From Bacillus tuaregi (GTDB lineage Bacteria; Bacillota; Bacilli; Bacillales; Cytobacillaceae), in assembly GCF_900104575.1 (NCBI RefSeq), contig NZ_LT629731.1, forward strand, positions 1,657,051-1,721,050: DNA of 64,000 nucleotides, given 5' to 3'. The translations under genes were made by a program, and so were the position numbers. Shown piece after piece: positions 1 through 64,000 of this stretch. Below the pieces are notes generated by a model. That model was not told where the DNA came from. It made no database searches and worked only from the letters and a program-made list of their open reading frames with translations. Positions within the stretch are counted from its first letter, which is position 1. Each line of letters opens with the position of its first letter.

Positions 1-33
1 TTCAATAAAATGATAATTTAGGAGGAATAGGCA

Positions 34-1095
34 ATGGAAAACGTGAAAGTAGTTATTTGGGGACTAGGCGCAATGGGAAGCGGTATGGCAAGAATGCTAT
101 TAAAGAAGCAGGGAGTAGATATCGTTGGAGGCATCGATATTGGTGATAAAGTAGGCAAATCACTTTACGAGGTTGTCGGTGTAGAGCAAGGTGACCGTCC
201 GGATGTAAAGGTTGGTAACTTGGAGGATATTATTACAGAAAAATGTGCTGATGTCGTTTTATTATGTACTGATTCATTTACTGAAAAGGCATTTCCAAAG
301 CTTAAATATATTCTGGAAAAGAAAATTAATGTCATTACAAGTGCAGAAGAAATGGCCTACCCTCAGGCGCAACAACCAGAGCTAGCGGCAGAACTAGATC
401 GCCTTGCAAAAGAAAACGGCGTATCTGTACTGGGAACAGGGATTAATCCAGGGCTAATCATGGATTTATTAGTGGTGTTAATGACAGGCGCTTGTGAAGA
501 TGTTGAACATATTACTGCCCGCCGTGTCAATTCACTTTCTCCATTCGGAAAAGCTGTAATGGAAGAGCAAGGAATTGGCATGGAAGTAGAAGAATTTGAA
601 AAACGCAAAGCGGAAGGAACAATGGCAGGACATGTTGGCTTCCATGAGTCCATAACGATGATTGCCGATGCAATTGGCTGGAAGTTAGATGGACCTATTG
701 AACAGGATATGGACGCCATTGTAACAGAAGTTGACCGTAAGGCTCCATACGGAGAAGCAAAAGCTGGTCAGGTTGCGGGAGTTGCGATGAGAGGCTGGGG
801 TAAGGTCGACGGTGAAGCAAAAATAGAAATGGATCATCCACAGCAAATCGAACCAGAGCAAGTGGGAGTGGATACTGGTGACTATGTCATTATTAAAGGT
901 ACCCCAAATATTAATCTTTCAAATACACCTGAAGTTCCTGGTGGTATCGGAACCATCGCTATGGTAGTAAATATGATACCACAAATTATTAATGCAAGAC
1001 CAGGTCTACAAACCATGATCAATCTTCCTGTACCAAGAGCTATTATGGGTGATATGAGAGAATTAATCAGTGAAGAAGCTAAAATTGTTAAATAA
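34..1095 (+). CDS. ord: 2,4-diaminopentanoate dehydrogenase
   Basis: Predicted NAD(P)-dependent 2,4-diaminopentanoate dehydrogenase. It oxidatively deaminates 2,4-diaminopentanoate, the product of D-ornithine 4,5-aminomutase, to 2-amino-4-oxopentanoate. The 353-aa protein opens with a Rossmann dinucleotide motif (G10-x-G12-x-x-G15) and has the dihydrodipicolinate-reductase-like fold expected of the family. An AGGAGG site at 21-26 supports the ATG. It is the first gene visible in the ornithine cluster; the promoter lies upstream of the window. The assignment rests on sequence character plus the unbroken presence of all partner enzymes downstream. Confidence 0.9.
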   Translation: MENVKVVIWGLGAMGSGMARMLLKKQGVDIVGGIDIGDKVGKSLYEVVGVEQGDRPDVKVGNLEDIITEKCADVVLLCTDSFTEKAFPKLKYILEKKINVITSAEEMAYPQAQQPELAAELDRLAKENGVSVLGTGINPGLIMDLLVVLMTGACEDVEHITARRVNSLSPFGKAVMEEQGIGMEVEEFEKRKAEGTMAGHVGFHESITMIADAIGWKLDGPIEQDMDAIVTEVDRKAPYGEAKAGQVAGVAMRGWGKVDGEAKIEMDHPQQIEPEQVGVDTGDYVIIKGTPNINLSNTPEVPGGIGTIAMVVNMIPQIINARPGLQTMINLPVPRAIMGDMRELISEEAKIVK

Positions 1096-1161
1096 TTTAT
1101 CAGGTAACAACTGTGGTTTTTACATAGATTTAGCTCACAACTAGAAAGGAAGTAGACTTCA

Positions 1162-1461
1162 ATGGCAAAAAAAGGCGATTGGGTGATGATTCATTCTATA
1201 GTGCTAGAAGCAAAAGATAGAGCACCTCAAGTTCCGGATGATACGAAACAAGTACCACTTGAGAAATTTGTTAGAGGTTTTCTTCAAGAGGATGCAGAGA
1301 TTGGTGACATAGTAAAAGTGAAAACGGTTGCAGATCGTCATGATCAGGGAAAGTTAGTAGAGGTACATCCTACTCACCGTCACGGCTTTGGAGAATTTGT
1401 TCCTGAGATTCTTCGGATAGACCAGGATCTTCGTAAAGCATTATTCGGAGGTGAAGAATAA
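1162..1461 (+). CDS. ortA: 2-amino-4-oxopentanoate thiolase, alpha (small) subunit
   Basis: Small subunit (99 aa) of 2-amino-4-ketopentanoate thiolase, which cleaves 2-amino-4-oxopentanoate with CoA to alanine and acetyl-CoA. Length and the central THRHGFGEF segment fit OrtA of the clostridial pathway. The ribosome site AAAGGAAG precedes the ATG. Its stop codon TAATG overlaps the start of ortB by one base, so the two subunits are translationally coupled. No other role is suggested by the context. Confidence 0.88.
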   Translation: MAKKGDWVMIHSIVLEAKDRAPQVPDDTKQVPLEKFVRGFLQEDAEIGDIVKVKTVADRHDQGKLVEVHPTHRHGFGEFVPEILRIDQDLRKALFGGEE

Positions 1462-2885
1462 TGAGCAGCAATGCAAAGGATTTAAGCTATACATCTGTAA
1501 TGGGAAGAAATACTGAAATAATTAAGAATTCAGTTGGGATTGATTATGACCAATTTGAAACCGGTGTCATCAGCTTTGACTATGAAAGAATGATGTCGGA
1601 AGCTGGATATTCAATGGAAGAAATGATTGAAATTCAATCCGCTACAGGCGTTGGTAATACACCGATTTTTGAATTGAAGAATTTGACTGCTTTAGCAAGA
1701 AAGTTTGCTCCAAAAGGGAAAGGTGCTCGTATCTTTATTAAAGATGAAGCATCAAACCCTTCTGGAAGTTTTAAAGATAGAAGAGCGGCTATTTCTGCCT
1801 ACCATGCAAAAAAATTAGGCTATAAAGGTCTTATTGCCGCAACAAGCGGTAACTATGGGGCTGCGGTTGCCTCTCAAGCAGCAAAATTAGGTCTTAAATG
1901 TATTGTCGTACAAGAAACCTACGATTCAAGACATGTCGGACAACCTGAAATTGTTGAAAAGCAAAGAAAATGTGAAGCTCTTGGAGCAGAAGTACTTCAA
2001 CTAACAGTTGGGCCTGAATTATTCTACGAAGCACTGAAGGTAATTGAAGAAACTGGATTCTTTAATGCCTCATTATATACACCATTTGGTATTGCAGGCG
2101 TGGAAACGCTTGGTTATGAGATTGCTCAGCAATTTAGAGCAACTGTTGGTAAAGATCCAGATGTAGTAGTGGCAACGACTGCTGGCGGTGGTAATTTAAC
2201 GGGAACTGCACGTGGATTAATTAAGGCAGGTGCCACAAATACCAAGGTAATTGGTGCTAGTGTTAACTTAACAGGTCTTCATATGGCCTCTGATAATGAT
2301 TTCAATCGAAAATCTTTCACAACCGGTCACACTGGTTTTGGTGTTCCATTTGCTTCATGGCCAGACCGTTCAGATGTTCCTCGATCTGCAGGTAGACCAT
2401 TACGTTATATGGATCGTTATGTAACGATTTCGCAAGGTGAAGTTTTCTACATGACAGAAGCTATGGCAAATCTAGAAGGACTTGAAAAAGGTCCTGCAGG
2501 TAACACAGCATTGGCTGCAGCTTTCTCACTAGCACAGGAGTTAGACGAAGATCAAACCATCATCGTTCAAGAAACAGAATATACGGGTGCCGGAAAGCAT
2601 GTCCAGCCGCAATTAGCGTTTGCTAGACAAAATGGGATTGAAATTCTATTTGGTGATCCAAAGGAAGAGGTTCCTGGTAAGAACATCATTTTACCTAAAG
2701 ATCCTTCTTACATTAAAGCGGTTGATTTAGACCTTGACCGTATGAAGCGTTCATTAATTAAAAAGGCGATTTCTACGGCAAATCAAGATTTAACAGAGGT
2801 TGATTATCAATTCTTAGCAGATGAAACTCGTAAGACGGTTGATGAAGTGAAGGAAATGATTAAGAGCCTAGAACTAAATCAATAA
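1461..2885 (+). CDS. ortB: 2-amino-4-oxopentanoate thiolase, beta (PLP) subunit
   Basis: PLP-dependent large subunit (474 aa) of the OrtAB thiolase. The fold is that of the threonine synthase/tryptophan synthase beta superfamily. The PLP lysine is expected at K105 within the SGSFKDR motif, and a glycine-rich phosphate-binding loop (TTAGGGNLTG, near residue 240) is present. It starts inside the ortA stop codon. Without ortA beside it this would be annotated as a threonine-synthase-like protein, so the assignment is partly from context. It is followed by a structured gap of about 110 bases before oraS. Confidence 0.88.
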   Translation: MSSNAKDLSYTSVMGRNTEIIKNSVGIDYDQFETGVISFDYERMMSEAGYSMEEMIEIQSATGVGNTPIFELKNLTALARKFAPKGKGARIFIKDEASNPSGSFKDRRAAISAYHAKKLGYKGLIAATSGNYGAAVASQAAKLGLKCIVVQETYDSRHVGQPEIVEKQRKCEALGAEVLQLTVGPELFYEALKVIEETGFFNASLYTPFGIAGVETLGYEIAQQFRATVGKDPDVVVATTAGGGNLTGTARGLIKAGATNTKVIGASVNLTGLHMASDNDFNRKSFTTGHTGFGVPFASWPDRSDVPRSAGRPLRYMDRYVTISQGEVFYMTEAMANLEGLEKGPAGNTALAAAFSLAQELDEDQTIIVQETEYTGAGKHVQPQLAFARQNGIEILFGDPKEEVPGKNIILPKDPSYIKAVDLDLDRMKRSLIKKAISTANQDLTEVDYQFLADETRKTVDEVKEMIKSLELNQ

Positions 2886-2889
2886 TTTC

Positions 2890-2944
2890 ATGACTAAGCC
2901 AAGCATATGGACTGTCAAAGTATACGAAATATGCTGGCGGTCAT
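2890..2944 (+). promoter_or_regulatory. Intercistronic stem-loop between ortB and oraS
   Basis: The gap between ortB and oraS forms an imperfect hairpin. The outer arms are ATGAC/GTCAT and the inner arms are GCCAAGCATAT/ATATGCTGGC with one bulged A. It is not followed by a T tract, so it is not a classical terminator. A processing or mRNA-stability element that sets the ratio of OrtAB to OraSE is a plausible inference. Confidence 0.45.
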
Positions 2945-2997
2945 TTACTAAATAAATAACTTATCTGTATTGGATTATGAAAAGAGGGGCTGAAAAC

Positions 2998-3369
2998 ATG
3001 AGTGAAGCTAGAGAAGATAACTACCTAGAAAAAAGAGCACACCTTGCCGGATTATCAAATGACGAATTAAAGGAAAGATTTTGGAGTTTAACGGAGCAAA
3101 TTGTTGATCCTTTATTGGATTTTGCTCATACTTATACATCACCTTCCATTGAGCGCTCTGTACTACTTCGCATGGGGTTCTCATCCGTAGAAGCAACAAA
3201 AATCGTTAACAACGTGATGGACCGCGGCTTAATGGGGAAGGGCGCAGGTCATATTGTCTACCGACTTTCTAAAGAAAAGGGCATATCCGTTCGTGAGGCA
3301 GGCCTTAAACTGTACAATGACGAAATGTGGGAAGATGTTGTTGCGATGTTCAAGGGAGGGAATAAATAA
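2998..3369 (+). CDS. oraS: D-ornithine 4,5-aminomutase, S subunit
   Basis: Small subunit (123 aa) of the adenosylcobalamin- and PLP-dependent D-ornithine 4,5-aminomutase, which converts D-ornithine to 2,4-diaminopentanoate. Length matches the clostridial OraS (about 120 aa). An in-frame ATG at 2977 exists, but the AAGAGGGG ribosome site lies between it and the ATG at 2998, so 2998 is chosen. The stop overlaps the oraE start by one base (TAATG), as expected for obligate partners. Confidence 0.9.
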   Translation: MSEAREDNYLEKRAHLAGLSNDELKERFWSLTEQIVDPLLDFAHTYTSPSIERSVLLRMGFSSVEATKIVNNVMDRGLMGKGAGHIVYRLSKEKGISVREAGLKLYNDEMWEDVVAMFKGGNK

Positions 3370-5594
3370 TGTCTGAAAAGAAATTAAATCCGAATGAAAA
3401 AATAAATCTTCATGAAATTTTAGATAATCTTGAGAACTATCGTCCGAAAAGAAGAGGCTGGACTTGGAGAACACCAAAGCCAGGATTAGAGCAGCATAAA
3501 TTTACTTATAAAGATATGTCAGAGCCATTAAAGAACTATGTTCCACTTCCATCTGCTAAGTATTTTAATAATATTGATCCACAAGGGACATCATCCATTA
3601 CAACAGAAATCGCTTCTGGTCGTTTTGAAGATGATATCCGCCGGATGAGAATGGCTGCTTGGCATGGGGCAGACCATATCATGGTTATTCGTACAGCTGG
3701 ACAATCTCATTTTGAAGGTTTAATTGAAGGAACTCCACAGGGTGTCGGTGGTATCCCAATTACAAGAAAGCAAGTGAGAGCACAGAGAAAAGCGCTCGAT
3801 CTAATCGAGGAAGAAGTAGGCCGTCCAATTAACTACCATAGCTATGTATCTGGTATTGCCGGTCCTGAAGTTGCGGTTATGTTTGCAGAAGAAGGCGTAA
3901 ACGGTGCGCACCAAGACCCTCAATATAATGTTCTATACCGTAATATTAACATGGTTCGTTCATTCGTTGATGCAGCTGAATCGAAAAAGGTTATGGCATG
4001 GGCTGGAATTGCGCAAATTGACGGTGCTCATAATGCGAACGCAACAGCAAGAGAAGCTTGGAAGGTTATGCCTGAATTAATGGTACAGCATGCGATTAAC
4101 TCCTTGTTCTCCTATAAAGTAGGAATTGCAAAAGACAATATCTGTCTTTCAACGGTTCCTCCGACTGCGCCACCGGCACCATCGATGTATTTGGATCTGC
4201 CATATGCAGTAGCATTAAGAGATTTCTTCGAAGAATATCGTATGAGAGCACAGCAAAATACGAAATACATGGAAGCTTCAACTCGTGAAGCAACCGTTAC
4301 ACATGTATTGAACCTGTTAATATCAAAATTAACTCGTGCCGATATTCAATCAACGATTACACCTGATGAAGGACGTAACGTTCCATGGCATATCTATAAT
4401 ATGGAGGCAGTGGACACAGCTAAGCAGGTGTTCCAAGGTCTTGATGGCTTCATGGATATGGTTGAATTGAAGAAAGACGGCCCGCTATATGATAAGGCTC
4501 GTGAGATTAAAGAAAGAGCGATTCTTTTCATGGAAGAAATCGTTCAAACAGGCGGATACTTCAAAGCAGTTGAAGAAGGCTTCTTTGTTGATTCAGGTAA
4601 CTACCCTGAGCGTAATGGGGACGGTATTGCCCGTGAGATTGAAGGCGGTATCGGTGTCGGTACCATCTTCAAGAGAGATGAGGATTATCTGGCTCCTGTC
4701 ACAGCTCACTATGGCTACAATAATGTGGCTCAATATGATGAGTCTGCTGCAAATGATCCAGCGAAATTAATTGATGGCAGTACTTTTGAGAACCCTGAAA
4801 AAATTATCTTCATTGACGAATTGGATGATAATGATAATGTTAACATCCGTTTGGAAGAAACAAAAGAATACCGTGAAGGCGGCATGCTGAAGCCTGAAGG
4901 AGAATGGCTGGGAGACGGCACAATCCTGATTACGATGATGCTTCCAACTTCTGCACGTGTAGCTGAATTTGCCGCGCTTGAGTATGCTAAGGAATTTGGC
5001 TTAGCAGATCCAGAGGTTATCAATAAAGAAGTCATGCAGGATGCTGAAGGTACGCGTATCGAATTGAAGGGTCGTGTAACGAAAGCCATTGACCCAACGA
5101 AATTAACGATTCCACCAGAACCAAAACTATTAACAGAAGATGAGATTCGTGAAGAAATCCAAAATGAACCTATGACGATTGTTGCTGGAACAGTTGGAGA
5201 AGATGAGCACTCTGTTGGACTTCGTGAAATCATTGATATTAAGCACGGTGGTATTGAGAAATACGGAATTAAAAACCACTACCTAGGCACATCAGTACCA
5301 GTGGAAAAGCTTGTTGATGCGGCTATTGAGTTAAATGCTGATGCGATTTTTGCATCTACTATTATTAGCCACGACGACATTCACTATAAGAATATGAAGA
5401 GAATTCATGAGCTTGCAGTAGAAAAAGGCGTACGTGATAAACTGATTATTATTGCTGGCGGTACACAGGTTATCCCTGAATTGGCAGTAAAAGCAGGTGT
5501 GGATGCAGGATTTGGTCGCGGAACAAAAGGGATTCATGTGGCAACGGCACTAGTTGAAATTCGAAGAGAAAAGAGAAAGAATAATGAAGGTTGA
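3369..5594 (+). CDS. oraE: D-ornithine 4,5-aminomutase, E (B12/PLP-binding) subunit
   Basis: Large catalytic subunit (741 aa). An N-terminal TIM-barrel region is followed by a C-terminal cobalamin-binding Rossmann domain. The B12 motif DxHxxG is visible as D612-E-H614-S-V-G617, giving the axial histidine H614. K625 lies eleven residues later, the spacing I recall between the axial His and the PLP-binding Lys in the Clostridium sticklandii enzyme. It overlaps oraS by one base and the following gene by eleven bases. Function requires imported or synthesised adenosylcobalamin; no cobalamin gene lies in the window. Confidence 0.93.
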   Translation: MSEKKLNPNEKINLHEILDNLENYRPKRRGWTWRTPKPGLEQHKFTYKDMSEPLKNYVPLPSAKYFNNIDPQGTSSITTEIASGRFEDDIRRMRMAAWHGADHIMVIRTAGQSHFEGLIEGTPQGVGGIPITRKQVRAQRKALDLIEEEVGRPINYHSYVSGIAGPEVAVMFAEEGVNGAHQDPQYNVLYRNINMVRSFVDAAESKKVMAWAGIAQIDGAHNANATAREAWKVMPELMVQHAINSLFSYKVGIAKDNICLSTVPPTAPPAPSMYLDLPYAVALRDFFEEYRMRAQQNTKYMEASTREATVTHVLNLLISKLTRADIQSTITPDEGRNVPWHIYNMEAVDTAKQVFQGLDGFMDMVELKKDGPLYDKAREIKERAILFMEEIVQTGGYFKAVEEGFFVDSGNYPERNGDGIAREIEGGIGVGTIFKRDEDYLAPVTAHYGYNNVAQYDESAANDPAKLIDGSTFENPEKIIFIDELDDNDNVNIRLEETKEYREGGMLKPEGEWLGDGTILITMMLPTSARVAEFAALEYAKEFGLADPEVINKEVMQDAEGTRIELKGRVTKAIDPTKLTIPPEPKLLTEDEIREEIQNEPMTIVAGTVGEDEHSVGLREIIDIKHGGIEKYGIKNHYLGTSVPVEKLVDAAIELNADAIFASTIISHDDIHYKNMKRIHELAVEKGVRDKLIIIAGGTQVIPELAVKAGVDAGFGRGTKGIHVATALVEIRREKRKNNEG

Positions 5595-6981
5595 TGTACT
5601 GGTAGCCGAAATTGGCTCTACCACTACAGTAGTAAATGCTTTTAATCATATTCATACGGAGAATCCAGTTTTTGTAGGGCAGGGACAAGCTCCAACTTCT
5701 GTCATGGAGGGTGATGTTACAATCGGCCTAAATGCAAGTATAGCTGATTTACAGAGGAGCCTGAATACTGATTCCTTAGAATATGATGAAATGTTTGCTA
5801 CATCAAGTGCTGCGGGCGGTCTAAAAATGACCGTTCACGGTCTTGTCTTCGATATGACTGCAAGAGCGGCCAAAGAAGCCGCTCTTGGCGCAGGTGCTAT
5901 TATTCACCTCGTAACGGCAGGGAAACTAAGAAGAGGCGACCTAAAAAAAATTCAAGACCTGAATCCTAATATCATTTTAATAGCCGGTGGTGTGGATTAC
6001 GGCGAAAGAGACACTGCTTTAAATAATGCTGAAGCGATAAGAGGACTGAATTTAAATATCCCGATAATTTACGCAGGTAATATTGAAAACCAAGAAGAGA
6101 TCAAATTAATCTTTGAAGATACAAAGCAAAGGGTTTACATTGTTGAAAATGTATTCCCAAGAATTGACGAATTGAATGTGGAGCCAACCAGGAAGGTTAT
6201 TCAGGAGGCATTCGAAGAACATATTATTCATGCACCAGGTATGGAAACGATACGTAATGTTGTGAATGAAGCGATAACGCCAACTCCAGGAGCAGTCATG
6301 CAGGCAAGTAAGCTGCTTGGGAAATATCTAAAGGATATTATTGTCATAGATGTTGGCGGTGCCACAACCGATATTCATTCTGTTACGGTGGGTTCTGATG
6401 CCATCGCACGTATTCAAGTAGCACCTGAGCCTACTGCGAAGAGAACCGTTGAAGGTGACTTAGGAGTCTATGTAAACAGAGAAAATATCATTGACTTAAT
6501 CACACGTGAAAAGCTTGAAGAGGAAGGCTTTAATGTGGATAAAATTCTCGAGGAATATCATAGCATTCCAAAGAATGACGAAGAATTTCGTTTTGTAGAA
6601 CGCCTTACTGAAGTAGCCACACTCATGGCAGTTGAAAGACATGCCGGTAGAATTCGCTATGTATATGGTCCGGAAGGTAGAGCTACGTTAGCACAAGGTA
6701 AAGACTTAACGGAAATCAAATATATTATCGGTACAGGTGGGGCATTAACAAGACTGCCGGCAGGCAAAGAAATTATGATGAAAATCATGGAGCAAGATAA
6801 TCCAGAACATCTACTGCTGCCTAATAAGGGTGCGGAGGTTCTGATTGATCATGATTATATCATGGCTTCGTTAGGTGTACTTTCTATGAAGTATGAGGAT
6901 GCTGCTGCGAAGCTGTTAGGAAAGTCCTTAGGAATTGATTTGATGGCAATACAAAATGAAGAATCAGATTGGAGTTCCTAG
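5584..6981 (+). CDS. MutL/GlmL-like aminomutase-associated ATPase (reactivating factor)
   Basis: A 465-aa actin-like ATPase of the MutL/GlmL family found beside B12-dependent carbon-skeleton and amino mutases. An N-terminal phosphate-binding signature (VAEIGSTTTVVNAF) and a second one (DVGGATTDIHSV, around residue 255) are visible. Family members are thought to reactivate mutases whose cobalamin has been damaged; here the client would be OraSE. The ATG at 5584, overlapping oraE by eleven bases, aligns the first phosphate motif near the N terminus. The in-frame ATG at 5554 would add ten residues from within oraE. Confidence 0.85.
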   Translation: MKVDVLVAEIGSTTTVVNAFNHIHTENPVFVGQGQAPTSVMEGDVTIGLNASIADLQRSLNTDSLEYDEMFATSSAAGGLKMTVHGLVFDMTARAAKEAALGAGAIIHLVTAGKLRRGDLKKIQDLNPNIILIAGGVDYGERDTALNNAEAIRGLNLNIPIIYAGNIENQEEIKLIFEDTKQRVYIVENVFPRIDELNVEPTRKVIQEAFEEHIIHAPGMETIRNVVNEAITPTPGAVMQASKLLGKYLKDIIVIDVGGATTDIHSVTVGSDAIARIQVAPEPTAKRTVEGDLGVYVNRENIIDLITREKLEEEGFNVDKILEEYHSIPKNDEEFRFVERLTEVATLMAVERHAGRIRYVYGPEGRATLAQGKDLTEIKYIIGTGGALTRLPAGKEIMMKIMEQDNPEHLLLPNKGAEVLIDHDYIMASLGVLSMKYEDAAAKLLGKSLGIDLMAIQNEESDWSS

Positions 6982-7016
6982 TTCCTTCATTATATATGTT
7001 TCAAAATTAAGAGCAA

Positions 7017-7051
7017 AAATTCAGTGGGGCAGGTAAGCCTCACTGAATTTT
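7017..7051 (+). terminator. Hairpin after the mutL-like gene
   Basis: AAATTCAGTG and CACTGAATTT form a stem around a short G/C-rich loop, followed by a short T run. It separates the ord-to-mutL-like transcript from orr and suggests orr has its own promoter or is read through. Confidence 0.65.
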
Positions 7052-7127
7052 GGTCCGTTTAAACGAAAAAGATGAAGCTGAGTTCCCGTTTGTGAAAGTC
7101 AAAACAAGAAAACCGATTACATAAAAT

Positions 7128-7141
7128 TGAAAGCGTTCGCT
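7128..7141 (+). promoter_or_regulatory. Possible cre (CcpA) site upstream of orr
   Basis: TGAAAGCGTTCGCT matches the cre consensus TGWAANCGNTNWCA at all but two positions. It lies 57 bases before the orr start. Catabolite control of ornithine use is a reasonable inference; no promoter elements were confidently placed. Confidence 0.4.
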
Positions 7142-7197
7142 ATATTTCTTTATATTTTTTATTTCAATTATTGGCTAATTGAAAGGAGATTCACTTT

Positions 7198-8277
7198 ATG
7201 CATCCAAAATTAATCATTGATTTACATAAATTAAGACAAAATATCAGTTACTTAAGCAAGAAAATGAAGGAAAAAAATTTAACAGTAGGACATGTTACAA
7301 AGGTATATTGTGCAGATCCAATTATTGTTAATGTCTTTAATGAATTTGAAGAGATTGATTATTTTGCAGATTCCCGAATAGATAACATAAAACAATACCC
7401 TGAAACGAATAAAGAAAAAATTCTGGTGCGAATCCCCATGCATAGTGAAGTATCTGATGTTGTAAAGTATGCAGATATCAGCTTCAATTCAGAAATTAGT
7501 ACGATTCGTTTATTAAATAAAGAAGCAAAAAACCTAAATAAGAAACATAAAATTGTTATCATGGTAGACTTAGGGGACTTGCGTGAAGGCTACTTTTACG
7601 AGAATCAGGTCATGCAGGCTGTTGCGGAAATAGTTGAATTAGATAATATTGAATTATATGGAATTGGTGTAAACCTCACTTGTTATGGCGCGATTATTCC
7701 TGATGCAACAACACTATTAAGGCTGGTTGACTTTAAGTATAAAATTGAATCAAATTACAATGTTTCCATCTCAATGGTATCAGGCGGAAATTCAAGCTCT
7801 GTCTATTTACTTGACGAAGGTGGACTTCCTGAAGGGGTTAATAATTTAAGAGTAGGGGAAGCATTTGTAAGAGGCTGCGAAACCGCCTATGGACGCTGCT
7901 ATGAAGAAATGCATCAGGATGCATTTATTCTTTCAACAGAGTTAGTCGAGTTAAAAGAAAAGCCGTCAGTTCCGATTGGGAATATTGGTGTCGATGCCTT
8001 CGGGCAAAAGCCTGTCTTTAAAGATAAAGGTCAAATGTTAAGGGGCATTGTGGCGATTGGTCGACAGGACACTGATTATGAGGGACTTATACCAGTTGAT
8101 GAGAAAATTGAAATTGTAGGTGCCAGCTCAGACCACTTAATATTAGATTTCACCAATTGCGATAAGCAATATCATATAGGTGATTCCATCGAATTCAATA
8201 TGACTTATTCTGCTCTATTAAACGGGTTTACAAGCCATTATGTGAAAAGAGAATATATCGGCATGAAGCCGGAGTAA
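7198..8277 (+). CDS. orr: Ornithine racemase (alanine racemase family, PLP)
   Basis: A 359-aa PLP enzyme with an N-terminal alanine-racemase-type barrel. Predicted to interconvert L- and D-ornithine, feeding D-ornithine to OraSE. The N terminus carries LIIDLHKLRQNISYL, and the putative PLP lysine lies in the HVTKVYCAD segment near residue 40. A strong ribosome site (GAAAGGAG) precedes the ATG. It is separated from the mutase operon by 216 bases containing a hairpin and a possible cre site. Annotated elsewhere as alanine/ornithine racemase; the ornithine role is from context. Confidence 0.88.
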   Translation: MHPKLIIDLHKLRQNISYLSKKMKEKNLTVGHVTKVYCADPIIVNVFNEFEEIDYFADSRIDNIKQYPETNKEKILVRIPMHSEVSDVVKYADISFNSEISTIRLLNKEAKNLNKKHKIVIMVDLGDLREGYFYENQVMQAVAEIVELDNIELYGIGVNLTCYGAIIPDATTLLRLVDFKYKIESNYNVSISMVSGGNSSSVYLLDEGGLPEGVNNLRVGEAFVRGCETAYGRCYEEMHQDAFILSTELVELKEKPSVPIGNIGVDAFGQKPVFKDKGQMLRGIVAIGRQDTDYEGLIPVDEKIEIVGASSDHLILDFTNCDKQYHIGDSIEFNMTYSALLNGFTSHYVKREYIGMKPE

Positions 8278-8294
8278 CCTGCAACTTAATAGCA

Positions 8295-8358
8295 GAGAAA
8301 ATACTACAATAAAAAGGAGCTTGGGTTACCAAGCTCCTTTTTATTGTAGTATTTTCTC
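8295..8358. terminator. Perfect 30-bp bidirectional terminator
   Basis: Two perfectly complementary 30-base arms (8295-8324 and 8329-8358) enclose the four-base loop GTTA. A T run closes the inner stem on each strand. It lies between convergent orr and the DoxX gene and can stop transcription from both sides. Confidence 0.9.
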
Positions 8359-8364
8359 GTAAGA

Positions 8365-9021
8365 TTAAGAGACTTTTGTCCGATGCGTATGGCTGGAACC
8401 ATGTCTCTTCCTTTGCCAATTATCTAATAGTCTTCCAAGTGCCGGCATGACATAATAATCAAGTCCAAAGAATCGACCAGCGCCGCTCATTAATGCGATT
8501 GATGCAGGTAATGCCATGAATTTATCCATGCCAAGCATAGCGCATAGAGTAAACATCGCAAGCATTCCAACACTTACAAAGCTGAATAACCACGTGAATA
8601 ATCCAATTAAAATAGCCACGCCAATAAATAACTCAAGGAATACGACCATTTTTTGCATAAAAATGGCCACTTCGGGTGTCGGCATCATCACTTTCATTAT
8701 ACCTTCAAACCAGCCTGGCATGGATTCTAAAATCGGAGGAATGGTCGGTACAGCCTCTGCTCCGCCTGCGGCAGCACTTGCACCCGTTGTTTCTGACTGT
8801 AGCCATGAAAACGGCATTTTTACAGACTCATCGACAAGCCAAGAATCGTTGCCTAGACCAGATGTTAGATCCTTTGTTCCCCACTTACTTTCCCCCCAAA
8901 GCTTCGCGCCAGCTTCATCAATCCAGAACCAACCAATCATTAAACGTAATGGAAAAGCCCATAACATTTTACCGAATTTTGAAATTCCATTTTGAATCAC
9001 ATCAATAAGCTTATCAAGCAT
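8365..9021 (-). CDS. DoxX-family membrane protein
   Basis: A 218-aa integral membrane protein of the DoxX-like family, with about four hydrophobic segments: near residues 15-35, and three between about 125 and 190. Between the first and second segments is a roughly 80-residue outside loop rich in W, S, G and P. Family members have been linked to thiosulfate or quinone redox chemistry, but no function can be assigned here. The ATG at 9021 is chosen over an in-frame GTG at 9030 because AAGGAG lies eight bases before it. It is convergent with orr and appears monocistronic. Confidence 0.75.
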   Translation of the reverse strand: MLDKLIDVIQNGISKFGKMLWAFPLRLMIGWFWIDEAGAKLWGESKWGTKDLTSGLGNDSWLVDESVKMPFSWLQSETTGASAAAGGAEAVPTIPPILESMPGWFEGIMKVMMPTPEVAIFMQKMVVFLELFIGVAILIGLFTWLFSFVSVGMLAMFTLCAMLGMDKFMALPASIALMSGAGRFFGLDYYVMPALGRLLDNWQRKRHGSSHTHRTKVS

Positions 9022-9189
9022 TAACCTCACTCCTTAATGAAATTTATGAAAATATCTATAATTACTCTTTTAATTATGAATACCCTTAATAATATTAGCT
9101 ATGACTTATATTACTTCAAAGATGGTAGCAACTATATGTTCCTAAAACAGACAAATTTTACCGAAATGATAAGATAATCCAAACTAAAT

Positions 9190-9217
9190 AAGCAATGGAA
9201 CATCCATTCCATTGCTT
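9190..9217 (-). terminator. Terminator after the LOG-family gene
   Basis: AAGCAATGGAA/TTCCATTGCTT stem with a six-base loop, just downstream of the LOG-family gene on the minus strand. The T tract on that strand is short. Confidence 0.6.
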
Positions 9218-9231
9218 GTCTGTATACTAGT

Positions 9232-9777
9232 TTATTGTTGATATTGTATAAATTGATCCAGTAATCCTTCTGGCTGTTCATCTACCAATGCTAACGAACG
9301 ATGTTTTTCATCCATGAAGTGTTCATCTGCTATATGATTAATTAAATTAACGATGGGATCGAAATAGTGATTGATATTTAAAAGACCAATTGGTTTATGA
9401 TGAAGCCCTACCTGCGCCCATGTAAAAATCTCAAAAAATTCCTCAAGTGTCCCAGGACCGCCTGGTAATGCGATAAATCCATCAGCCAATTCACTCATTT
9501 TCGCCTTTCTCTCATGCATCGACTCTACAATGATCAGCTCTGATAGATTCTTATGGGACCTTTCTCTTTCATCAAGAAAACGAGGCATGACGCCGATTAC
9601 TCTTCCTCCGGCTTCTAATACAGAATCAGCTACTGCCCCCATCATGCCTACGCTAGAGCCGCCGTATATTAGTGTAGTCTTTCGTCTTGCTAATTCAAAT
9701 CCAAGACTTTTAGCTCCTTTAATATAAATATCAGATGCTCCATTTCTAGAACCGCAATAAACGGCTAAACCTTTCAT
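9232..9777 (-). CDS. LOG-family protein (TIGR00730; nucleoside 5'-monophosphate phosphoribohydrolase)
   Basis: A 181-aa protein of the LOG family, long misannotated as lysine decarboxylase. The catalytic/phosphate motif PGGPGTLEEFFE sits near residues 104-115 and the N-terminal nucleotide-binding strand (YGGSSVGMMG) near residue 40. Plant and bacterial members release free cytokinin-type bases and ribose 5-phosphate from nucleoside monophosphates; the bacterial substrate is often unknown. It is an isolated gene on the minus strand with its own terminator. Confidence 0.85.
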   Translation of the reverse strand: MKGLAVYCGSRNGASDIYIKGAKSLGFELARRKTTLIYGGSSVGMMGAVADSVLEAGGRVIGVMPRFLDERERSHKNLSELIIVESMHERKAKMSELADGFIALPGGPGTLEEFFEIFTWAQVGLHHKPIGLLNINHYFDPIVNLINHIADEHFMDEKHRSLALVDEQPEGLLDQFIQYQQ

Positions 9778-9990
9778 CCTTACTCACTCCCTGGAAGATG
9801 TCTCTATTATTTATTATATATAATTTTGATGAAACATTGATACTAATACATTAAAGTATAGGAATATGTTTTTTGGTGTGGACGTGGAAAAAAATCTGAT
9901 ATAGAGGGAAGTTGAAGAAGAAAATCAGCAAAAGTGTCAGCAAAACTTTTTGTTGACATGATTTATTTCAATATGATAAAATATAAATTT

Positions 9991-10019
9991 TTGACTAAAA
10001 AATCTAACTGTGTTATGAT
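9991..10019 (+). promoter_or_regulatory. Sigma-A-type promoter for the CarD gene
   Basis: TTGACT and TATGAT are separated by 17 bases, placing the start of transcription about 20-25 bases before the TTG start of the CarD gene. A second possible -35 (TTGACA, 9953-9958) followed by TAAAAT lies just upstream. Confidence 0.6.
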
Positions 10020-10048
10020 ATGAATTGAATATATATGGGGGTGCTGAT

Positions 10049-10522
10049 TTGTTTCAAATTGGTGAAAAGATTTTTTATCCGAATCATGGTGCAGGTATCA
10101 TTCAGTCAATAGAAGAAAAAACAGTATTAGGAAAAACACAACAATATTGTGTCATCAATATTCCGATTAGTAAAATGGATATTATGATCCCCGTTAATTC
10201 TTTAGAAAAATTAGGCGTTCGAACGATTGTTGATCAGAAAGAGATGGAAGAGATTTTATTAGACTTTCATCATATAGTGGAGCATGATACACTGCCATGG
10301 AAAGAAAGGTTTAAAATGAATTCGGAAAAAATCAGAACGGGTGATATGCGTGATTCCGTTCAGGTTGTTCAAGATCTTTTACTACGAAATAAGGAAAAAG
10401 CACTGAATGGAAGTGAAAAAAAGATGCTTCATGAAGTACAGCGTTTCTTGATTAGTGAAATGATTTTAGTAGATGAACTAACCGAAACCCAAGCAGCAGA
10501 CCTTTTAAAGCTATCTAGTTAA
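10049..10522 (+). CDS. CarD/CdnL-family transcription regulator
   Basis: A 157-aa CarD-like protein. It has an N-terminal RNA-polymerase-interacting Tudor-like domain (FQIGEKIFYPNHGAGII onward) and a C-terminal helical domain. CarD/CdnL proteins bind the RNA polymerase beta subunit and stabilise open promoter complexes. The start is placed at TTG 10049: a GGGGGTG ribosome site lies five bases upstream and the protein then begins at the conserved MFQIGEKIF. A TTG 24 bases earlier is in frame but has no ribosome site. It resembles Bacillus YdeB. Confidence 0.85.
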   Translation: MFQIGEKIFYPNHGAGIIQSIEEKTVLGKTQQYCVINIPISKMDIMIPVNSLEKLGVRTIVDQKEMEEILLDFHHIVEHDTLPWKERFKMNSEKIRTGDMRDSVQVVQDLLLRNKEKALNGSEKKMLHEVQRFLISEMILVDELTETQAADLLKLSS

Positions 10523-10740
10523 TAGTAAGAATTTTTCACCTAACAGAAGACATTTTTTTCTAATGTCTTTTACATAAAGTAAGCAGGAGGGTCATTTGAC
10601 TCTCTTTTTTTATTGAATAATCTGTTATCAATAAGCGTTTATTTTTGATTTTTTTAATAGGGAAAGTTAATAATAGTAAGCAATAAGGAAGGAGCTGACG
10701 AAGAAAAAAATAGATATCTAAATAGAAGGGGGAAGAATAA

Positions 10741-10965
10741 ATGGCTGAAATCAAATATGACATCATAAAAACCTTTGGCTCAATCTCAACATCACCTAAA
10801 GGCTGGAATAAGGAACTCAATCTAATCAGCTGGAATGGAAAAGAACCTAAATATGACTTGCGTGACTGGGCACCTGACCACAGCAAAATGGGAAAAGGAA
10901 TCACGTTAACAGAGGAAGAGCTAATGGCTTTAAAAGAGCTATTAGATATAAAGGAAAAACAATAA
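10741..10965 (+). CDS. YdbC/PC4-family ssDNA-binding small protein
   Basis: A 74-aa protein resembling Bacillus YdbC, a member of the PC4 (transcriptional coactivator p15) fold family that binds single-stranded nucleic acids. The core SPKGWNKELNLISWNGKEPK and the C-terminal MGKGITLTEEE segment are characteristic. The ribosome site AGAAGGGGG precedes the ATG. It is followed by a strong bidirectional terminator. Its cellular role is not established. Confidence 0.75.
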   Translation: MAEIKYDIIKTFGSISTSPKGWNKELNLISWNGKEPKYDLRDWAPDHSKMGKGITLTEEELMALKELLDIKEKQ

Positions 10966-10975
10966 TAAGACGAGA

Positions 10976-11013
10976 AAAAAGCTGTTTATAAAGAAATGTA
11001 TAAACAGCTTTTT
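10976..11013. terminator. Bidirectional terminator between ydbC-like and MBL genes
   Basis: AAAAAGCTGTTTATA pairs with TATAAACAGCTTTTT across an eight-base loop. It ends the + strand ydbC-like gene and the - strand MBL-fold gene. Confidence 0.85.
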
Positions 11014-11028
11014 ATTCTGATCATTCTG

Positions 11029-12306
11029 TTATGACAGCCTTTTAAGCTTTCTAGCCATACGTGTTTTTATCTTTCCAAGAAGATAGAGTGCTGTATAGTA
11101 TTCTCCGTGACTGTTTCGAAGCTGGATATTTCCAATACTTTTAAATGTCATAATATTTCCCTGCTCGGGGGTTTGAAACCGACCGTTGATATTCAAGGTA
11201 TCCCAGCCCCAAGGATATTTAAAGCAAAATTGTAATGCTTCGGACGATAATGCGACGTCACACTCCTGTATCGAGACATTGCTTTCTTCAAAGACACCTT
11301 CTAGCACAGATGCCTTATATGCCTTTTTGTAGTCCGTAAGATAAATATTTGTGGGCTTCCTAACAATTAACAGTTTTACAAGGTAAAGATTGTTTTTCTT
11401 CTTAAACTCTTGAACGAATTCTTCGAACGTTTCTCGAAGAACAGAAGGGTCGACTGTATTCGTTTTTACTAGCTCTGGACTTTCTTCGATTCGCTTATAG
11501 TCTTGGTTGTATTTCATAATAGAAGTGTGCGAATCGTGTTCAGAAAATAATGACCAATTATCACCTGGATAGAGGATAATCGGGAAGGCTGAGGTTTGCT
11601 CTTGAATAAAACGATGGATATCACCAATTTTATTTACCGCTTTGTTCATATAATAATTCTCTTCGTGGCAGAACCAAACAAAGCTGGCAAATGGAATTAA
11701 GAACTGAGGCTGAAGTACCTCTGCCTGCATTTTTAACTTCTCTCGTTTGTTTTTGGCAGATTGTTCATTTCCTGGGTATCCAGCAAATGAAAATTGTGTC
11801 AAAAGAAGGTCTACTTTTCCAACCTGTCTCGAGATATCCCTTAGCTGCTCCTGTGTTGAAAATTCACAGTCATTGATGTTTACAATTGTGGCCGTGCTTG
11901 TTTTGTAACACATCCATGAATCATGACCAAAGGTTGCACAAATGATGTGAAAATCATCAGCAAGCATATATTTTTTATATGGTATTAATTCAATAACATC
12001 TAGAAACCCTAGCTCTTTACAGAAATTAACCACCTTTTTATCTTTTGTCTTCTGAAATAGTACTGTAATTCGTTTCCGATATTCAGCAGGGATTTTTTTG
12101 ATATTAGGCGGATAAAAATGGTCTGGATGTTCATGTGAGAACCATATATGGGTAATATGCTTAAAATCTTCATAGGAAAATTTTGTTTTTGACATGAGAC
12201 TCCAGCCGTTGTCAAAAACTTTGCCTTCCAGCCATGGATCGGAAATGATGCGAATATCATCTTGTTCTAATACAAAGGACGCATGGTTAACCCACTCCAA
12301 CTGCAC
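11029..12306 (-). CDS. MBL-fold metallo-hydrolase, 425 aa
   Basis: The N-terminal half is a metallo-beta-lactamase-fold hydrolase of the UlaG-like/N-acyl-phosphatidylethanolamine-phospholipase-like group. The HEHPDH metal-binding motif lies near residues 58-63, and a further candidate metal-binding histidine (FGHDSW) near residue 125. The C-terminal half (residues about 270-425) is an extension I do not recognise. The start is GTG with a GGAGGGAG ribosome site. The isolated location gives no hint of the substrate. Confidence 0.7.
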   Translation of the reverse strand: MQLEWVNHASFVLEQDDIRIISDPWLEGKVFDNGWSLMSKTKFSYEDFKHITHIWFSHEHPDHFYPPNIKKIPAEYRKRITVLFQKTKDKKVVNFCKELGFLDVIELIPYKKYMLADDFHIICATFGHDSWMCYKTSTATIVNINDCEFSTQEQLRDISRQVGKVDLLLTQFSFAGYPGNEQSAKNKREKLKMQAEVLQPQFLIPFASFVWFCHEENYYMNKAVNKIGDIHRFIQEQTSAFPIILYPGDNWSLFSEHDSHTSIMKYNQDYKRIEESPELVKTNTVDPSVLRETFEEFVQEFKKKNNLYLVKLLIVRKPTNIYLTDYKKAYKASVLEGVFEESNVSIQECDVALSSEALQFCFKYPWGWDTLNINGRFQTPEQGNIMTFKSIGNIQLRNSHGEYYTALYLLGKIKTRMARKLKRLS

Positions 12307-12481
12307 AATTTATAGCTCCCTCCATTAATTTTAAAAAATAAAAGCAATGAATTTAAATCTAGGACATTCATATATCTTCTATGGACAGTATAGTCATCGT
12401 TAAAAATTATCATACATAACTATTTTACGGAAGATTCGGATTCTTTTTTTGTGGGAGAGCTAATAAAATATAGATCAGACA

Positions 12482-13840
12482 TTATTTGACCATGGTCATT
12501 TTTGATGCTTTTACATCGGTTACTTCTGATGAAGCTGAGTCATCCGGTTTCTTTAACTGGCTTAAAAGAACACCGATGAGAGTACCGGCAACAGCAGGAA
12601 GTACCCAATCTAATCCAACAGAGGACAATGGAAGCAGGTCACGTACTTTCTGAATTGGACCTAACTCTAAACCGAATGTATGTAAGCCGGAAAGGATGGC
12701 AAATACACTTGTAAAGAGCATCGCACTGCCGTATACGATTCTCGTATTTTTAAAGTATCGATTAAAAAAGGTTAATAACATAAGGACGATCGTTAATGGA
12801 TAGGCCGATACTAGGAACGGGACAGATACTTTAAGGATTTGGTTTAAGCCTAAATTAGAGAGTGTAAATCCCACTAGAGTGACAATCGTCATGGCTGCTT
12901 TGTAGCTAACCGATGGCATAAGCTTTGAAAAATATTGCCCACATGCAGTTGTTAATCCTACAAGGGTTGTAAAGCAAGCTAATGTAAAAATGAGTCCTAG
13001 TAAAACAGTGCCACTTTTTCCAAATAAAAGGGTAGAGGCTGCCGATAGGATTTCTGTTCCGTTTTCATATGAGCCTGTAGAAGCCATCTTGCTGCCGATC
13101 ATTCCAATTGTTACATAGACTGCTGTAAGTAAGCCGCCGGCAATTAGAGCTGCTTTTAACGTATAGTTAGTCAGTTGCTTTTCATCACGAACCCCTCTTT
13201 GTTGAATAGCCGTTAGAATGACAATTCCAAATGCTAGAGCGGCTAACGCGTCCATTGTATTATAGCCTTCTAAAAAGCCTTTGAAAAAAGCCCCTTCCTC
13301 ATATCCACCAGTCGGTGCTTGGAGTGCTCCATTTAGATTCACAAATCCGACTGTACATAATACGACAATCGCTACGAGCAGAGTAGGTGTAATCCAGCGT
13401 CCCATATATTTTTCCATTTTTCCTGGGTTTAAGCCAACAACATAGACAAGTAAGAAAAAGATACATGAGAATAAGAATAATAATAGCTTTGGATCCCATG
13501 AACTACTGATAAACGGCATAACGCCCATTTCAAACGCAACATTGGCATTTCGTGGTATTGCCAGGAACGGTCCGATGGATAGATAAACGCTCACCATGAA
13601 AATCGTGCTAAAAGCGGGATGAACTCTATCAGCAATTGTTTTAATACCGCCTTTCACTAAAGAAATCGCAACAAGAACTAGAAGCGGAAGTCCTACTGCT
13701 GTAAGGATAAAGCCCGTCATTGCTAGCCAGAAAGAGGTTCCAGATAGAGCACCAAGAAAAGGTGGGAAAATGAGATTTCCAGCTCCAAAAAACATTGAAA
13801 ATAACATAAAGCCGATAAACATGTTGTCAAACTTTTTCAT
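12482..13840 (-). CDS. brnQ: Branched-chain amino acid:Na+ symporter
   Basis: LIVCS-family branched-chain amino acid carrier (452 aa, about 12 membrane segments). The N terminus carries the family signature MFFGAGNLIFPPFLG. Expected to import leucine, isoleucine and valine with sodium. AAAGGAG precedes the ATG. The gene sits directly behind a T-box leader, so it is turned on when the cognate tRNA is uncharged, which fits a branched-chain amino acid importer. Product length is typical and no defects are seen. Confidence 0.93.
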   Translation of the reverse strand: MKKFDNMFIGFMLFSMFFGAGNLIFPPFLGALSGTSFWLAMTGFILTAVGLPLLVLVAISLVKGGIKTIADRVHPAFSTIFMVSVYLSIGPFLAIPRNANVAFEMGVMPFISSSWDPKLLLFLFSCIFFLLVYVVGLNPGKMEKYMGRWITPTLLVAIVVLCTVGFVNLNGALQAPTGGYEEGAFFKGFLEGYNTMDALAALAFGIVILTAIQQRGVRDEKQLTNYTLKAALIAGGLLTAVYVTIGMIGSKMASTGSYENGTEILSAASTLLFGKSGTVLLGLIFTLACFTTLVGLTTACGQYFSKLMPSVSYKAAMTIVTLVGFTLSNLGLNQILKVSVPFLVSAYPLTIVLMLLTFFNRYFKNTRIVYGSAMLFTSVFAILSGLHTFGLELGPIQKVRDLLPLSSVGLDWVLPAVAGTLIGVLLSQLKKPDDSASSEVTDVKASKMTMVK

Positions 13841-13865
13841 TAATAATCTCTCCTTTTACTATTTT

Positions 13866-14125
13866 AGAAAATAAAAAACTCGTCCCTATAAAAGGGACGA
13901 GTTATTCTCGCGATACCACCCTAATTCCGATGCTAAAAAGCAAACGGCACTTAGTCAACGTACAAACATACGTGTTCCATTGTAACGGCGGAAATCCCGT
14001 CAAAGCTTACTATTTTCAGCCTTGCACCTCGGAGATGATTTTCGGATTGGTACTGAACATCGACTTTCACCATTTGTCGACTCTCTGAAGAACAGTGCTC
14101 CCATCTTACTCTTTCTCGTCATCGA
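13866..14125 (-). promoter_or_regulatory. T-box leader controlling brnQ
   Basis: On the minus strand, the leader contains the Stem I AGAAAGAGTA element and the canonical T-box sequence TTAGGGTGGTATCGCG. An intrinsic terminator follows (AACTCGTCCC/GGGACGAGTT, 13877-13903, then T-rich). The T-box sequence can pair alternatively as an antiterminator. The probable specifier loop reads AAAATCATCTCC, most simply ATC (isoleucine); I did not fold it, so the codon is uncertain. The element regulates by binding uncharged tRNA. Confidence 0.9.
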
Positions 14126-14185
14126 TTTATTATTTAAAGATAATTTATCAGATGAAAATAGATAAGTCAATCAATTTTTAATTTT

Positions 14186-15358
14186 TCATTTGCAATAATG
14201 GTTTTTTATTTCGTTTATTGCGGTTAGAGCGATTTTGGATATCGTCATATCGTCCATCGGTGGATTATGCAATCCAGCTCTCACATCGCGATAGTAGCGC
14301 TGTAATGGATTGGATAGCTGAAGACTTTTTGCACCAACGATTCTCATCGCCTTGTCAACAATCTTCATACTTAAGTTCGTCACGATATGCTTAGCTGCTC
14401 CAAGTTCATTGGTTATGTGAGGTCGACGTGTTTGGTCATCATACGCCCCTGCGACACTATACAAAAAATGTCTAGCATTCATTAATTCAAGTTCCATGTG
14501 ACCGATGGTGGCTTGTACATTTGGTAGCTGGCTGATGGGACCATTGATACTGTTTGGAGAATAATCTGTTGCAAATTTAACTGCATAGTCACGTGCAGCC
14601 TGTGCTATTCCTAAGTAACAGGCAGGTATATGCAGCAGCCAAGCATTCACATTGTTACCTCTAGGTCTCTGATGTAGCTCAACCCAATTTTCCTCAGGAA
14701 CCTCGACATTTTCAAGAACAAGGTCATGACTTTCGGTTCCTCTCATTGACATGACATCCCAGTTTTCCTCGATAGAAAGGCCTGCTGTATCTTTTTCAAT
14801 TAGAAAAACCCCTATACCAGCCTTATCCTCTATCCATGCTGTTACAAGAAAATGGGTGAGGGCTGGGGACATCGTTGTAAAAATCTTTCGTCCAGTAAGT
14901 ATCCACTTGCCGTTTTTTTTCACTGCACGAGTTACAGGGCGACCGCCTCTAGTTGGGCTGCCAGTTTGTGCTTCACTCGCTGCTCTGTTCACCAATGCCC
15001 CGTTGCATACTTCGGTAGCAAAAGAGGAAAGCGTTTCTTCCTGCCATAGCTTTTTCTCAAATAGTTCACCGACGACACTTTGATGCCAGCCAATCGCTAA
15101 ACCAGTTGCCCCGTCATAGCTCGAAACAGTTTCCTGCAACAGGACTAAATCGGTTATGGAAATTCCTTCACCTCCGTATTCCTTTGGTAACGGTAATTTA
15201 GAAAAACCCAACTTTACAAGAGCATGGATATTTTCCTTAGGGAATTGAGCTTTTTCATCTGTTTTCCGTGAAATGCTCCTAAACGCTTGCTCCTGCTGTG
15301 CGAGTTTTTCCATCCATTCTCTTTGAAAGTCATTTTGAATAAATAATTTTTTTGACAA
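14186..15358 (-). CDS. Acyl-CoA dehydrogenase family protein
   Basis: A 390-aa flavoprotein of the acyl-CoA dehydrogenase superfamily. It has the N-terminal helical domain (KLPLPKEYGGEGIS), a middle beta domain (near residues 140-220) and a C-terminal helical domain ending DVRAGLHNPPMDDMT. The C-terminal features are closer to the DszC/HpaB-like or unusual acyl-CoA dehydrogenases than to classic short-chain enzymes. A TTG start follows AAAGGAAG. It lies divergent from fixABCX; electrons from such an enzyme could enter the ETF system, but that is inference. Confidence 0.8.
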   Translation of the reverse strand: MSKKLFIQNDFQREWMEKLAQQEQAFRSISRKTDEKAQFPKENIHALVKLGFSKLPLPKEYGGEGISITDLVLLQETVSSYDGATGLAIGWHQSVVGELFEKKLWQEETLSSFATEVCNGALVNRAASEAQTGSPTRGGRPVTRAVKKNGKWILTGRKIFTTMSPALTHFLVTAWIEDKAGIGVFLIEKDTAGLSIEENWDVMSMRGTESHDLVLENVEVPEENWVELHQRPRGNNVNAWLLHIPACYLGIAQAARDYAVKFATDYSPNSINGPISQLPNVQATIGHMELELMNARHFLYSVAGAYDDQTRRPHITNELGAAKHIVTNLSMKIVDKAMRIVGAKSLQLSNPLQRYYRDVRAGLHNPPMDDMTISKIALTAINEIKNHYCK

Positions 15359-15649
15359 GTCCTACACTTCCTTTAAAAATGTCCGCAACACGGTTCATAT
15401 TCCCGCTTTAGAAAAATGAAGGTGTTTGAAACTAATCTATTATTATTATAACAGCTTTTCTTTTACGAGAAGGATATCAGACGACAACATTGCCATGGAA
15501 AAAGTTTCGAGGCCCAGCATTTAGAAAAAATTATCTAAAAATTCCGCATGTAAATGAAGTTTGATTAATAAAGTTAATGTAAACAGGCTTTATATGTTTC
15601 GTATTCTTTTTGAGAAACAAGAGGCTATTGACGAGATGGAGGGGGTTAC

Positions 15650-16474
15650 ATGCTACATATTGTTGCCTGTATTAAGCAGGTACCTGACACCAAGATCATA
15701 AAAATGAATCCAAAAACCAATACAATGGACCGGAGGACAGCACCCGCTATATTAAATCCATACGATGCCCATGCGGTCGAAGAAGCCGTCCGGATAAGAG
15801 AAAGGTATGGTGGAACCGTATCCGTTTTATCAATGGGACCGCCACCTGCGGTTAAAGCGATAAAAAAATGTATAGAAATTGGTGCGGATGAAGGGTATTT
15901 GATTACGGACCGCCGTTTTGCTGGAGCCGACACATTAGCCACTAGCTACGCACTTACGAAAGCAATAGAAAAAATATCAAAGATTAAGCCTGTTGATTTA
16001 GTGATTTGCGGAAAAATGTCCATAGATGGTGACACAGGTCAAGTTGGTCCGGGAATTGCCCGGCGGTTGGACATACCTCCATTAACTTCTGTTAATAAGG
16101 TAGTTGAGATCAATAAAGTAGCGGGCTATGCCATTATTCATCGGAAGCTAGAGAATGGGCATGAAGTCGTTCAATCCAAGTTGCCATGTCTATTCTCTGT
16201 GGAAAAAACCATTAATGAAGTGCCATATTCACCATTCCAAAACATGTTGAAGGCAGCTAAATATCAGCCGCATATATGGTCTGTTGATGACCTCGAGGAT
16301 GTTGATATTAAACAGCTTGGATTGAAAGGATCACCGACCATTGTCTCAAAAGTGTGGGCACCACCAAAACCAGAGGGAGGAACAATCATTGAAGGAAATC
16401 CGCAGAATCAGGTGGAGGAATTGCTATCGATTCTGCTTGATAAGAAAGAATTATTCAGCATAAAGGAGGGATAA
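15650..16474 (+). CDS. fixA: Electron transfer flavoprotein beta subunit (FixA type)
   Basis: A 274-aa EtfB/FixA protein (IVACIKQVPDTK at the N terminus; the ICGKMSIDGDTGQVGP segment near residue 122). Part of the FixABCX complex, which in other bacteria couples NADH oxidation to reduction of quinone and of a low-potential ferredoxin by flavin-based electron bifurcation. A GGAGGGGG ribosome site precedes the ATG. The stop overlaps fixB (TAATG). Presence of fixC and fixX downstream distinguishes it from the housekeeping EtfB of fatty-acid oxidation. Confidence 0.88.
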   Translation: MLHIVACIKQVPDTKIIKMNPKTNTMDRRTAPAILNPYDAHAVEEAVRIRERYGGTVSVLSMGPPPAVKAIKKCIEIGADEGYLITDRRFAGADTLATSYALTKAIEKISKIKPVDLVICGKMSIDGDTGQVGPGIARRLDIPPLTSVNKVVEINKVAGYAIIHRKLENGHEVVQSKLPCLFSVEKTINEVPYSPFQNMLKAAKYQPHIWSVDDLEDVDIKQLGLKGSPTIVSKVWAPPKPEGGTIIEGNPQNQVEELLSILLDKKELFSIKEG

Positions 16475-17511
16475 TGGTGGGTTTTAGAGATTATAACGGT
16501 GTTTGGGTATTTATTGAAGAAAAAGATGGCGTCATCTCCCAGGTTTCACTGGAACTCTTGGGGGCTGGACGAAAACTTGCTGATAAACGCGGTGTGGAGC
16601 TGGCTGGAGTCATAATCGGCGAAAATATCAAACAGCTGGCTAAAACTATCTTTGAATACGGTGCAGATACAGCCTATGTCTACGATCAGCCTATATTTAA
16701 ACACTATCGGACAGAATCCTATATGAAAGCGCTTCTTGAATGTACGAATAAATACAAACCGGAGATTATTCTCTTTGGTGCCACCTCAACAGGGAAGGAC
16801 TTAGCAAGTGCGGTGGCAACAGATTTGCCGACAGGGCTGACAGCTGATACAACAGAGCTTGATGTAGATGAAGAAACCGGTCTTTTGCTTGCCTCTAGGC
16901 CGGCCTTTGGCGGCAATATTATGGCGACTATCTTATGTAAAAAATATCGTCCACAAATGGCAACAGTCCGAGCTAAAGTGATGAAAGCACTGGAACCTCA
17001 GCCAGGCAGAAAAGGAACGATCATTGAAGAAGAGATACCATTACGGGAAGAGGAAATTCGGACAAGAGTCTTAGAGATTGTGGAAGCGACGATAAAGAAG
17101 GTACGAATTGATGAAGCAGATATTATTGTCGCTGGTGGTAAAGGCTTGGGGAGCAGTGAAGGTTTTCAGCTAGTTCATCACCTCGCAGAAGTACTGGGTG
17201 GGGCAGTGGGGGCAAGCCGGGATGTGGTCGAAGCTGGTTGGATTGAGCATCCTCATCAGGTTGGACAGACAGGAGTCACGGTCACCCCGAAAATATATAT
17301 TGCGATTGGAATTTCAGGAGCCATTCAACATATTGTCGGGATGAAGAATTCTGGTTTAATCATCGCAATTAATAAGGACAGCGAAGCACCTATTTTTAAT
17401 ACCTGTCATTATGGAATAGTTGGTGATGCCTTTGAAATTGTCCCTTTATTAATCGACCAGTTTAAAAATGCGTTAAGAAGGGAGGGGCTGACACATGTCA
17501 GAGAAGTTTGA
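16474..17511 (+). CDS. fixB: Electron transfer flavoprotein alpha subunit (FixB type)
   Basis: A 345-aa EtfA/FixB. It has an N-terminal alpha/beta domain and a C-terminal FAD domain; the family signature IYIAIGISGAIQHIVGM is near residue 270 and the NKD motif near 290. It pairs with FixA. It begins inside the fixA stop codon (ATG at 16474; GTG at 16477 is an alternative, with AAAGGAGGG upstream), and its end overlaps fixC by seventeen bases, indicating one transcript and coupled translation. Confidence 0.88.
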   Translation: MVGFRDYNGVWVFIEEKDGVISQVSLELLGAGRKLADKRGVELAGVIIGENIKQLAKTIFEYGADTAYVYDQPIFKHYRTESYMKALLECTNKYKPEIILFGATSTGKDLASAVATDLPTGLTADTTELDVDEETGLLLASRPAFGGNIMATILCKKYRPQMATVRAKVMKALEPQPGRKGTIIEEEIPLREEEIRTRVLEIVEATIKKVRIDEADIIVAGGKGLGSSEGFQLVHHLAEVLGGAVGASRDVVEAGWIEHPHQVGQTGVTVTPKIYIAIGISGAIQHIVGMKNSGLIIAINKDSEAPIFNTCHYGIVGDAFEIVPLLIDQFKNALRREGLTHVREV

Positions 17512-18790
17512 TTGTATTGTCGTTGGAGCGGGTCCAGCAGGGATTTCCTGTGCCTTTGAGTTGGCCAAGGGTGGAGCCGATGTATTATTGATTGAAAGAG
17601 GAGAGTATCCAGGTTCCAAGAATGTCATGGGTGGTGTTCTTTATCGGAAAATGATGGAGGATATTATCCCGGAATTTTATAAGGAAGCGCCACTTGAGCG
17701 TCCAATTGTTGAACAAAGGTTTATGATGATGGATAAGGAGTCTGCCATTACAGTGGGATATAAAGGGCTGGAGTGGGCCCAGGAGCCTTATAATAATTTT
17801 ACTGTCTTAAGAGCAAAGTTTGACCAATGGTTTGCTGATAAGGCAGTTGAGCAAGGCGCCGTTCTCATAAATGAAACTGTTGTATTAGAATGTATTGTAG
17901 AAAATGGGAAGGTTGTCGGGGTTCGGACCGACCGACCGGGAGGTGATGTTTATGCAGACGTTGTAGTGTTAGCTGACGGTGTAAACTCCCTTTTGGCACA
18001 GAAGCTCGGTTTTCATAAAGAATACAGACCGGATGAAGTGGCATTAGCTACAATGGAAGTTATTAAGCTTGATAAAAAAATTATCGAAGATCGCTTTAAT
18101 TTAGAGGAAAATCAAGGCTGTACCATTGAGCTTTTTGGAGATGCAACGAAGGGAATCCTTGGCACAGGATTCGTTTATACCAATAAAGAATCGATTAATA
18201 TCGGGGTCGGGACACTGCTTTCTGGCTTAATCAAGCATAAAATTAAACCGTATGAACTGTTAGAGTATGTAAAAGGCCATCCGATGATTCGCCCCTATAT
18301 TCAAGGTGGAGAACCACAGGAATATTTAGCACACCTTATTCCTGAAGGTGGATATAAATCAATGGGTAAAATTGTCGGGGACGGTGTTATTGTCATTGGT
18401 GATGCCTCACAATTAGTCAATGCCATTCATCGTGAGGGCTCTAATTTGGCGATGACTTCAGGACGATTGGCGGCAGAAACGATTCTTGATGCAATGGAAG
18501 CAGAGGATTTTTCTGAAGGAAAGCTAGACAGCTATAGAGTGAACCTATTAAATGGGTTTGTTGGGCAGGATCTTAAAAAATACAAGGATTCAACCCATCA
18601 TTTTGATAAGTTTCCTCAATATTTTGAGCAATATATTCCAATGGCAAATAAAGCCTTCAGTCAAATGTTTACTGTTGATGGCACATCCAAATGGCAGAAG
18701 CAAAAGAGTATATTAAGTAACCTTGGTGGAGCAAAGGATAAAATGAAGCTGGCGCGCGATATGTATAAGGCCTGGAAGGTGATAAAATAA
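17495..18790 (+). CDS. fixC: FixC-type flavoprotein (electron transfer flavoprotein:quinone oxidoreductase-like)
   Basis: A 431-aa FAD oxidoreductase with an N-terminal dinucleotide motif (VGAGPAGISCAFELAKGG, residues 9-26) and the family second motif (DGVIVIGDASQLVN). FixC is related to ETF:ubiquinone oxidoreductase and passes electrons from FixAB toward quinone and FixX. Length is typical for FixC (about 430). GGGAGGGG precedes the ATG, which lies inside the end of fixB. The gene ends overlapping fixX by one base. Confidence 0.9.
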   Translation: MSEKFDCIVVGAGPAGISCAFELAKGGADVLLIERGEYPGSKNVMGGVLYRKMMEDIIPEFYKEAPLERPIVEQRFMMMDKESAITVGYKGLEWAQEPYNNFTVLRAKFDQWFADKAVEQGAVLINETVVLECIVENGKVVGVRTDRPGGDVYADVVVLADGVNSLLAQKLGFHKEYRPDEVALATMEVIKLDKKIIEDRFNLEENQGCTIELFGDATKGILGTGFVYTNKESINIGVGTLLSGLIKHKIKPYELLEYVKGHPMIRPYIQGGEPQEYLAHLIPEGGYKSMGKIVGDGVIVIGDASQLVNAIHREGSNLAMTSGRLAAETILDAMEAEDFSEGKLDSYRVNLLNGFVGQDLKKYKDSTHHFDKFPQYFEQYIPMANKAFSQMFTVDGTSKWQKQKSILSNLGGAKDKMKLARDMYKAWKVIK

Positions 18791-19086
18791 TGAGTGAACA
18801 AAAAAACTATCAGTCTATCGAAGAAAAGCAGTATCTTGTTCGCTTTAACGCTGATACAAAATCACATCTCCATGTAAAAGATCCGGATATTTGTCTGACA
18901 CAGTGTCCAGATAAAATTTGTACCATCTTTTGTCCTGCTGAAATTTATAAATGGGAAGATATCCGGATGCACGTCGGGTATGAAGGCTGTCATGAATGCG
19001 GTAGCTGCCGTATCGGCTGCCCGCATCAAAATATCCAATGGGAGTATCCAAAAGGTGGTCATGGTATTGTCTTTAGATTAGGTTAA
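18790..19086 (+). CDS. fixX: FixX ferredoxin-like protein
   Basis: A 98-aa ferredoxin-like iron-sulfur protein, the usual size for FixX. Cysteines are arranged as C-x3-C-x3-C-x3-C in the N-terminal half and as CHECGSCRIGC near the C terminus, the latter consistent with a 4Fe-4S cluster. It is the last gene of fixABCX and is followed by a hairpin terminator. No nitrogen-fixation genes are visible, so the complex probably serves another reductive pathway. Confidence 0.88.
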   Translation: MSEQKNYQSIEEKQYLVRFNADTKSHLHVKDPDICLTQCPDKICTIFCPAEIYKWEDIRMHVGYEGCHECGSCRIGCPHQNIQWEYPKGGHGIVFRLG

Positions 19087-19104
19087 TCTTTAAGGGTGAT
19101 TTGG

Positions 19105-19130
19105 GCTAACGTCATGTTAGCTCTTTTTTA
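19105..19130 (+). terminator. Terminator of fixABCX
   Basis: GCTAAC/GTTAGC stem with a five-base loop followed by a T run. Confidence 0.7.
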
Positions 19131-19143
19131 TTTGACCCGTTCA

Positions 19144-19168
19144 TATATTGACCATATTGGTCAATATA
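19144..19168. promoter_or_regulatory. Perfect palindromic operator candidate
   Basis: Eleven-base arms TATATTGACCA and TGGTCAATATA flank the three-base spacer TAT. The dyad is typical of a dimeric (TetR- or MarR-like) repressor site. It lies 36 bases after the fixX terminator and 230 bases before the truncated haemoglobin start. No regulator gene is adjacent. Confidence 0.5.
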
Positions 19169-19398
19169 ATAGGATGGATAATAGGGTATAAGGTATTAAT
19201 TTCGGAACTATGCTAAAGCTTTTAGACTAATTATATTGAATTATTAGAAAATATTTTCCGGGAAATAGATAATGATTTTCCAAAAATTAAAATCAGCTAA
19301 TACCATAATAGAAAACGAAATATTTTTCATGATTGGATAAAAATCAACTCTCTTAGGCAAAATATGTCAGTATTAAAAACTAGGGAGGACGTAAGGAC

Positions 19399-19761
19399 AT
19401 GACTGAAACATTGTATGATAAAGTTGGTGGAGAAGAAGCTATTGCAAAGGTTGTTGATTATTTTTATCATGAGCTCGTGCTAAAGGATGAGACGGTTAAT
19501 CAATTCTTTGAAAACACAGATATGGAAAAACAACGAAGACATCAAACAAAGTTTATCAGCTTTGCTTTAGGGGGGCCAAATCAATATTCTGGTCAATCGA
19601 TGGCAAAGGCACATGAAGGCATGAATCTGCAGCCAGAGCATTTTCAAGCTATTGTCAATCACCTCCATGACGCATTGGCTCATTTTGGCGTAAATGAAAG
19701 TGATATTGATACCGCTTTAACGAAAGTAGCTACTTTAAAGGATGATATCATATATAAATAG
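19399..19761 (+). CDS. glbN: Group I truncated haemoglobin
   Basis: A 120-aa truncated globin, TrHbN (group I) type, beginning TLYDKVGGEEAI. The proximal haem histidine is expected in the AKAHEGMNL segment near residue 75, and a candidate distal tyrosine is in VVDYFYHEL. Such proteins bind oxygen and nitric oxide. A GGGAGGACG ribosome site precedes the ATG. It is monocistronic with a strong terminator. Downstream of fixABCX it may reflect a shared low-oxygen theme, but the two are separated by a terminator. Confidence 0.88.
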   Translation: MTETLYDKVGGEEAIAKVVDYFYHELVLKDETVNQFFENTDMEKQRRHQTKFISFALGGPNQYSGQSMAKAHEGMNLQPEHFQAIVNHLHDALAHFGVNESDIDTALTKVATLKDDIIYK

Positions 19762-19767
19762 ATTTGG

Positions 19768-19803
19768 ATGCCGGCATTCCTTAAGGATGGCCGGCATTTT
19801 TAG
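19768..19803 (+). terminator. Terminator after glbN
   Basis: ATGCCGGC/GCCGGCAT stem with a secondary TCC/GGA stem inside, followed by a T run. Confidence 0.8.
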
Positions 19804-19915
19804 TGATAAAGAAGGCTTTGAAAGGACAAATTGATTCAAGTTCTGATATAATAGTTTTAATATTATGTAAAAATCATTATAATACATATTAGTAGTAGAA
19901 GATGGAGGTATCACA

Positions 19916-20380
19916 ATGGGACAAGTAATAAAAAAAGAATTCGAAATTATTAGAACCAGATTACATGCTAGACTAGCAGAAATACCTGAAAACATGGCGG
20001 ACATTCAACCAGAAGGCTTTAACAATAATATTCGTTGGAATATTGGGCATTTATTATTAGTAACTGAAAATTTCCTCTTTCCAGGAGAAGGAAATCTTCC
20101 AGCCTTGTATACTGAGTTATTTGCGCCGCGTACTAAGCCTGCTGACTGGTCTGGTGAGGTTCCAACGATTGCAGCACTTGTACAGAATTTAGAAGCACAA
20201 TATAATCGTATGCTGAAAATTCCTAATGAAAAGTTTGATGAAAAGCTAGCTGAGCCTATCTTAGGTAATGCTACAGTCGGTGAACTAGCTGTTTTCGGCT
20301 GTTTCCACGAATCGTATCATTTAGGACAAATTATGGCCATGAAACGAACCATTGAAGCTGCGTTAGCTAAAACAGAATAA
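19916..20380 (+). CDS. DinB/YfiT-family protein
   Basis: A 154-aa four-helix-bundle protein of the DinB superfamily. Candidate metal-ligand histidines sit in NIGHLLLV (near residue 45) and in HESYHLGQ (near residue 127), the spacing expected of the family. Some relatives are thiol-dependent (bacillithiol) transferases; the substrate here is unknown. GGAGGTATCACA precedes the ATG. It is monocistronic with its own terminator. Confidence 0.82.
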   Translation: MGQVIKKEFEIIRTRLHARLAEIPENMADIQPEGFNNNIRWNIGHLLLVTENFLFPGEGNLPALYTELFAPRTKPADWSGEVPTIAALVQNLEAQYNRMLKIPNEKFDEKLAEPILGNATVGELAVFGCFHESYHLGQIMAMKRTIEAALAKTE

Positions 20381-20387
20381 TACCGAA

Positions 20388-20415
20388 AGGCTGAATTCAA
20401 CTTTGAATTCAGCCT
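20388..20415. terminator. Hairpin between convergent genes
   Basis: AGGCTGAATTCAA and TTGAATTCAGCCT are perfectly complementary. It lies between the DinB gene and the convergent membrane-protein gene; the T tract is weak. Confidence 0.65.
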
Positions 20416-20443
20416 ATCATATTTATATTTGATTGCGCTTTGA

Positions 20444-21037
20444 TTAATCCCAGCCTGCCTGAGCATTCAATTTCGTTCTTGTCACATCCTCATTGTTTCC
20501 TCTCCACAAGGAGATGCCAAGCAGTAAAAAGGCAATCCCGGCTAACGCCTGAGAAATCCACAACCCAAATGGCGCTAATACAGCGATGACAGCAAGGACA
20601 AGAAGAGCCAATCCCCACCTAGTGTGAACACCCTTCCAAAAGGAAATCACGGCGAATAATAATAGGCCAACTAATACAGTATAAAGGGAAAGATTCACCC
20701 CGAAAACCGTTGTATGCAACCCAGATTCCATTAATTCAGGGGCACTCTGCTTAATATCTGCCACCACAAAGGTTTCAAACCATTTATAGCCCAGCCAGAG
20801 AAAGGTACCAAGTGATAAAAAAATAAAACTAAAAAGACCTAATCCGCCAAAGCTTTTATACTGTGAAAGATATAGACCTAAGATACCAAAGGCCATTAAA
20901 CTGTACCCAACCTGGTTAAAATAGGTTGCGATAAAAGAATCTTGGTCAAAATAAAACCATACCTGAACAAGTGCAACTGCCCCCCCTCCTATAATTGAAC
21001 TTAATCCAAAAAGGCGAAGCATGATGGAAAATGTCAT
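20444..21037 (-). CDS. Hypothetical membrane protein, about six segments
   Basis: A 197-aa hydrophobic protein with roughly six predicted membrane segments and no recognised motif. The ATG at 21037 follows an AGAGGTG ribosome site; a GTG nine bases earlier is in frame but overlaps that site. The C-terminal tail is hydrophilic. I cannot assign a function; neighbours are not functionally linked. Confidence 0.6.
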   Translation of the reverse strand: MTFSIMLRLFGLSSIIGGGAVALVQVWFYFDQDSFIATYFNQVGYSLMAFGILGLYLSQYKSFGGLGLFSFIFLSLGTFLWLGYKWFETFVVADIKQSAPELMESGLHTTVFGVNLSLYTVLVGLLLFAVISFWKGVHTRWGLALLVLAVIAVLAPFGLWISQALAGIAFLLLGISLWRGNNEDVTRTKLNAQAGWD

Positions 21038-21276
21038 TTTAATCACCTCTATACGGATTTATGTGTACTGTACAGTTCATTATATGCTCCTGCATTTCTA
21101 TTTATGGTTGAGTGATATATTGAACTTAACTGGCGATAACAGGAAGGATACGTTCGTTTAGATATTGTTGGAAAAGTATTTCCAAAGTGATATATACTAT
21201 ATGGAGAGATTGATTAGAAGAAACTTCACTCTTTGAAAACAATCTGGAAAGTATCGATAGGAAGGAGTGTATGATT

Positions 21277-21852
21277 ATGAAAAAGGGCTTTCTTGGATTA
21301 GGATTAATAGCGGCAGTGATTGTCATTTTTGGCATCATGTTAGCCTCTAGCTACAATGGCTTTGTTGATTTAGAGGAAAACGTGGATCAATCCTATGCGC
21401 AAATTGAAAATCAACTGCAAAGACGGCTTGATTTAATTCCAAATCTTGTGAATACAGTAAAAGGATACGCTTCACATGAAGAAGAAGTATTGACTGAGAT
21501 TTCTGATGCCCGGGCGAGACTTGCAGGTGCCGGCTCACCAGAGGAAGAAGCAACGGCAAATGCTGAATTATCAGGTGCCTTAAGCCGATTACTTGTAGTG
21601 GTAGAGAATTATCCCAATTTAAAAGCGGACCAACAGTTCACGCAATTAATGGATGAATTGGCAGGGACAGAGAATCGAATCTCAGTAGCCCGTAAAGATT
21701 ATAATGATCAGGTGGCCGTCTATAACAAAAAGGTAAAAAGCTTTCCGGGTGTGATCGTGGCAAATGTGACCGGATTTGATCAGAAAGAATATTTTGAAGC
21801 GGATCCTTCAGCAGCGAAAGCGCCAAGTGTTGACTTTGGAGATAATCAATAA
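21277..21852 (+). CDS. LemA-family membrane-anchored protein
   Basis: A 191-aa LemA-family protein. An N-terminal membrane segment (GFLGLGLIAAVIVIFGIMLA) is followed by a helical extracellular domain with the family motif QIENQLQRRLDLIPNLVNTV. Function is unknown. The ATG at 21277 is preferred over ATG 21271 because GGAAGGAG is better spaced (nine versus three bases). The stop overlaps the following TPM gene by one base; LemA-TPM pairs are common in bacteria and suggest the two act together at the cell surface. Confidence 0.85.
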   Translation: MKKGFLGLGLIAAVIVIFGIMLASSYNGFVDLEENVDQSYAQIENQLQRRLDLIPNLVNTVKGYASHEEEVLTEISDARARLAGAGSPEEEATANAELSGALSRLLVVVENYPNLKADQQFTQLMDELAGTENRISVARKDYNDQVAVYNKKVKSFPGVIVANVTGFDQKEYFEADPSAAKAPSVDFGDNQ

Positions 21853-22625
21853 TGAAAGCACTGCGGATCTTCAGCATTTTATGGCTGCTACTCCCTTTTA
21901 TAGGAGGGAAGGCAGAGGCTGAAGAAATTCAAATTCCTCCACCGGTCGGAGATATCTATGTTCAAGATTTTGCGGGTGTTTTAACTGAGCAGGAAGTTCT
22001 AGAATTGCGAAGCATCGGCAGGTCACTTGAGGACCAAACGACAGCACAAATTGTTGTGTTAACGATTGATTCCATCGGCGATAGTACTGTCGAAGAATTT
22101 GCAAATGAGGCGTTCCGGCAATACGGAATTGGAAATGCAGAACAAAATAATGGGATATTACTACTCATTGGGATGAATCCTTCTCCAGGAATGGAGGATC
22201 GGCCGTTAAGAATTGAGGTAGGCTATGGCTTAGAAGGTCGCCTTCCTGATGGAAAGGTTGGTCGGATTCTTGATGACATCACAATACCCTATTTGAAAAA
22301 TGAACAACTTGGATTTGCTATTACGGAAACCTACAAGGTTTTAGCTAATGAAGTATACAGTGAATATGGAATTGAAGGAGCACAACAATCTGTTGAAGTT
22401 CCGTTAGTTGAGACAACAGAAGATGAGGGAGTCGGAATTCCCTCATGGCTGTTGCTGATTATTGTTGTAATTGTTATATTTTTAGATTTTAAATTTTTTG
22501 GTGGATTCCTAACCCATATTTTATTATCTATCCTGTCTCGTGGCGGGGGCAGAGGTGGAGGAGATGGTCCACGCGGTGGGGGAGGAGGATCCTCTGGAGG
22601 CGGTGGTGCAAGCAGGGGGTGGTAA
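21852..22625 (+). CDS. TPM-domain (YgcG-like) membrane protein
   Basis: A 257-aa protein with an N-terminal signal peptide, an extracellular TPM domain (VQDFAGVLTEQEV to about residue 165), one membrane segment (WLLLIIVVIVIFLDF near 200) and a C-terminal glycine/serine-rich tail. The TPM domain is found in YgcG/Psb32-like proteins thought to act in membrane protein quality control or repair. It is coupled to the upstream LemA gene through TAATG. Confidence 0.85.
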   Translation: MKALRIFSILWLLLPFIGGKAEAEEIQIPPPVGDIYVQDFAGVLTEQEVLELRSIGRSLEDQTTAQIVVLTIDSIGDSTVEEFANEAFRQYGIGNAEQNNGILLLIGMNPSPGMEDRPLRIEVGYGLEGRLPDGKVGRILDDITIPYLKNEQLGFAITETYKVLANEVYSEYGIEGAQQSVEVPLVETTEDEGVGIPSWLLLIIVVIVIFLDFKFFGGFLTHILLSILSRGGGRGGGDGPRGGGGGSSGGGGASRGW

Positions 22626-22655
22626 CTAGCAGATCTGTATGGTCGCGCTTAAATA

Positions 22656-22694
22656 AAAAAGTCTTGATGATGGGAGTATCGTCAAGACTTTTTG
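22656..22694. terminator. Bidirectional terminator
   Basis: AAAAAGTCTTGA and TCAAGACTTTTT form a stem extended by wobble pairs. It serves the TPM gene and the convergent kinase gene. Confidence 0.8.
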
Positions 22695-22710
22695 TTTTTC
22701 CTAATTATTG

Positions 22711-23982
22711 TTAAGCACTGAAGCTTTCATTTTCAAAGATTGGGAGCTTTAATGTAAAACAGGTTCCTTTTCCATACTCGCTGCTTACCTGGATGGTCCC
22801 ATGCATGCTTTTTATAATACTATAGGAGACCATCATGCCTAAGCCGGTTCCTTTTTCCTTTGTTGTAAAATAAGGTTCGCCAAGACGATTAATTTGCTCT
22901 TGTGTCATGCCGTTTCCTTCATCCTGAATATTTATTTGAACCTGATTGTCGATATAACCATTCGTAATGGTTAGCTCACCATTGGATTTCATCGACTCGA
23001 TTCCATTCTTCAAAATATTAATTAAACATTGCTGGAATTTTTTTCTTTCTCCTTTTGTAAAATAATCATGGTCCAGGAGCGTTAGCTTTATTTCCACCCC
23101 ATTCATGGTTGCTAAAGGAATCACAACCTTTACAGCATGCTGAATTTCTTCGTTTATGTTGATTTTTTCTTCCCGATCTGGTGTAGGCTTTGCAAAGGTT
23201 AAGTAATCGTTTATAACCTCTGTTGCTCGGTCCAATTCTTTTAAAGCGATGTCACTATACTGTTTTCTTGAATCCTCATTGATATCATCTGATAATAATT
23301 GAATAAAGCCCCTTGCTGCTGTCAGAGGGTTACGTACCTCATGTGAAATGCTTGCGGCCAAATGGCTGACCGTTTGTAATTTCTCTGCTTTAATAAGCTT
23401 TTGCAATACCTGGAAATTGGTTTTTATTCCTTCCCATAAAAAGGTTGCCATTGACATGGCAATGGTATGGATAATGGATAGCTGTAACCAAAACTTAATA
23501 CTAATTTCATAATTAAATTGAACCTTTGCTAGCAGCAGCGTAAAGGAAATTCCGATAAATGTTAGGATTAAATTTAAAATGACCTTATGCTTCAGCAGCA
23601 GCTTTGAGTAAAACTTCGAGATGAAAATAATGATAAATCCCAAAATCGTAAAGGATACTAGTGAGGAATAAAAACCGTCACCACCCTGAACATAACGAAT
23701 GATAAGCGTTAAGATCATCATCAGATAACCCAATTTATATCCACCGTATAGTCCGCCTAAAATAAAAGGAATCCATCGTAAATCCCAAATGAAATTTTCA
23801 TTTGTGTATACAGGAAACATCATACATAAGATGAGAGAAATGATTGGAAATAGAGAAAGAGTCCAGTCTCGTATGCTTTCCAAACGGTATGCATATTTAA
23901 ACATGTATAGGATTTGCATTAGGCATAACGCCAGCAGAATAAATAAAAAATTGATAAGTAAATCTTTTGTAACAAGATCCAT
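22711..23982 (-). CDS. Membrane sensor histidine kinase (sporulation-kinase-like)
   Basis: A 423-aa histidine kinase. Five to six membrane segments in residues 1-185 resemble the 5TM-LYT sensor of KinB-like kinases. A HisKA domain follows with phosphoacceptor H214 in SHEVRNPLT, then an ATPase domain with N box (NILKNGIESM), G1 (DEGNGM) and G2 (GTGLGM). No response regulator is adjacent, so it may feed the sporulation phosphorelay, as orphan kinases often do in bacilli. The signal is unknown. Confidence 0.85.
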   Translation of the reverse strand: MDLVTKDLLINFLFILLALCLMQILYMFKYAYRLESIRDWTLSLFPIISLILCMMFPVYTNENFIWDLRWIPFILGGLYGGYKLGYLMMILTLIIRYVQGGDGFYSSLVSFTILGFIIIFISKFYSKLLLKHKVILNLILTFIGISFTLLLAKVQFNYEISIKFWLQLSIIHTIAMSMATFLWEGIKTNFQVLQKLIKAEKLQTVSHLAASISHEVRNPLTAARGFIQLLSDDINEDSRKQYSDIALKELDRATEVINDYLTFAKPTPDREEKININEEIQHAVKVVIPLATMNGVEIKLTLLDHDYFTKGERKKFQQCLINILKNGIESMKSNGELTITNGYIDNQVQINIQDEGNGMTQEQINRLGEPYFTTKEKGTGLGMMVSYSIIKSMHGTIQVSSEYGKGTCFTLKLPIFENESFSA

Positions 23983-24274
23983 AGGTGCACCGTGCCTTCA
24001 AGAATTTTAAATTTTCACAAATTATAATAAAATCATACCAAGAGACGGAATTTTTTGCTAGAAAAAAATAACAAAATACTAGTTTTGTTCATAAGGTTTG
24101 AAATTAGCTGCGATATATTTTTTTCTTTAAGTAGAGAAGTCCTCGAATTTTAGGGTTAAACAATCTAGCTGTGATATATATCACTTTAAATGCGGTAGAA
24201 AAGTACTATTCTGAATTTTGGAGGAAATAGAGAACAATTAATTCAACTAGCAGCAAAGAGGAGAGAATAGGTGG

Positions 24275-26011
24275 ATGAAAAGAGGAATTACATGGCAGCT
24301 TGGTATGATGATAGTTTGTGTACTATTTGTTTCAATGTTGATTACATCTGTATCTAACTACTGGGTAACGTATAAACATACATATAGAGCTGCGGGAATT
24401 GAAGCAGTTGGATGCGCTAACATCACAACAGGTTTAATTTCACCAGGTGATATTGAGAAAGCAATCAATGGGGATATAATAACACGTGAAGCATTAGAAA
24501 AGACGATTAGCTGGACAGTCGAACATAAACAAATTTTTGAAAATCAATATATCATTCAAATGGATGGGACAATCCTAGCAGCTGATGAGAGTATGAAAAA
24601 ACAAGGATTTAAGGCTGGGGATACTTTCTACATTGATGAACAACTAATCGAGACGCTAAAGGAAACAAAGCATCCACAATACTCTGATATCTATGAGTTT
24701 GGCGGTATGAAACGTTTAACCGGGTACGCTCCGATTTTTAAGGACCATGATCCTAGTAAAGAAATCATTGCATTAAATGCTATTGACTTCGATGCAAAAA
24801 TCGTAACTGAAAGAACCTGGGAGTCTGTGAAGGGAACTGTTATCTTGGGTCTGTTGCCAATGATTATCGCATGTTTGATCACTATCTGGATGATTAGAAG
24901 AAGAACAAAACCAATCACTAGTTTAATAGAGTATGCAAAATGCATTGCAGACGGTGATCTATCTGTTGAAAATGTTAATACGAAAAATAATGATGAAATT
25001 GGCGAATTGGGTAATGCCCTTAATTTTATGGCAAAAAATTTACGTGAACTGATTCAGCAGGTTAGCTCCAGTGCCGAACGTGTAGCTACTTCCTCCGTGG
25101 ACTTACATCAAATAGCAAAGCAAACGAATCATGCAACAGAGCAGATTTCCATATCGATGAGTGAAATCGCATACAGTGTTGACAAACAAGTTCAAAGTGT
25201 AGAAGAAACTGCTCAAACCGTAAGTGAAATTTCAGCTGGAGTCAATGTAATTTCCGATAATGCCCATAGTGTTACCATGACTGCAAAGAAGACCTCTGAA
25301 AAAGCGGAAGAAGGCGGTCTAGCCATCAAAACAGCCGTAAATCAAATGAATTCCATTCAGGAAACAGTTAATGGGCTAGCCGAAGCGGTAAAAGGATTAG
25401 GAGTCCGATCAGAGGAAATTGGTCAAATTGTTGAGGTAATTACCGGGATTGCAGCTCAAACTAATTTACTAGCCTTAAATGCAGCAATTGAAGCAGCCAG
25501 GGCAGGGGAGCATGGACGAGGTTTTGCCGTTGTAGCAGGTGAAGTTCGAAAATTAGCTGAACAATCAGCTATGTCAGCAAAACAAATTTCAATCTTAATC
25601 TCGACGATTCAGGATGATACGAGTAAAGCAGTTCTTTCGATGGAAGTGGTTTCGAAAGAAGTAGCATCAGGAATTGAAGTGGTTCATACGGCAGGCGGCT
25701 CCTTTGAAATTATTGAGGAATCGATTTTTGAGGTAACAGAGCAGATTCAAGCCGTATCTGCAGCAGTTCATCAAATGGTAGCAGGTACGGAGCAAATGGT
25801 TCAATCTATGCGATTTATTACAGATGCTGCGGAAAATGCTGCATCGGGCACACAGCAAGTGTCGGCAGCAACCGATGAACAGCTGGCCTCAATGGAAGAA
25901 ATCTCAGCCTCTGCAAGTATCTTATCTAATATGGCAGAGGAACTCCAGGTAATTATCAAGAAATTTAACTTCATTCAGCAGAAGTCCTCCACTTCTACAA
26001 GTGGGGGATGA
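24275..26011 (+). CDS. Methyl-accepting chemotaxis protein with element-encoded C terminus
   Basis: A 578-aa chemoreceptor. TM1 is near residues 8-30, followed by an extracellular sensor domain of about 155 residues. TM2 is near 186-207, then HAMP and the signalling domain with the hairpin tip [27 protein letters not shown] precedes the start. The last fifteen codons (F564-G578) and the stop lie inside a dispersed repeat that begins at 25964, so the native end has been replaced. Relatives usually end soon after a KKF-like segment, which is still present, so function is probably kept. Confidence 0.88.
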
Positions 26012-26155
26012 ATGCAAATCGTACTTCGATTCAGTGGAGGTTCAAACCCCGGCTGAATGAAGTTAAGCCTCCGGCGGATGTCACGGATTTTTTAAAGGTA
26101 GTTTACCCGAGCGAGCTCAGGTAATCCGGACGCAAATTCGACGGGCGAATTTGAT
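25964..26155 (+). repeat. Dispersed structured repeat, copy 1 (IS200/IS605-like non-autonomous element)
   Basis: A 192-base element closely similar to 34733-34923, with partial copies at 51541-51653 and 61490-61560. It starts at TTTAAC and ends in GAATTTGAT. It holds a 14-base inverted repeat (TTAACTTCATTCAG/CTGAATGAAGTTAA) enclosing a stem TCCTCCACTT/AAGTGGGGGA. A right-end hairpin CAAATTCG/CGAATTTG closes it. No target duplication is visible. The hairpins and fixed 5' TTTAA resemble transposase-less IS200/IS605 (TnpB/omega-RNA-type) ends; that affiliation is inference. Confidence 0.75.
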
Positions 26156-26172
26156 AATTCAATAATAAAAAG

Positions 26173-26346
26173 AGGAATACTTTCAACTAAATGGTGGATA
26201 GAAAAGGCGATATCATTTTCTTGTAATCTAACTGCTAAATCTAGAGGCAAAACTAGTTGATTCATGTTATAATCTTTAAACATAAGGACCCTTCTTTCTG
26301 ATTTTATTTGGTGTGGTAACTTAATTTTATCAGAAGTGGTCCTTAT
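26173..26346 (-). mobile_element. IS1182-family transposase remnant (5' fragment)
   Basis: On the minus strand from ATG 26283, 37 codons read MFKDYNMNQLVLPLDL and onward to HHLVESIP, the N terminus of IS1182-family transposases. Homology stops abruptly and AT-rich sequence then runs into repeat copy 1. Upstream, TAAGGACCACTTCTGAT and an imperfect partner (26281-26346) resemble an IS end. The gene is dead: over 90 percent of the transposase is missing. Only one end of the element is seen. Confidence 0.62.
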
Positions 26347-26363
26347 TTAATGTAAAAATATTT

Positions 26364-26408
26364 AAAACCGGTGAAATTTTACTTGTCGTAAAATTTCACC
26401 GGTTTTTT
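26364..26408 (-). terminator. Terminator downstream of the ABC1 kinase gene
   Basis: A 19-base perfect stem (AAAACCGGTGAAATTTTAC and its complement) with a five-base loop and T tracts on both strands. Confidence 0.88.
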
Positions 26409-26442
26409 CATTTCAGAGGAGGGTTTTGTCCCAGCCTCTTTT

Positions 26443-28110
26443 TCACATTCGACCAGATTTGAAGATGGCATAAAGGATAAATAAGAACATGAGTGTGGCA
26501 ACAATCGAGCCGACTTCAATGGCTGGAAACTCCCATAATAGGTTTCGCTGGCCAGCAATGGCGCCGCCAATGATAAGTCCGACCATGAGAATACTAAAAG
26601 ATAAAAGAATGATACTAAAGGCAAGCCTGTTACTGATTTTATCCAGTCTGAGCAAAAATTGCTTGAATTCAGGTACGCTGATTTCAAAATGCAGCTTTCC
26701 TTTTTGGATAGTAGCTGTTAAGTCCTTAAGATTTTTTGGAACCTTTGATAATAATTGCATATTTTCAACAAGTTCGTCCCACGAGCCTTTAATGACCTTT
26801 TTGGGTTCAAAGCGATGCTTCAGAAGCTTTTCACCAAATGGTTTGACTGTATCCATGATACTGAGATCAGGGTCCAGATCCTTTACGACACCTTCAATAA
26901 TAAGCAGTGTCTTACCTAAAATGGTCAAATCTGAGGGAATCTGGATTTCATGATGGTGAATGATTGTAAGCAGATCGTTCAAAGCAGCCCCAATGCTTAG
27001 TTTGCTCAATGGGATATCCGAGTATTTCATGACAAATTCATCAATTTCAATATATAAAGAGCCTAAATCGGTTTGATCTGATTGGATTCCCATGGAAGAA
27101 ATGGCCTTTAACAAGCCCTTTGTATTTCTTCGCTGAAGATTGATGACCAGTGAAGCAAAATGATATTTCGTATCTTCACTTAAACGTCCTACCATACCAA
27201 AGTCTAAATAAGCAATGTGATTCCCTGGCATAATATAGATATTGCCTGGATGCGGATCTCCATGGAAGAATCCTTCTATCAAAATCTGATGAAGCATGGA
27301 TTCTGTAATTCGTTTGGCAATCAATTTACGATTGTAGCCTTCTTCGTCAAGCTTTTTGATGTTATTGACCTTTATTCCATCCACATAGTCCATGGTTAGT
27401 ATTTTTTTTGTAGAAAGACTCCAGTGGACCTTTGGAATAACAATTTCCGCTTTTTGAGTGAATTGGTGAGCAATTCGTTCACTATTTCTTCCTTCGATTT
27501 GATAATCAAGCTCTGCTCTTAAACAATTAGAAAACTCTTCAATAATCCGTCGAATCTGATAGTGTTTTGCCCAGGAGATTTTATCCTCCATAATTCTTGC
27601 TAAATCATCGAGTATTTCCAAATCTGTTTCAACGATGGGTTTAATATCAGGCCGTTGTATTTTAACGGCTACCCGTTCTCCTGTATGTAGAATCGCCTCA
27701 TGTACCTGGCCGATAGACGCACTTGCAAGCGGAGTTTCGGAAAAAGAATGAAAAAGAGTATGGATGCTTTCTCCTAATTCTAATTCAATCATGCTGCGCG
27801 CCTGTTGGTAGGAGAAGGAAGAAACCTGATCCTGCAGCTTTTCCAACTCTTCGGCGATTTCAATTGGTACAAGGTCACGTCTTGTGCTGGCAATTTGCCC
27901 AAGCTTGATAAAGGTGGGCCCTAAGCCCTGTAGCACTTCTCTGAGCTTTATTCCGGCATATTTTTTACTTAATTGCGAACTTTCCTGATTTTTAGGTAGG
28001 TGATGCTTTGTGAGTCCTAAGCGATATACTAAATGACTGAAACCGTTTCGTAAAAAAGCGTTGCTAATTTCCTGATATCTTTGTGCATGTTTTAGTCTTT
28101 TGCCAAGCAT
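26443..28110 (-). CDS. ABC1/UbiB-family atypical kinase
   Basis: A 555-aa member of the ABC1/UbiB/AarF family. The family KxGQ motif (FIKLGQIASTRRDLVP) lies near residues 70-85, an ATP-binding lysine in RVAVKIQRP, and catalytic-loop residues in GFFHGDPHPGN. Two membrane segments end the protein. In other organisms these proteins support quinone biosynthesis or lipid homeostasis; a menaquinone-related role here is inference. Alone on the minus strand with its own terminator. Confidence 0.85.
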   Translation of the reverse strand: MLGKRLKHAQRYQEISNAFLRNGFSHLVYRLGLTKHHLPKNQESSQLSKKYAGIKLREVLQGLGPTFIKLGQIASTRRDLVPIEIAEELEKLQDQVSSFSYQQARSMIELELGESIHTLFHSFSETPLASASIGQVHEAILHTGERVAVKIQRPDIKPIVETDLEILDDLARIMEDKISWAKHYQIRRIIEEFSNCLRAELDYQIEGRNSERIAHQFTQKAEIVIPKVHWSLSTKKILTMDYVDGIKVNNIKKLDEEGYNRKLIAKRITESMLHQILIEGFFHGDPHPGNIYIMPGNHIAYLDFGMVGRLSEDTKYHFASLVINLQRRNTKGLLKAISSMGIQSDQTDLGSLYIEIDEFVMKYSDIPLSKLSIGAALNDLLTIIHHHEIQIPSDLTILGKTLLIIEGVVKDLDPDLSIMDTVKPFGEKLLKHRFEPKKVIKGSWDELVENMQLLSKVPKNLKDLTATIQKGKLHFEISVPEFKQFLLRLDKISNRLAFSIILLSFSILMVGLIIGGAIAGQRNLLWEFPAIEVGSIVATLMFLFILYAIFKSGRM

Positions 28111-28399
28111 GTATGTTCCCCCAAGCCCAAATTTTCAATTTAGATTCTATATCACACGAATATTGTGTAGAATTTGTCTGTTATAGGGTTAGTCTAAGCT
28201 GACCTTCCTTTTTATGATACAACATTTTTCTTCATCCGTATCCTACTTCATAAAAAAGTGATTGTCTATTCTTTGCTGACAATGCGTGCTTTTCATAGGA
28301 GTTGGGCAATATACTACTATTTAAGATTATTCAGCAGGTGACCTTTCCTTCTATTAGTGGGGAATCTAAAAAGGCGATTTGCAGAAAGGGGAATAGGTT

Positions 28400-29218
28400 A
28401 TGAAATTAACACCAGAACAGCGAATTGAGCTTCATGGTTTTAATAATTTAACGAAGTCCTTAAGCTTTAATATGTATGATATTTGCTATACAAGAACGCG
28501 AGAAGAACGTGAAGCCTATATAGAATATATTGATGAGCAATATAATGCTGACAGATTGACCAAAATATTAAAGCACGTTGCTGATATTATTGGAGCGCAT
28601 GTCTTAAATGTGGCTAAGCAGGATTATGTACCACAGGGTGCTAGTGTCACGGTTTTAGTTTCTGAGGGACCGGTTGTGGAAGTGCCGACAGGGTCCTTTG
28701 AGGAAACGCCAGGCCCGCTTCCTGATAATGTCGTTCTGCAGCTTGACAAAAGTCATATTACCGTCCATACATATCCAGAATATCATCCGGAGGAAGGTAT
28801 CAGTACTTTTAGGGCTGATATAGATGTGTCAACCTGCGGCGAAATCTCTCCACTTAAGGCATTAAATTACTTGATTCATTCTTTTGAAACGGATGTAATG
28901 TCGATTGATTACAGGGTAAGAGGCTTCACAAGAGCAAAAGACGGACACAAGCTATTTATCGACCATGAGATAAACTCCATTCAAAATTATATCCCGGACA
29001 ATATTAAGGAATTATATGACATGATTGACGTCAATGTGTATCAAGAGAATATCTTCCATACGAAATGTAAATTGAAGGAATTTGATTTAAATAATTACTT
29101 ATTTGGTTATTCAAAGGATAAGCTGAATCCTGAGGAAATGAAGGAAATTTCAGCCAGCTTAACTGCAGAAATGCATGAGATTTTTTATGGGAAAAATATG
29201 TCTCGCCATCTTCAATAG
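28400..29218 (+). CDS. speD: S-adenosylmethionine decarboxylase proenzyme (long, E. coli SpeD-type)
   Basis: A 272-aa adenosylmethionine decarboxylase that makes the aminopropyl donor for spermidine. The self-cleavage site giving the pyruvoyl group is S118 in [13 protein letters not shown]. The length and this segment match the long gammaproteobacterial SpeD class (about 264 aa) rather than the roughly 125-aa SpeH of B. subtilis. A GAAAGGGG ribosome site precedes the ATG. It is monocistronic with a very strong terminator. Confidence 0.93.
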
Positions 29219-29219
29219 G

Positions 29220-29275
29220 GGTCATGAAATAGTAAAAGCTGTTGAATAAACAACAGCTTTTACTATTTTATGACC
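29220..29275. terminator. Long bidirectional terminator after speD
   Basis: Near-perfect 25-base arms (GGTCAT...GCTGTTG and its complement) around the loop AATAAA. It also overlaps the 3' end of the small minus-strand gene at 29268. Confidence 0.88.
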
Positions 29276-29456
29276 GCTGGATCATCGAACTGGAGTAATT
29301 TTTAACAAGCTTCTGTAAATTTCGATGGCTTTCTCTTACCTTTATCGATTCATCAATAATTTTTTGAAAACCCTCTAAATCTTTATCGTTGGCATTGAGA
29401 ACGGATCTTGTCACACTTTCAGCGATTTGTTGTAAGGTTGGTTCTGAGCTCATCAT
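29268..29456 (-). CDS. Small hypothetical protein, 62 aa
   Basis: A 62-aa hydrophilic helical protein with no recognised family. The ATG at 29456 follows AAAGGTGG with five-base spacing; an in-frame GTG nine bases earlier overlaps the site. The stop lies inside the convergent speD terminator. Function unknown; it sits near a spore protein gene on the same strand. Confidence 0.6.
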   Translation of the reverse strand: MMSSEPTLQQIAESVTRSVLNANDKDLEGFQKIIDESIKVRESHRNLQKLVKNYSSSMIQRS

Positions 29457-29611
29457 AATGACCACCTTTCCTTATTTTGCTCCTTAATAATTTATCGAAA
29501 GGGGCTCGATTCTCCTGCTGGGAAACTTGTAAACTTATCTACATTTATCAGCAAATTCATTTTAATTTAGTGATGGTTCAACAGGGTATCTATTATTTGG
29601 AGCAAATAAAC

Positions 29612-29655
29612 AGAAACAGCCATCCAAATAGCGAGTTTCCACCTTTGGTTGGCTG
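29612..29655 (-). terminator. Hairpin downstream of the SASP gene
   Basis: AACAGCCATCCAAA pairs with TTTGGTTGGCTGTT with one mismatch, loop about fifteen bases. It is placed just past the SASP gene on the minus strand, but the T tract is weak. Confidence 0.45.
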
Positions 29656-29698
29656 TTGGATGGTTGATTGTTGTTGCTTAAGGGAAAGGGCATTCCGA

Positions 29699-29959
29699 TT
29701 ACGGCTGGTTGCTGATGTTTTTCTTGGCCATATCGACTAATTCCTTAACCATACTGCCCCCAAGCCTTCCTCCAATTTTACCGGCCTGCTCGGATGTCAG
29801 CTGACCGTTATATCCATTTTTTAATGGTACACCGCCTTCTTCGGCCGCTTCAAATTTTGCATCCTCCGGTTTACTACTTCCAGCCACTTTTGCTTTTAGT
29901 TGATCAAGTCCTTTTCTTGCATCGGGTATAAGGATTTTATTTTTATTTTTACGTGTCAA
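29699..29959 (-). CDS. Alpha/beta-type small acid-soluble spore protein (divergent)
   Basis: An 86-aa SASP-like protein. The C-terminal part, from EEGGVPLKNGYNGQ to GGRLGGSMVKELVDMAKK, follows the alpha/beta SASP pattern including the germination-protease-type acidic stretch before it. The N-terminal 30 residues are basic and longer than in the major SASPs. Such proteins coat spore DNA. AAGGAGGAA precedes the start. Expression is expected in the forespore under sigma G; no promoter was placed. Confidence 0.8.
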   Translation of the reverse strand: MTRKNKNKILIPDARKGLDQLKAKVAGSSKPEDAKFEAAEEGGVPLKNGYNGQLTSEQAGKIGGRLGGSMVKELVDMAKKNISNQP

Positions 29960-30156
29960 AGTAATTCCTCCTTTAGGTTAGAGTTTCCTTAATCGCTATG
30001 GAATAACTAAGCATAATAAGTTTCATGGGAAAGAAAAAAATATGAGCATTTAAATTGTATGTTTTTTATGAGTAGTGCTATTATTTGCATAATAACTCTT
30101 GGCAACACGAAGCGTTTTAATAGGTTAGAAAAAAACATGTAGGATCGATTATAAAA

Positions 30157-30259
30157 TATCTTATCAAGAGAGGTGTAGGGACTGGCCTGATGAAGCCTCA
30201 GCAACCGCAGATATATTTTGAATGGTGCTAAATCCAGCAAAGCTTGGCTTTGAAAGATA
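30157..30259 (+). promoter_or_regulatory. SAM-I (S-box) riboswitch aptamer
   Basis: The conserved S-box blocks occur in order: CTTATCAAGAGAGGTG, AGGGACTGGCCTGATGAAGC, CAGCAACC, GGTGCTAAATCC and GAAAGATA. P1 forms between TATCTT (30157-30162) and AAGATA (30254-30259). The downstream hairpin at 30278-30319 is the likely expression platform. S-boxes normally switch genes off when S-adenosylmethionine is abundant. The controlled gene is a small protein of unknown function rather than a methionine gene. Confidence 0.93.
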
Positions 30260-30277
30260 GGGGGAGATTTCTTTTTT

Positions 30278-30319
30278 ATACAAAAAAGTTCTCTTCTAAA
30301 AAGAAGATGATTTTTGTAT
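30278..30319 (+). promoter_or_regulatory. Conserved leader hairpin, copy A (S-box expression platform)
   Basis: ATACAAAAA pairs with TTTTTGTAT around an inner TCTTCT/AGAAGA stem. The hairpin ends two bases before the GGAAGGGG ribosome site of the next gene. The same structure and sequence recur at 34161-34203 before its paralogue, where no S-box is present. Confidence 0.7.
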
Positions 30320-30334
30320 GGGAAGGGGAATAAG

Positions 30335-30667
30335 ATGAAAAAACTACTAACAGTTGATGAATATTTAGATTTGTATCTTCTAGCAGGAAAGCTTGGCGAT
30401 CCATCCTGGCAGAACGAGATAATGGATAAGCTAAAAAAAGGGGAATATATAGCAGAGCAAACGTTGAAAATTCGTAATCTTTGGAATAAATATAAAAAGG
30501 TTAATATGGAAATGCTGGATCTGTACCGACAACTACAGAAGGATGCATCGAACGAAGCTGTTACGGAAAAAATCCGCGCCTTAAAGCTACAGCGAAGCAC
30601 CATCAATAAACAAATTCAACAAGAACAAAAGAAATCTCAGCACTCGCACTCCAAATCAACCAAATAA
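30335..30667 (+). CDS. Small protein of unknown function behind an S-box, paralogue of 34221-34559
   Basis: A 110-aa predominantly helical, charged protein (110 codons from ATG 30335, chosen for the GGAAGGGG site seven bases upstream). The N-terminal third, VDEYLDLYLLAGKLGDPSWQ, and the central LRNLW-like/DLYRQL segments are shared with the protein at 34221-34559. The C terminus is lysine/glutamine/serine rich. I do not recognise the family. Control by a SAM riboswitch hints at a link with sulfur or methyl metabolism; that is inference. Confidence 0.72.
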   Translation: MKKLLTVDEYLDLYLLAGKLGDPSWQNEIMDKLKKGEYIAEQTLKIRNLWNKYKKVNMEMLDLYRQLQKDASNEAVTEKIRALKLQRSTINKQIQQEQKKSQHSHSKSTK

Positions 30668-30721
30668 GCACTTTTATAGTCATAACTACAATAGGGGATT
30701 GTTCTCTGACGCATTAAAGCG

Positions 30722-30740
30722 CCGGGGGACAGTCCCCCGG
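30722..30740. repeat. GGGGGACAGTCCCCC hairpin repeat, copy 1
   Basis: CCGGGGG-ACAG-TCCCCCGG forms a compact GC-rich hairpin flanked by ATTAA/TTAAT. The same core occurs at 36185-36233 with different flanks. It lies after the S-box-controlled gene and has no T tract. Confidence 0.7.
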
Positions 30741-30779
30741 TACGTTAATAGGGTAATGGGTTGATTTGGCGAAGAAGAA

Positions 30780-30816
30780 TGTGAAAATAGTTCATAATTT
30801 GTTCAATATTTCACAA
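30780..30816. promoter_or_regulatory. Two possible Rex sites upstream of a small gene
   Basis: TGTGAAAATAGTTCATA (30780-30796) and TTGTTCAATATTTCACAA (30799-30816) each resemble the Rex consensus TTGTGAANNNNTTCACAA with one or two mismatches. They lie 60-95 bases before the 75-aa gene at 30875. Confidence 0.4.
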
Positions 30817-30874
30817 TCTATGATGGATTTTATGTGTTATTCTAATACCATAGAAAAACAAAGGAGTGATAAAC

Positions 30875-31102
30875 ATGATGGTTTGTAAATGGATGAACTT
30901 TTCTACCGACACAGAAACGTATACACAGGATGATTTCGAAGGATTAGTGGGAGATCGTTTTGAGGCGATGGTTATAAAGGAAAGCACTAAGCTTCCTTCT
31001 TATATATGGACAAATAATTTTGTAGTGATCGTTAAGAACAATTCGAGTAAATTCTCTGATATATCATTCGAGAAAATACCAAGAAACCCTGTGCGGGAAT
31101 AA
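30875..31102 (+). CDS. Hypothetical protein, 75 aa
   Basis: A 75-aa protein that I do not recognise. It begins MMVCKWMNFSTDTETYTQDD and ends FEKIPRNPVRE. The ATG at 30875 has AAAGGAG eight bases upstream; a GTG nine bases earlier lies inside that site. The gene sits between possible Rex sites and the Rex-boxed adhE and reads in the same direction, so it may share redox control. No membrane segment or signal peptide is seen. Confidence 0.55.
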   Translation: MMVCKWMNFSTDTETYTQDDFEGLVGDRFEAMVIKESTKLPSYIWTNNFVVIVKNNSSKFSDISFEKIPRNPVRE

Positions 31103-31174
31103 TCATCCACAACTGCAAGCCCCATCAGGTGACACATCATGTTTTTTATTTAATTATTTTTTTTTGACAACTAA

Positions 31175-31190
31175 TGTGAAATACTTCACA
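31175..31190. promoter_or_regulatory. Rex operator upstream of adhE
   Basis: TGTGAAATACTTCACA is a perfect inverted repeat matching the core of the Rex (NADH/NAD+ sensor) site. It lies 17 bases before the adhE ATG, and TTGACA at 31164-31169 precedes it. Rex repression of adhE when NADH is low is well known in Gram-positive bacteria. Confidence 0.75.
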
Positions 31191-31207
31191 AATTTGGAGG
31201 TAAACAA

Positions 31208-33826
31208 ATGGCTGTAAAAGAAAGAGAAGTTATGGAAAAAAGTAAAGTAGAATCACCATCAGTACCTGAAATGATTGATACTCTTGTGGATAATGGCTTA
31301 AAGGCATTAAAGGAATTTCATTCATTCGATCAGGAAAAGATTGATGAAATTGTAAAAAATATGGCTGTTGCCGGTATTGACCAGCATATGCCTCTTGCCA
31401 AGTTAGCTGTAGAGGAAACGGGTAGAGGCGTTTATGAAGATAAAATCATTAAAAACATTTTTGCAACTGAATATATCTATAACAATATTAAATATGATAA
31501 AACAGTAGGCATTATTAATGAAAATGAGTTGGAAGGAACCTTCGAAATCGCTGAACCAGTTGGAGTGATTGCTGGTGTAACACCGGTTACAAATCCAACA
31601 TCAACTACATTATTTAAGGCTATAATTGCCATAAAAACCCGTAATCCAATTATTTTTGCTTTCCATCCATCTGCGCAAAAATGCAGCAGTGAAGCAGCGA
31701 GGATTGTGAGGGATGCTGCGATTCTAGCAGGAGCTCCTGAACATTGTATTCAATGGATTGAAAAACCGTCATTAGAAGCAACAAGATTATTGATGCACCA
31801 TGATCATATTTCACTTATTTTAGCTACTGGCGGTTCTGGCATGGTTAAATCAGCTTACAGTTCAGGAAAACCAGCGCTTGGAGTAGGACCTGGTAATGTT
31901 CCTTGTTATATCGAAAAGTCTGCCAATCTTCATCGCTCAATAAATGATTTGATTTTATCTAAAACCTTTGACAATGGAATGATTTGTGCCTCAGAGCAGG
32001 CCGTTATTATAGATAAAGAAATTTACGCAGAAGCCAAAAGTGAATTAATAGCCAATAACTGCTACTTTTTAAATGAAGAAGAAAGAGCCAAGGTTGAGAA
32101 ACTGGTTATCAATGAAAAATCATGCGCCGTTAATCCCGATATTGTCGGAAAGCCTGCCCATTTCATTGCGAAAATGGCTGGTGTAAACGTGCCAGAGGAT
32201 ACGAAGATTCTGATTGCAGAATTAAAGGGTGTCGGTGCCCAATATCCGCTGTCACGAGAGAAGCTAAGTCCAGTCCTTGCCTGCTTTAAGGTAAATAGCC
32301 TTGAAGAGGGTCTTACAAGAGCGGAAGAAATGCTCGAATTTGGCGGTCTTGGTCACTCAGCCGTTATTCATACAACAAATGAAGAAGTTGTAAGGGAATT
32401 TGGTACAAGAATGAAGGCCTGCCGTATTATTGTCAACGCACCATCTTCTCAAGGGGGAATTGGAGATATTTATAATGCGTTTATGCCTTCTCTAACACTT
32501 GGCTGTGGTTCATATGGCGGTAACTCCGTTTCATCAAACGTAGGGTCTATTCATTTGATTAATAAAAAGAAAGTCGCAAAAAGGGCAGTCAATATGCAAT
32601 GGTTTAAGGTTCCACCGAAAATCTACTTTGAAAAAAATGCTATTCAATATTTAGCTGCGATGCCAAATATCTCAAAAGCATTTATTGTTACAGACCCTGG
32701 TATGGTAAAGCTTGGATATGTGGATAAAATTCTCTACTATTTAAGAAAGCGCCCGGATTATGTTCACTGTGAGATTTTCTCTGAGGTTGAGCCAGATCCA
32801 TCAATCGAAACGGTTATGAAAGGTGCAGAAATGATGGCACACTTCCAGCCTGATGTTATCATCACACTTGGTGGCGGATCTGCAATGGATGCTGCAAAAG
32901 GAATGTGGTTATTTTATGAATATCCAGATACTGAATTCTTTGGCTTAAAGCAGAAATTTATGGATATTCGCAAACGTATCGTGAATTTCCCTGATTTAGG
33001 AAGAAAAGCCCGTTTGGTTGCGATTCCAACAACTTCAGGAACAGGCTCTGAGGTCACCTCATTCTCGGTTATTACAGACAAGCAGGCGAACATGAAATAT
33101 CCGTTGGCAGACTATGAATTAACACCTGATATTGCGATTATTGATCCGCAATTTGTGATGTCACTGCCAAAATCTGTTACAGCAGATACCGGTATGGATG
33201 TTCTGACACATGCGATAGAGGCTTATGTATCTGTCATGGCCAATGACTATACAGATGGACTAGCTCAAAAAGCAATCCAGTTAGTGTTTGAATATCTGCC
33301 AAGAGCGTACCGAAATGGTAACGATGCAGAGGCTCGTGAAAAAATGCATAATGCATCTGCCATTGCCGGAATGGCGTTTGCCAATGCCTTCCTTGGCATT
33401 AATCACAGCTTAGCGCACAAGCTTGGAGCAGAATTCCATATTGCACACGGTCGTGCCAATGCGATTTTACTGCCACACGTTATCCGTTATAACGCAACGA
33501 AACCAAAGAAATTCACTGCTTTTCCAAAGTATGAAAAGTTCATTGCGGATAAGCGATATGCAGAGATTGCTAGAATGCTTGGATTGCCTGCTCGCACAAC
33601 CGATGAAGGTGTTGAAAGCTTAATTCAAGCAATTGTAAAACTAGCTAAAGAGCTTCAGGTACCTATGAGCATAGAAGCAAATGGTATAGATAAGAATTTA
33701 TTTGCTAGTAAGGTAGAGTTTTTAGCTGAAAAAGCATTTGAAGATCAATGTACTACAGCAAATCCTAAGCTGCCGCTTGTAACTGAACTAGCAGAAATTT
33801 ATCATCTAGCATATAAAGGTGTTTAA
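31208..33826 (+). CDS. adhE: Bifunctional acetaldehyde-CoA/alcohol dehydrogenase
   Basis: An 872-aa fusion that reduces acetyl-CoA to acetaldehyde and then to ethanol, reoxidising two NADH. Residues 1 to about 450 form a CoA-acylating aldehyde dehydrogenase with catalytic cysteine in DNGMICASEQAVI. The C-terminal half is an iron-dependent alcohol dehydrogenase with GMDVLTHAIEAYVSV and the metal-ligand region HSLAHKLG...HIAHGRANA. Length is typical. GGAGG precedes the ATG; a Rex box lies upstream and a terminator follows. Confidence 0.96.
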   Translation: MAVKEREVMEKSKVESPSVPEMIDTLVDNGLKALKEFHSFDQEKIDEIVKNMAVAGIDQHMPLAKLAVEETGRGVYEDKIIKNIFATEYIYNNIKYDKTVGIINENELEGTFEIAEPVGVIAGVTPVTNPTSTTLFKAIIAIKTRNPIIFAFHPSAQKCSSEAARIVRDAAILAGAPEHCIQWIEKPSLEATRLLMHHDHISLILATGGSGMVKSAYSSGKPALGVGPGNVPCYIEKSANLHRSINDLILSKTFDNGMICASEQAVIIDKEIYAEAKSELIANNCYFLNEEERAKVEKLVINEKSCAVNPDIVGKPAHFIAKMAGVNVPEDTKILIAELKGVGAQYPLSREKLSPVLACFKVNSLEEGLTRAEEMLEFGGLGHSAVIHTTNEEVVREFGTRMKACRIIVNAPSSQGGIGDIYNAFMPSLTLGCGSYGGNSVSSNVGSIHLINKKKVAKRAVNMQWFKVPPKIYFEKNAIQYLAAMPNISKAFIVTDPGMVKLGYVDKILYYLRKRPDYVHCEIFSEVEPDPSIETVMKGAEMMAHFQPDVIITLGGGSAMDAAKGMWLFYEYPDTEFFGLKQKFMDIRKRIVNFPDLGRKARLVAIPTTSGTGSEVTSFSVITDKQANMKYPLADYELTPDIAIIDPQFVMSLPKSVTADTGMDVLTHAIEAYVSVMANDYTDGLAQKAIQLVFEYLPRAYRNGNDAEAREKMHNASAIAGMAFANAFLGINHSLAHKLGAEFHIAHGRANAILLPHVIRYNATKPKKFTAFPKYEKFIADKRYAEIARMLGLPARTTDEGVESLIQAIVKLAKELQVPMSIEANGIDKNLFASKVEFLAEKAFEDQCTTANPKLPLVTELAEIYHLAYKGV

Positions 33827-33870
33827 TATTATCAAAATGAATTTGTAAATGAATAAGTAAATGAATAGAG

Positions 33871-33908
33871 AAAAGCCAGCTTACATTCACAGTGAGCTGG
33901 CTTTTTTT
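33871..33908 (+). terminator. Terminator of adhE
   Basis: AAAAGCCAGCT/AGCTGGCTTTT stem followed by a T run. Confidence 0.88.
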
Positions 33909-34024
33909 CTATAAGAATAGAAAATCAAGATAAAATTGAATATTTTTTGACGAAAATGTGACAAATTTGAGTCAAAACACTTTAAATTAAACCATAATTA
34001 AGGTTATAATAAGATTAATAAAAA

Positions 34025-34038
34025 TGAAAGCGCTTTTA
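34025..34038 (+). promoter_or_regulatory. cre-like (CcpA) site
   Basis: TGAAAGCGCTTTTA matches the cre consensus at all but one position. It lies 14 bases past a TATAAT, a position where CcpA would block transcription of the downstream 112-aa gene. Confidence 0.55.
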
Positions 34039-34160
34039 CAAATAAGAAAATAGATTAAGGACTGTCTTAATAATAGGTTAATAGCTTAGTTTGTGTAGAT
34101 GCTGTGGATGGCAGAAATCTAATAGAAACCTTCTTTGGAAGGATAAGAAGAGATCTCTTT

Positions 34161-34203
34161 TATACAAAAATAGTTCTCTTCTTTAGAAGATCATTTTTGT
34201 ATA
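34161..34203 (+). promoter_or_regulatory. Conserved leader hairpin, copy B
   Basis: TATACAAAAAT pairs perfectly with ATTTTTGTATA; an inner stem TCTTCT/AGAAGA caps it. It ends directly before GAAAGGGG, the ribosome site of the next gene. It is nearly identical to 30278-30319 although the upstream sequences are unrelated. Confidence 0.72.
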
Positions 34204-34220
34204 TGAAAGGGGAAAATACC

Positions 34221-34559
34221 ATGAATGCAAATAAGGTAAATTTAGAAATTGATGATTATTTAGATTTGTTCCTCCTTGCAGGACAAATGGGAGATAAAGA
34301 ATGGCAGCAGGAGATAATGGAAGTACTTAACCATTATGAGGAAAATAAAGCAAAAGAAGATCCTGTATTAAGGATTCATAACCTTTGGTTAGAGCATCGA
34401 AAGATTAATACAGAGCTTATCGACCTCTATCGTCAATTACGACAGGAACCAGATAATGAAATATTAAAGTCAACTATCTCTGTTTTGAAAAAACAAAAAA
34501 TAGCTGTATGTCGAAAGCTTTACAGTGATGAAAAGAAAAGCCGGCATTATATTTTGTAA
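34221..34559 (+). CDS. Small protein of unknown function, paralogue of 30335-30667
   Basis: A 112-aa charged, helical protein beginning MNANKVNLEIDDYLDLFLLA. It shares DYLDLFLLAGQMGDKEWQ, RIHNLW and LIDLYRQLR with the S-box-controlled protein 4 kb upstream. The ATG at 34221 follows GAAAGGGG; longer in-frame extensions would run through the leader hairpin and are rejected. No known family recognised. A cre-like site, not an S-box, lies in the leader. Confidence 0.72.
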   Translation: MNANKVNLEIDDYLDLFLLAGQMGDKEWQQEIMEVLNHYEENKAKEDPVLRIHNLWLEHRKINTELIDLYRQLRQEPDNEILKSTISVLKKQKIAVCRKLYSDEKKSRHYIL

Positions 34560-34620
34560 TCATTAGATCGATTGATTAAGCGCTTACATTTTGTGTGCCA
34601 TGATGGTTCGTGTGCATATT

Positions 34621-34652
34621 AAAACCACTTTCTTTTCAGAAAGTGGTTTTTT
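34621..34652 (+). terminator. Terminator after the 112-aa gene
   Basis: AAAACCACTTTC/GAAAGTGGTTTT stem, six-base loop, T tract. Confidence 0.85.
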
Positions 34653-34732
34653 ATCGGATCATACTATTTGATTTTGAATAAAAAATATTTGGAATATAGA
34701 TAATTTACCGCTATAATGTAATTGTTAATTAT

Positions 34733-34923
34733 TTTAACTTCATTCAGCAGAAGTCCTCCACTTCTACAAGTGGGGGATGAATGCAAATAGTACTTCGATT
34801 CAGTTGGGGTTCAAACCCCGACTGAATGAAGTTAAGCCTCCGGCGGATGTCGCGGATTTTTTTAAGGTAGTTTATCGAGCGAGCTCAGGTAATCCGGACG
34901 CAAATTCGACGGGCGAATTTGAT
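34733..34923 (+). repeat. Dispersed structured repeat, copy 2 (full length)
   Basis: A 191-base copy with the same TTTAAC start and GAATTTGAT end as copy 1. Its second internal hairpin pairs fully (ATTCAGTTGGGG/CCCCGACTGAAT, one wobble), whereas copy 1 carries two mismatches there. It sits between the terminator of the 112-aa gene and trpB, ending about 40 bases before the trpB start, so it forms most of the trpB upstream region. Confidence 0.75.
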
Positions 34924-34964
34924 TAGTCTAGAAATTTAGTTATCTAAAAGGAGTCGAGTTGAGT

Positions 34965-36131
34965 ATGGCAAGCATTAGCGTAGAGAATAAGGGATATTTT
35001 GGTGAGTTTGGTGGAAGTTTTATTCCAGAGGACCTTCAAAAAGTAATGGATATTATTGAAGAACAGTTTTTAAGGTATAAAGATGATGAGGAGTTTCAAC
35101 AGGAATTAGATTATTATTTGAAAGAATATGTAGGCCGTGAAAATCCATTAACTTTTGCGGAAAATTTAACGAAGAAAATCGGCGGCGCAAAGATTTATTT
35201 AAAGCGTGAAGATTTAAATCATACAGGATCACATAAAATTAACAATGCACTTGGACAAATATTATTGGCAAAAAAAATGGGAGCAACACGAGTGATTGCC
35301 GAAACTGGAGCAGGGCAGCATGGAGTAGCAACCGCAACAGCATGTGCGATGTTTGGTCTTGAATGTGTCATTTATATGGGAAAGGTAGATACAGAACGTC
35401 AGGCGCTTAACGTATTCCGTATGGAGCTACTTGGTGCAAAGGTTGTTCCTGTTGATAAAGGACAAGGCAGATTAAAGGATGCTGTTGATGAAGCTCTAAA
35501 TGACCTAGTAGAAAACTACGAAAATACTTTTTACTTAATTGGGTCTGCTGTTGGTCCACATCCTTATCCGACAATTGTAAAGCATTTTCAATCTATAATC
35601 AGTAAAGAGTCTAAACAACAAATTCTGGAAAAGGAAGGCAAATTACCGACTGCAGTTGTTGCCTGTACAGGTGGAGGCAGCAATGCAATTGGATCGTTTG
35701 TGAATTACCTTGAGGATAAAGAAGTTCGTTTGATTGGTGCAGAGCCAGCTGAAGCGCCAACTATGTCTGAGGGAGTGCCGGCTGTTCTTCACGGATTTAA
35801 GAGCTATACGTTACTAGATGAGAATGAAAAGCCAAAACCAGTATTCTCCGTTGCAGCAGGATTAGATTATCCTGGTGTTGGTCCGGAGCACAGCTACTTA
35901 AAGAAGAGTGGAAGAGCTGAATATGTTACGGTTACGGGGCAGGAAGCATTAGAAGCCTTCCAAACATTATCAAAAGTAGAAGGAATCATTCCAGCATTAG
36001 AAAGTTCCCACGCTGTAGCGCACGGAATCATGCTGGCTAAAGAACTATCTAAAGATGACGTTATCGTTATAAACCTATCTGGACGTGGAGATAAAGACGT
36101 TGATCAAGTTTATAAAATGCTAAACAAATAA
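34965..36131 (+). CDS. trpB: Tryptophan synthase beta chain (orphan)
   Basis: A 388-aa PLP enzyme of the TrpB1 type ([15 protein letters not shown] at the N terminus). The PLP lysine is K91 in [10 protein letters not shown] and the phosphate loop is [10 protein letters not shown]. It makes tryptophan from indole and serine. AAAAGGAG lies eleven bases before ATG 34965; a TTG at 34959 is better spaced and is an alternative start. No trpA or other trp gene adjoins it, so it may salvage indole rather than act in de novo synthesis. Confidence 0.9.
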
Positions 36132-36157
36132 GCCAAAAAATAGTAAGATATAAACGT

Positions 36158-36185
36158 AAACGCCTATCGACGATAGGCGTTTTTT
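36158..36185 (+). terminator. Terminator of trpB
   Basis: AAACGCCTATC/GATAGGCGTTT stem with a short loop, followed by T residues. Confidence 0.82.
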
Positions 36186-36233
36186 AGTGCTTTAAAGGGT
36201 TGGGGGACAGTCCCCCAACCCTTTAAAGCACTA
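36185..36233. repeat. GGGGGACAGTCCCCC hairpin repeat, copy 2
   Basis: A 49-base palindrome with 24-base arms, TAGTGCTTTAAAGGGTTGGG continuing to GGAC and its complement, perfect except for the centre base. The core equals the repeat at 30722-30740. It directly follows the trpB terminator. Confidence 0.75.
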
Positions 36234-36474
36234 TAGAGATATTGAAGATAGTAATTTCTACAATTTTCGCTATATTTCGATATATTTTTTCGCCAAACTC
36301 TTCCAAAAATTTTAAAAATATAGTAATATTTTAATTAGAGTTTTTTACACAAACGCTTTAACGCAGTATGGTGTTAAATGTATAGATTAAGCATCATGTA
36401 CGATTAATAAATTTAATATAGTGATAGTCCATTAATCTTATTTCGGATTAATCAATTAATAGGAGTGGGAAGCA
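36234..36474 (+). other. Upstream region of the lyase gene
   Basis: About 240 AT-rich bases containing a GAGTGGGA ribosome site just before the lyase start. An ACGCTTTAACGC sequence near 36353 is too far from the cre consensus to call. No leader peptide or riboswitch signature recognised. Confidence 0.4.
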
Positions 36475-37923
36475 ATGTCAAAGATTAAGTTTTATTATGG
36501 TAATGATATACCGTTGGAGATGCATAAAGTACGTATTGTGCAAAAGCTAAATTTACCTCCTGTCGAACAACGTTTAGAAGCGATTACAGACGCTGGTAAT
36601 AATACTTTCTTATTAAAAAACAAAGATGTATTCATGGATATGTTGACAGACAGTGGAGTTAATGCGATGAGTGATAAACAGCAGGCTGCAATGATGGAAG
36701 CAGATGACTCCTATGCAGGTTCCAGTACCTTTACAAAGTTAGAAAACAAGATTGAAGAAATTTTTGGTAAGAAATATTTTCTTCCTGCCCACCAGGGAAG
36801 GGCCTGTGAGAACATATTATCCAAAACATATGTAAGAAAAGATTCTGTCGTTCCAATGAATTATCACTTTACAACGACAAAATCACATATTGTCATAAAT
36901 GGTGGTCGTGTAGAAGAGCTTTTTAAAGATGAGGCCCTGAAAATTACAAGTGATGACCCGTTCAAGGGGAATATGGACATTGCAAAATTAATAGATGTTA
37001 TTGAAACAAATGGTAAAGAAAATATTCCCTTTGTACGTCTTGAGGCTGGTACTAATTTAATTGGCGGACAGCCATTTGCACTTGAAAACATGCGTGAGGT
37101 TCGTAAAATTTGTGATGGGTATGGGATTATGCTGGTTCTAGATGCGAGTTTGTTAGCGGACAATCTTCATTTTATTAAGACACGTGAAGAAGACTGTAAA
37201 GACAAGAGTATTCGCGAAATTACACGTGAAATGGCAGACCTTTCTGATATCATCTATTTCTCCGCACGCAAACTAGGCTGTGCACGAGGTGGTGGTATTT
37301 GTACAAATAATGAGGACATTTACATGAAGATGCGTGAGTATATTACTCTATATGAAGGATTCCTAACCTATGGAGGTATGTCTGTTCGTGAAATGGAAGC
37401 CATTGTTGTTGGATTGGATGAAACAATGGACGAAGAAATGATCAATCAGGGACCACAATTTATCGCCTATATGGCAGAAGAACTACAGAAGAAAGGTGTG
37501 CCGGTCGTAACACCACCAGGAGGTCTAGGCTGCCATATTAACGCAATGGAATTTGTAGATCATATCCCACAAAATGAATATCCTGCAGGCGCACTGGCTG
37601 CGGCACTTTATATTGTAAGCGGAGTGCGTGGCATGGAAAGGGGTACGCTGTCTGAGCAAAGGGACGAAGACGGTAATGAAACATTCTCCAATATGGAGCT
37701 CGTTCGCTTAGCTATGCCAAGACGTGTTTATACATTATCACAAGTAAACTATGCTATTGATCGAATTGGCTGGCTCTATGAAAATCGACATCTGATTGGC
37801 GGTTTAAAGTTTGTAGAAGAACCAAGTGTATTGCGTTTCTTCTTTGGTAAATTAGCAACGACATCTGATTGGCAAGATAAATTAGTAGCAAAATTTAGAG
37901 AAGATTTTGGTGATAGTCTATAA
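36475..37923 (+). CDS. Beta-eliminating lyase of the tyrosine phenol-lyase/tryptophanase family
   Basis: A 482-aa PLP enzyme of the tryptophanase/tyrosine phenol-lyase family. The PLP lysine is K266 in SARKLGC and family motifs NTFLL, DSGVNAMSD and AHQGR are present. By my recall, positions that separate the enzymes are TPL-like: T133 where tryptophanase has Asp137, and F455 where it has His463. A conserved arginine (TPL Arg217) is replaced by L226. It would cleave an aromatic amino acid to pyruvate, ammonia and a phenol or indole. Substrate uncertain. Confidence 0.8.
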   Translation: MSKIKFYYGNDIPLEMHKVRIVQKLNLPPVEQRLEAITDAGNNTFLLKNKDVFMDMLTDSGVNAMSDKQQAAMMEADDSYAGSSTFTKLENKIEEIFGKKYFLPAHQGRACENILSKTYVRKDSVVPMNYHFTTTKSHIVINGGRVEELFKDEALKITSDDPFKGNMDIAKLIDVIETNGKENIPFVRLEAGTNLIGGQPFALENMREVRKICDGYGIMLVLDASLLADNLHFIKTREEDCKDKSIREITREMADLSDIIYFSARKLGCARGGGICTNNEDIYMKMREYITLYEGFLTYGGMSVREMEAIVVGLDETMDEEMINQGPQFIAYMAEELQKKGVPVVTPPGGLGCHINAMEFVDHIPQNEYPAGALAAALYIVSGVRGMERGTLSEQRDEDGNETFSNMELVRLAMPRRVYTLSQVNYAIDRIGWLYENRHLIGGLKFVEEPSVLRFFFGKLATTSDWQDKLVAKFREDFGDSL

Positions 37924-37957
37924 AGATATAGTCATCTTTATATAGTTCATTAATGAA

Positions 37958-37987
37958 AAAGTCAGGGGATAAACCTTGGCTTTTTTT
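37958..37987 (+). terminator. Terminator of the lyase gene
   Basis: AAAGTCAGGGG pairs with CCTTGGCTTT (two wobbles) and is followed by seven T. Confidence 0.7.
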
Positions 37988-38210
37988 CAATATAAATTTT
38001 TTTAAAATACTTAACACTATCTCAATGTTGTTAACTATTTTAAATATTTTGAAAATTTAATTGACGGTAAATACCTGATTTTGATAAAATTAGAGCATAA
38101 TAACTCGTTTTCTATATCGATTTTTCTTGTTTTGTTATAAAATAACAAAATTTTTTCTATTAATCCAAATTGTAAATTATTATATTAATAAAATAATTGG
38201 AGGGTTCGAA

Positions 38211-38402
38211 ATGATTTTAGTATGTAGAAATCACGTGACTGATGGTTTAAAGGAAATCTCAGCACCTCACATTGAAAAACTGACATCTGAGGAGCAAAAT
38301 TACTGTGAATTTTGTGAGGACAAGGCAGTATATCGGTTGTTTTATTTTAGTCCAATTCCAGCAGTAGAAAAGAGAGAGCTGCGTAATAAGTCCTACTGTT
38401 AA
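38211..38402 (+). CDS. CxxH/CxxC small protein (BA_5709-like)
   Basis: A 63-aa protein with the CxxH (CRNH, residues 5-8) and CxxC (CEFC) motifs of the Bacillus CxxH/CxxC small protein family. A zinc-binding role is plausible but unproven. The ATG at 38211 has GGAGGG nine bases upstream; upstream in-frame starts lack one. Monocistronic by position. Confidence 0.78.
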   Translation: MILVCRNHVTDGLKEISAPHIEKLTSEEQNYCEFCEDKAVYRLFYFSPIPAVEKRELRNKSYC

Positions 38403-38754
38403 TAAGTTAAGCCATAACATTAAATAATTTCTTCTTTTTTTAGTCTGTAATTATAGCAGTCGTAAACTGTGATTCTCCGGAGTCTTGCGTTTTAACCCCC
38501 CAAAAACTTACTTGCTTTCCTCCATCAAGATATTTCCCATAAGTCTTTTGTCTGTTTGTTCCCTATACTTCACGCATATTGAATCGTATCATAAAAAACT
38601 AGGGAACCAAGGCAAAAGAAGTTTTGCTTACGCAATATATGTACACTATTTCACAAATCAATTCATAAAGTTTTCACAATATAATATAACCGCTAAAGAA
38701 TAGGCTTTTTTACATTTATATCTATCAGTATCATAAATTCAATAAAATTACTCT
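38403..38754 (+). other. Long intergenic region upstream of nhaC
   Basis: Roughly 350 bases with no convincing gene. It has a TTCCCTA/TAGGGAA inverted repeat (38560-38610), a CCCCCC run near 38500 and AT-rich stretches. A 72-codon open frame starting at 38485 has no ribosome site and no recognisable protein character. Confidence 0.4.
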
Positions 38755-38784
38755 TTGACAGCGCTTTCAATAACATGCTATATT
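38755..38784 (+). promoter_or_regulatory. nhaC promoter overlapped by a cre site
   Basis: TTGACA (38755-38760) and TATATT (38779-38784) are 18 bases apart. TGACAGCGCTTTCA (38756-38769) matches the cre consensus at all but one position and overlaps the -35. CcpA binding would block RNA polymerase, so nhaC should be repressed on preferred sugars. Confidence 0.65.
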
Positions 38785-38888
38785 CCTAGTGTAAGTTATA
38801 AAGCTTTTTTGGTTATGAAAAAATTAATATATTAGTATAACAAAAAAGTAGTAGTAGTACAACTAGACGAAAACGCGGAGGGATTTCG

Positions 38889-40310
38889 ATGACTGAACAA
38901 AAAGTACCACAAATGAAATTTGGAGTTGCCATACTTCCATTAATCATCATGATAATTGCCATGGTAATTTCAATTGTTGTTCTAGAGCAAGGCCCGCATA
39001 TTCCTTTATTAATTGGTACAGTCGCAGCTGGTTTAGTGGCTTGGAGATCCGGATATAAATGGGATCACATAGAAGAATCCATGTACAAAGGGATTCGACT
39101 TGCACTACCTGCAGTGGCTATCATTATGCTGGTTGGTCTTATCATTGGAGCATGGATTGGTGGCGGTATTGTAGCTACGATGATTTATTATGGATTAAAG
39201 GTGATTACACCTGCATTTTTCTTATCTGCGATTTGCATCATTTGTACAGTGGTTTGTTTAGCAATCGGTAGTTCTTGGTCTACAATGGCAACAGTAGGGG
39301 TTGCCGGAATGGGTATTGGATTAAGTATGGGAATTCCTGCTCCAATGATTGCTGGGGCAATCATTTCAGGTGCATATTTTGGAGATAAAATCTCACCGTT
39401 ATCAGATAATACAACGCTTGCAGCTGGTTTAACTGAAACAGATTTATTTGAACATATTAAAAACAGTCTTTATACAACAGTTCCAGCCTGGTTAGTTGCT
39501 GTTGTGGTTTACTTTTTTATCGGTAGACAATTTGCCGGATCGCAAATGGATAGTGGAAGTATCAGTCAAACGATGCGCGTACTAGAAGAAAGCTTTGTTA
39601 TTTCACCATGGTTACTATTAGTACCAGCAATTGTTATTGGCTTGGTTGCCAAAAAGGTACCGGCACTTCCTGCCTTATTCGTCGGAGTTGTTTTAGGATT
39701 CTTATGCCACGTGTTTGTTCAAGGTGGAAATATTACAGATGCAGTAGCTGCGCTTCAAAGTGGCTTTGTGATTGATACAGGAAATGAAATGGTTGATAAT
39801 CTTTTCAATCGTGGTGGTTTGGACTCAATGATGTATACGGTTTCAATGACGATTGTTGCCATGACATTTGGCGGAATTCTGGAGCATGCAGGAATGCTAC
39901 AAGCAATTGTTGATAAAATTTTAAAGCTTGCAAAAACAGCAAAGGGACTTATTACTTCAACGATTCTTACATGCTTTGCTACAAATGTTACTTGCTCTGA
40001 GCAATATATTTCAGTCGTTGTACCCGCACGTATGTATGCCAATGCCTATAAGGAAAAAGGGCTGCATTCAAAGAACCTATCTCGTGCATTAGGTGACGGC
40101 GGTACGTTAACATCTGTATTCGTTCCTTGGAATACATGTGGTGTGTTTATTTTTGGAACACTTGGAGTTCATGCATTTGAATATGCTCCATATGCCATCT
40201 TAAACTGGATTACTCCTGTCATCTCAATCATTTTTGCTATCACTGGCTTTACCATTGCGAAAATCGCAACAACTAAACCAGGTGAGGATGAAATATCTAA
40301 AGCGGTATAA
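38889..40310 (+). CDS. nhaC: NhaC-family Na+/H+ antiporter
   Basis: A 473-aa membrane protein with about 11-12 segments and NhaC-family signatures (GSSWSTMATVGVAGMGIG, SGAYFGDKISPLSDNTTLAAG). NhaC proteins exchange sodium for protons; related branches exchange amino or organic acids, so the substrate is not certain. A GGAGGG site precedes the ATG. It is monocistronic with a probable CcpA-controlled promoter. Confidence 0.88.
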   Translation: MTEQKVPQMKFGVAILPLIIMIIAMVISIVVLEQGPHIPLLIGTVAAGLVAWRSGYKWDHIEESMYKGIRLALPAVAIIMLVGLIIGAWIGGGIVATMIYYGLKVITPAFFLSAICIICTVVCLAIGSSWSTMATVGVAGMGIGLSMGIPAPMIAGAIISGAYFGDKISPLSDNTTLAAGLTETDLFEHIKNSLYTTVPAWLVAVVVYFFIGRQFAGSQMDSGSISQTMRVLEESFVISPWLLLVPAIVIGLVAKKVPALPALFVGVVLGFLCHVFVQGGNITDAVAALQSGFVIDTGNEMVDNLFNRGGLDSMMYTVSMTIVAMTFGGILEHAGMLQAIVDKILKLAKTAKGLITSTILTCFATNVTCSEQYISVVVPARMYANAYKEKGLHSKNLSRALGDGGTLTSVFVPWNTCGVFIFGTLGVHAFEYAPYAILNWITPVISIIFAITGFTIAKIATTKPGEDEISKAV

Positions 40311-40348
40311 TTTAATAAAAGATAATGGTAATTGATATCTATAATTTT

Positions 40349-40383
40349 AAAAAAGTGAAGGCGAATTTCGCCTTCACTTTTTT
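40349..40383. terminator. Bidirectional terminator between nhaC and putP
   Basis: AAAAAAGTGAAGGCGAA and TTCGCCTTCACTTTTTT form a perfect stem with T tracts on both strands. Confidence 0.9.
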
Positions 40384-40388
40384 CATAG

Positions 40389-41861
40389 TTAGTTTTCTTT
40401 TAAAATAGTTTTATACGTATCGAATTTCTCTTGAACCGCTGTTGAAGGAACCTTATCAATCAAGCTGACGATAATGATTGCCAAGACACCAAATAAGAAG
40501 CCAGGGGCTAACTCGTAAATATCGAACATTCCTCCTGTCAGCTGTGCCCAAATAATAACAGTTAGAGCGCCAACTACAATCCCTGCAATAGCACCGTTTC
40601 GAGTCATCCGTTTCCAAAACAAGCTAAGAACGATGACAGGACCGAAGGCTGCTCCAAAGCCTGCCCATGCATAGCTGACAAGTTCAAGAACTTTACTATC
40701 AGGACTATAGCCTAATAGAATCGCAATGATTGCGATACCAAAAACAGCAATTCTGCCAACAATCATTTCTTCCTTCTTGGAAGCGTCCTTTTTAAATATT
40801 GACTTGTAGAAATCATTAGCTAAAGCACTTGAAGAAACGAGCAGCTGTGAGTCAACCGTACTCATGATTGCTGAAAGAATGGCTGCAAGTAAAAAGCCTG
40901 CTACCCAAGGGTTAAATAATACCTGAGAAAACATAATAAAAACTGTTTCGGAGTTTTCTAATGGTGAATCAGCAAAGTAGGAGATACCAGCGAAACCAAC
41001 AAAGATTGCACCAAATAATGAAAGAATCATCCAAGCCATCCCAATTAAACGAGCCTTAGGAATTTCACTAGTGGATTTTATTCCCATAAATCGAACGATA
41101 ATATGTGGCTGACCGAAATAACCTAACCCCCATGCTAATAGTGAAATCACGCCAATAGCCGTTGCTCCGGAATAGACATTCAAGTGAGAGGTATCAATAT
41201 TTCCAATCATTTGCACCGTTTCATTCCAGCCACCTAACTCATAAATTGCTACAGCAGGAACAATAATTAAAGCGAGAAACATTAAGATTCCTTGAATAAA
41301 ATCAGTCCAGCTTGCTGCCAGAAAGCCGCCAAATAAAGTATAGGATAGAATGACAGCTGCTCCGATCCAAAGTGCAAGCTCATAGTCCATGCCAAAGGAG
41401 TTTTCCAATAGTATTGCTCCGCCTACTAGACTAGAAGATGTGTAGAATGTAAAAAATAGAAGTATTACGATGGCTGATACAACGCGGAGAATTTTAGAAT
41501 TGTCACCAAAACGATTTTCAAAATAGTCTGGGACAGTAATCGAGTCATTTGCCACTTCTGTGTAAACACGCAATGGCTTCGCAACAAATTGCCAGTTTAA
41601 ATAGGCTCCAACTGCAAGACCGATAGGAAGCCAGATTTCACTCATACCGCCTATATACATAGCTCCTGGCAGTCCCAATAACAGCCAGCCGCTCATATCA
41701 GAAGCACCAGCACTGAGTGCTGCAACTCCACCGCCTAGCTGACGTCCGCCAAGGACATAATCAGATAAATCTTTTGTTTTTCTTGCCGCAATAATTCCAA
41801 TAACCAGCATTCCGATTAGATAAATGATGATTGAAATTAACGTAGGGACATTAATATCCAT
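40389..41861 (-). CDS. putP: Na+/proline symporter (SSS family)
   Basis: A 490-aa sodium:solute symporter with about 13 membrane segments; closest in character to PutP/OpuE (SDYVLGGRQLGGGVAALSAGASDMSGW near the N terminus). Imports proline for catabolism or osmoprotection. Its ATG lies within the last codons of a 50-aa membrane protein gene upstream. proB and proI lie further upstream on the same strand, pointing to a proline pool or osmotic role. Confidence 0.9.
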   Translation of the reverse strand: MDINVPTLISIIIYLIGMLVIGIIAARKTKDLSDYVLGGRQLGGGVAALSAGASDMSGWLLLGLPGAMYIGGMSEIWLPIGLAVGAYLNWQFVAKPLRVYTEVANDSITVPDYFENRFGDNSKILRVVSAIVILLFFTFYTSSSLVGGAILLENSFGMDYELALWIGAAVILSYTLFGGFLAASWTDFIQGILMFLALIIVPAVAIYELGGWNETVQMIGNIDTSHLNVYSGATAIGVISLLAWGLGYFGQPHIIVRFMGIKSTSEIPKARLIGMAWMILSLFGAIFVGFAGISYFADSPLENSETVFIMFSQVLFNPWVAGFLLAAILSAIMSTVDSQLLVSSSALANDFYKSIFKKDASKKEEMIVGRIAVFGIAIIAILLGYSPDSKVLELVSYAWAGFGAAFGPVIVLSLFWKRMTRNGAIAGIVVGALTVIIWAQLTGGMFDIYELAPGFLFGVLAIIIVSLIDKVPSTAVQEKFDTYKTILKEN

Positions 41862-42003
41862 TTTGGTTAACCCTCTCCTTTTCTACTGTAAAGTTTGAAC
41901 TCTTTTTCTCAGAAAAATAGGTAATAACACTGAGAATAATTAATATTGGCATGGGAATAAGTAACCAAGCCCATGTTGCAGCTGTTAAGCCAAACTCTTC
42001 CAT
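41851..42003 (-). CDS. Symporter small accessory protein, 50 aa
   Basis: A 50-codon gene too short for usual gene calling. It begins MEEFGLTAATWAWLLIPMPI, has one membrane segment (about residues 12-31) and a charged tail. A near-perfect AAAGGAGGTGAT ribosome site precedes the ATG. Its last eleven bases overlap the putP start, so translation is coupled. This is the arrangement of small accessory subunits of SSS/NSS transporters; it probably stabilises or modulates PutP. Confidence 0.82.
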   Translation of the reverse strand: MEEFGLTAATWAWLLIPMPILIILSVITYFSEKKSSNFTVEKERVNQNGY

Positions 42004-42052
42004 TTTATCACCTCCTTTAAAGCATAAGATATTATATGATTAAAAATAGACA

Positions 42053-43177
42053 CTAAACGGTGATGGGGACATCTAAATGACATACAAATTGACTAATATC
42101 CATTACATACGGTTGACCAAAGGAAGAATCTGTTTCATGTGTTTGCAGTTGAAGTAATTCTTCATTGGAATAATTAACAACTCCACACCCTAGCTCATAA
42201 CCTGTCTCATCCTTAATTCGGATAACAGCACCTTTTTCAAATTGACCGTTTATATATTGGATACCTGACGGTAATAGGCTTTTATGCTCCTCCAGGATAC
42301 GTGACTTTGCCTGATGGTTAATAATAATTTCACCTGCAGGACGCGAATGAAAAGCAATCCATTTTTTTCGTTGATTTAAATTGATTGAAGGCGCTTCAGC
42401 TGTAAAGTAGGTTCCTCTTGCTTTTCTATTAACAGCATCAACGACAATATTTTTTTTGCTTGCATTTCCTAAGAAAGTTGTGATGCCTGATGCCATCGCA
42501 ATTTTAACTGCTTCGATTTTCGACTTCATGCCGCCGGTGCCAACCGAGCTACCTGAACCACCTGCAGTTGCTTCAATTTCAGGTGTAATTTCATTTACAT
42601 GCTCCACCAAGGCTGCGTGTAGATGCTTACTGGGGTCTGCATCATATAGTCCATCAATATCGGAGAGTATGACTAGTTGGTCTGCATCAATGAGTCCAGC
42701 TACTTTCGCTGAGAGTGTATCATTATCACCGAATTTTAAACGATCAATTGTCACGGTATCATTTTCATTTACGATTGGGATAATGCCGCGTTCTAAGAGA
42801 ACATTTAATGTGTTTCGCATGTTTTTGTAACGATCCTCATCAAGGAAGTCACTTCTTGTAATTAAGATCTGTGATGCAACATAGCCGTTTGATAGAAATA
42901 ACTTCGAATATGATTCCATCAAGAGACCTTGGCCAATAGAGGCAGCTGCCTGTTTTTCTGGCAATGATTGTGGCCGTTTTAGACATCCTAGCCGACGGTA
43001 TCCAGCTGCGATAGCGCCCGAGGATACAAGTACGACCTCATAACCAAGATCCTTTAATTTCACTATTTCATCAGCTAATTTTTCTAGTTTTTTATGGCTT
43101 ATTTCACCATGACGGCTGGTTAACGAACTACTGCCTATTTTTATGACGATCCTCTGAAGCTCTGTGTTCGAGGTCAT
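42053..43177 (-). CDS. proB: Glutamate 5-kinase
   Basis: A 374-aa proline-pathway enzyme that phosphorylates glutamate to gamma-glutamyl phosphate. It has an N-terminal amino acid kinase domain (KIGSSSLT near the N terminus; VNENDTV near 145) and a C-terminal PUA domain. Length is typical. It lies downstream of proI with a 74-base gap. The middle enzyme gene proA is not in this cluster. Confidence 0.93.
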   Translation of the reverse strand: MTSNTELQRIVIKIGSSSLTSRHGEISHKKLEKLADEIVKLKDLGYEVVLVSSGAIAAGYRRLGCLKRPQSLPEKQAAASIGQGLLMESYSKLFLSNGYVASQILITRSDFLDEDRYKNMRNTLNVLLERGIIPIVNENDTVTIDRLKFGDNDTLSAKVAGLIDADQLVILSDIDGLYDADPSKHLHAALVEHVNEITPEIEATAGGSGSSVGTGGMKSKIEAVKIAMASGITTFLGNASKKNIVVDAVNRKARGTYFTAEAPSINLNQRKKWIAFHSRPAGEIIINHQAKSRILEEHKSLLPSGIQYINGQFEKGAVIRIKDETGYELGCGVVNYSNEELLQLQTHETDSSFGQPYVMDISQFVCHLDVPITV

Positions 43178-43251
43178 CTAATCACCCCTGTACAAATTTT
43201 TATAAATAAGCTCCATGTTGAAGCGTTATAACTCATGAATCGATAAACACT

Positions 43252-44115
43252 TTAATCTAATGGCACATTTTGCTTTGTCGGTATTCGTATTTTAACTAGT
43301 TGTGTCGTTATTTCGTGTGAACGCTCAGCTGCTTCTGAAATAGCCATTTCAATAGCCGTTCCTGCACCATGAATGTGCAAGGCCTGTAGTCCTGCAGCAG
43401 TTGTTCCATTGGGTGAAGTAACTTTTTTTCTTAATACAGTCGGTGTTTCCTTTGTATTCTGTATCATTTTGGCTGCACCTAGGATGGTTTGGGCGATAAT
43501 TTCACGAGCAGTAGCTTCGGATAAGCCGTCATTTGCAGCCTGTTTTTCCATATGTTCCATTAAGTAATAGAAATAGGCAGGTCCACTTCCTGCAAGACCG
43601 GTAAAAATATCCATCTTATCTTCTGGAATACGGTATACTTTTCCTATGCTTTCCAGCAATTTCTCGGCTATCACCATATTTTCATCAAGAGTGTACTTTC
43701 CGGAAGATATGCCTGTTGCAGATTCTCTAATCATACTGGAGGTATTCGGCATGACACGAATCACCTGTTGACCTGTTGGGAAAAAATTTTCAATGAATGA
43801 GGTTGTAATTCCAGCTAAAACAGATAGAATGATGTGATGTGGTTGTATGAAGTCACGAATTGATTGTAGAGCTGTTTCTGCATCCTTTGGTTTCATAGCG
43901 AGGATAATCATATCCATTTGACAGTGTTGTAGTTCATCACTTGTAACTCCATTTATTCCGTAAGCTTCTTCAAGCTGTATAAGACGTTCTCTATTACTAC
44001 GATTTGAAACAATAATTTGATTTGCTGGAATCTTTCCGGATTGAACGATTCCTGCTATCATCGCTTCTGCCATCGATCCTGCTCCGATAAAAGCGATTCT
44101 TTTGTTTTCTAACAT
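43252..44115 (-). CDS. proI: Pyrroline-5-carboxylate reductase
   Basis: A 287-aa reductase for the last step of proline synthesis. It has an N-terminal NADP Rossmann motif (AFIGAGSMAEAMI, residues 8-20) and the family signature (near residues 230-250, KKVTSPNGTTAAGL). GGGAGAGG precedes the ATG. It appears to be the first gene of proI-proB; putP and its accessory gene follow on the same strand. Confidence 0.92.
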   Translation of the reverse strand: MLENKRIAFIGAGSMAEAMIAGIVQSGKIPANQIIVSNRSNRERLIQLEEAYGINGVTSDELQHCQMDMIILAMKPKDAETALQSIRDFIQPHHIILSVLAGITTSFIENFFPTGQQVIRVMPNTSSMIRESATGISSGKYTLDENMVIAEKLLESIGKVYRIPEDKMDIFTGLAGSGPAYFYYLMEHMEKQAANDGLSEATAREIIAQTILGAAKMIQNTKETPTVLRKKVTSPNGTTAAGLQALHIHGAGTAIEMAISEAAERSHEITTQLVKIRIPTKQNVPLD

Positions 44116-44386
44116 GTAACCTCTCCCGTTGTGTTCGTATTTTTGTTCTTGTTTTCTTTCAATGCTCTTATACTATCAATCAAAAAAAACATTATCAAGG
44201 AATTTTAAGAAAGTTATGAGTATTTGATTCAATTAGTGAGGATATGTGAAGAGACGTACTGTTAGCTAAACATAATCCGCTCTCAAGGCTGATTTTCACT
44301 TCTCAGCACTGAATATCAAGGTTAGAATTTGTGAATTATCCCGTTCTTCATCATTTGGCTTGTCCTTTTTGTATGGTGATAAATGA
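44116..44386. other. Intergenic region upstream of proI
   Basis: About 270 bases between divergently placed gene blocks. No T-box motif, riboswitch or small ORF was recognised. A proline-osmoregulated promoter would be expected here but could not be placed. Confidence 0.4.
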
Positions 44387-44429
44387 CAAAAGAGTCTTGG
44401 TTCCTGCTAAGGAAATCAAGACTCTTTTG
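44387..44429 (-). terminator. Terminator overlapping the ecsC-like gene end
   Basis: CAAAAGAGTCTTG and CAAGACTCTTTTG form the stem with an inner TTCC/GGAA pairing. The stop codon of the minus-strand gene lies inside it. Confidence 0.75.
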
Positions 44430-45228
44430 TGGTTTGAATAGTGGAAAGTCTGTCGATGATTTTTCTCTTTCGGTATAGCATCATACCTGCTTCAGCGACA
44501 TCATTTATAGCCGAGCGATTGATAAAGGCACCAAAAATGAGTCCGGCTAGGGGAATCATTTGAAATAGCTTTTTCCAACCTAGTTGATCTCTAAAAGTAA
44601 AAACGACTTCCCGCCAGCCCTGGAGCTCTGATAACACCTCGCGTTTTACCGATACATCCTTATCATCAAATTTGGATAATTGTACAAGGATAGCGTTCTT
44701 ACCAACAATGTCTGCAGATACAAACTGAAGGCATTTAACAATAAATAAACGCTCTTCCTTTTCGTAAGGATTATAGCCATAACAAATGGCAATATCCTGC
44801 AGTGTTTTTAATTGCAAACCGAGTAGGAGGGGGATATCGATGGTTAAAGTGAATATCCCACCAATCCCTGTGCTGGCACCTTGTATAGCTGCCAGTTTTT
44901 TTCTGCTGATTGATAGTTTTTCGACTGCCTGATCCATGGTAGTAATAGGAAGTTTGGCTGTATCCTCTAAAGATTGTATCGATTGGTCCGGATAATAGGA
45001 GGATAGAGATGACACCGAGCTTAGATAGCTACCACCTGTTTGAACGTATTGACCCAATTCATCTATCATCACACCCATTTTTTCTTGAATAATGGCTGGT
45101 GTCCATTTATCAATCAACTTAAAAGGCAGTCTTCCAAGCCTTTCCCAGAACCATAAATCACTTTGGTCTTTTTCCCAAACCTCCACTTTTGTCAGCTCTT
45201 CTGTTAACCATTCTTTCGTTTCAGTCAC
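44416..45228 (-). CDS. EcsC-family protein
   Basis: A 270-aa member of the EcsC family, hydrophobic patches near residues 115-135 and 225-240. The family is named after the third gene of the B. subtilis ecs transporter operon but has no established biochemical role. The start is GTG with AAAAGGAG nine bases upstream. No ABC transporter genes adjoin it here. Confidence 0.75.
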   Translation of the reverse strand: MTETKEWLTEELTKVEVWEKDQSDLWFWERLGRLPFKLIDKWTPAIIQEKMGVMIDELGQYVQTGGSYLSSVSSLSSYYPDQSIQSLEDTAKLPITTMDQAVEKLSISRKKLAAIQGASTGIGGIFTLTIDIPLLLGLQLKTLQDIAICYGYNPYEKEERLFIVKCLQFVSADIVGKNAILVQLSKFDDKDVSVKREVLSELQGWREVVFTFRDQLGWKKLFQMIPLAGLIFGAFINRSAINDVAEAGMMLYRKRKIIDRLSTIQTTKES

Positions 45229-45391
45229 CTACAATTACTCCTTTTGAATAGAATATCTAGTATACGTAATATTAAATGGAAAGTTTCATTATGTTTTTAA
45301 TCTTTAATTAGGTAATAATGGAATAAATATAGGTAAAATGAAAGTTGTTGTATTTATATTTTCTTTTTTCATGATGAATGGAGGATAACCT

Positions 45392-45943
45392 GTGAAATCA
45401 CAATTACAAGCAGGCAGGATTAAGCTTGTCCAAACCGAACGAAAGCATGCTCCAGCATTGTTTTTGTTCTGGTCAGATCCGGATGTAACCCGCTATATGA
45501 ATATTGAAACGTTTACAAATGTCGACGAAGCGATTACGATGATTGATTTATTAAATAAGCTAGCAGCCAAAAAACAAGCGAATCGATATACTATCATGAC
45601 GGGGCAGAATGATACGATCGTCGGCAGCTGCGGCTTTAATTATTTCGATTATGATAATGAGAAAGCAGAGATTGGCTATGATTTAGGGAAAGAGTATTGG
45701 GGAAAAGGGTTTGCGAGTGAAGCAGTAACTATTTTACTGCAATATGGATTTCAGGAGTTGAATTTGAACAGAATTGAGGCAAAGGTCGCCCCAGAAAATG
45801 CACGTTCAAAAAAACTATTAGAAAAATTGGGATTTTACTATGAAGGGCTTCTTCGTGAATCTGAAAAGACGAAGGAGGGTTTTATAGATGCTATGTTGTA
45901 TTCTATCCTACAAAAGGATTTTCAAAGTAAAATCTTCAAATAA
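45392..45943 (+). CDS. GNAT-family N-acetyltransferase (RimJ/RimL-like)
   Basis: A 183-aa GNAT acetyltransferase. The acetyl-CoA-binding region is YDLGKEYWGKGFASEAV and the C-terminal part NRIEAKVAPENARSKKLLEKLGF. It resembles RimJ/RimL-type ribosomal-protein or aminoglycoside-like acetyltransferases; the acceptor is unknown. GTG start with GGAGG seven bases upstream. Confidence 0.85.
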   Translation: MKSQLQAGRIKLVQTERKHAPALFLFWSDPDVTRYMNIETFTNVDEAITMIDLLNKLAAKKQANRYTIMTGQNDTIVGSCGFNYFDYDNEKAEIGYDLGKEYWGKGFASEAVTILLQYGFQELNLNRIEAKVAPENARSKKLLEKLGFYYEGLLRESEKTKEGFIDAMLYSILQKDFQSKIFK

Positions 45944-46058
45944 AAAGCTCAAATAAAAGGAGTTTTGTCTAAATTTATGGAATAATTAGTATTGTAAGGC
46001 TTTTTTTGTCAGGGGAAAATCAATGTAACAATTAATTTTTCATATAGAGGAGGAAGTC

Positions 46059-46751
46059 ATGATGAATAGTCCCTATGAATATAGTATTACTTTACCAGAG
46101 AAAATGGAAAACGGAAGAAAATATCCGGTTATCATTGCGTTGCATGGAATAGGATTTGATGAACAGTTTCTAATGAAGGCAGTTAGTGAACTGCAGGAGG
46201 ATTTTATTATCATTGGGGTACGAGGGGATTTACCGTATGAAAAAGGCTATGCCTATTATTACTTAAAGGGGTATGGCAATCCGGAACGCGATCAATTTGA
46301 CAGCTCGATTGAGAAGCTTAAGGAATATATTGACTATTCCATCGGAAAATATCCAATTGATCAAACTAAAGTATATCTGATGGGGTTTAGTCAAGGTGCT
46401 ATCCTCAGTATGAGTCTTGCCCTAATATTAGGAGAAAAGGTAAAAGGGATTATCCCAATGAACGGTTATATTCCGGAATTTATCAAATTTGAATACCCTT
46501 TAAAACCCATTGATCATTTGAATGTGTTTCTGTGTCAGGGAGAAAATGATCCTATTTTTCCATTGAATGTGGGACAGGCTAACTATAATTACTTCCGTGA
46601 TAAGGCAGAATCGGTTAAATATACGATTTATCCAACGGAACATAAAATAACAAAAAATAACCAGTATGATGTAGTGGCATGGCTTCGTCATGAATTAGAA
46701 AAGATAAGCAGTCCGGAAAGTAAATCAGGCAAATTGGTTTCCAAAGAGTAA
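46059..46751 (+). CDS. Alpha/beta-hydrolase (phospholipase/carboxylesterase family)
   Basis: A 230-aa alpha/beta-hydrolase with oxyanion segment ALHGIG, nucleophile elbow GFSQG (Ser near residue 114), an acidic residue in ENDPIFP and a histidine in PTEHK. It resembles the carboxylesterase/phospholipase group. The substrate is unknown. GAGGAGGAA precedes the two tandem ATG codons (46059, 46062). Confidence 0.82.
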   Translation: MMNSPYEYSITLPEKMENGRKYPVIIALHGIGFDEQFLMKAVSELQEDFIIIGVRGDLPYEKGYAYYYLKGYGNPERDQFDSSIEKLKEYIDYSIGKYPIDQTKVYLMGFSQGAILSMSLALILGEKVKGIIPMNGYIPEFIKFEYPLKPIDHLNVFLCQGENDPIFPLNVGQANYNYFRDKAESVKYTIYPTEHKITKNNQYDVVAWLRHELEKISSPESKSGKLVSKE

Positions 46752-46840
46752 CCTACCATGTAGGATTAATATGATATAAGGATAGCAATTCGTTTGTAGT
46801 GTTATCTGGGATAAGATTGTTATAATAAGGAGAGATTTTC

Positions 46841-47371
46841 TTGAAGAAGGTTGTCATAATCACAGGGACTCCAACGAAACCATCCCGTTTACATGGTGTC
46901 GTTGACTATGTTTCAGAACAAATAAAGGAGCTAGGATTAGACGTTCATCATATTGATGTGGTTGATATGCCAGCCGAGGATTTGCTACATGCAAATTGGA
47001 ATAGTCCGGTTATACAAGCAGCTAACCAACAAATATCTAAGGCCGATGCGGTAGTTATAGCAACACCAATCTATAAGGCATCCTATACAGGGATACTAAA
47101 AGCATTTCTAGATTTAATTCCGGAAAAAGGCTTAGAAAATAAGCTATTACTTCCTATTATTATGGGTGGAACAAAGGCACATTTACTTATGATGGAATAT
47201 GCGCTTAAACCTGTTCTATCCGTCTTAGGTGCTAATCAAATTGAAGCAGGTGTATTTATCCATGATTCAGAAGCGCGATGGGCTGATGATGGGAAAGTCA
47301 TAATAGATACAGAAGTTAATAATCGTTTAACGGTATCTGTGGAGAAACTATGTAAAAATATTATGAAATAG
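46841..47371 (+). CDS. NADPH-dependent FMN reductase (SsuE-like)
   Basis: A 176-aa flavodoxin-fold reductase of the SsuE group (VIITGTPTKPSRLHGV at the N terminus, TPIYKASYTGILKAFLDLIP in the middle). It supplies reduced FMN to monooxygenases such as alkanesulfonate or luciferase-like enzymes; a luciferase-like oxidoreductase lies 1.5 kb downstream on the other strand. TTG start following AAGGAGAG. Confidence 0.85.
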   Translation: MKKVVIITGTPTKPSRLHGVVDYVSEQIKELGLDVHHIDVVDMPAEDLLHANWNSPVIQAANQQISKADAVVIATPIYKASYTGILKAFLDLIPEKGLENKLLLPIIMGGTKAHLLMMEYALKPVLSVLGANQIEAGVFIHDSEARWADDGKVIIDTEVNNRLTVSVEKLCKNIMK

Positions 47372-47400
47372 TGGATTAGAATTGCTACTTCTTTTTCCAT

Positions 47401-47438
47401 AAAAGGGAACAGACACTTAAAAGTCTGTTCCCTTTTTC
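47401..47438 (+). terminator. Terminator of the FMN reductase gene
   Basis: AAAAGGGAACAGAC/GTCTGTTCCCTTTT perfect stem, eight-base loop, T tract. Confidence 0.88.
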
Positions 47439-47504
47439 ATACTGTGAACCGATTCGTTATTACGGCAGCTTCAGAGTGACATAAGTTACATGAAGATGTA
47501 AACT

Positions 47505-47521
47505 CTTCATTTAAAATGAAG
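47505..47521. promoter_or_regulatory. Palindromic operator candidate upstream of the radical SAM gene
   Basis: CTTCATTTAAAATGAAG is an odd-centred palindrome with eight-base arms, 37 bases before the radical SAM start. The form is similar to NsrR- or Fur-like dyads, but no regulator is assigned. Confidence 0.35.
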
Positions 47522-47558
47522 AAATAGACTAACATAATAATGAAAAGACTGGTGATTA

Positions 47559-48722
47559 ATGATGGTAAATAATATACATCATCCACATGCACATATGCAC
47601 GGCAAAAAAATTGATTATAATGAAAACCCTTTTATTGTGATCTGGGAGGTCACTCGAGCTTGTCAGCTGAAATGCGTTCACTGTCGGGCTGACGCGCAGC
47701 TAACGCCGGATCCTAGGGAATTAACTCACGATGAAGGGCTTAAGTTAATTGATGAAATCTATGAAATGAATAATCCAATGCTTGTTTTTACAGGCGGAGA
47801 TTGTATGCTGAGAGAGGATTTATTTGAACTGGCACAATATGCCATCAATAAAGGTATGCGGGTTTCTATGACGCCAAGCGCAACGGAAAATGTGACAAAA
47901 GAAAAAATGGAACGGGCAAAGAAGGTTGGACTTGCTAGATGGGGCTTTAGTCTTGATGCACCGACCGCTGAAATTCATGATCAATTTCGCGGTACCCCTG
48001 GTTCATTTGAACTGACAATTGAAAAAATAAAATATTTAAATGAATTGAAAATGCCTGTCCAAATCAACACCGTTATTTCACGCTATAATTATGATCATTT
48101 AGAGGAAATGGCTAAATTAGTTGCGGAGTTAAAAGCGGTAATGTGGTACATCTTTCTGCTGGTTCCAACTGGAAGGGGACAAATAGGTGCCTGTATTAGT
48201 CCTGCAGAGCATGAACAGGTATTTCGTTGGTTGTATGAATTAAGCAAAACGGCTCCATACGATATTAAAACAACCGCGGCACAAGCCTATCGCCGTGTAG
48301 TTCTACAGCAAAAGATGCGTGAGCATAAAATCGATAAGGGCGAAATTCATTATGAAGATACGATTACGACCGATATGGCTTCAAGAAATGATGGCTTAAA
48401 GCGGGCTCCGAAAGGGGTCAATGATGGGAACGGATTTGCCTTTATATCTCATATTGGTGATGTTATGCCAAGCGGCTTGTTACCAATAAAAGCTGGTAAT
48501 GTAAGGGAGACACCACTTGCCGAAATCTATCGAGAAGCAAAAGTATTTAAAGAATTAAGGCAGCCTGACCTTTACAAGGGAAAATGTGGTGTATGTGAAT
48601 ACAGGAATATTTGCGGCGGGTCTAGATCAAGAGCTTATGCGGTAACAGGTGATTATATGGAAAGTGAACCCTTCTGTGTCTATATACCGGAGATACTCAG
48701 AAGTAAAGAGCATAAGATTTAA
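47559..48722 (+). CDS. Radical SAM/SPASM protein (TIGR04053-like)
   Basis: A 387-aa radical SAM protein. The 4Fe-4S motif CxxxCxxC is CQLKCVHC near residues 35-42. A C-terminal SPASM-type cluster region carries CGVCEYRNICGG and a final cysteine in EPFCVYIP. It resembles the TIGR04053 family, related to the haem-biosynthesis AhbC/AhbD enzymes. The N terminus is histidine-rich (HHPHAHMHGKK). The ribosome site is weak. No peptide substrate gene is adjacent. Confidence 0.85.
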   Translation: MMVNNIHHPHAHMHGKKIDYNENPFIVIWEVTRACQLKCVHCRADAQLTPDPRELTHDEGLKLIDEIYEMNNPMLVFTGGDCMLREDLFELAQYAINKGMRVSMTPSATENVTKEKMERAKKVGLARWGFSLDAPTAEIHDQFRGTPGSFELTIEKIKYLNELKMPVQINTVISRYNYDHLEEMAKLVAELKAVMWYIFLLVPTGRGQIGACISPAEHEQVFRWLYELSKTAPYDIKTTAAQAYRRVVLQQKMREHKIDKGEIHYEDTITTDMASRNDGLKRAPKGVNDGNGFAFISHIGDVMPSGLLPIKAGNVRETPLAEIYREAKVFKELRQPDLYKGKCGVCEYRNICGGSRSRAYAVTGDYMESEPFCVYIPEILRSKEHKI

Positions 48723-48821
48723 AAAAATTCATTACATACCGTTTTTTATTGGGTATGAATAGAGTACATTGTAGGGGAGGCTTATCTTAGTGCCTTTACA
48801 ATGTACTCCGTTTTTTTATTG

Positions 48822-49844
48822 CTATTCATTAAGAATATCTGAAATAATCTTGAATGAACGTAATCGTGCAGGATGATCGTATATTTGACTATTGACCATT
48901 ATCTCATCAGCCTGTGTTTCCTCTATAAATCGTTCTAGCTGTAACTTTACGGTTTCAGGTCCACCGATAATAGATTTGGCAAGCTTCTGCTCAAGGTAGG
49001 CTTTTTCATAGCTGTTACAAATACTATCGATATGATCGACGGGTGGTTCCAGAGGACCGCGAGTATTTCGAATAATATTTAAGTGATACTGCTGTAACGT
49101 AGTGGCAAGTCTTTGTGCTTCCTCGTCAGTATCTGCAGCAATTACATTTACACATACCATGGAATAGGGTTTGTCTAAGTCCTTTGATGGCTGGAAGCTA
49201 TTTCGATATAGGGCAAGAGCAGGCAAAGTATTTTCTGGAGAAAAATGACTGGCAAAAGAAAACGGTAAACCCAATAAGCCAGCTAGCTGTGCACTAAAAC
49301 CACTTGAACCCAACAACCAGATTGGAATTTGTAATCCGAGTCCGGGAATCGCTCGAACCTTTAGTTCCTTCTCGTCTTTATTTGGCTGAAAGTATTCACG
49401 TAATTCGGCTAATTGCTCTGGGAAATCCTGACCATCACTTCGATAATCTCTCCTCAGTGCTTGTGCAGTCAGCTGATCGGTGCCTGGGGCGCGTCCTAAT
49501 CCAAGATCAATTCGGTTAGGGAACATAGATTCAAGTGTTCCAAACTGCTCTGCCACAACAAGAGAAGAGTGGTTTGGTAGCATAACCCCACCTGAACCAA
49601 CGCGGATCTTAGAAGTATTTGCGGCAACATGGCCGATTAATACAGGAGTAGCAGAGCTGGAAATTCCAGGATTATTGTGGTGTTCAGCCAGCCAGTATCG
49701 TTTATATCCCCATTTTTCTGTATGCTGAGCAATATCGACTGTGTTTTTAATAGAGTCTCCTGCAGTGCCGCCCTTTAACACAGGAACTAAATCTAAAACA
49801 GAATAGGTTAAGTCCCTTAACTTTTTGCGAGCTTGATTTTCCAT
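48822..49844 (-). CDS. Luciferase-like (LLM class) flavin-dependent oxidoreductase
   Basis: A 340-aa TIM-barrel flavin monooxygenase-like protein (MsnO8/YtmO type) with YSVLDLVPV near the start, [14 protein letters not shown] and GLGRAPGTD. These enzymes use FMNH2 and oxygen on alkane, sulfonate or other substrates; the substrate is not evident. An SsuE-like FMN reductase lies nearby on the other strand. Confidence 0.85.
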
Positions 49845-49946
49845 ACTTTCATCTCTTTTCTATGTTGTGTTCATATTGTTACAAATTATATCAAATATTC
49901 TCATAATATTTCAATCTATTGAAACGTCCTGCCAGGTAAAAAAACA

Positions 49947-49984
49947 CCCCCAAAAAAGATATTAGGAAAGAATCTTTTTGGGGG
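49947..49984. terminator. Hairpin between two minus-strand genes
   Basis: CCCCCAAAAAAGAT/ATCTTTTTGGGGG stem with an eleven-base loop; terminates the amidohydrolase gene on the minus strand. Confidence 0.8.
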
Positions 49985-49993
49985 ATGATAGGG

Positions 49994-50944
49994 TTATTTT
50001 ATGTTTACAGACTCAGCTAATAGCGAATGAACGCCTTTATCACTTATATTTAAAGCGCTTTCCCAAAGGGATACATTAGCATCTGAACCTGGGATAACAC
50101 GGTCTTCACCAACTGTTTTGATGAGAAGCTCAATGCTTTCCTGACTGCCTAATACTGCATCATACCAAAAGCGTTTTACATATTCAGAAGGTGGTGCTTG
50201 TAAATTGGCTGACACAACCTCCCATTGTTCATAGCCTTTATCTAATCGTCCGATTTGGTATGGAAGGAAGCCTCCACCGTAGGCAAATACAATTTTTACA
50301 TCTGGATATTTATCTGCGAAACCGCTTAAAACTAAATCAGTGGCACAAACGGTTATATCCCATGGTTCTCCAATTAGATTCGGCATCATTCTTCGCTTTA
50401 ATCTAGGGTCATTGTTGGCTAACGGGTGTATGTATAGAATAGCTTTTAATCGGTTTGCTTCTTCAAAGAATGCTTTAAAGAAAGGATCAGTCAACATCTG
50501 ATTTCTTACTCCAGGTCCAATCATCACACCCTTTAAGCCAAGTTGAACTGCTTCCTTTAATACCTGTGCTGCTTTAACAGGGTTTGCCAAAGGAACTGTG
50601 CCCAAAGCTGAAAGCTTTCCTGGATGCTTAGCCGCCAATTGAGCCAATGCTTGGTTGTAAATTCTCGAAAGCTCTGTGCTCACATCGACAGGAAAGTCAT
50701 ACAGAAAAAGCTGTGGAACTGGCGAGAGCATCGAATGACTTACACCTACATTTTCTTGACCTTGTATAAAGGCATCAAAATTAACTAAGTTTTTTTTCAA
50801 TTGGATTCGGGTTTTTTCCTTAATCACGAGGGATTCTTCTATCGAATCTTCTTTAACGACCCAACGAGCATTAATCGTATCACTGTTATTGTTTATCCAT
50901 TCTAGTACTTCACTAGGGATGTAATGAGTATGAAAATCGTGCAT
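49994..50944 (-). CDS. Amidohydrolase-family protein (ACMSD-like)
   Basis: A 316-aa metal-dependent hydrolase of the amidohydrolase-2 group (ACMSD/gamma-resorcylate decarboxylase-like). The N-terminal metal motif HxH is in DFHTHYIP, and later candidate metal ligands are in YIHPLANNDP and IPGSDANV. Members decarboxylate aromatic acids or hydrolyse lactones. ATG 50944 is preferred to GTG 50956, which overlaps the AAGGAG site. Substrate unknown. Confidence 0.8.
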   Translation of the reverse strand: MHDFHTHYIPSEVLEWINNNSDTINARWVVKEDSIEESLVIKEKTRIQLKKNLVNFDAFIQGQENVGVSHSMLSPVPQLFLYDFPVDVSTELSRIYNQALAQLAAKHPGKLSALGTVPLANPVKAAQVLKEAVQLGLKGVMIGPGVRNQMLTDPFFKAFFEEANRLKAILYIHPLANNDPRLKRRMMPNLIGEPWDITVCATDLVLSGFADKYPDVKIVFAYGGGFLPYQIGRLDKGYEQWEVVSANLQAPPSEYVKRFWYDAVLGSQESIELLIKTVGEDRVIPGSDANVSLWESALNISDKGVHSLLAESVNIK

Positions 50945-51289
50945 GTGTGAATCCACTCCTTATAAAGAATTTAAGATGTTTTGAAAGAGGTTAGAAGCGT
51001 TGTTTAAAATTACAAAAAAACTTAAGAAAATAAAAAATATTTTGTATATTTAACAGACACTTTTTTTATTTAATTGTAGTGGAAAGATATCTTTTCTTAT
51101 AGATAAAACTATACACCAAAAACAATATTTTGAAAAGCAAATATTCTAAAAATTTTAAAAACAAGTAGAATTTCATATAGATAGCGTCAAATTGATTGAA
51201 ATTATAGCTATTTATACACGAATTAATAGGGATTAATGAAAAACGATGATTATGCTAGAAAAATCAAAATAAAAAAGAATGTATTTATT
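50945..51289. other. AT-rich intergenic region
   Basis: About 345 very AT-rich bases upstream of the amidohydrolase gene. No gene, terminator or motif could be supported. Confidence 0.5.
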
Positions 51290-51543
51290 TTGTAATAAAT
51301 TCAAAATTATTATATAATAACCTTGTCATAATAAATACGTGCATAACAAATGGGATATTTTTTTAAAAACAAGGGGTCGTGGTTCTATATGCTTGGGGAA
51401 GCGTAAACCACAAAGAATGGATGATCAACAACTGTACGGAATAAAACGTAGCATAATGAATGAAGAAGAACTGTTTTTTGCAGGGAGATTGAATGATTCA
51501 AAAGCAAAAAGGATGACTTTTAAAAGTCATCCTTTTTGCTTTT
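51290..51543 (+). ncRNA. Candidate small RNA transcription unit
   Basis: TTGTAA (51290-51295) and TATAAT (51313-51318) form a promoter with a 17-base spacer. A nested hairpin follows, GTGGTT/AACCAC enclosing GCTTGGGGAAGC (near 51379-51411). A 20-base perfect terminator (51500-51543) ends the unit, giving a transcript of about 215 bases. Open frames within it have no ribosome site and run through the terminator. The call rests on promoter, structure and terminator only. Confidence 0.4.
51500..51543. terminator. Perfect 20-bp hairpin terminator
   Basis: AAAAGCAAAAAGGATGACTT and its complement surround TTAA. The last three bases are shared with the start of repeat copy 3. Confidence 0.85.
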
Positions 51544-51653
51544 AACTTCATTCAGCAGAAGTCCTCCACTTCTACAAGTGGGGGATGAATGCAAATGGTA
51601 CTTCGATTCAGTGGGTTACAAACCCGGACACAAATTCGAAGGGCGAATTTGAT
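51541..51653 (+). repeat. Dispersed structured repeat, copy 3 (internal deletion)
   Basis: A 113-base copy with intact TTTAAC and GAATTTGAT ends but lacking about 79 internal bases. The junction lies at a CCGG present at both deletion endpoints in the full-length copies, suggesting deletion by short homology. It ends one base before the aspA stop codon complement (51655), so it lies directly against the 3' end of aspA. Confidence 0.7.
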
Positions 51654-51654
51654 T

Positions 51655-53094
51655 CTAATCACGCTCTAGTAAGGAAGCTCCAGCAATGCCTGGATTGGTC
51701 ATCTCATATGGATTTAAGATAAGATCAAGTTCTTCCTCGGTTAAAACATCATATTGAAGACAAAGATCACGGACTGAACGCCCATTAACAATCGCTTCAC
51801 GTGCAATTCTTGCTGCCACTTCATAACCAATGTGCGGATTTACTGCCGTAATTAGCCCGACACTCTTATCTACATATTCCTTTAAACGAGCTTCATTTGC
51901 TTCTATAGTCTTTAGACAGCGGTCCGTAAAGACACGAAACGCATTGTTCATAATACTGATTGATTGATGAAGATTAAAGACAAGCACAGGCTCCATAACA
52001 TTCAACTCTAATTGTCCTGCTTCAGATGCAAGACTTATTGTATGATCGTTGCCAATGACTTGAAAAGCAACCTGATTGATCATTTCAGGCATGACAGGAT
52101 TCACTTTTCCTGGCATTATGGATGAACCAGGTTGCCTTGCAGATAAAGAAATTTCCGCTAACCCTGCCCGTGGACCTGAGGCCATTAAGCGTAAATCATT
52201 AGCTATTTTTGACATATTAATCATGCATATTTTTAATGCAGAGGAAACCTCTGTATAGGCATCAGTATTTTGTGTGCCATCGACAAGATGCTCTGCTTTT
52301 TTCAATGGCAGCTTGCTAATGTCTGCCAAATATTCTACTACATATTCGATATATTTAGGCTCTGCATTAAGTCCTGTTCCAACAGCCGTGGCACCCATAT
52401 TCACTTCATATAAATGCTGACGGGATTGTTTAATCCGATTAATATCTCGATTTAGCACCCGTCTATAGGCTTCGAATTCTTGTCCAAGTCGAATTGGTAC
52501 GGCATCCTGTAAGTGTGTTCTTCCCATTTTAATAATAGGGTCAAACTGCTTTGCTTTTTCCTGGAATGCAGTGTGCATATATTCCATGGTCTCAAGAAGT
52601 TCCGTCAGTAGATTCAAGGTAGAAATATGAATCGCAGTGGGGAAGGCATCATTAGTGGATTGGGACATGTTAACATGTGTGTTTGGACTTAATTGAGTGT
52701 AGTCACCTTTATCCTTACCTAATATTTCTAGAGCACGATTGGCAATGACTTCATTCGCATTCATATTGATGGATGTGCCCGCACCACCTTGTATCGGGTC
52801 AACAATAAATTGGTCATGCATGCTTCCGGCAATCATTTCATCTGTTGCTTGAACAATGGCTTTTCCAAGCCCTTCATAAAGTCCCTTAGTTTTCATATTT
52901 GCTAATGCAGCGGCTTTTTTCACCATTGCTAAAGCACGAATTAATTCCTTATGTAGAGGATACTGTGTGATCGGAAAGTTCTCGGCCGCACGTAAGGTTT
53001 GAATTCCATAATAGGCATCAAACGGAATTTCTTTTTCCCCTAAAAAATCTTTTTCAATTCTTTTTTTCGAGCCATTTGATACAGGTAACGACAA
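51655..53094 (-). CDS. aspA: Aspartate ammonia-lyase
   Basis: A 479-aa fumarase/aspartase-family enzyme that converts aspartate to fumarate and ammonia. The family signature GSSIMPGKVNPV is near residue 330, and TGLNAEPKYIEY fits aspartase. TTG start with AAAAGGGGGAG six bases upstream. Length is about ten residues above many aspartases, all at the N terminus. Repeat copy 3 abuts its stop codon. Confidence 0.92.
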   Translation of the reverse strand: MSLPVSNGSKKRIEKDFLGEKEIPFDAYYGIQTLRAAENFPITQYPLHKELIRALAMVKKAAALANMKTKGLYEGLGKAIVQATDEMIAGSMHDQFIVDPIQGGAGTSINMNANEVIANRALEILGKDKGDYTQLSPNTHVNMSQSTNDAFPTAIHISTLNLLTELLETMEYMHTAFQEKAKQFDPIIKMGRTHLQDAVPIRLGQEFEAYRRVLNRDINRIKQSRQHLYEVNMGATAVGTGLNAEPKYIEYVVEYLADISKLPLKKAEHLVDGTQNTDAYTEVSSALKICMINMSKIANDLRLMASGPRAGLAEISLSARQPGSSIMPGKVNPVMPEMINQVAFQVIGNDHTISLASEAGQLELNVMEPVLVFNLHQSISIMNNAFRVFTDRCLKTIEANEARLKEYVDKSVGLITAVNPHIGYEVAARIAREAIVNGRSVRDLCLQYDVLTEEELDLILNPYEMTNPGIAGASLLERD

Positions 53095-53300
53095 GAAAAG
53101 CTCCCCCTTTTAACTATTCATCAGTTATGCCATTATCGTAACTCATTTTACTTTTTTTTAAAAGCGTTTGTACTTTATGATAAGTGAAAATATTGTTATA
53201 TATCATTATATTAAAAATATTAAATTACGTTAATAACCTAGCATTTTAGGCAAAATATAAAAGTGGAACGTTTTAGGGATGATTGCAGGGGAGAGATTAG

Positions 53301-54137
53301 ATGAAATTGGGAAAAGGCAGAAATGAACTATTGTATTTAAGTCTCGTTATTGTAGGTACATTGATTATCAGTGCAGCCTTTAATTTGTTTTTTATTCCAC
53401 ACCAGATTTTAAGCAGCGGCTTAAGCGGGATTGCCATTCTGCTAGGCTTAATTACACCGTTTGAAACGGGATTAATCAATTTTGTTTTAAATCTACCATT
53501 GTTAATCATAGGCATATTTAAGCTTGGAAAGCGATTTATTGTTTATACGATTATTTCTGTCGTTGTGATGACGTTTAGTTTGTATGTCATCCCAGTTGTA
53601 GCCATTTCCTCAGAGCCTATATTATCTTCTATATTTGGGGGAGTACTTGCGGGTCTTGGAGGAGGACTGATTTTTCGAGCATCTGGTTCATCGGGTGGAT
53701 TTGATATCATTGCGGTACTGCTGACGAAAAAAAGGGATTTTCCGCTTGGAAGTATACTATCGGCATTAAACGCTGTTGTCGTCATTTTTTCTGGATTCAT
53801 TTTTGGATGGGATGCCGCCTTACATACACTGGTCGGAATTTATGCCGCAGGAAAGATGGTTGATATGATTCACACGAAACACATCAAGCTGACACTAATG
53901 ATTGTGACCCAAAAAGGGGATGAAATAAAGGAAAAAATGCTCACTAATTTATATCGAGGGATCACTATTTGGGATGGTGAAGGAGCCTATACAGGTGAGA
54001 AGAAGAAGATTTTAATGATCGTCATTACCCGTTATCAATTAACGGATGTGAAATTACTAATAAATGAAATTGATCCACACTCTTTTGTTAATATAACCCA
54101 GACACAGGAAGTGATGGGGGCATTTGACAGGAGTTAG
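53301..54137 (+). CDS. YitT-family membrane protein
   Basis: A 278-aa YitT-family protein. Five membrane segments fill residues 1 to about 170, followed by a DUF2179 cytoplasmic domain (TNLYRGITIWDGEGAYTGEKK). The family is abundant in bacilli and its function is unknown. GGGGAGAG precedes the ATG. Confidence 0.85.
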   Translation: MKLGKGRNELLYLSLVIVGTLIISAAFNLFFIPHQILSSGLSGIAILLGLITPFETGLINFVLNLPLLIIGIFKLGKRFIVYTIISVVVMTFSLYVIPVVAISSEPILSSIFGGVLAGLGGGLIFRASGSSGGFDIIAVLLTKKRDFPLGSILSALNAVVVIFSGFIFGWDAALHTLVGIYAAGKMVDMIHTKHIKLTLMIVTQKGDEIKEKMLTNLYRGITIWDGEGAYTGEKKKILMIVITRYQLTDVKLLINEIDPHSFVNITQTQEVMGAFDRS

Positions 54138-54169
54138 ACGACCTTTTTCAATAATCATCTATCACACGG

Positions 54170-54204
54170 AAAAACAACAAAACGCTGCTTCTTTTGTTGT
54201 TTTT
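54170..54204. terminator. Bidirectional terminator
   Basis: AAAAACAACAAAA/TTTTGTTGTTTTT stem, nine-base loop, between the convergent YitT and MFS genes. Confidence 0.8.
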
Positions 54205-54228
54205 GCGTGTATCAGAAAGGATATTATG

Positions 54229-55422
54229 TTAATTTGTTCTATTCGCTGCTCCGCGCACAACCAGGAAAAGATAGATAATTATAGAGATAAGAATCGAAAC
54301 TGCGGCGGAGATATAGACACTTTGATAGCCAAATAAAAAGCTGATTTGACCAAAAAAGATTGCACCGAGGCCAATTCCAACATCAAAAAAGGAATAGAAG
54401 GTGGCATTGGCCATTCCGCGTCTATGTACAGGCGTTTTTTCAACTGACCAGGCCTGTAATGCCGGCTGGACAGTTCCAAACCCTAGTCCATATAAAATGG
54501 CAGCAGTTAAAAGGATACCATTATTCGGTAGCCACGCTAGTAAGAGCATGGCAATCAAAATAAGGGAGGTGCCTGGGATGAAAATAAACCGGTGTCCTTT
54601 TTTATCATATAGTTTACCAGCAAAGATTCTAGAGACCATAAGAGCCATAGCATATAAGAGAAAATACCACTGAATCCCTGTAATGCCTTTCTCAGCTGTA
54701 TATAATGGTAAAAAGGTTGCAATTCCACCAAATGTCACGGTAATAAACATGATAAGCACTGCGGGCTGAATCGCACTTTTTTCATATAAATCCCATTTCT
54801 TAGTCTTTGGTTGCTCATCGTTAGGAATGACTTTTTTGTATTTAATAAAAGATGATGAAAGCAAGGCGGCTAAGCCGAGACCTGCACAAATAAAGAAAAG
54901 ATGCTGAAATGGAAGAATACCGGCTAAGGTCAGTCCGAGCGATGGCCCAATGGCAAGGGCAAGGTTCCCGGATAGACCATAATAGCCCATGCCTTCACCA
55001 CGTTTTTGCGCTGGAATTAAATCAGTCGCAATGGTTCCAGAGGCAGTGGTGGATAGTCCCCAGCCAACTCCTTGAACAATCCGCATCATAAACAGGAAAG
55101 TAATGCTCATGGCAAAAGCATAGGACCCAACTGAAATAACAAAGATGGCCAGACCTGTTAAGTAAACAAAAGCTCTGCCTTTAGATTCCAAAGCATGTCC
55201 GGCAAATGGACGAATGATTAGCGCAGAAAAGGTAAAAATTCCTACCACGAGTCCAATTAATTGATCATTTCCACCTAGGTGCTCAATAAAGAGTGGAATG
55301 GTTGGTAAAGTCATTTGAAAGCCTAAAAAAATAAAAAAGTTAGCAAGGACAATTAAAGTGAAGTCTTTTGTCCAGATTTTCCCAGAGATTTGAGCGCTTT
55401 CTTTTAGTTGGATATTTTCCAT
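54229..55422 (-). CDS. MFS transporter
   Basis: A 397-aa major facilitator with twelve predicted segments and an MFS motif A-like loop (AGKLYDKKGHR and AGHALESKGRAF). Resembles drug or metabolite exporters of the DHA family; the substrate is not evident. GAGGAGG lies a little far from the ATG (about thirteen bases). No regulator is adjacent. Confidence 0.82.
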   Translation of the reverse strand: MENIQLKESAQISGKIWTKDFTLIVLANFFIFLGFQMTLPTIPLFIEHLGGNDQLIGLVVGIFTFSALIIRPFAGHALESKGRAFVYLTGLAIFVISVGSYAFAMSITFLFMMRIVQGVGWGLSTTASGTIATDLIPAQKRGEGMGYYGLSGNLALAIGPSLGLTLAGILPFQHLFFICAGLGLAALLSSSFIKYKKVIPNDEQPKTKKWDLYEKSAIQPAVLIMFITVTFGGIATFLPLYTAEKGITGIQWYFLLYAMALMVSRIFAGKLYDKKGHRFIFIPGTSLILIAMLLLAWLPNNGILLTAAILYGLGFGTVQPALQAWSVEKTPVHRRGMANATFYSFFDVGIGLGAIFFGQISFLFGYQSVYISAAVSILISIIIYLFLVVRGAANRTN

Positions 55423-55656
55423 ATATAACAGAGGACCTCCTCTTAGTTCGTAGCGATTCTATTGTACATCATTTATATAAATACCTGCTAATAATAACGC
55501 GTCTATTAACAGGATAATTTGTATGATTCTTTAAAAAGGGAATGATTTGACTAACTTTTTTCAATCCTGGTTTAGACTCCTGCCCAAGATGTTTTGAAAA
55601 TGGAGCATATGATTTATGGAGATAAAAAAGTATTGGGAATGAGGAGGGAATGTGCT

Positions 55657-55860
55657 ATGAACGATGAAATGATGAGAATATATGGTTATGGTAGGCGCCC
55701 CTTTGGTTTTTATGGTAGACGTCCGTTCGGGTTTGGCTATGGTTTTCCACTTGGTTTTTTAGGAGGTTTAGCAGCAGGTGCATTGATTAGACCACCATAT
55801 TATCCTTATTACCCACCATATCCACCATATCCTTATTATCCATACGGGTATTTCTATTAA
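55657..55860 (+). CDS. Tyr/Pro/Gly-rich small protein, probable spore or surface protein
   Basis: A 67-aa protein with a MNDEMMRIYG start, repeated RRPFGF motifs, a short hydrophobic glycine-rich stretch and a C-terminal run of tyrosine and proline. GAGGAGGG lies eight bases before the ATG at 55657; the longer in-frame frame from 55594 has no clear ribosome site. Such Tyr/Pro-rich small proteins in bacilli are often spore-coat components; that is inference. Confidence 0.65.
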   Translation: MNDEMMRIYGYGRRPFGFYGRRPFGFGYGFPLGFLGGLAAGALIRPPYYPYYPPYPPYPYYPYGYFY

Positions 55861-55974
55861 TATTTAGTCGTAATTAACTGACAAAAAAGGTGTCCCATCT
55901 GGTGCTAGGGCACTCACAAGAATTAATATTGTGGTGCCTGGCACTTTTTCTAATAGGACAATCCATTTTAAAAT

Positions 55975-56280
55975 TTAATCCCAATCCTGTTGAACGATTG
56001 TTCCACCTGTTAAATCAATGGTGTTGATTTCTCCTTTATATAGAAGCCTTCCTTCTTCCTCGACAATCAGGTTTTCGTAGGTATAAACAGTTTTTCCAGT
56101 CGGCAAGGTGATGATCACCTTTTCACCCAGCTCTTGTTTTGGCGCCTCAACCCTTATTAAGCTTTGTGAATAAAGATAAAGCCCAATTAGAATGATGATT
56201 AAGAACCCAAGTACATAAACAGACCAAAGCTTAAACCATGGTTTTGTTTCAGTGAACACCTGCTCATTTTGACTTAACAT
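55975..56280 (-). CDS. Hypothetical single-pass membrane protein, 101 aa
   Basis: A 101-aa protein with one membrane segment near residues 22-40 and an extracytoplasmic beta-rich domain. I do not recognise the family. AAAGGAG lies ten bases before the ATG. The gene is alone on the minus strand between spore-type mini-genes. Confidence 0.65.
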   Translation of the reverse strand: MLSQNEQVFTETKPWFKLWSVYVLGFLIIILIGLYLYSQSLIRVEAPKQELGEKVIITLPTGKTVYTYENLIVEEEGRLLYKGEINTIDLTGGTIVQQDWD

Positions 56281-56622
56281 TTCATCATATCTCCTTTAAT
56301 ATAATCGTTCGGTTCCTGCTTAATCAGCCGGAAAGTAATAAATCCCAACAATACGATATGCTGACAAAGATTAAGAGATGACAAAAAAGTGCAGAAATAT
56401 ATTTTAAAGAATATTTAGAATTATTAAAATTATAGTTTAAAATTGACGAAAAATAAAGTATGAGTGTTGAAGAATAAAAATTTTGTTACGTATAAGGAAA
56501 AACAGCTGACGATGTGCTTTTTTTGCTTCTTGGGGAAAAAACCTAAAATTGTGTATTTGTCTATCGCATAATGGAGCGAAGGTGAATAGGATATAGGGAA
56601 ATGAAAAAAGGAGGTTTTTTCA
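56281..56622. other. Intergenic region before the YjcZ-type genes
   Basis: About 340 AT-rich bases between a minus-strand gene and the first mini-gene. Only the AAAGGAGG ribosome site of the latter is clear; a sporulation sigma-factor promoter is likely but could not be placed. Confidence 0.4.
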
Positions 56623-56730
56623 ATGTCTGGTGAACATCATGGTTACGGCGGCGGTTTCGCCTTATTAGTTGTATTGTTTATTTTGTTAATAATTATCGGA
56701 GCTTCTTGGGGCTATGGTGGATTTTATTAA
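56623..56730 (+). CDS. YjcZ-family mini-protein 1 (35 aa)
   Basis: A 35-codon gene with AAAGGAGG upstream. The protein is [20 protein letters not shown] plus a hydrophobic, glycine-ended tail, typical of YjcZ-type sporulation mini-proteins: a glycine-rich head and one membrane segment. Function unknown. The next gene, 36 bases on, is a paralogue. Confidence 0.82.
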   Translation: MSGEHHGYGGGFALLVVLFILLIIIGASWGYGGFY

Positions 56731-56766
56731 GTAAAGGATAAATATCTTTGAAAGGAGGCCGATATT

Positions 56767-56892
56767 ATGTACGGATACGGAGGATATGGTCATGGCGGTT
56801 GCGGCGGTTATGGATATGGCGGCGGTTTTGCGCTAATCGTTGTACTATTTATTCTATTGATTATTGTAGGTGCAGCTTGCTTTAAATGGTAA
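56767..56892 (+). CDS. YjcZ-family mini-protein 2 (41 aa)
   Basis: A 41-codon paralogue of the preceding gene. It begins [20 protein letters not shown] and continues with the shared hydrophobic core [25 protein letters not shown] precedes the ATG. The two genes form a pair that ends in a strong terminator. Confidence 0.83.
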
Positions 56893-56910
56893 TCTTCTTG
56901 AAATACAGTA

Positions 56911-56954
56911 ATGAAGAAAAAGAGACAGCTACTGAGCTGTCTCTTTTTCTTCAT
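56911..56954 (+). terminator. Terminator of the YjcZ pair
   Basis: Twenty-base perfect arms starting ATGAAGAAAAAGAGACAGCT around the loop ACTG, with T-rich ends. Confidence 0.88.
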
Positions 56955-57089
56955 TATATTTTCATTGTTAAGGTACTGTTTTGAAATTAGCAAATGAATT
57001 TCTCTTATTTTTTATTGCAAACTAAGACCTATAGAGATAAGATTTTATTTATGAGTAAAATTTGATTGGAATAAAGTGAGGAATTCTTG

Positions 57090-58670
57090 ATGTCGAAAAA
57101 ATTTATAGATGAAGTGCTTTCACGCCGCACTTTTGCTATCATATCTCACCCGGATGCAGGGAAAACGACATTAACGGAAAAGCTTCTTCTTTTCGGAGGA
57201 GCCATTCGTGATGCCGGAACAGTAAAAGGGAAAAAAACGGGTAAATATGCTACAAGTGACTGGATGGAGATTGAAAAACAAAGAGGAATTTCGGTAACGT
57301 CCAGTGTGATGCAATTTGATTATGATGGTGCAAGGGTCAATATTTTGGACACCCCAGGGCACCAGGATTTCAGTGAAGATACGTATAGAACGCTCATGGC
57401 AGTTGATAGTGCGGTCATGATTATTGATTCAGCAAAGGGGATAGAGGAGCAAACTCTAAAGTTATTTAAGGTGTGCCGCTTAAGAGGGATTCCCATCTTT
57501 ACCTTTATTAATAAATTGGATCGTGATGGCAGGCCGCCGCTTGAATTGCTGGCCGAGCTTGAGGAAGTCATGGGAATTGAATCCTATCCAATGAATTGGC
57601 CAATTGGGATGGGAAAAGAATTTCTAGGGATATATGATCGCTTTCATAATCGCATTGAGCAATTTCGTGTCGAAGAAGAAGAGCGCTATCTTGCTTTAAA
57701 TGAGGATGGTGAAATGGAAGGCGACCATCCGATTAAACAAAATGCCTTGTATGACCAAACACTTGAGGAAATTCTTCTTTTAAATGAAGCAGGAAATGAG
57801 TTTTCAAGAAAGCGTATTGCGGACGGATCGTTGACACCTGTATTTTTTGGCAGTGCATTGACAAACTTCGGCGTTCAAACCTTTCTGGAGACTTATTTAC
57901 AATTTGCTCCAGCGCCACAGCCTAGAGAGTCAACAATTGGGAAAATTGATCCGCTATCGGAAAATTTCTCTGGTTTTATCTTTAAAATTCAGGCGAATAT
58001 GAATCCTGCTCACCGTGACCGGATTGCTTTTTTGCGTATTTGCTCAGGCAAATTTGAACGGGGTATGACAGTGACTCTACCAAGAACAGGAAAGCAAATG
58101 AAACTCGCGCAATCAACGCAGTTTATGGCAGATGATCGTAGTACGGTCAATGAAGCGGTTAGCGGAGATATAATCGGCTTATATGATCCAGGTACGTACC
58201 AAATTGGGGATACCATTACAGCAGGAAAGGAATCCTTCCAATATGAAAAGCTACCGCAATTTACACCGGAGCTATTTGTACGTGTAACAGCAAAAAATGT
58301 AATGAAACAGAAGCATTTTCATAAAGGAATCGAACAGCTTGTACAAGAGGGTGCGATCCAATTATATCGAACCGTTAAATACGAAGAAATTCTGCTTGGT
58401 GCAGTCGGACAATTGCAGTTTGAAGTCTTTGAGCACCGGATGAAAAATGAATATAATGTGGATGTATTATTGGAGCGGCAGGGATCAAAAATTGCCCGCT
58501 GGATTGAAAATGAGGACATTAATGATTCCCTTTCAAGTTCACGTAGCCTGCTTGTTACGGACCGTTATGGTCAAAAAGTCTTTTTATTTGAAAATGATTT
58601 TGCCTTAAGATGGTTTCAAGAGAAAAATCCGGATGTTAAATTATATAATCCAATGGACTCATCCTCCTGA
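57090..58670 (+). CDS. prfC: Peptide chain release factor 3
   Basis: A 526-aa translational GTPase that recycles RF1/RF2 after termination. G1 is [13 protein letters not shown] (residues 18-30), G3 DTPGHQDF and G4 NKLDRD. Length matches RF3. ATG 57090 is used; the preceding TTG (57087) is an alternative. RF3 is not universal in bacilli. Terminator follows. Confidence 0.94.
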
Positions 58671-58722
58671 TTAAACTGTATATGAGCTTTCATAGAAGAT
58701 AGTCTATAGATGATGATTTAGG

Positions 58723-58757
58723 AAGACCTTTGTCAGCCGGCAAGGGTCTTTTTTTGC
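58723..58757 (+). terminator. Terminator of prfC
   Basis: AAGACCTTTG pairs with CAAGGGTCTT, followed by seven T. Confidence 0.8.
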
Positions 58758-58831
58758 CCAACGGACCATTTCCACCAATTGCTATATTGTCTTTCGTGCT
58801 AATGATGAACACTAATATCGGAGGCGATAAT

Positions 58832-59608
58832 GTGGAAGCAAACTTGTTGTTGGAATATGGCTGGGTCTTATTAGTATTAGTGGGCTTGGAAGGAATCCTG
58901 GCTGCTGATAACGCCGTTGTAATGGCTGTAATGGTCAAGCATTTACCGTCTGACCAGCAAAAAAAGGCATTATTTTATGGTTTGCTGGGTGCTTTTGTTT
59001 TCCGTTTTGCTACACTATTTATGATTTCGTATTTGGCTGATGTTTGGCAGGTTCAAGCAATCGGAGCATTATATTTACTATTTATAGCTGCTCACAATTT
59101 ATATGGGAAGCATGGGAATAAGGAAAAGGAGCATAAAGTCAAAGTGAAGAAGGAATCCTCTTTTTGGATGACTGTATTTAAGGTGGAGCTGGCTGACATT
59201 GCCTTTGCGATTGATTCCATGCTGGCAGCGGTTGCACTTGCCGTTACTTTACAGCCTACAGGTTGGTTTACAATAGGTGGAATTGATGGCGGACAATTTT
59301 CTGTTATGTTTCTAGGTGGAATCATAGGGTTAGTTATCATGCGCTTTGCAGCCACTTGGTTTGTCAAATTACTTCAAACAAGACCAACATTGGAAACAGC
59401 TGCTTTTCTTATTGTAGGCTGGGTTGGGGTGAAGTTAGCGGTATTTACTTTGGCACATCCAGAAATCGGTATACTAAATGAGCATTTCCCTGAATCAAAG
59501 GGATGGAAGCTAGTCTTCTGGACCGTTTTGATCCTTATGGCAGTAGGAGGCTATATTTTGTCAGGTAAAAAGGGCAAGAAAATTGGTGATGAGGCAACGG
59601 AAGGATAA
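58832..59608 (+). CDS. TerC-family membrane protein
   Basis: A 258-aa TerC-family protein with about seven membrane segments; conserved acidic motifs GILAADNAVVMA (near residue 22) and ADIAFAIDSMLA. Members are implicated in manganese export or metalation of exported proteins. The GTG at 58832 is the start because GGAGG lies seven bases upstream; the frame extends to 58730 but no ribosome site supports that. No manganese riboswitch signature was seen upstream. Confidence 0.85.
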   Translation: MEANLLLEYGWVLLVLVGLEGILAADNAVVMAVMVKHLPSDQQKKALFYGLLGAFVFRFATLFMISYLADVWQVQAIGALYLLFIAAHNLYGKHGNKEKEHKVKVKKESSFWMTVFKVELADIAFAIDSMLAAVALAVTLQPTGWFTIGGIDGGQFSVMFLGGIIGLVIMRFAATWFVKLLQTRPTLETAAFLIVGWVGVKLAVFTLAHPEIGILNEHFPESKGWKLVFWTVLILMAVGGYILSGKKGKKIGDEATEG

Positions 59609-59609
59609 A

Positions 59610-59634
59610 AAAAGTCCGGTATATCCGGACTTTT
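59610..59634. terminator. Bidirectional terminator between TerC and SASP genes
   Basis: AAAAGTCCGG/CCGGACTTTT stem with a short loop and T residues. Confidence 0.8.
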
Positions 59635-59654
59635 AACCATTCCATTATTCTGTT

Positions 59655-59855
59655 TTATGATTGGTTTCTCCCTGCTAGCTGGGACTGTGCTTGTTGTACT
59701 AATCTTTTTGTTATTTCACCGCCAACAGACCCATTGGCACGTGATACCGTATCAGAGCCTAAATGAACACCGAATTCTTGGGCAATTTCAAACTTTACTT
59801 GGTCAAGGTATTGCTCTATACCAGGAACAAGTAGCTTATTGCTGCTTCTTGACAT
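59655..59855 (-). CDS. Alpha/beta-type small acid-soluble spore protein
   Basis: A 66-aa classic alpha/beta SASP. It carries the conserved germination-protease cleavage region ([12 protein letters not shown]) and DNA-binding core [14 protein letters not shown]. It coats and protects spore DNA. ATG 59855 has AAGGAG nine bases upstream; the earlier in-frame ATG lies inside that site. Convergent with the TerC gene. Confidence 0.95.
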
Positions 59856-60076
59856 TATTTTCAACTCCTTCATGACTATTTTTTACATACAGAGAAAGTA
59901 TTCTCTGTTTTAGTATTATGAGTATTGGACTAAAAAACATAAGTGGTAAAGTTTTTCGAAAATGGTAATACTTCTTATACAGAATTGGATTTTTCGTGGC
60001 AGATTTCAATATTCCTTTAAATAACGGGGAATCTTCATTAAGATAGGGTTAGTTACTTGCGAAAGGAAATCATAAC

Positions 60077-61435
60077 ATGTGGAAAAAGCTTAGACATAAA
60101 CTGGATAACATTACACCTGCACAGGCAATCATCTCATTTTATTTTCTTGCTGTTTCTGTATCAGTCCTGTTGCTACGAATACCTGCAGTGCATCAAGAGG
60201 GTGTAGAGGTTTCGTTAATGGATACTATTTTTACAGCCATAAGCTCTGTAAGTGTGACAGGTTTGACGGTAGTTAATATATCGGAAACGTATAGCACCTT
60301 TGGGATATTTGTATTATTATTTGTGTTTCAATTTGGCGGCATTGGTGTGATGACTCTTGGTACTTTTTTTTGGTTAATTTTAGGCAGGAAAATTGGTTTG
60401 CGAGGAAGACAGTTAATTGCTGTTGACCATAATCAAACAACCTTAGCAGGTTTAGTTGCACTTATTAGGGAAATCTTAAAAATTATCTTATTGGTTGAAT
60501 TGGTTGGAGCGCTCATCCTTGGATTTCATTTTATGCAATACTATCCGAGTGCAAAAGAAGCCTTTTTACATGGTTTATTTGCTTCCATTAGTGCGACGAC
60601 AAATGCCGGACTAGATATTACAGGTGAGTCGTTTATGCCTTATGCAAACGACTATTTTGTGCAATTAATAACCATTATTTTAATTACATTGGGTGCAATC
60701 GGTTTTCCTGTTTTAATTGAATTTAAGAATTATCTTTTTCAGAAGGATACACAGGGGCTGCCATTTCGATTTTCCTTATTTACAAAGCTTACAACGATTA
60801 CCTTTGCTGGCTTGCTCGTGTTTGGTACAATCATGATTCTTCTTCTTGAATTTCAGCATTACTTTAAAGATATGGCCTGGCATAAAGCTCTTTTCTATGC
60901 CTTTTTTCAATCAGCCTCGACTAGAAGCGGTGGATTAACTACGATGAATATTAATGATTTTTCTGATCCAACATTGCTTGGCATTAGCGTTTTAATGTTT
61001 ATCGGAGCTTCGCCAAGCTCTGTGGGAGGGGGAATTCGAACTACCACTTTAGCGTTAATCATTCTGTTTCTGTTTCACTTTGCCCGTGGGAAGCGGAATA
61101 TTAAAATCTTTAAGCGTGAAATCCATGAGGATGATATATTAAAGGCGTTAGCTGTAACGATTTTAGCGGGAATTATCTGTATCACGTCCGTCATTATTCT
61201 CGTGATCACAGAGCGGCATTCCCTTTTAAGTATAGTTTTTGAAGTTTGTTCAGCTTTTGGTACAACAGGATTATCAATGGGTATTACACCTGATTTATCT
61301 ACCATCGGTAAATGGGTCATTATGACGTTAATGTTTATTGGTCGGATTGGGTTAGCCTCCTTATTATTAATGGTTCGCGGAAAAGAGCAGGATGTCAATT
61401 ACCATTATCCGAAGGAAAGAATCATCATCGGTTAA
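60077..61435 (+). CDS. KtrB/TrkH-family potassium uptake channel subunit
   Basis: A 452-aa potassium channel subunit of the KtrB/KtrD type with four M1-P-M2 repeats. The selectivity-filter loops are visible as SVSVTGLTV, SATTNAGLDI, SASTRSGGLTT and SAFGTTGLSMG. No KtrA/KtrC gating gene adjoins it, as for B. subtilis ktrD. GAAAGGAAA precedes the ATG. No c-di-AMP riboswitch was recognised upstream. Confidence 0.92.
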   Translation: MWKKLRHKLDNITPAQAIISFYFLAVSVSVLLLRIPAVHQEGVEVSLMDTIFTAISSVSVTGLTVVNISETYSTFGIFVLLFVFQFGGIGVMTLGTFFWLILGRKIGLRGRQLIAVDHNQTTLAGLVALIREILKIILLVELVGALILGFHFMQYYPSAKEAFLHGLFASISATTNAGLDITGESFMPYANDYFVQLITIILITLGAIGFPVLIEFKNYLFQKDTQGLPFRFSLFTKLTTITFAGLLVFGTIMILLLEFQHYFKDMAWHKALFYAFFQSASTRSGGLTTMNINDFSDPTLLGISVLMFIGASPSSVGGGIRTTTLALIILFLFHFARGKRNIKIFKREIHEDDILKALAVTILAGIICITSVIILVITERHSLLSIVFEVCSAFGTTGLSMGITPDLSTIGKWVIMTLMFIGRIGLASLLLMVRGKEQDVNYHYPKERIIIG

Positions 61436-61449
61436 CGGAAGGATAAACA

Positions 61450-61497
61450 ATCGGGCTGTTCAGCACTCCATAGTGGTGACTGGCTGCCCGATTTTTT
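61450..61497 (+). terminator. Terminator of the ktr gene, fused to repeat copy 4
   Basis: ATCGGGC/GCCCGAT form the outer stem with a nested hairpin inside. The T run that follows is also the start of repeat copy 4. Confidence 0.7.
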
Positions 61498-61560
61498 AAA
61501 GGTAGTTTATCGAGCAACCTCGATAAAAATCCGGACGCAAATTCGACGGCCGAATTTGAT
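61490..61560 (+). repeat. Dispersed structured repeat, copy 4 (right-end fragment)
   Basis: About 71 bases matching only the right part of the full copies, from GATTTTTTAAAGGTAGTTTA to the GAATTTGAT end, with a divergent middle. The left half is missing. The right-end hairpin CAAATTCG/CGAATTTG is kept, with one compensating change in the loop. Confidence 0.65.
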
Positions 61561-61693
61561 AAACTATTGACAGAATCCTCTTCTGCATTTATCATACCCA
61601 TATAGGTATAAAACGCTGTAAGACGCTATTTTTTTGGTCTTTTTTATACTATTAGGGGTATTTTGGGACTTTATTATATGAAAGGGTGTTAAC

Positions 61694-62053
61694 ATGAGTA
61701 TCGAAACGATTGTCATTATTGTTTTATTAGCTGCCTTTATTATTTGGCGTCTTCGCCCTGTTAAAGGTATAAGGAATATTACAACAGCACAACTAAAAAA
61801 TGAATTAAAGGATAGGAATAAACAGTTTATCGATGTACGTACACCAGGAGAATTTCGAGGTAATTCAATTAGAGGCTTTAAGAATATCCCATTAAATCAG
61901 CTGTCTGCTAAAGCTGCAAGCTTGTCCATGGATAAAGAAGTTGTCCTCATTTGCCAAAGTGGGATGAGAAGCAGTCAGGCAAGCAGAATCTTAAAAAAAA
62001 TGGGCTTTCAAAAAATCACAAACGTTAAAGGCGGTATGAATGCCTGGATTTAG
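61694..62053 (+). CDS. Membrane-anchored rhodanese-like protein
   Basis: A 119-aa protein with an N-terminal membrane segment (residues 5-17, short) and a rhodanese domain. The active-site loop is CQSGMRSSQ and the domain opens FIDVRTPGEFRG. It likely moves sulfur between small thiols or proteins. GAAAGGGTG precedes the ATG. The next gene encodes a second, soluble rhodanese, 13 bases on. Confidence 0.88.
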   Translation: MSIETIVIIVLLAAFIIWRLRPVKGIRNITTAQLKNELKDRNKQFIDVRTPGEFRGNSIRGFKNIPLNQLSAKAASLSMDKEVVLICQSGMRSSQASRILKKMGFQKITNVKGGMNAWI

Positions 62054-62066
62054 GAGGAAGGAACAA

Positions 62067-62363
62067 ATGAATCATTTATCGGCAAAACAGGTAAAGGAAA
62101 AAATGCAAAACGGAGAGGAATTAAATATCATTGATGTTCGTGAGGCATATGAAGCAGCAATGGGGAAGATTCCCACTTCAATTAATATTCCATTAGGTTT
62201 AATGGAATTTAAATTGCCCGAACTTGATAAAAATAAAGAATATATTATGGTATGTCATTCGGGTGCAAGAAGCTCGTTTGCTTGTCAATTTCTAGAAGCC
62301 CGTGGTTTTCGTGTCACAAATATGGATGGCGGTATGATGTTCTGGCAGGGACAAATTGTCTAA
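62067..62363 (+). CDS. Rhodanese-like protein (soluble)
   Basis: A 98-aa single-domain rhodanese with active-site loop CHSGARSSFA. The ATG at 62067 follows AGGAGGAAGG; upstream in-frame codons overlap the previous gene. It forms an operon with the membrane-anchored rhodanese. Persulfide handling is inferred from the family. Confidence 0.9.
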   Translation: MNHLSAKQVKEKMQNGEELNIIDVREAYEAAMGKIPTSINIPLGLMEFKLPELDKNKEYIMVCHSGARSSFACQFLEARGFRVTNMDGGMMFWQGQIV

Positions 62364-62584
62364 ATTATTGACATGATGGAGTTGAATACACTTGGATAAA
62401 GAACCTAAAAAAGTCTCCAACTGCACTAGCAATTCTTGAGGAATTAGCAATCCGCAAACGTCTGATAACCAGAAGCAAAAGAAATTGCCTTTACCAATAT
62501 GACCTGGGACGTTTGCCTGGCTCCTGGTAGGAGTCATTTATATCATTAGTAAAATCTTTACCTAGACTAAAATATTCCTTCGTT
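62364..62584. other. Intergenic region between rhodanese and germination genes
   Basis: About 220 bases with no recognisable gene. A TTGACA (62367-62372) lies just after the rhodanese but has no partner -10 at proper spacing. Ends with a terminator-like hairpin at 62585-62613. Confidence 0.35.
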
Positions 62585-62613
62585 AAAAGCCGAACTTTCT
62601 TTCGGCTTTTTTT
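62585..62613 (+). terminator. Hairpin terminator
   Basis: AAAAGCCGAA/TTCGGCTTTT stem, six-base loop, T run. Confidence 0.8.
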
Positions 62614-62641
62614 ATTGTTCATATCGCAAATGGAAATATTC

Positions 62642-62671
62642 GTATAGTTTGTCATGTTAGGGAGAATATAA
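62642..62671 (+). promoter_or_regulatory. Possible sigma-G/F-type promoter for the germination genes
   Basis: GTATA and AATATAA are 18 bases apart, matching the forespore consensus GHATR-N18-CATWHTA in the -35 and at five of seven -10 positions. It lies 60 bases before the GerAB-type gene, which would be expected to be forespore-expressed. Confidence 0.35.
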
Positions 62672-62731
62672 AGGATAATTCCATCAATGGAAATTTCCAT
62701 TTGGTCATGCAAAAAATAAAGGTGTTTTTTT

Positions 62732-63829
62732 ATGGAGCGTATTTCACTTTCCCAGCTATTTACATTAACTGTTTTCTATCAGATTGGTACGACCATCATT
62801 TTTGGATTTGGTGCTTCTGCAGGGAAGGATGCCTGGATTGCTACCATTATTTCTATCTTATTAGGTACATTAGCTATAGGTATCTATCTTACCCTTGCAT
62901 ATCTACAGCCTGGGTTATCATTAGTGGAATGGTTTCCGGCCCAATTTGGTAAATGGATTGGTACCCCAATTGCCTGGATGTACCCGCTCATGTTTTTATA
63001 TGAAATGGCGAGAGGCTTAAATGATGTTAAATATTTAACCACTTCATTAATCCTAGAAGGTACCCCGCATTGGGCCATTATTGTTTTATTTCTGATTGCA
63101 GTTATGGTTCTTCAGCTATGTGGTATTGAGGTTTTAGGAAGAGTCGGTGAAATTTTCCTGCCTTATTTTTTAATTATGATCCTATTGATTTTTATTCTTT
63201 TATTTGTTGGAGATTTTATAAAAGCTGAAAATCTTCAACCAGTAACTGCAAATGGGTGGCAGTCAATCTGGAAGGCTGCATTTCCGCTTGGTGCCAGTCA
63301 GGGCTTCGCTCAAACATTAGAATTCGCTATGATATGGACGCTCGTTCATGCTAATCATAAAGATATCGTGAAAACGACTTTTTCTGCCTGCTTAATCTCG
63401 GGCAGTGTCATTCTAATAACCGTTTTCATGATGATTATGGGGTTAGGTGAGTATTTCTTTAAATTAGACATTTTCCCTCTATTTTCACTTGTGTCAATGG
63501 TCGATATAGGAGATATAATAAAAAATTTAAATATCTTTGCAGCGTTACTGTTTATTATTTCTGCTATTTTTAAGATTACTTTACATATGTTTTTTGCCAT
63601 GAGAAGTATTCAATTACTAGCAAAAATTGAAAATAGCCGGATACTCATCATACCAATGCTCATCCTGTCCATCTATCTAGGTCATAGTCTATCTGACAAT
63701 ATCCAGGAGCATTTACAGGTCGCTTTTGCAATCTTCCCATATAATTTATGGCTTATATTTTTATGGATACTTCCTGTTATCCTTTTAATTGTCACTCTTA
63801 TAAGAAGTGCGGTTAGAAGAACAACATGA
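62732..63829 (+). CDS. GerAB/ArcD/ProY-family spore germination permease
   Basis: A 365-aa membrane protein with about ten segments of the amino acid permease-like GerAB family. In germinant receptors the B subunit binds small-molecule germinants in the spore inner membrane. AAAGGTG precedes the ATG. The gene is followed, after 30 bases, by a 41-aa membrane protein gene. Usual partners GerAA and GerAC are not visible before the window ends. Confidence 0.85.
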   Translation: MERISLSQLFTLTVFYQIGTTIIFGFGASAGKDAWIATIISILLGTLAIGIYLTLAYLQPGLSLVEWFPAQFGKWIGTPIAWMYPLMFLYEMARGLNDVKYLTTSLILEGTPHWAIIVLFLIAVMVLQLCGIEVLGRVGEIFLPYFLIMILLIFILLFVGDFIKAENLQPVTANGWQSIWKAAFPLGASQGFAQTLEFAMIWTLVHANHKDIVKTTFSACLISGSVILITVFMMIMGLGEYFFKLDIFPLFSLVSMVDIGDIIKNLNIFAALLFIISAIFKITLHMFFAMRSIQLLAKIENSRILIIPMLILSIYLGHSLSDNIQEHLQVAFAIFPYNLWLIFLWILPVILLIVTLIRSAVRRTT

Positions 63830-63859
63830 ACTTCGAAGATCTAAAGGAGTTGCTACAAG

Positions 63860-63985
63860 ATGGAAAACTGGTTATTTCCATGGGAGTCACATGTGATGCT
63901 TTCGAACCCTATCGCAATGCCTGTATTTATGCTTATGGTTTCTATCGTGTTATCCATTTTTAGTTGGATAAGACAACGAAAGTGA
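63860..63985 (+). CDS. Small single-pass membrane protein of the germination cluster (41 aa)
   Basis: A 41-codon gene, MENWLFPWESHVMLSNPIAM at the N terminus, one membrane segment (about residues 16-34) and a basic tail. AAAGGAG lies eleven bases upstream of the ATG. It follows the GerAB-type gene directly and reads in the same direction. Small membrane D-type subunits are known in some Bacillus ger operons; membership here is inference. Confidence 0.6.
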   Translation: MENWLFPWESHVMLSNPIAMPVFMLMVSIVLSIFSWIRQRK

Positions 63986-64000
63986 ATTGCATGAAGCTAG

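Follow-up and report, generated by a model that had tools for sequence, protein, structure and literature searches.

Results

A dispersed repeat and its copies

The stretch of DNA analysed here (the window, 64 kb) corresponds to positions 1657051-1721050 of contig C16 of the genome under study (G000, 4.86 Mb). It carries a T-box leader at 13890-14131 on the minus strand, a SAM riboswitch at 30158-30263 on the plus strand and, also on the plus strand, complete or partial copies of a gene-less repeat. Copy 1 (25964-26155) spans 192 bases, and copy 2 (34733-34923), likewise full, is 96% identical to it. A first-pass annotation of the window had described a dispersed structured repeat of about 190 bases at 25964, with four copies sharing sharp ends. 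The repeat itself is confirmed by the 96% copy and by a genome-wide search, as that annotation had proposed; two of the four copies, those at 25964 and 34733, are complete. Copy 3 (51541-51653) keeps both ends and has an internal deletion (repeat positions 1-86 are joined to 160-192), and copy 4 (61490-61560) is a right-end fragment (positions 123-192) that lacks the left end. Nor is the left side always TTTAAC, as had been stated: apart from the copy at 61490, some of the 29 copies examined elsewhere in G000 begin with ATTAAC, GTTAAC, CTTAAC, ATCAAC, TTCAAC, TTTTAC or TTTACC (locus L014, the same place as L011, was left out of these counts).

The exact right end, GCGAATTTGAT, occurs 194 times in G000 (119 forward and 75 reverse) and the reversed control pattern 0 times, which rules out a chance repeat. 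BLAST of the genome with the repeat gave at least 42 matches (40 of 280 first-look candidates were scored). Thus, the repeat occupies well over a hundred places in G000. A 584-kb sample, made up of the window and 26 stretches of 20 kb, many of them picked for known copies, held 64 copies: 44 full, 11 truncated at the 5′ end, 7 truncated at the 3′ end and 2 cut at both ends. Each of the five genomes examined from the genus, among them G000, carries the repeat.

Insertion sites before and after insertion

The region G000:C16:1612000-1801050 was compared with the syntenic region of a congener (G001:C19:1-179000), and seven insertion sites, those of copies 1, 2 and 3 among them, were inspected. 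Four were clear, one was plausible and two were uninformative. With the insertion point given as a slash, the clear sites read GTTATTTTAA/AAATATT in G000 and GTTATTTTAC/AAATATT in G001, ATTTTAA/TAGTCTA and ATATAA/TAGTCTA, and TTTAA/TCTAATC and ATTAA/TCTCTATC; the site of copy 1, which is empty in G001, reads AAATTTAA in both genomes. Empty sites were recorded for copies 2 and 3 as well. A further case was found in G002, where a tnpB gene is split by a 253-nt copy of the repeat (L108 200-555; G002:C18, about 17161-17413). Joining the two flanks gives a sequence that aligns over its whole length with an intact tnpB also present in G002, in which the site is CTTAA/CGTC, and the tnpB homologues of G003 and G000 have TTTAA/CGTC at that place.

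The empty sites in the congener and the paralogous tnpB therefore show that TTTAA is a pre-existing target, that it is not duplicated, and that the element proper runs from C to TTTGAT (187 nt). Copy 1 accordingly consists of the target at 25964-25968 and the element at 25969-26155. Both the unrelated flanks and the lack of a target duplication, proposed in the first-pass annotation, are borne out by this comparison, which that annotation had also suggested: the sites are clean and insertion is 3′ of TTTAA. A non-mobile regulatory RNA was considered as well, and is an insufficient reading given the empty sites.

Structure of the element and its optional modules

Folding of 25964-26155 gave z-scores of -4.8 as RNA and -6.2 as DNA, in agreement with the several stable hairpins noted before. 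Members of the family share a common plan: a stem (P1), the sequence GCCTCCGGCGGATG, a central stem-loop, and a right-end hairpin ending in TTGAT. In copy 1 (plus strand throughout), the P1 5′ strand TTAACTTCATTCAGC (25965-25979) comprises TTAA of the target and the start of the element, and the P1 3′ strand GCTGAATGAAGTTAA (26052-26066), complementary to the target side, is the internal guide. Within P1 lies a hairpin, TCCTCCACTT..AAGTGGGGGA (25984-26008), which resembles an IS605 left end and is optional, being absent in other members (e.g., L224 and L370). The conserved core GCCTCCGGCGGATG (26067-26080), invariant in 36 aligned sequences, is followed by the central stem-loop GYC(W)C[AG]GAT..ATC[CT]GGRC (26080-26131), with compensatory changes, and by the covarying right-end hairpin CAAATTCG..CGAATTTG with the terminus AT (26133-26155). 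The hairpin of IS605 form previously pointed out, CCTCCACTT..AAGTGGGGG, is indeed present, and a similar left-end hairpin is found in tnpA/tnpB elements of G000.

In the 36 aligned sequences, 31 of which come from other records, 94.8% of the helix cells pair and 12 of 28 pairs change on both sides (54 cells); none of 500 shuffles reaches this, with a final helix pairing that was partly fitted, having been prompted by Y-R covariation. It replaced a first helix assignment, which showed weak covariation. By this alignment, the structure is conserved.

An Rfam search of the whole element gave no match to a known family. Three optional modules were recognized in the family: a 35-nt hairpin, the IS605-left-end-like hairpin, and the Bacillaceae-1 RNA (RF01690). 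The last was detected in 7/7 loci picked for showing an insert, at 61.6-84.2 bits (cut-off 35), and was absent from the window's copies in the Rfam search. One report lists Bacillaceae-1 among structured RNAs (PMC2864571), and another proposes that its reverse complement binds CsrA (PMC4333381). Some copies in G002 and G001 carry a 62-nt insert (L112 361-426, L107 360-426 and L108 329-395) with a weak reverse-strand match to Bacillaceae-1, below the Rfam cut-off.

If the top strand acted as RNA, G.U pairs should be far better tolerated than A.C pairs. In the strong helices, G.U accounted for 12 and A.C for 19 of 960 cells; in P1 the counts were 24 and 104, with 36 of the A.C in one column. Rare substitutions in 34 copies of G000 (C>T 27, G>A 38) were not strongly strand-asymmetric. 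These counts lean towards pairing at the DNA level, and are not decisive. An A.C excess seen in a strand test of the right-end hairpin was mostly traced to one position and was discarded.

Pairing between the target and the internal guide

P1 begins within the host target, so that the target itself forms part of the stem: TTTAAC pairs with GTTAAA, and TTTATC with GATAAA. Cores near locus ends were left out of the counts that follow. Of 210 cores, 186 had a P1 in which 11 or more of the 16 pairs form. When the outer cells of P1, where target and guide face each other, were counted in 174 elements, 938 of 1044 were paired; shuffling gave 655 on average and 713 at most, in a control that mixes two registers and so inflates the contrast. 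Even within single genomes (G210, G303 and G433), copies with differing P1 stems mostly remain paired through the target. As judged from these pair counts, target and internal guide covary.

The guide of IS608 is a tetranucleotide that base-pairs with both the cleavage site and the target (PMC5934647). The geometry differs here: target and guide occupy opposite strands of one long stem, whereas the IS608 guide lies 5′ of a hairpin.

Single diverged copies were also observed between the genes for ribosomal proteins L1 and L10, at the place where the L10 leader is expected, in G083 (L148) and G067 (L150). Their P1 stems are different, and each is paired with its own target.

Orientation relative to replication

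For the orientation test, copies of less than 80% length were omitted. In the 584-kb sample of G000, 41 of the 44 near-full copies were co-directional with the replication fork (p = 1.6e-9 for an expectation of one half; p = 1.2e-4 when compared with the ORFs, of which 318/460 are co-directional). Two of the 44 lay inside an ORF, and of the copies situated between two anti-fork genes, 6 out of 7 still followed the fork. The GC skew of G000 was positive where copies were mostly forward and negative where they were mostly backward. A genome of another family, G210, gave a similar picture: the direction of 12 of 13 copies in the sampled windows agrees with the skew sign there. The G003 genome has two domains whose sampled windows are opposite in skew, and 15 of the 16 copies listed fit them. 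Since orientation follows the fork, the top strand of the repeat is mostly the lagging-strand template. IS608 and ISDra2 prefer the lagging-strand template (PMC5371812).

Distribution of the family

A degenerate pattern of the core was found in at least 118 stretches across the contigs scanned. Among the 118 matches listed, 114 were on contigs named as Bacillales genera (Lysinibacillus, Sporosarcina, Psychrobacillus, Siminovitchia, Fredinandcohnia and others). The remaining four (L224, L246, L270 and L276) were on contigs labelled Arthrobacter beigongshangensis, a record that, carrying a Bacillales repeat, is probably mislabelled or mixed. Of 299 genomes of the class, at least 14, belonging to three families, were matched by a covariance model, and another model search matched at least 8 of 121 genomes; both used stricter filters and scored a part of the candidates, so that the counts are lower bounds. 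On the strength of these pattern and model matches, the structured core recurs in other Bacillales. Three queries from the family gave no match when searched against plasmids and phages. A group II intron match was noted in L196 (1510-1606), about 3 kb from a family copy.

Transposase genes in the genomes that carry the repeat

G000 encodes one IS605-type tnpA (132 aa), located beside a tnpB (370 aa) at a TTTAA site, and four RAYT-like proteins; such a tnpA is also found in G001 and G004. The left-end hairpin of this resident element, AGAAG..GATGAAT, is similar to that of the repeat and lies at a similar distance. The resident tnpB elements whose ends were read terminate in GTTCAC or GTTCAA, not in TTTGAT. 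Among the sampled Y1 loci of G000 and its relatives, no transposase gene examined carries the ends of the repeat. The first-pass annotation had suggested searching for a tnpA or tnpB with matching ends, and would have counted the lack of one in any relative against an IS200/IS605-like element; none was found in the relatives sampled. Several other elements of G000 (L051-L054 and others) have a MerR-like helix-turn-helix protein beside a large TnpB, and are presumably of the IS607 type.

Proximity to Y1 and tnpB genes was counted by BLAST, since the stricter core pattern overlooked degenerate copies in the vicinity of tnpB. Among 55 Y1/RAYT locus records, 2 had part of the repeat within about 1.5 kb. 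Both were in G000 (a right-end fragment at L031 and a full copy upstream of the RAYT gene at L034), a number close to that expected from the density of the repeat there, and there was none in the 50 records from outside G000. The 11 tnpB loci of G000 (70.5 kb) had five repeat pieces near four loci, where about 8 would be predicted from the sampled density, and the 6 tnpB loci of other genomes had none. In none of these 17 loci did a piece adjoin the tnpB 3′ end, the nearest in G000 being 402 bp past the stop.

TnpB genes are present in all five genomes of the genus. Outside the window's family, 2 of the 13 copy-bearing genomes (G303 and G335) lack a match to PF01797 (Y1), and 6 of the 13, these two included, lack a match to PF07282 (TnpB); the 16 comparison genomes were not matched for relatedness, and no statistics were applied to the presence of either domain. 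A RAYT-like frame, a class assigned by length and score, occurs in 8 of the 13 and is the sole Y1 match in G399 and G433. The ten copies fetched from G399, which has only the RAYT-like protein and no TnpB match, average 95% core identity. In G303, which has at least 14 copies, mean core identity is 87.5%, and in G335, with at least 8, it is 77.4%; these copies are older and may be relics in hosts that have lost the mover. Beside the at least 118 named loci there was no recurring transposase-like gene; the recurrent clusters were the reading frame within the element itself and widespread families, e.g., ABC-type ATPases (7 loci) and dehydrogenases. Since none of the transposase genes examined has matching ends and some hosts lack a Y1 match, we do not file the repeat as a member of IS200/IS605.

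Discussion

We lean, with modest assurance, towards the repeat being a non-autonomous mobile element that moves as single-stranded DNA by a replication-coupled mechanism of the IS200/IS605 kind, its target being chosen through the internal guide. An enzyme encoded elsewhere would act on the strand serving as lagging-strand template and cleave it at the left boundary, following TTTAA, and at the right boundary, following TTTGAT. The freed strand would then be joined 3′ of a new TTTAA, selected by base pairing with the guide, i.e., the P1 3′ strand just before GCCTCCGGCGGATG. Several points speak against this proposal: none of the transposase genes examined has matching ends, G303 and G335 have no PF01797 match and several further hosts outside the window's family have RAYT-like ones only, the guide lies in a long stem together with the cleavage site, unlike that of IS608, the right end is unlike those of the resident IS605 elements, and the mixed registers of the shuffled control inflate the target-guide contrast. 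The suggestion in the first-pass annotation of a transposase-less, IS200/IS605-like mobile DNA thus stands as to behaviour (target kept 5′, no duplication, empty sites, fork orientation and hairpin ends), but not as to membership, given that no tnpA with matching ends was found.

Other movers were weighed against the same data. That a folded transcript pairs with TTTAA through its guide, as a group II intron does through its EBS, and that a trans-acting reverse transcriptase then makes a DNA copy of it at replication forks, seems unlikely to us. The element is highly structured, its target pairing is IBS/EBS-like, a known RNA family serves as a module, and 5′-truncated copies (11/64) are somewhat commoner than 3′-truncated ones (7/64); group II introns, too, are known to be biased relative to the fork. 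However, no Rfam group I or II intron matched the elements searched, and G.U was not favoured over A.C (12 versus 19 of 960; in P1, 24 versus 104). An ordinary ends-only derivative (PATE) of a resident TTTAA-targeting IS605 element, moved in trans by the TnpA of that element, would account for the common target and the similar left-end hairpin, and such a tnpA is at hand in G000, G001 and G004. We nevertheless consider this origin improbable, as the right ends differ, other members of the family lack the left-end hairpin, G399 and G433 have a RAYT-like Y1 only, and G303 and G335 have none at all.

Movement of REP-like sequences by RAYT (TnpA-REP) appears very improbable. A RAYT-like frame does occur in 8/13 hosts outside the window's family, as the sole Y1 in G399 and G433, and the RAYT gene at L034 has a copy upstream; yet only 2/55 locus records have a piece nearby (0/50 outside G000), and the repeat is much longer than REP and has a fixed target. 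We give hardly any credence to the omega-RNA-like transcript acting in trans with a TnpB that had been put forward in the first-pass annotation, here taken to direct TnpB to vacant target sites. In its favour, motifs of the TTTAA kind are known for TnpB, the sequence next to the 3′ end varies from copy to copy, and TnpB is encoded in each of the five genomes from the genus. Against it, PF07282 is unmatched in 6/13 hosts outside the window's family, none of the 17 tnpB loci has a repeat piece directly at the tnpB 3′ end, and G.U is not preferred.

Compared with known systems, the replication-coupled element that we propose behaves like IS200/IS605 (IS608, ISDra2 and PATEs), which leave no duplication when they integrate on the 3′ side of a tetra- or pentanucleotide (PMC7290912). 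Both have a short T-rich target, hairpin ends, lagging-strand-template orientation, and a target paired with an internal guide, though in a different geometry in the repeat. No tnpA or tnpB with matching ends was found for the repeat, which, unlike them, has optional RNA-like modules and a right end, TTTGAT, that is partly in a stem. Group A IStrons are also inserted after a T-rich pentanucleotide with mobility of the IS200/IS605 type (PMC4227781), but they have TCAG as their terminus and harbour a group I intron, whereas the repeat has no intron. Going by published descriptions only, bcr1-bcr3 of Bacillus cereus are alike in being high-copy, structured, chromosomal, MITE-like sequences of 100-400 bp with the site motif TTTAT (PMC6542083, PMC3446304); bcr1 has plasmid copies (PMC6542083), whereas our family queries matched no plasmid or phage. 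REP/RAYT sequences are likewise high-copy, palindromic and mostly intergenic, but the repeat is 125-250 nt long, has a defined target and is not linked to RAYT genes. The Bacillaceae-1 RNA (RF01690) is an optional part of some family members, absent from the window copies, rather than a counterpart of the whole element. The repeat family was not found described in the open-access literature, and its breadth, the covariation of target and guide, the replication bias and the Bacillaceae-1 module are new points.

A bolder possibility, which we hold tentatively and regard as doubtful, is that these are gene-less elements of several Bacillales families with self-programmed targets, whose guides diverge copy by copy, which are moved at forks by neither a Y1 nor a TnpB enzyme, and which carry Bacillaceae-1 as a cargo module. 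Because some hosts that carry copies match neither Y1 nor TnpB, the family raises the question of what enzyme mobilizes a gene-less element that has reached well over a hundred copies in G000. The repeat gives a genomic context to the orphan Rfam family Bacillaceae-1. If the guide does set the target, each genome would hold dozens of natural guide-target pairs, and DNA-guided target choice would become testable outside IS608.
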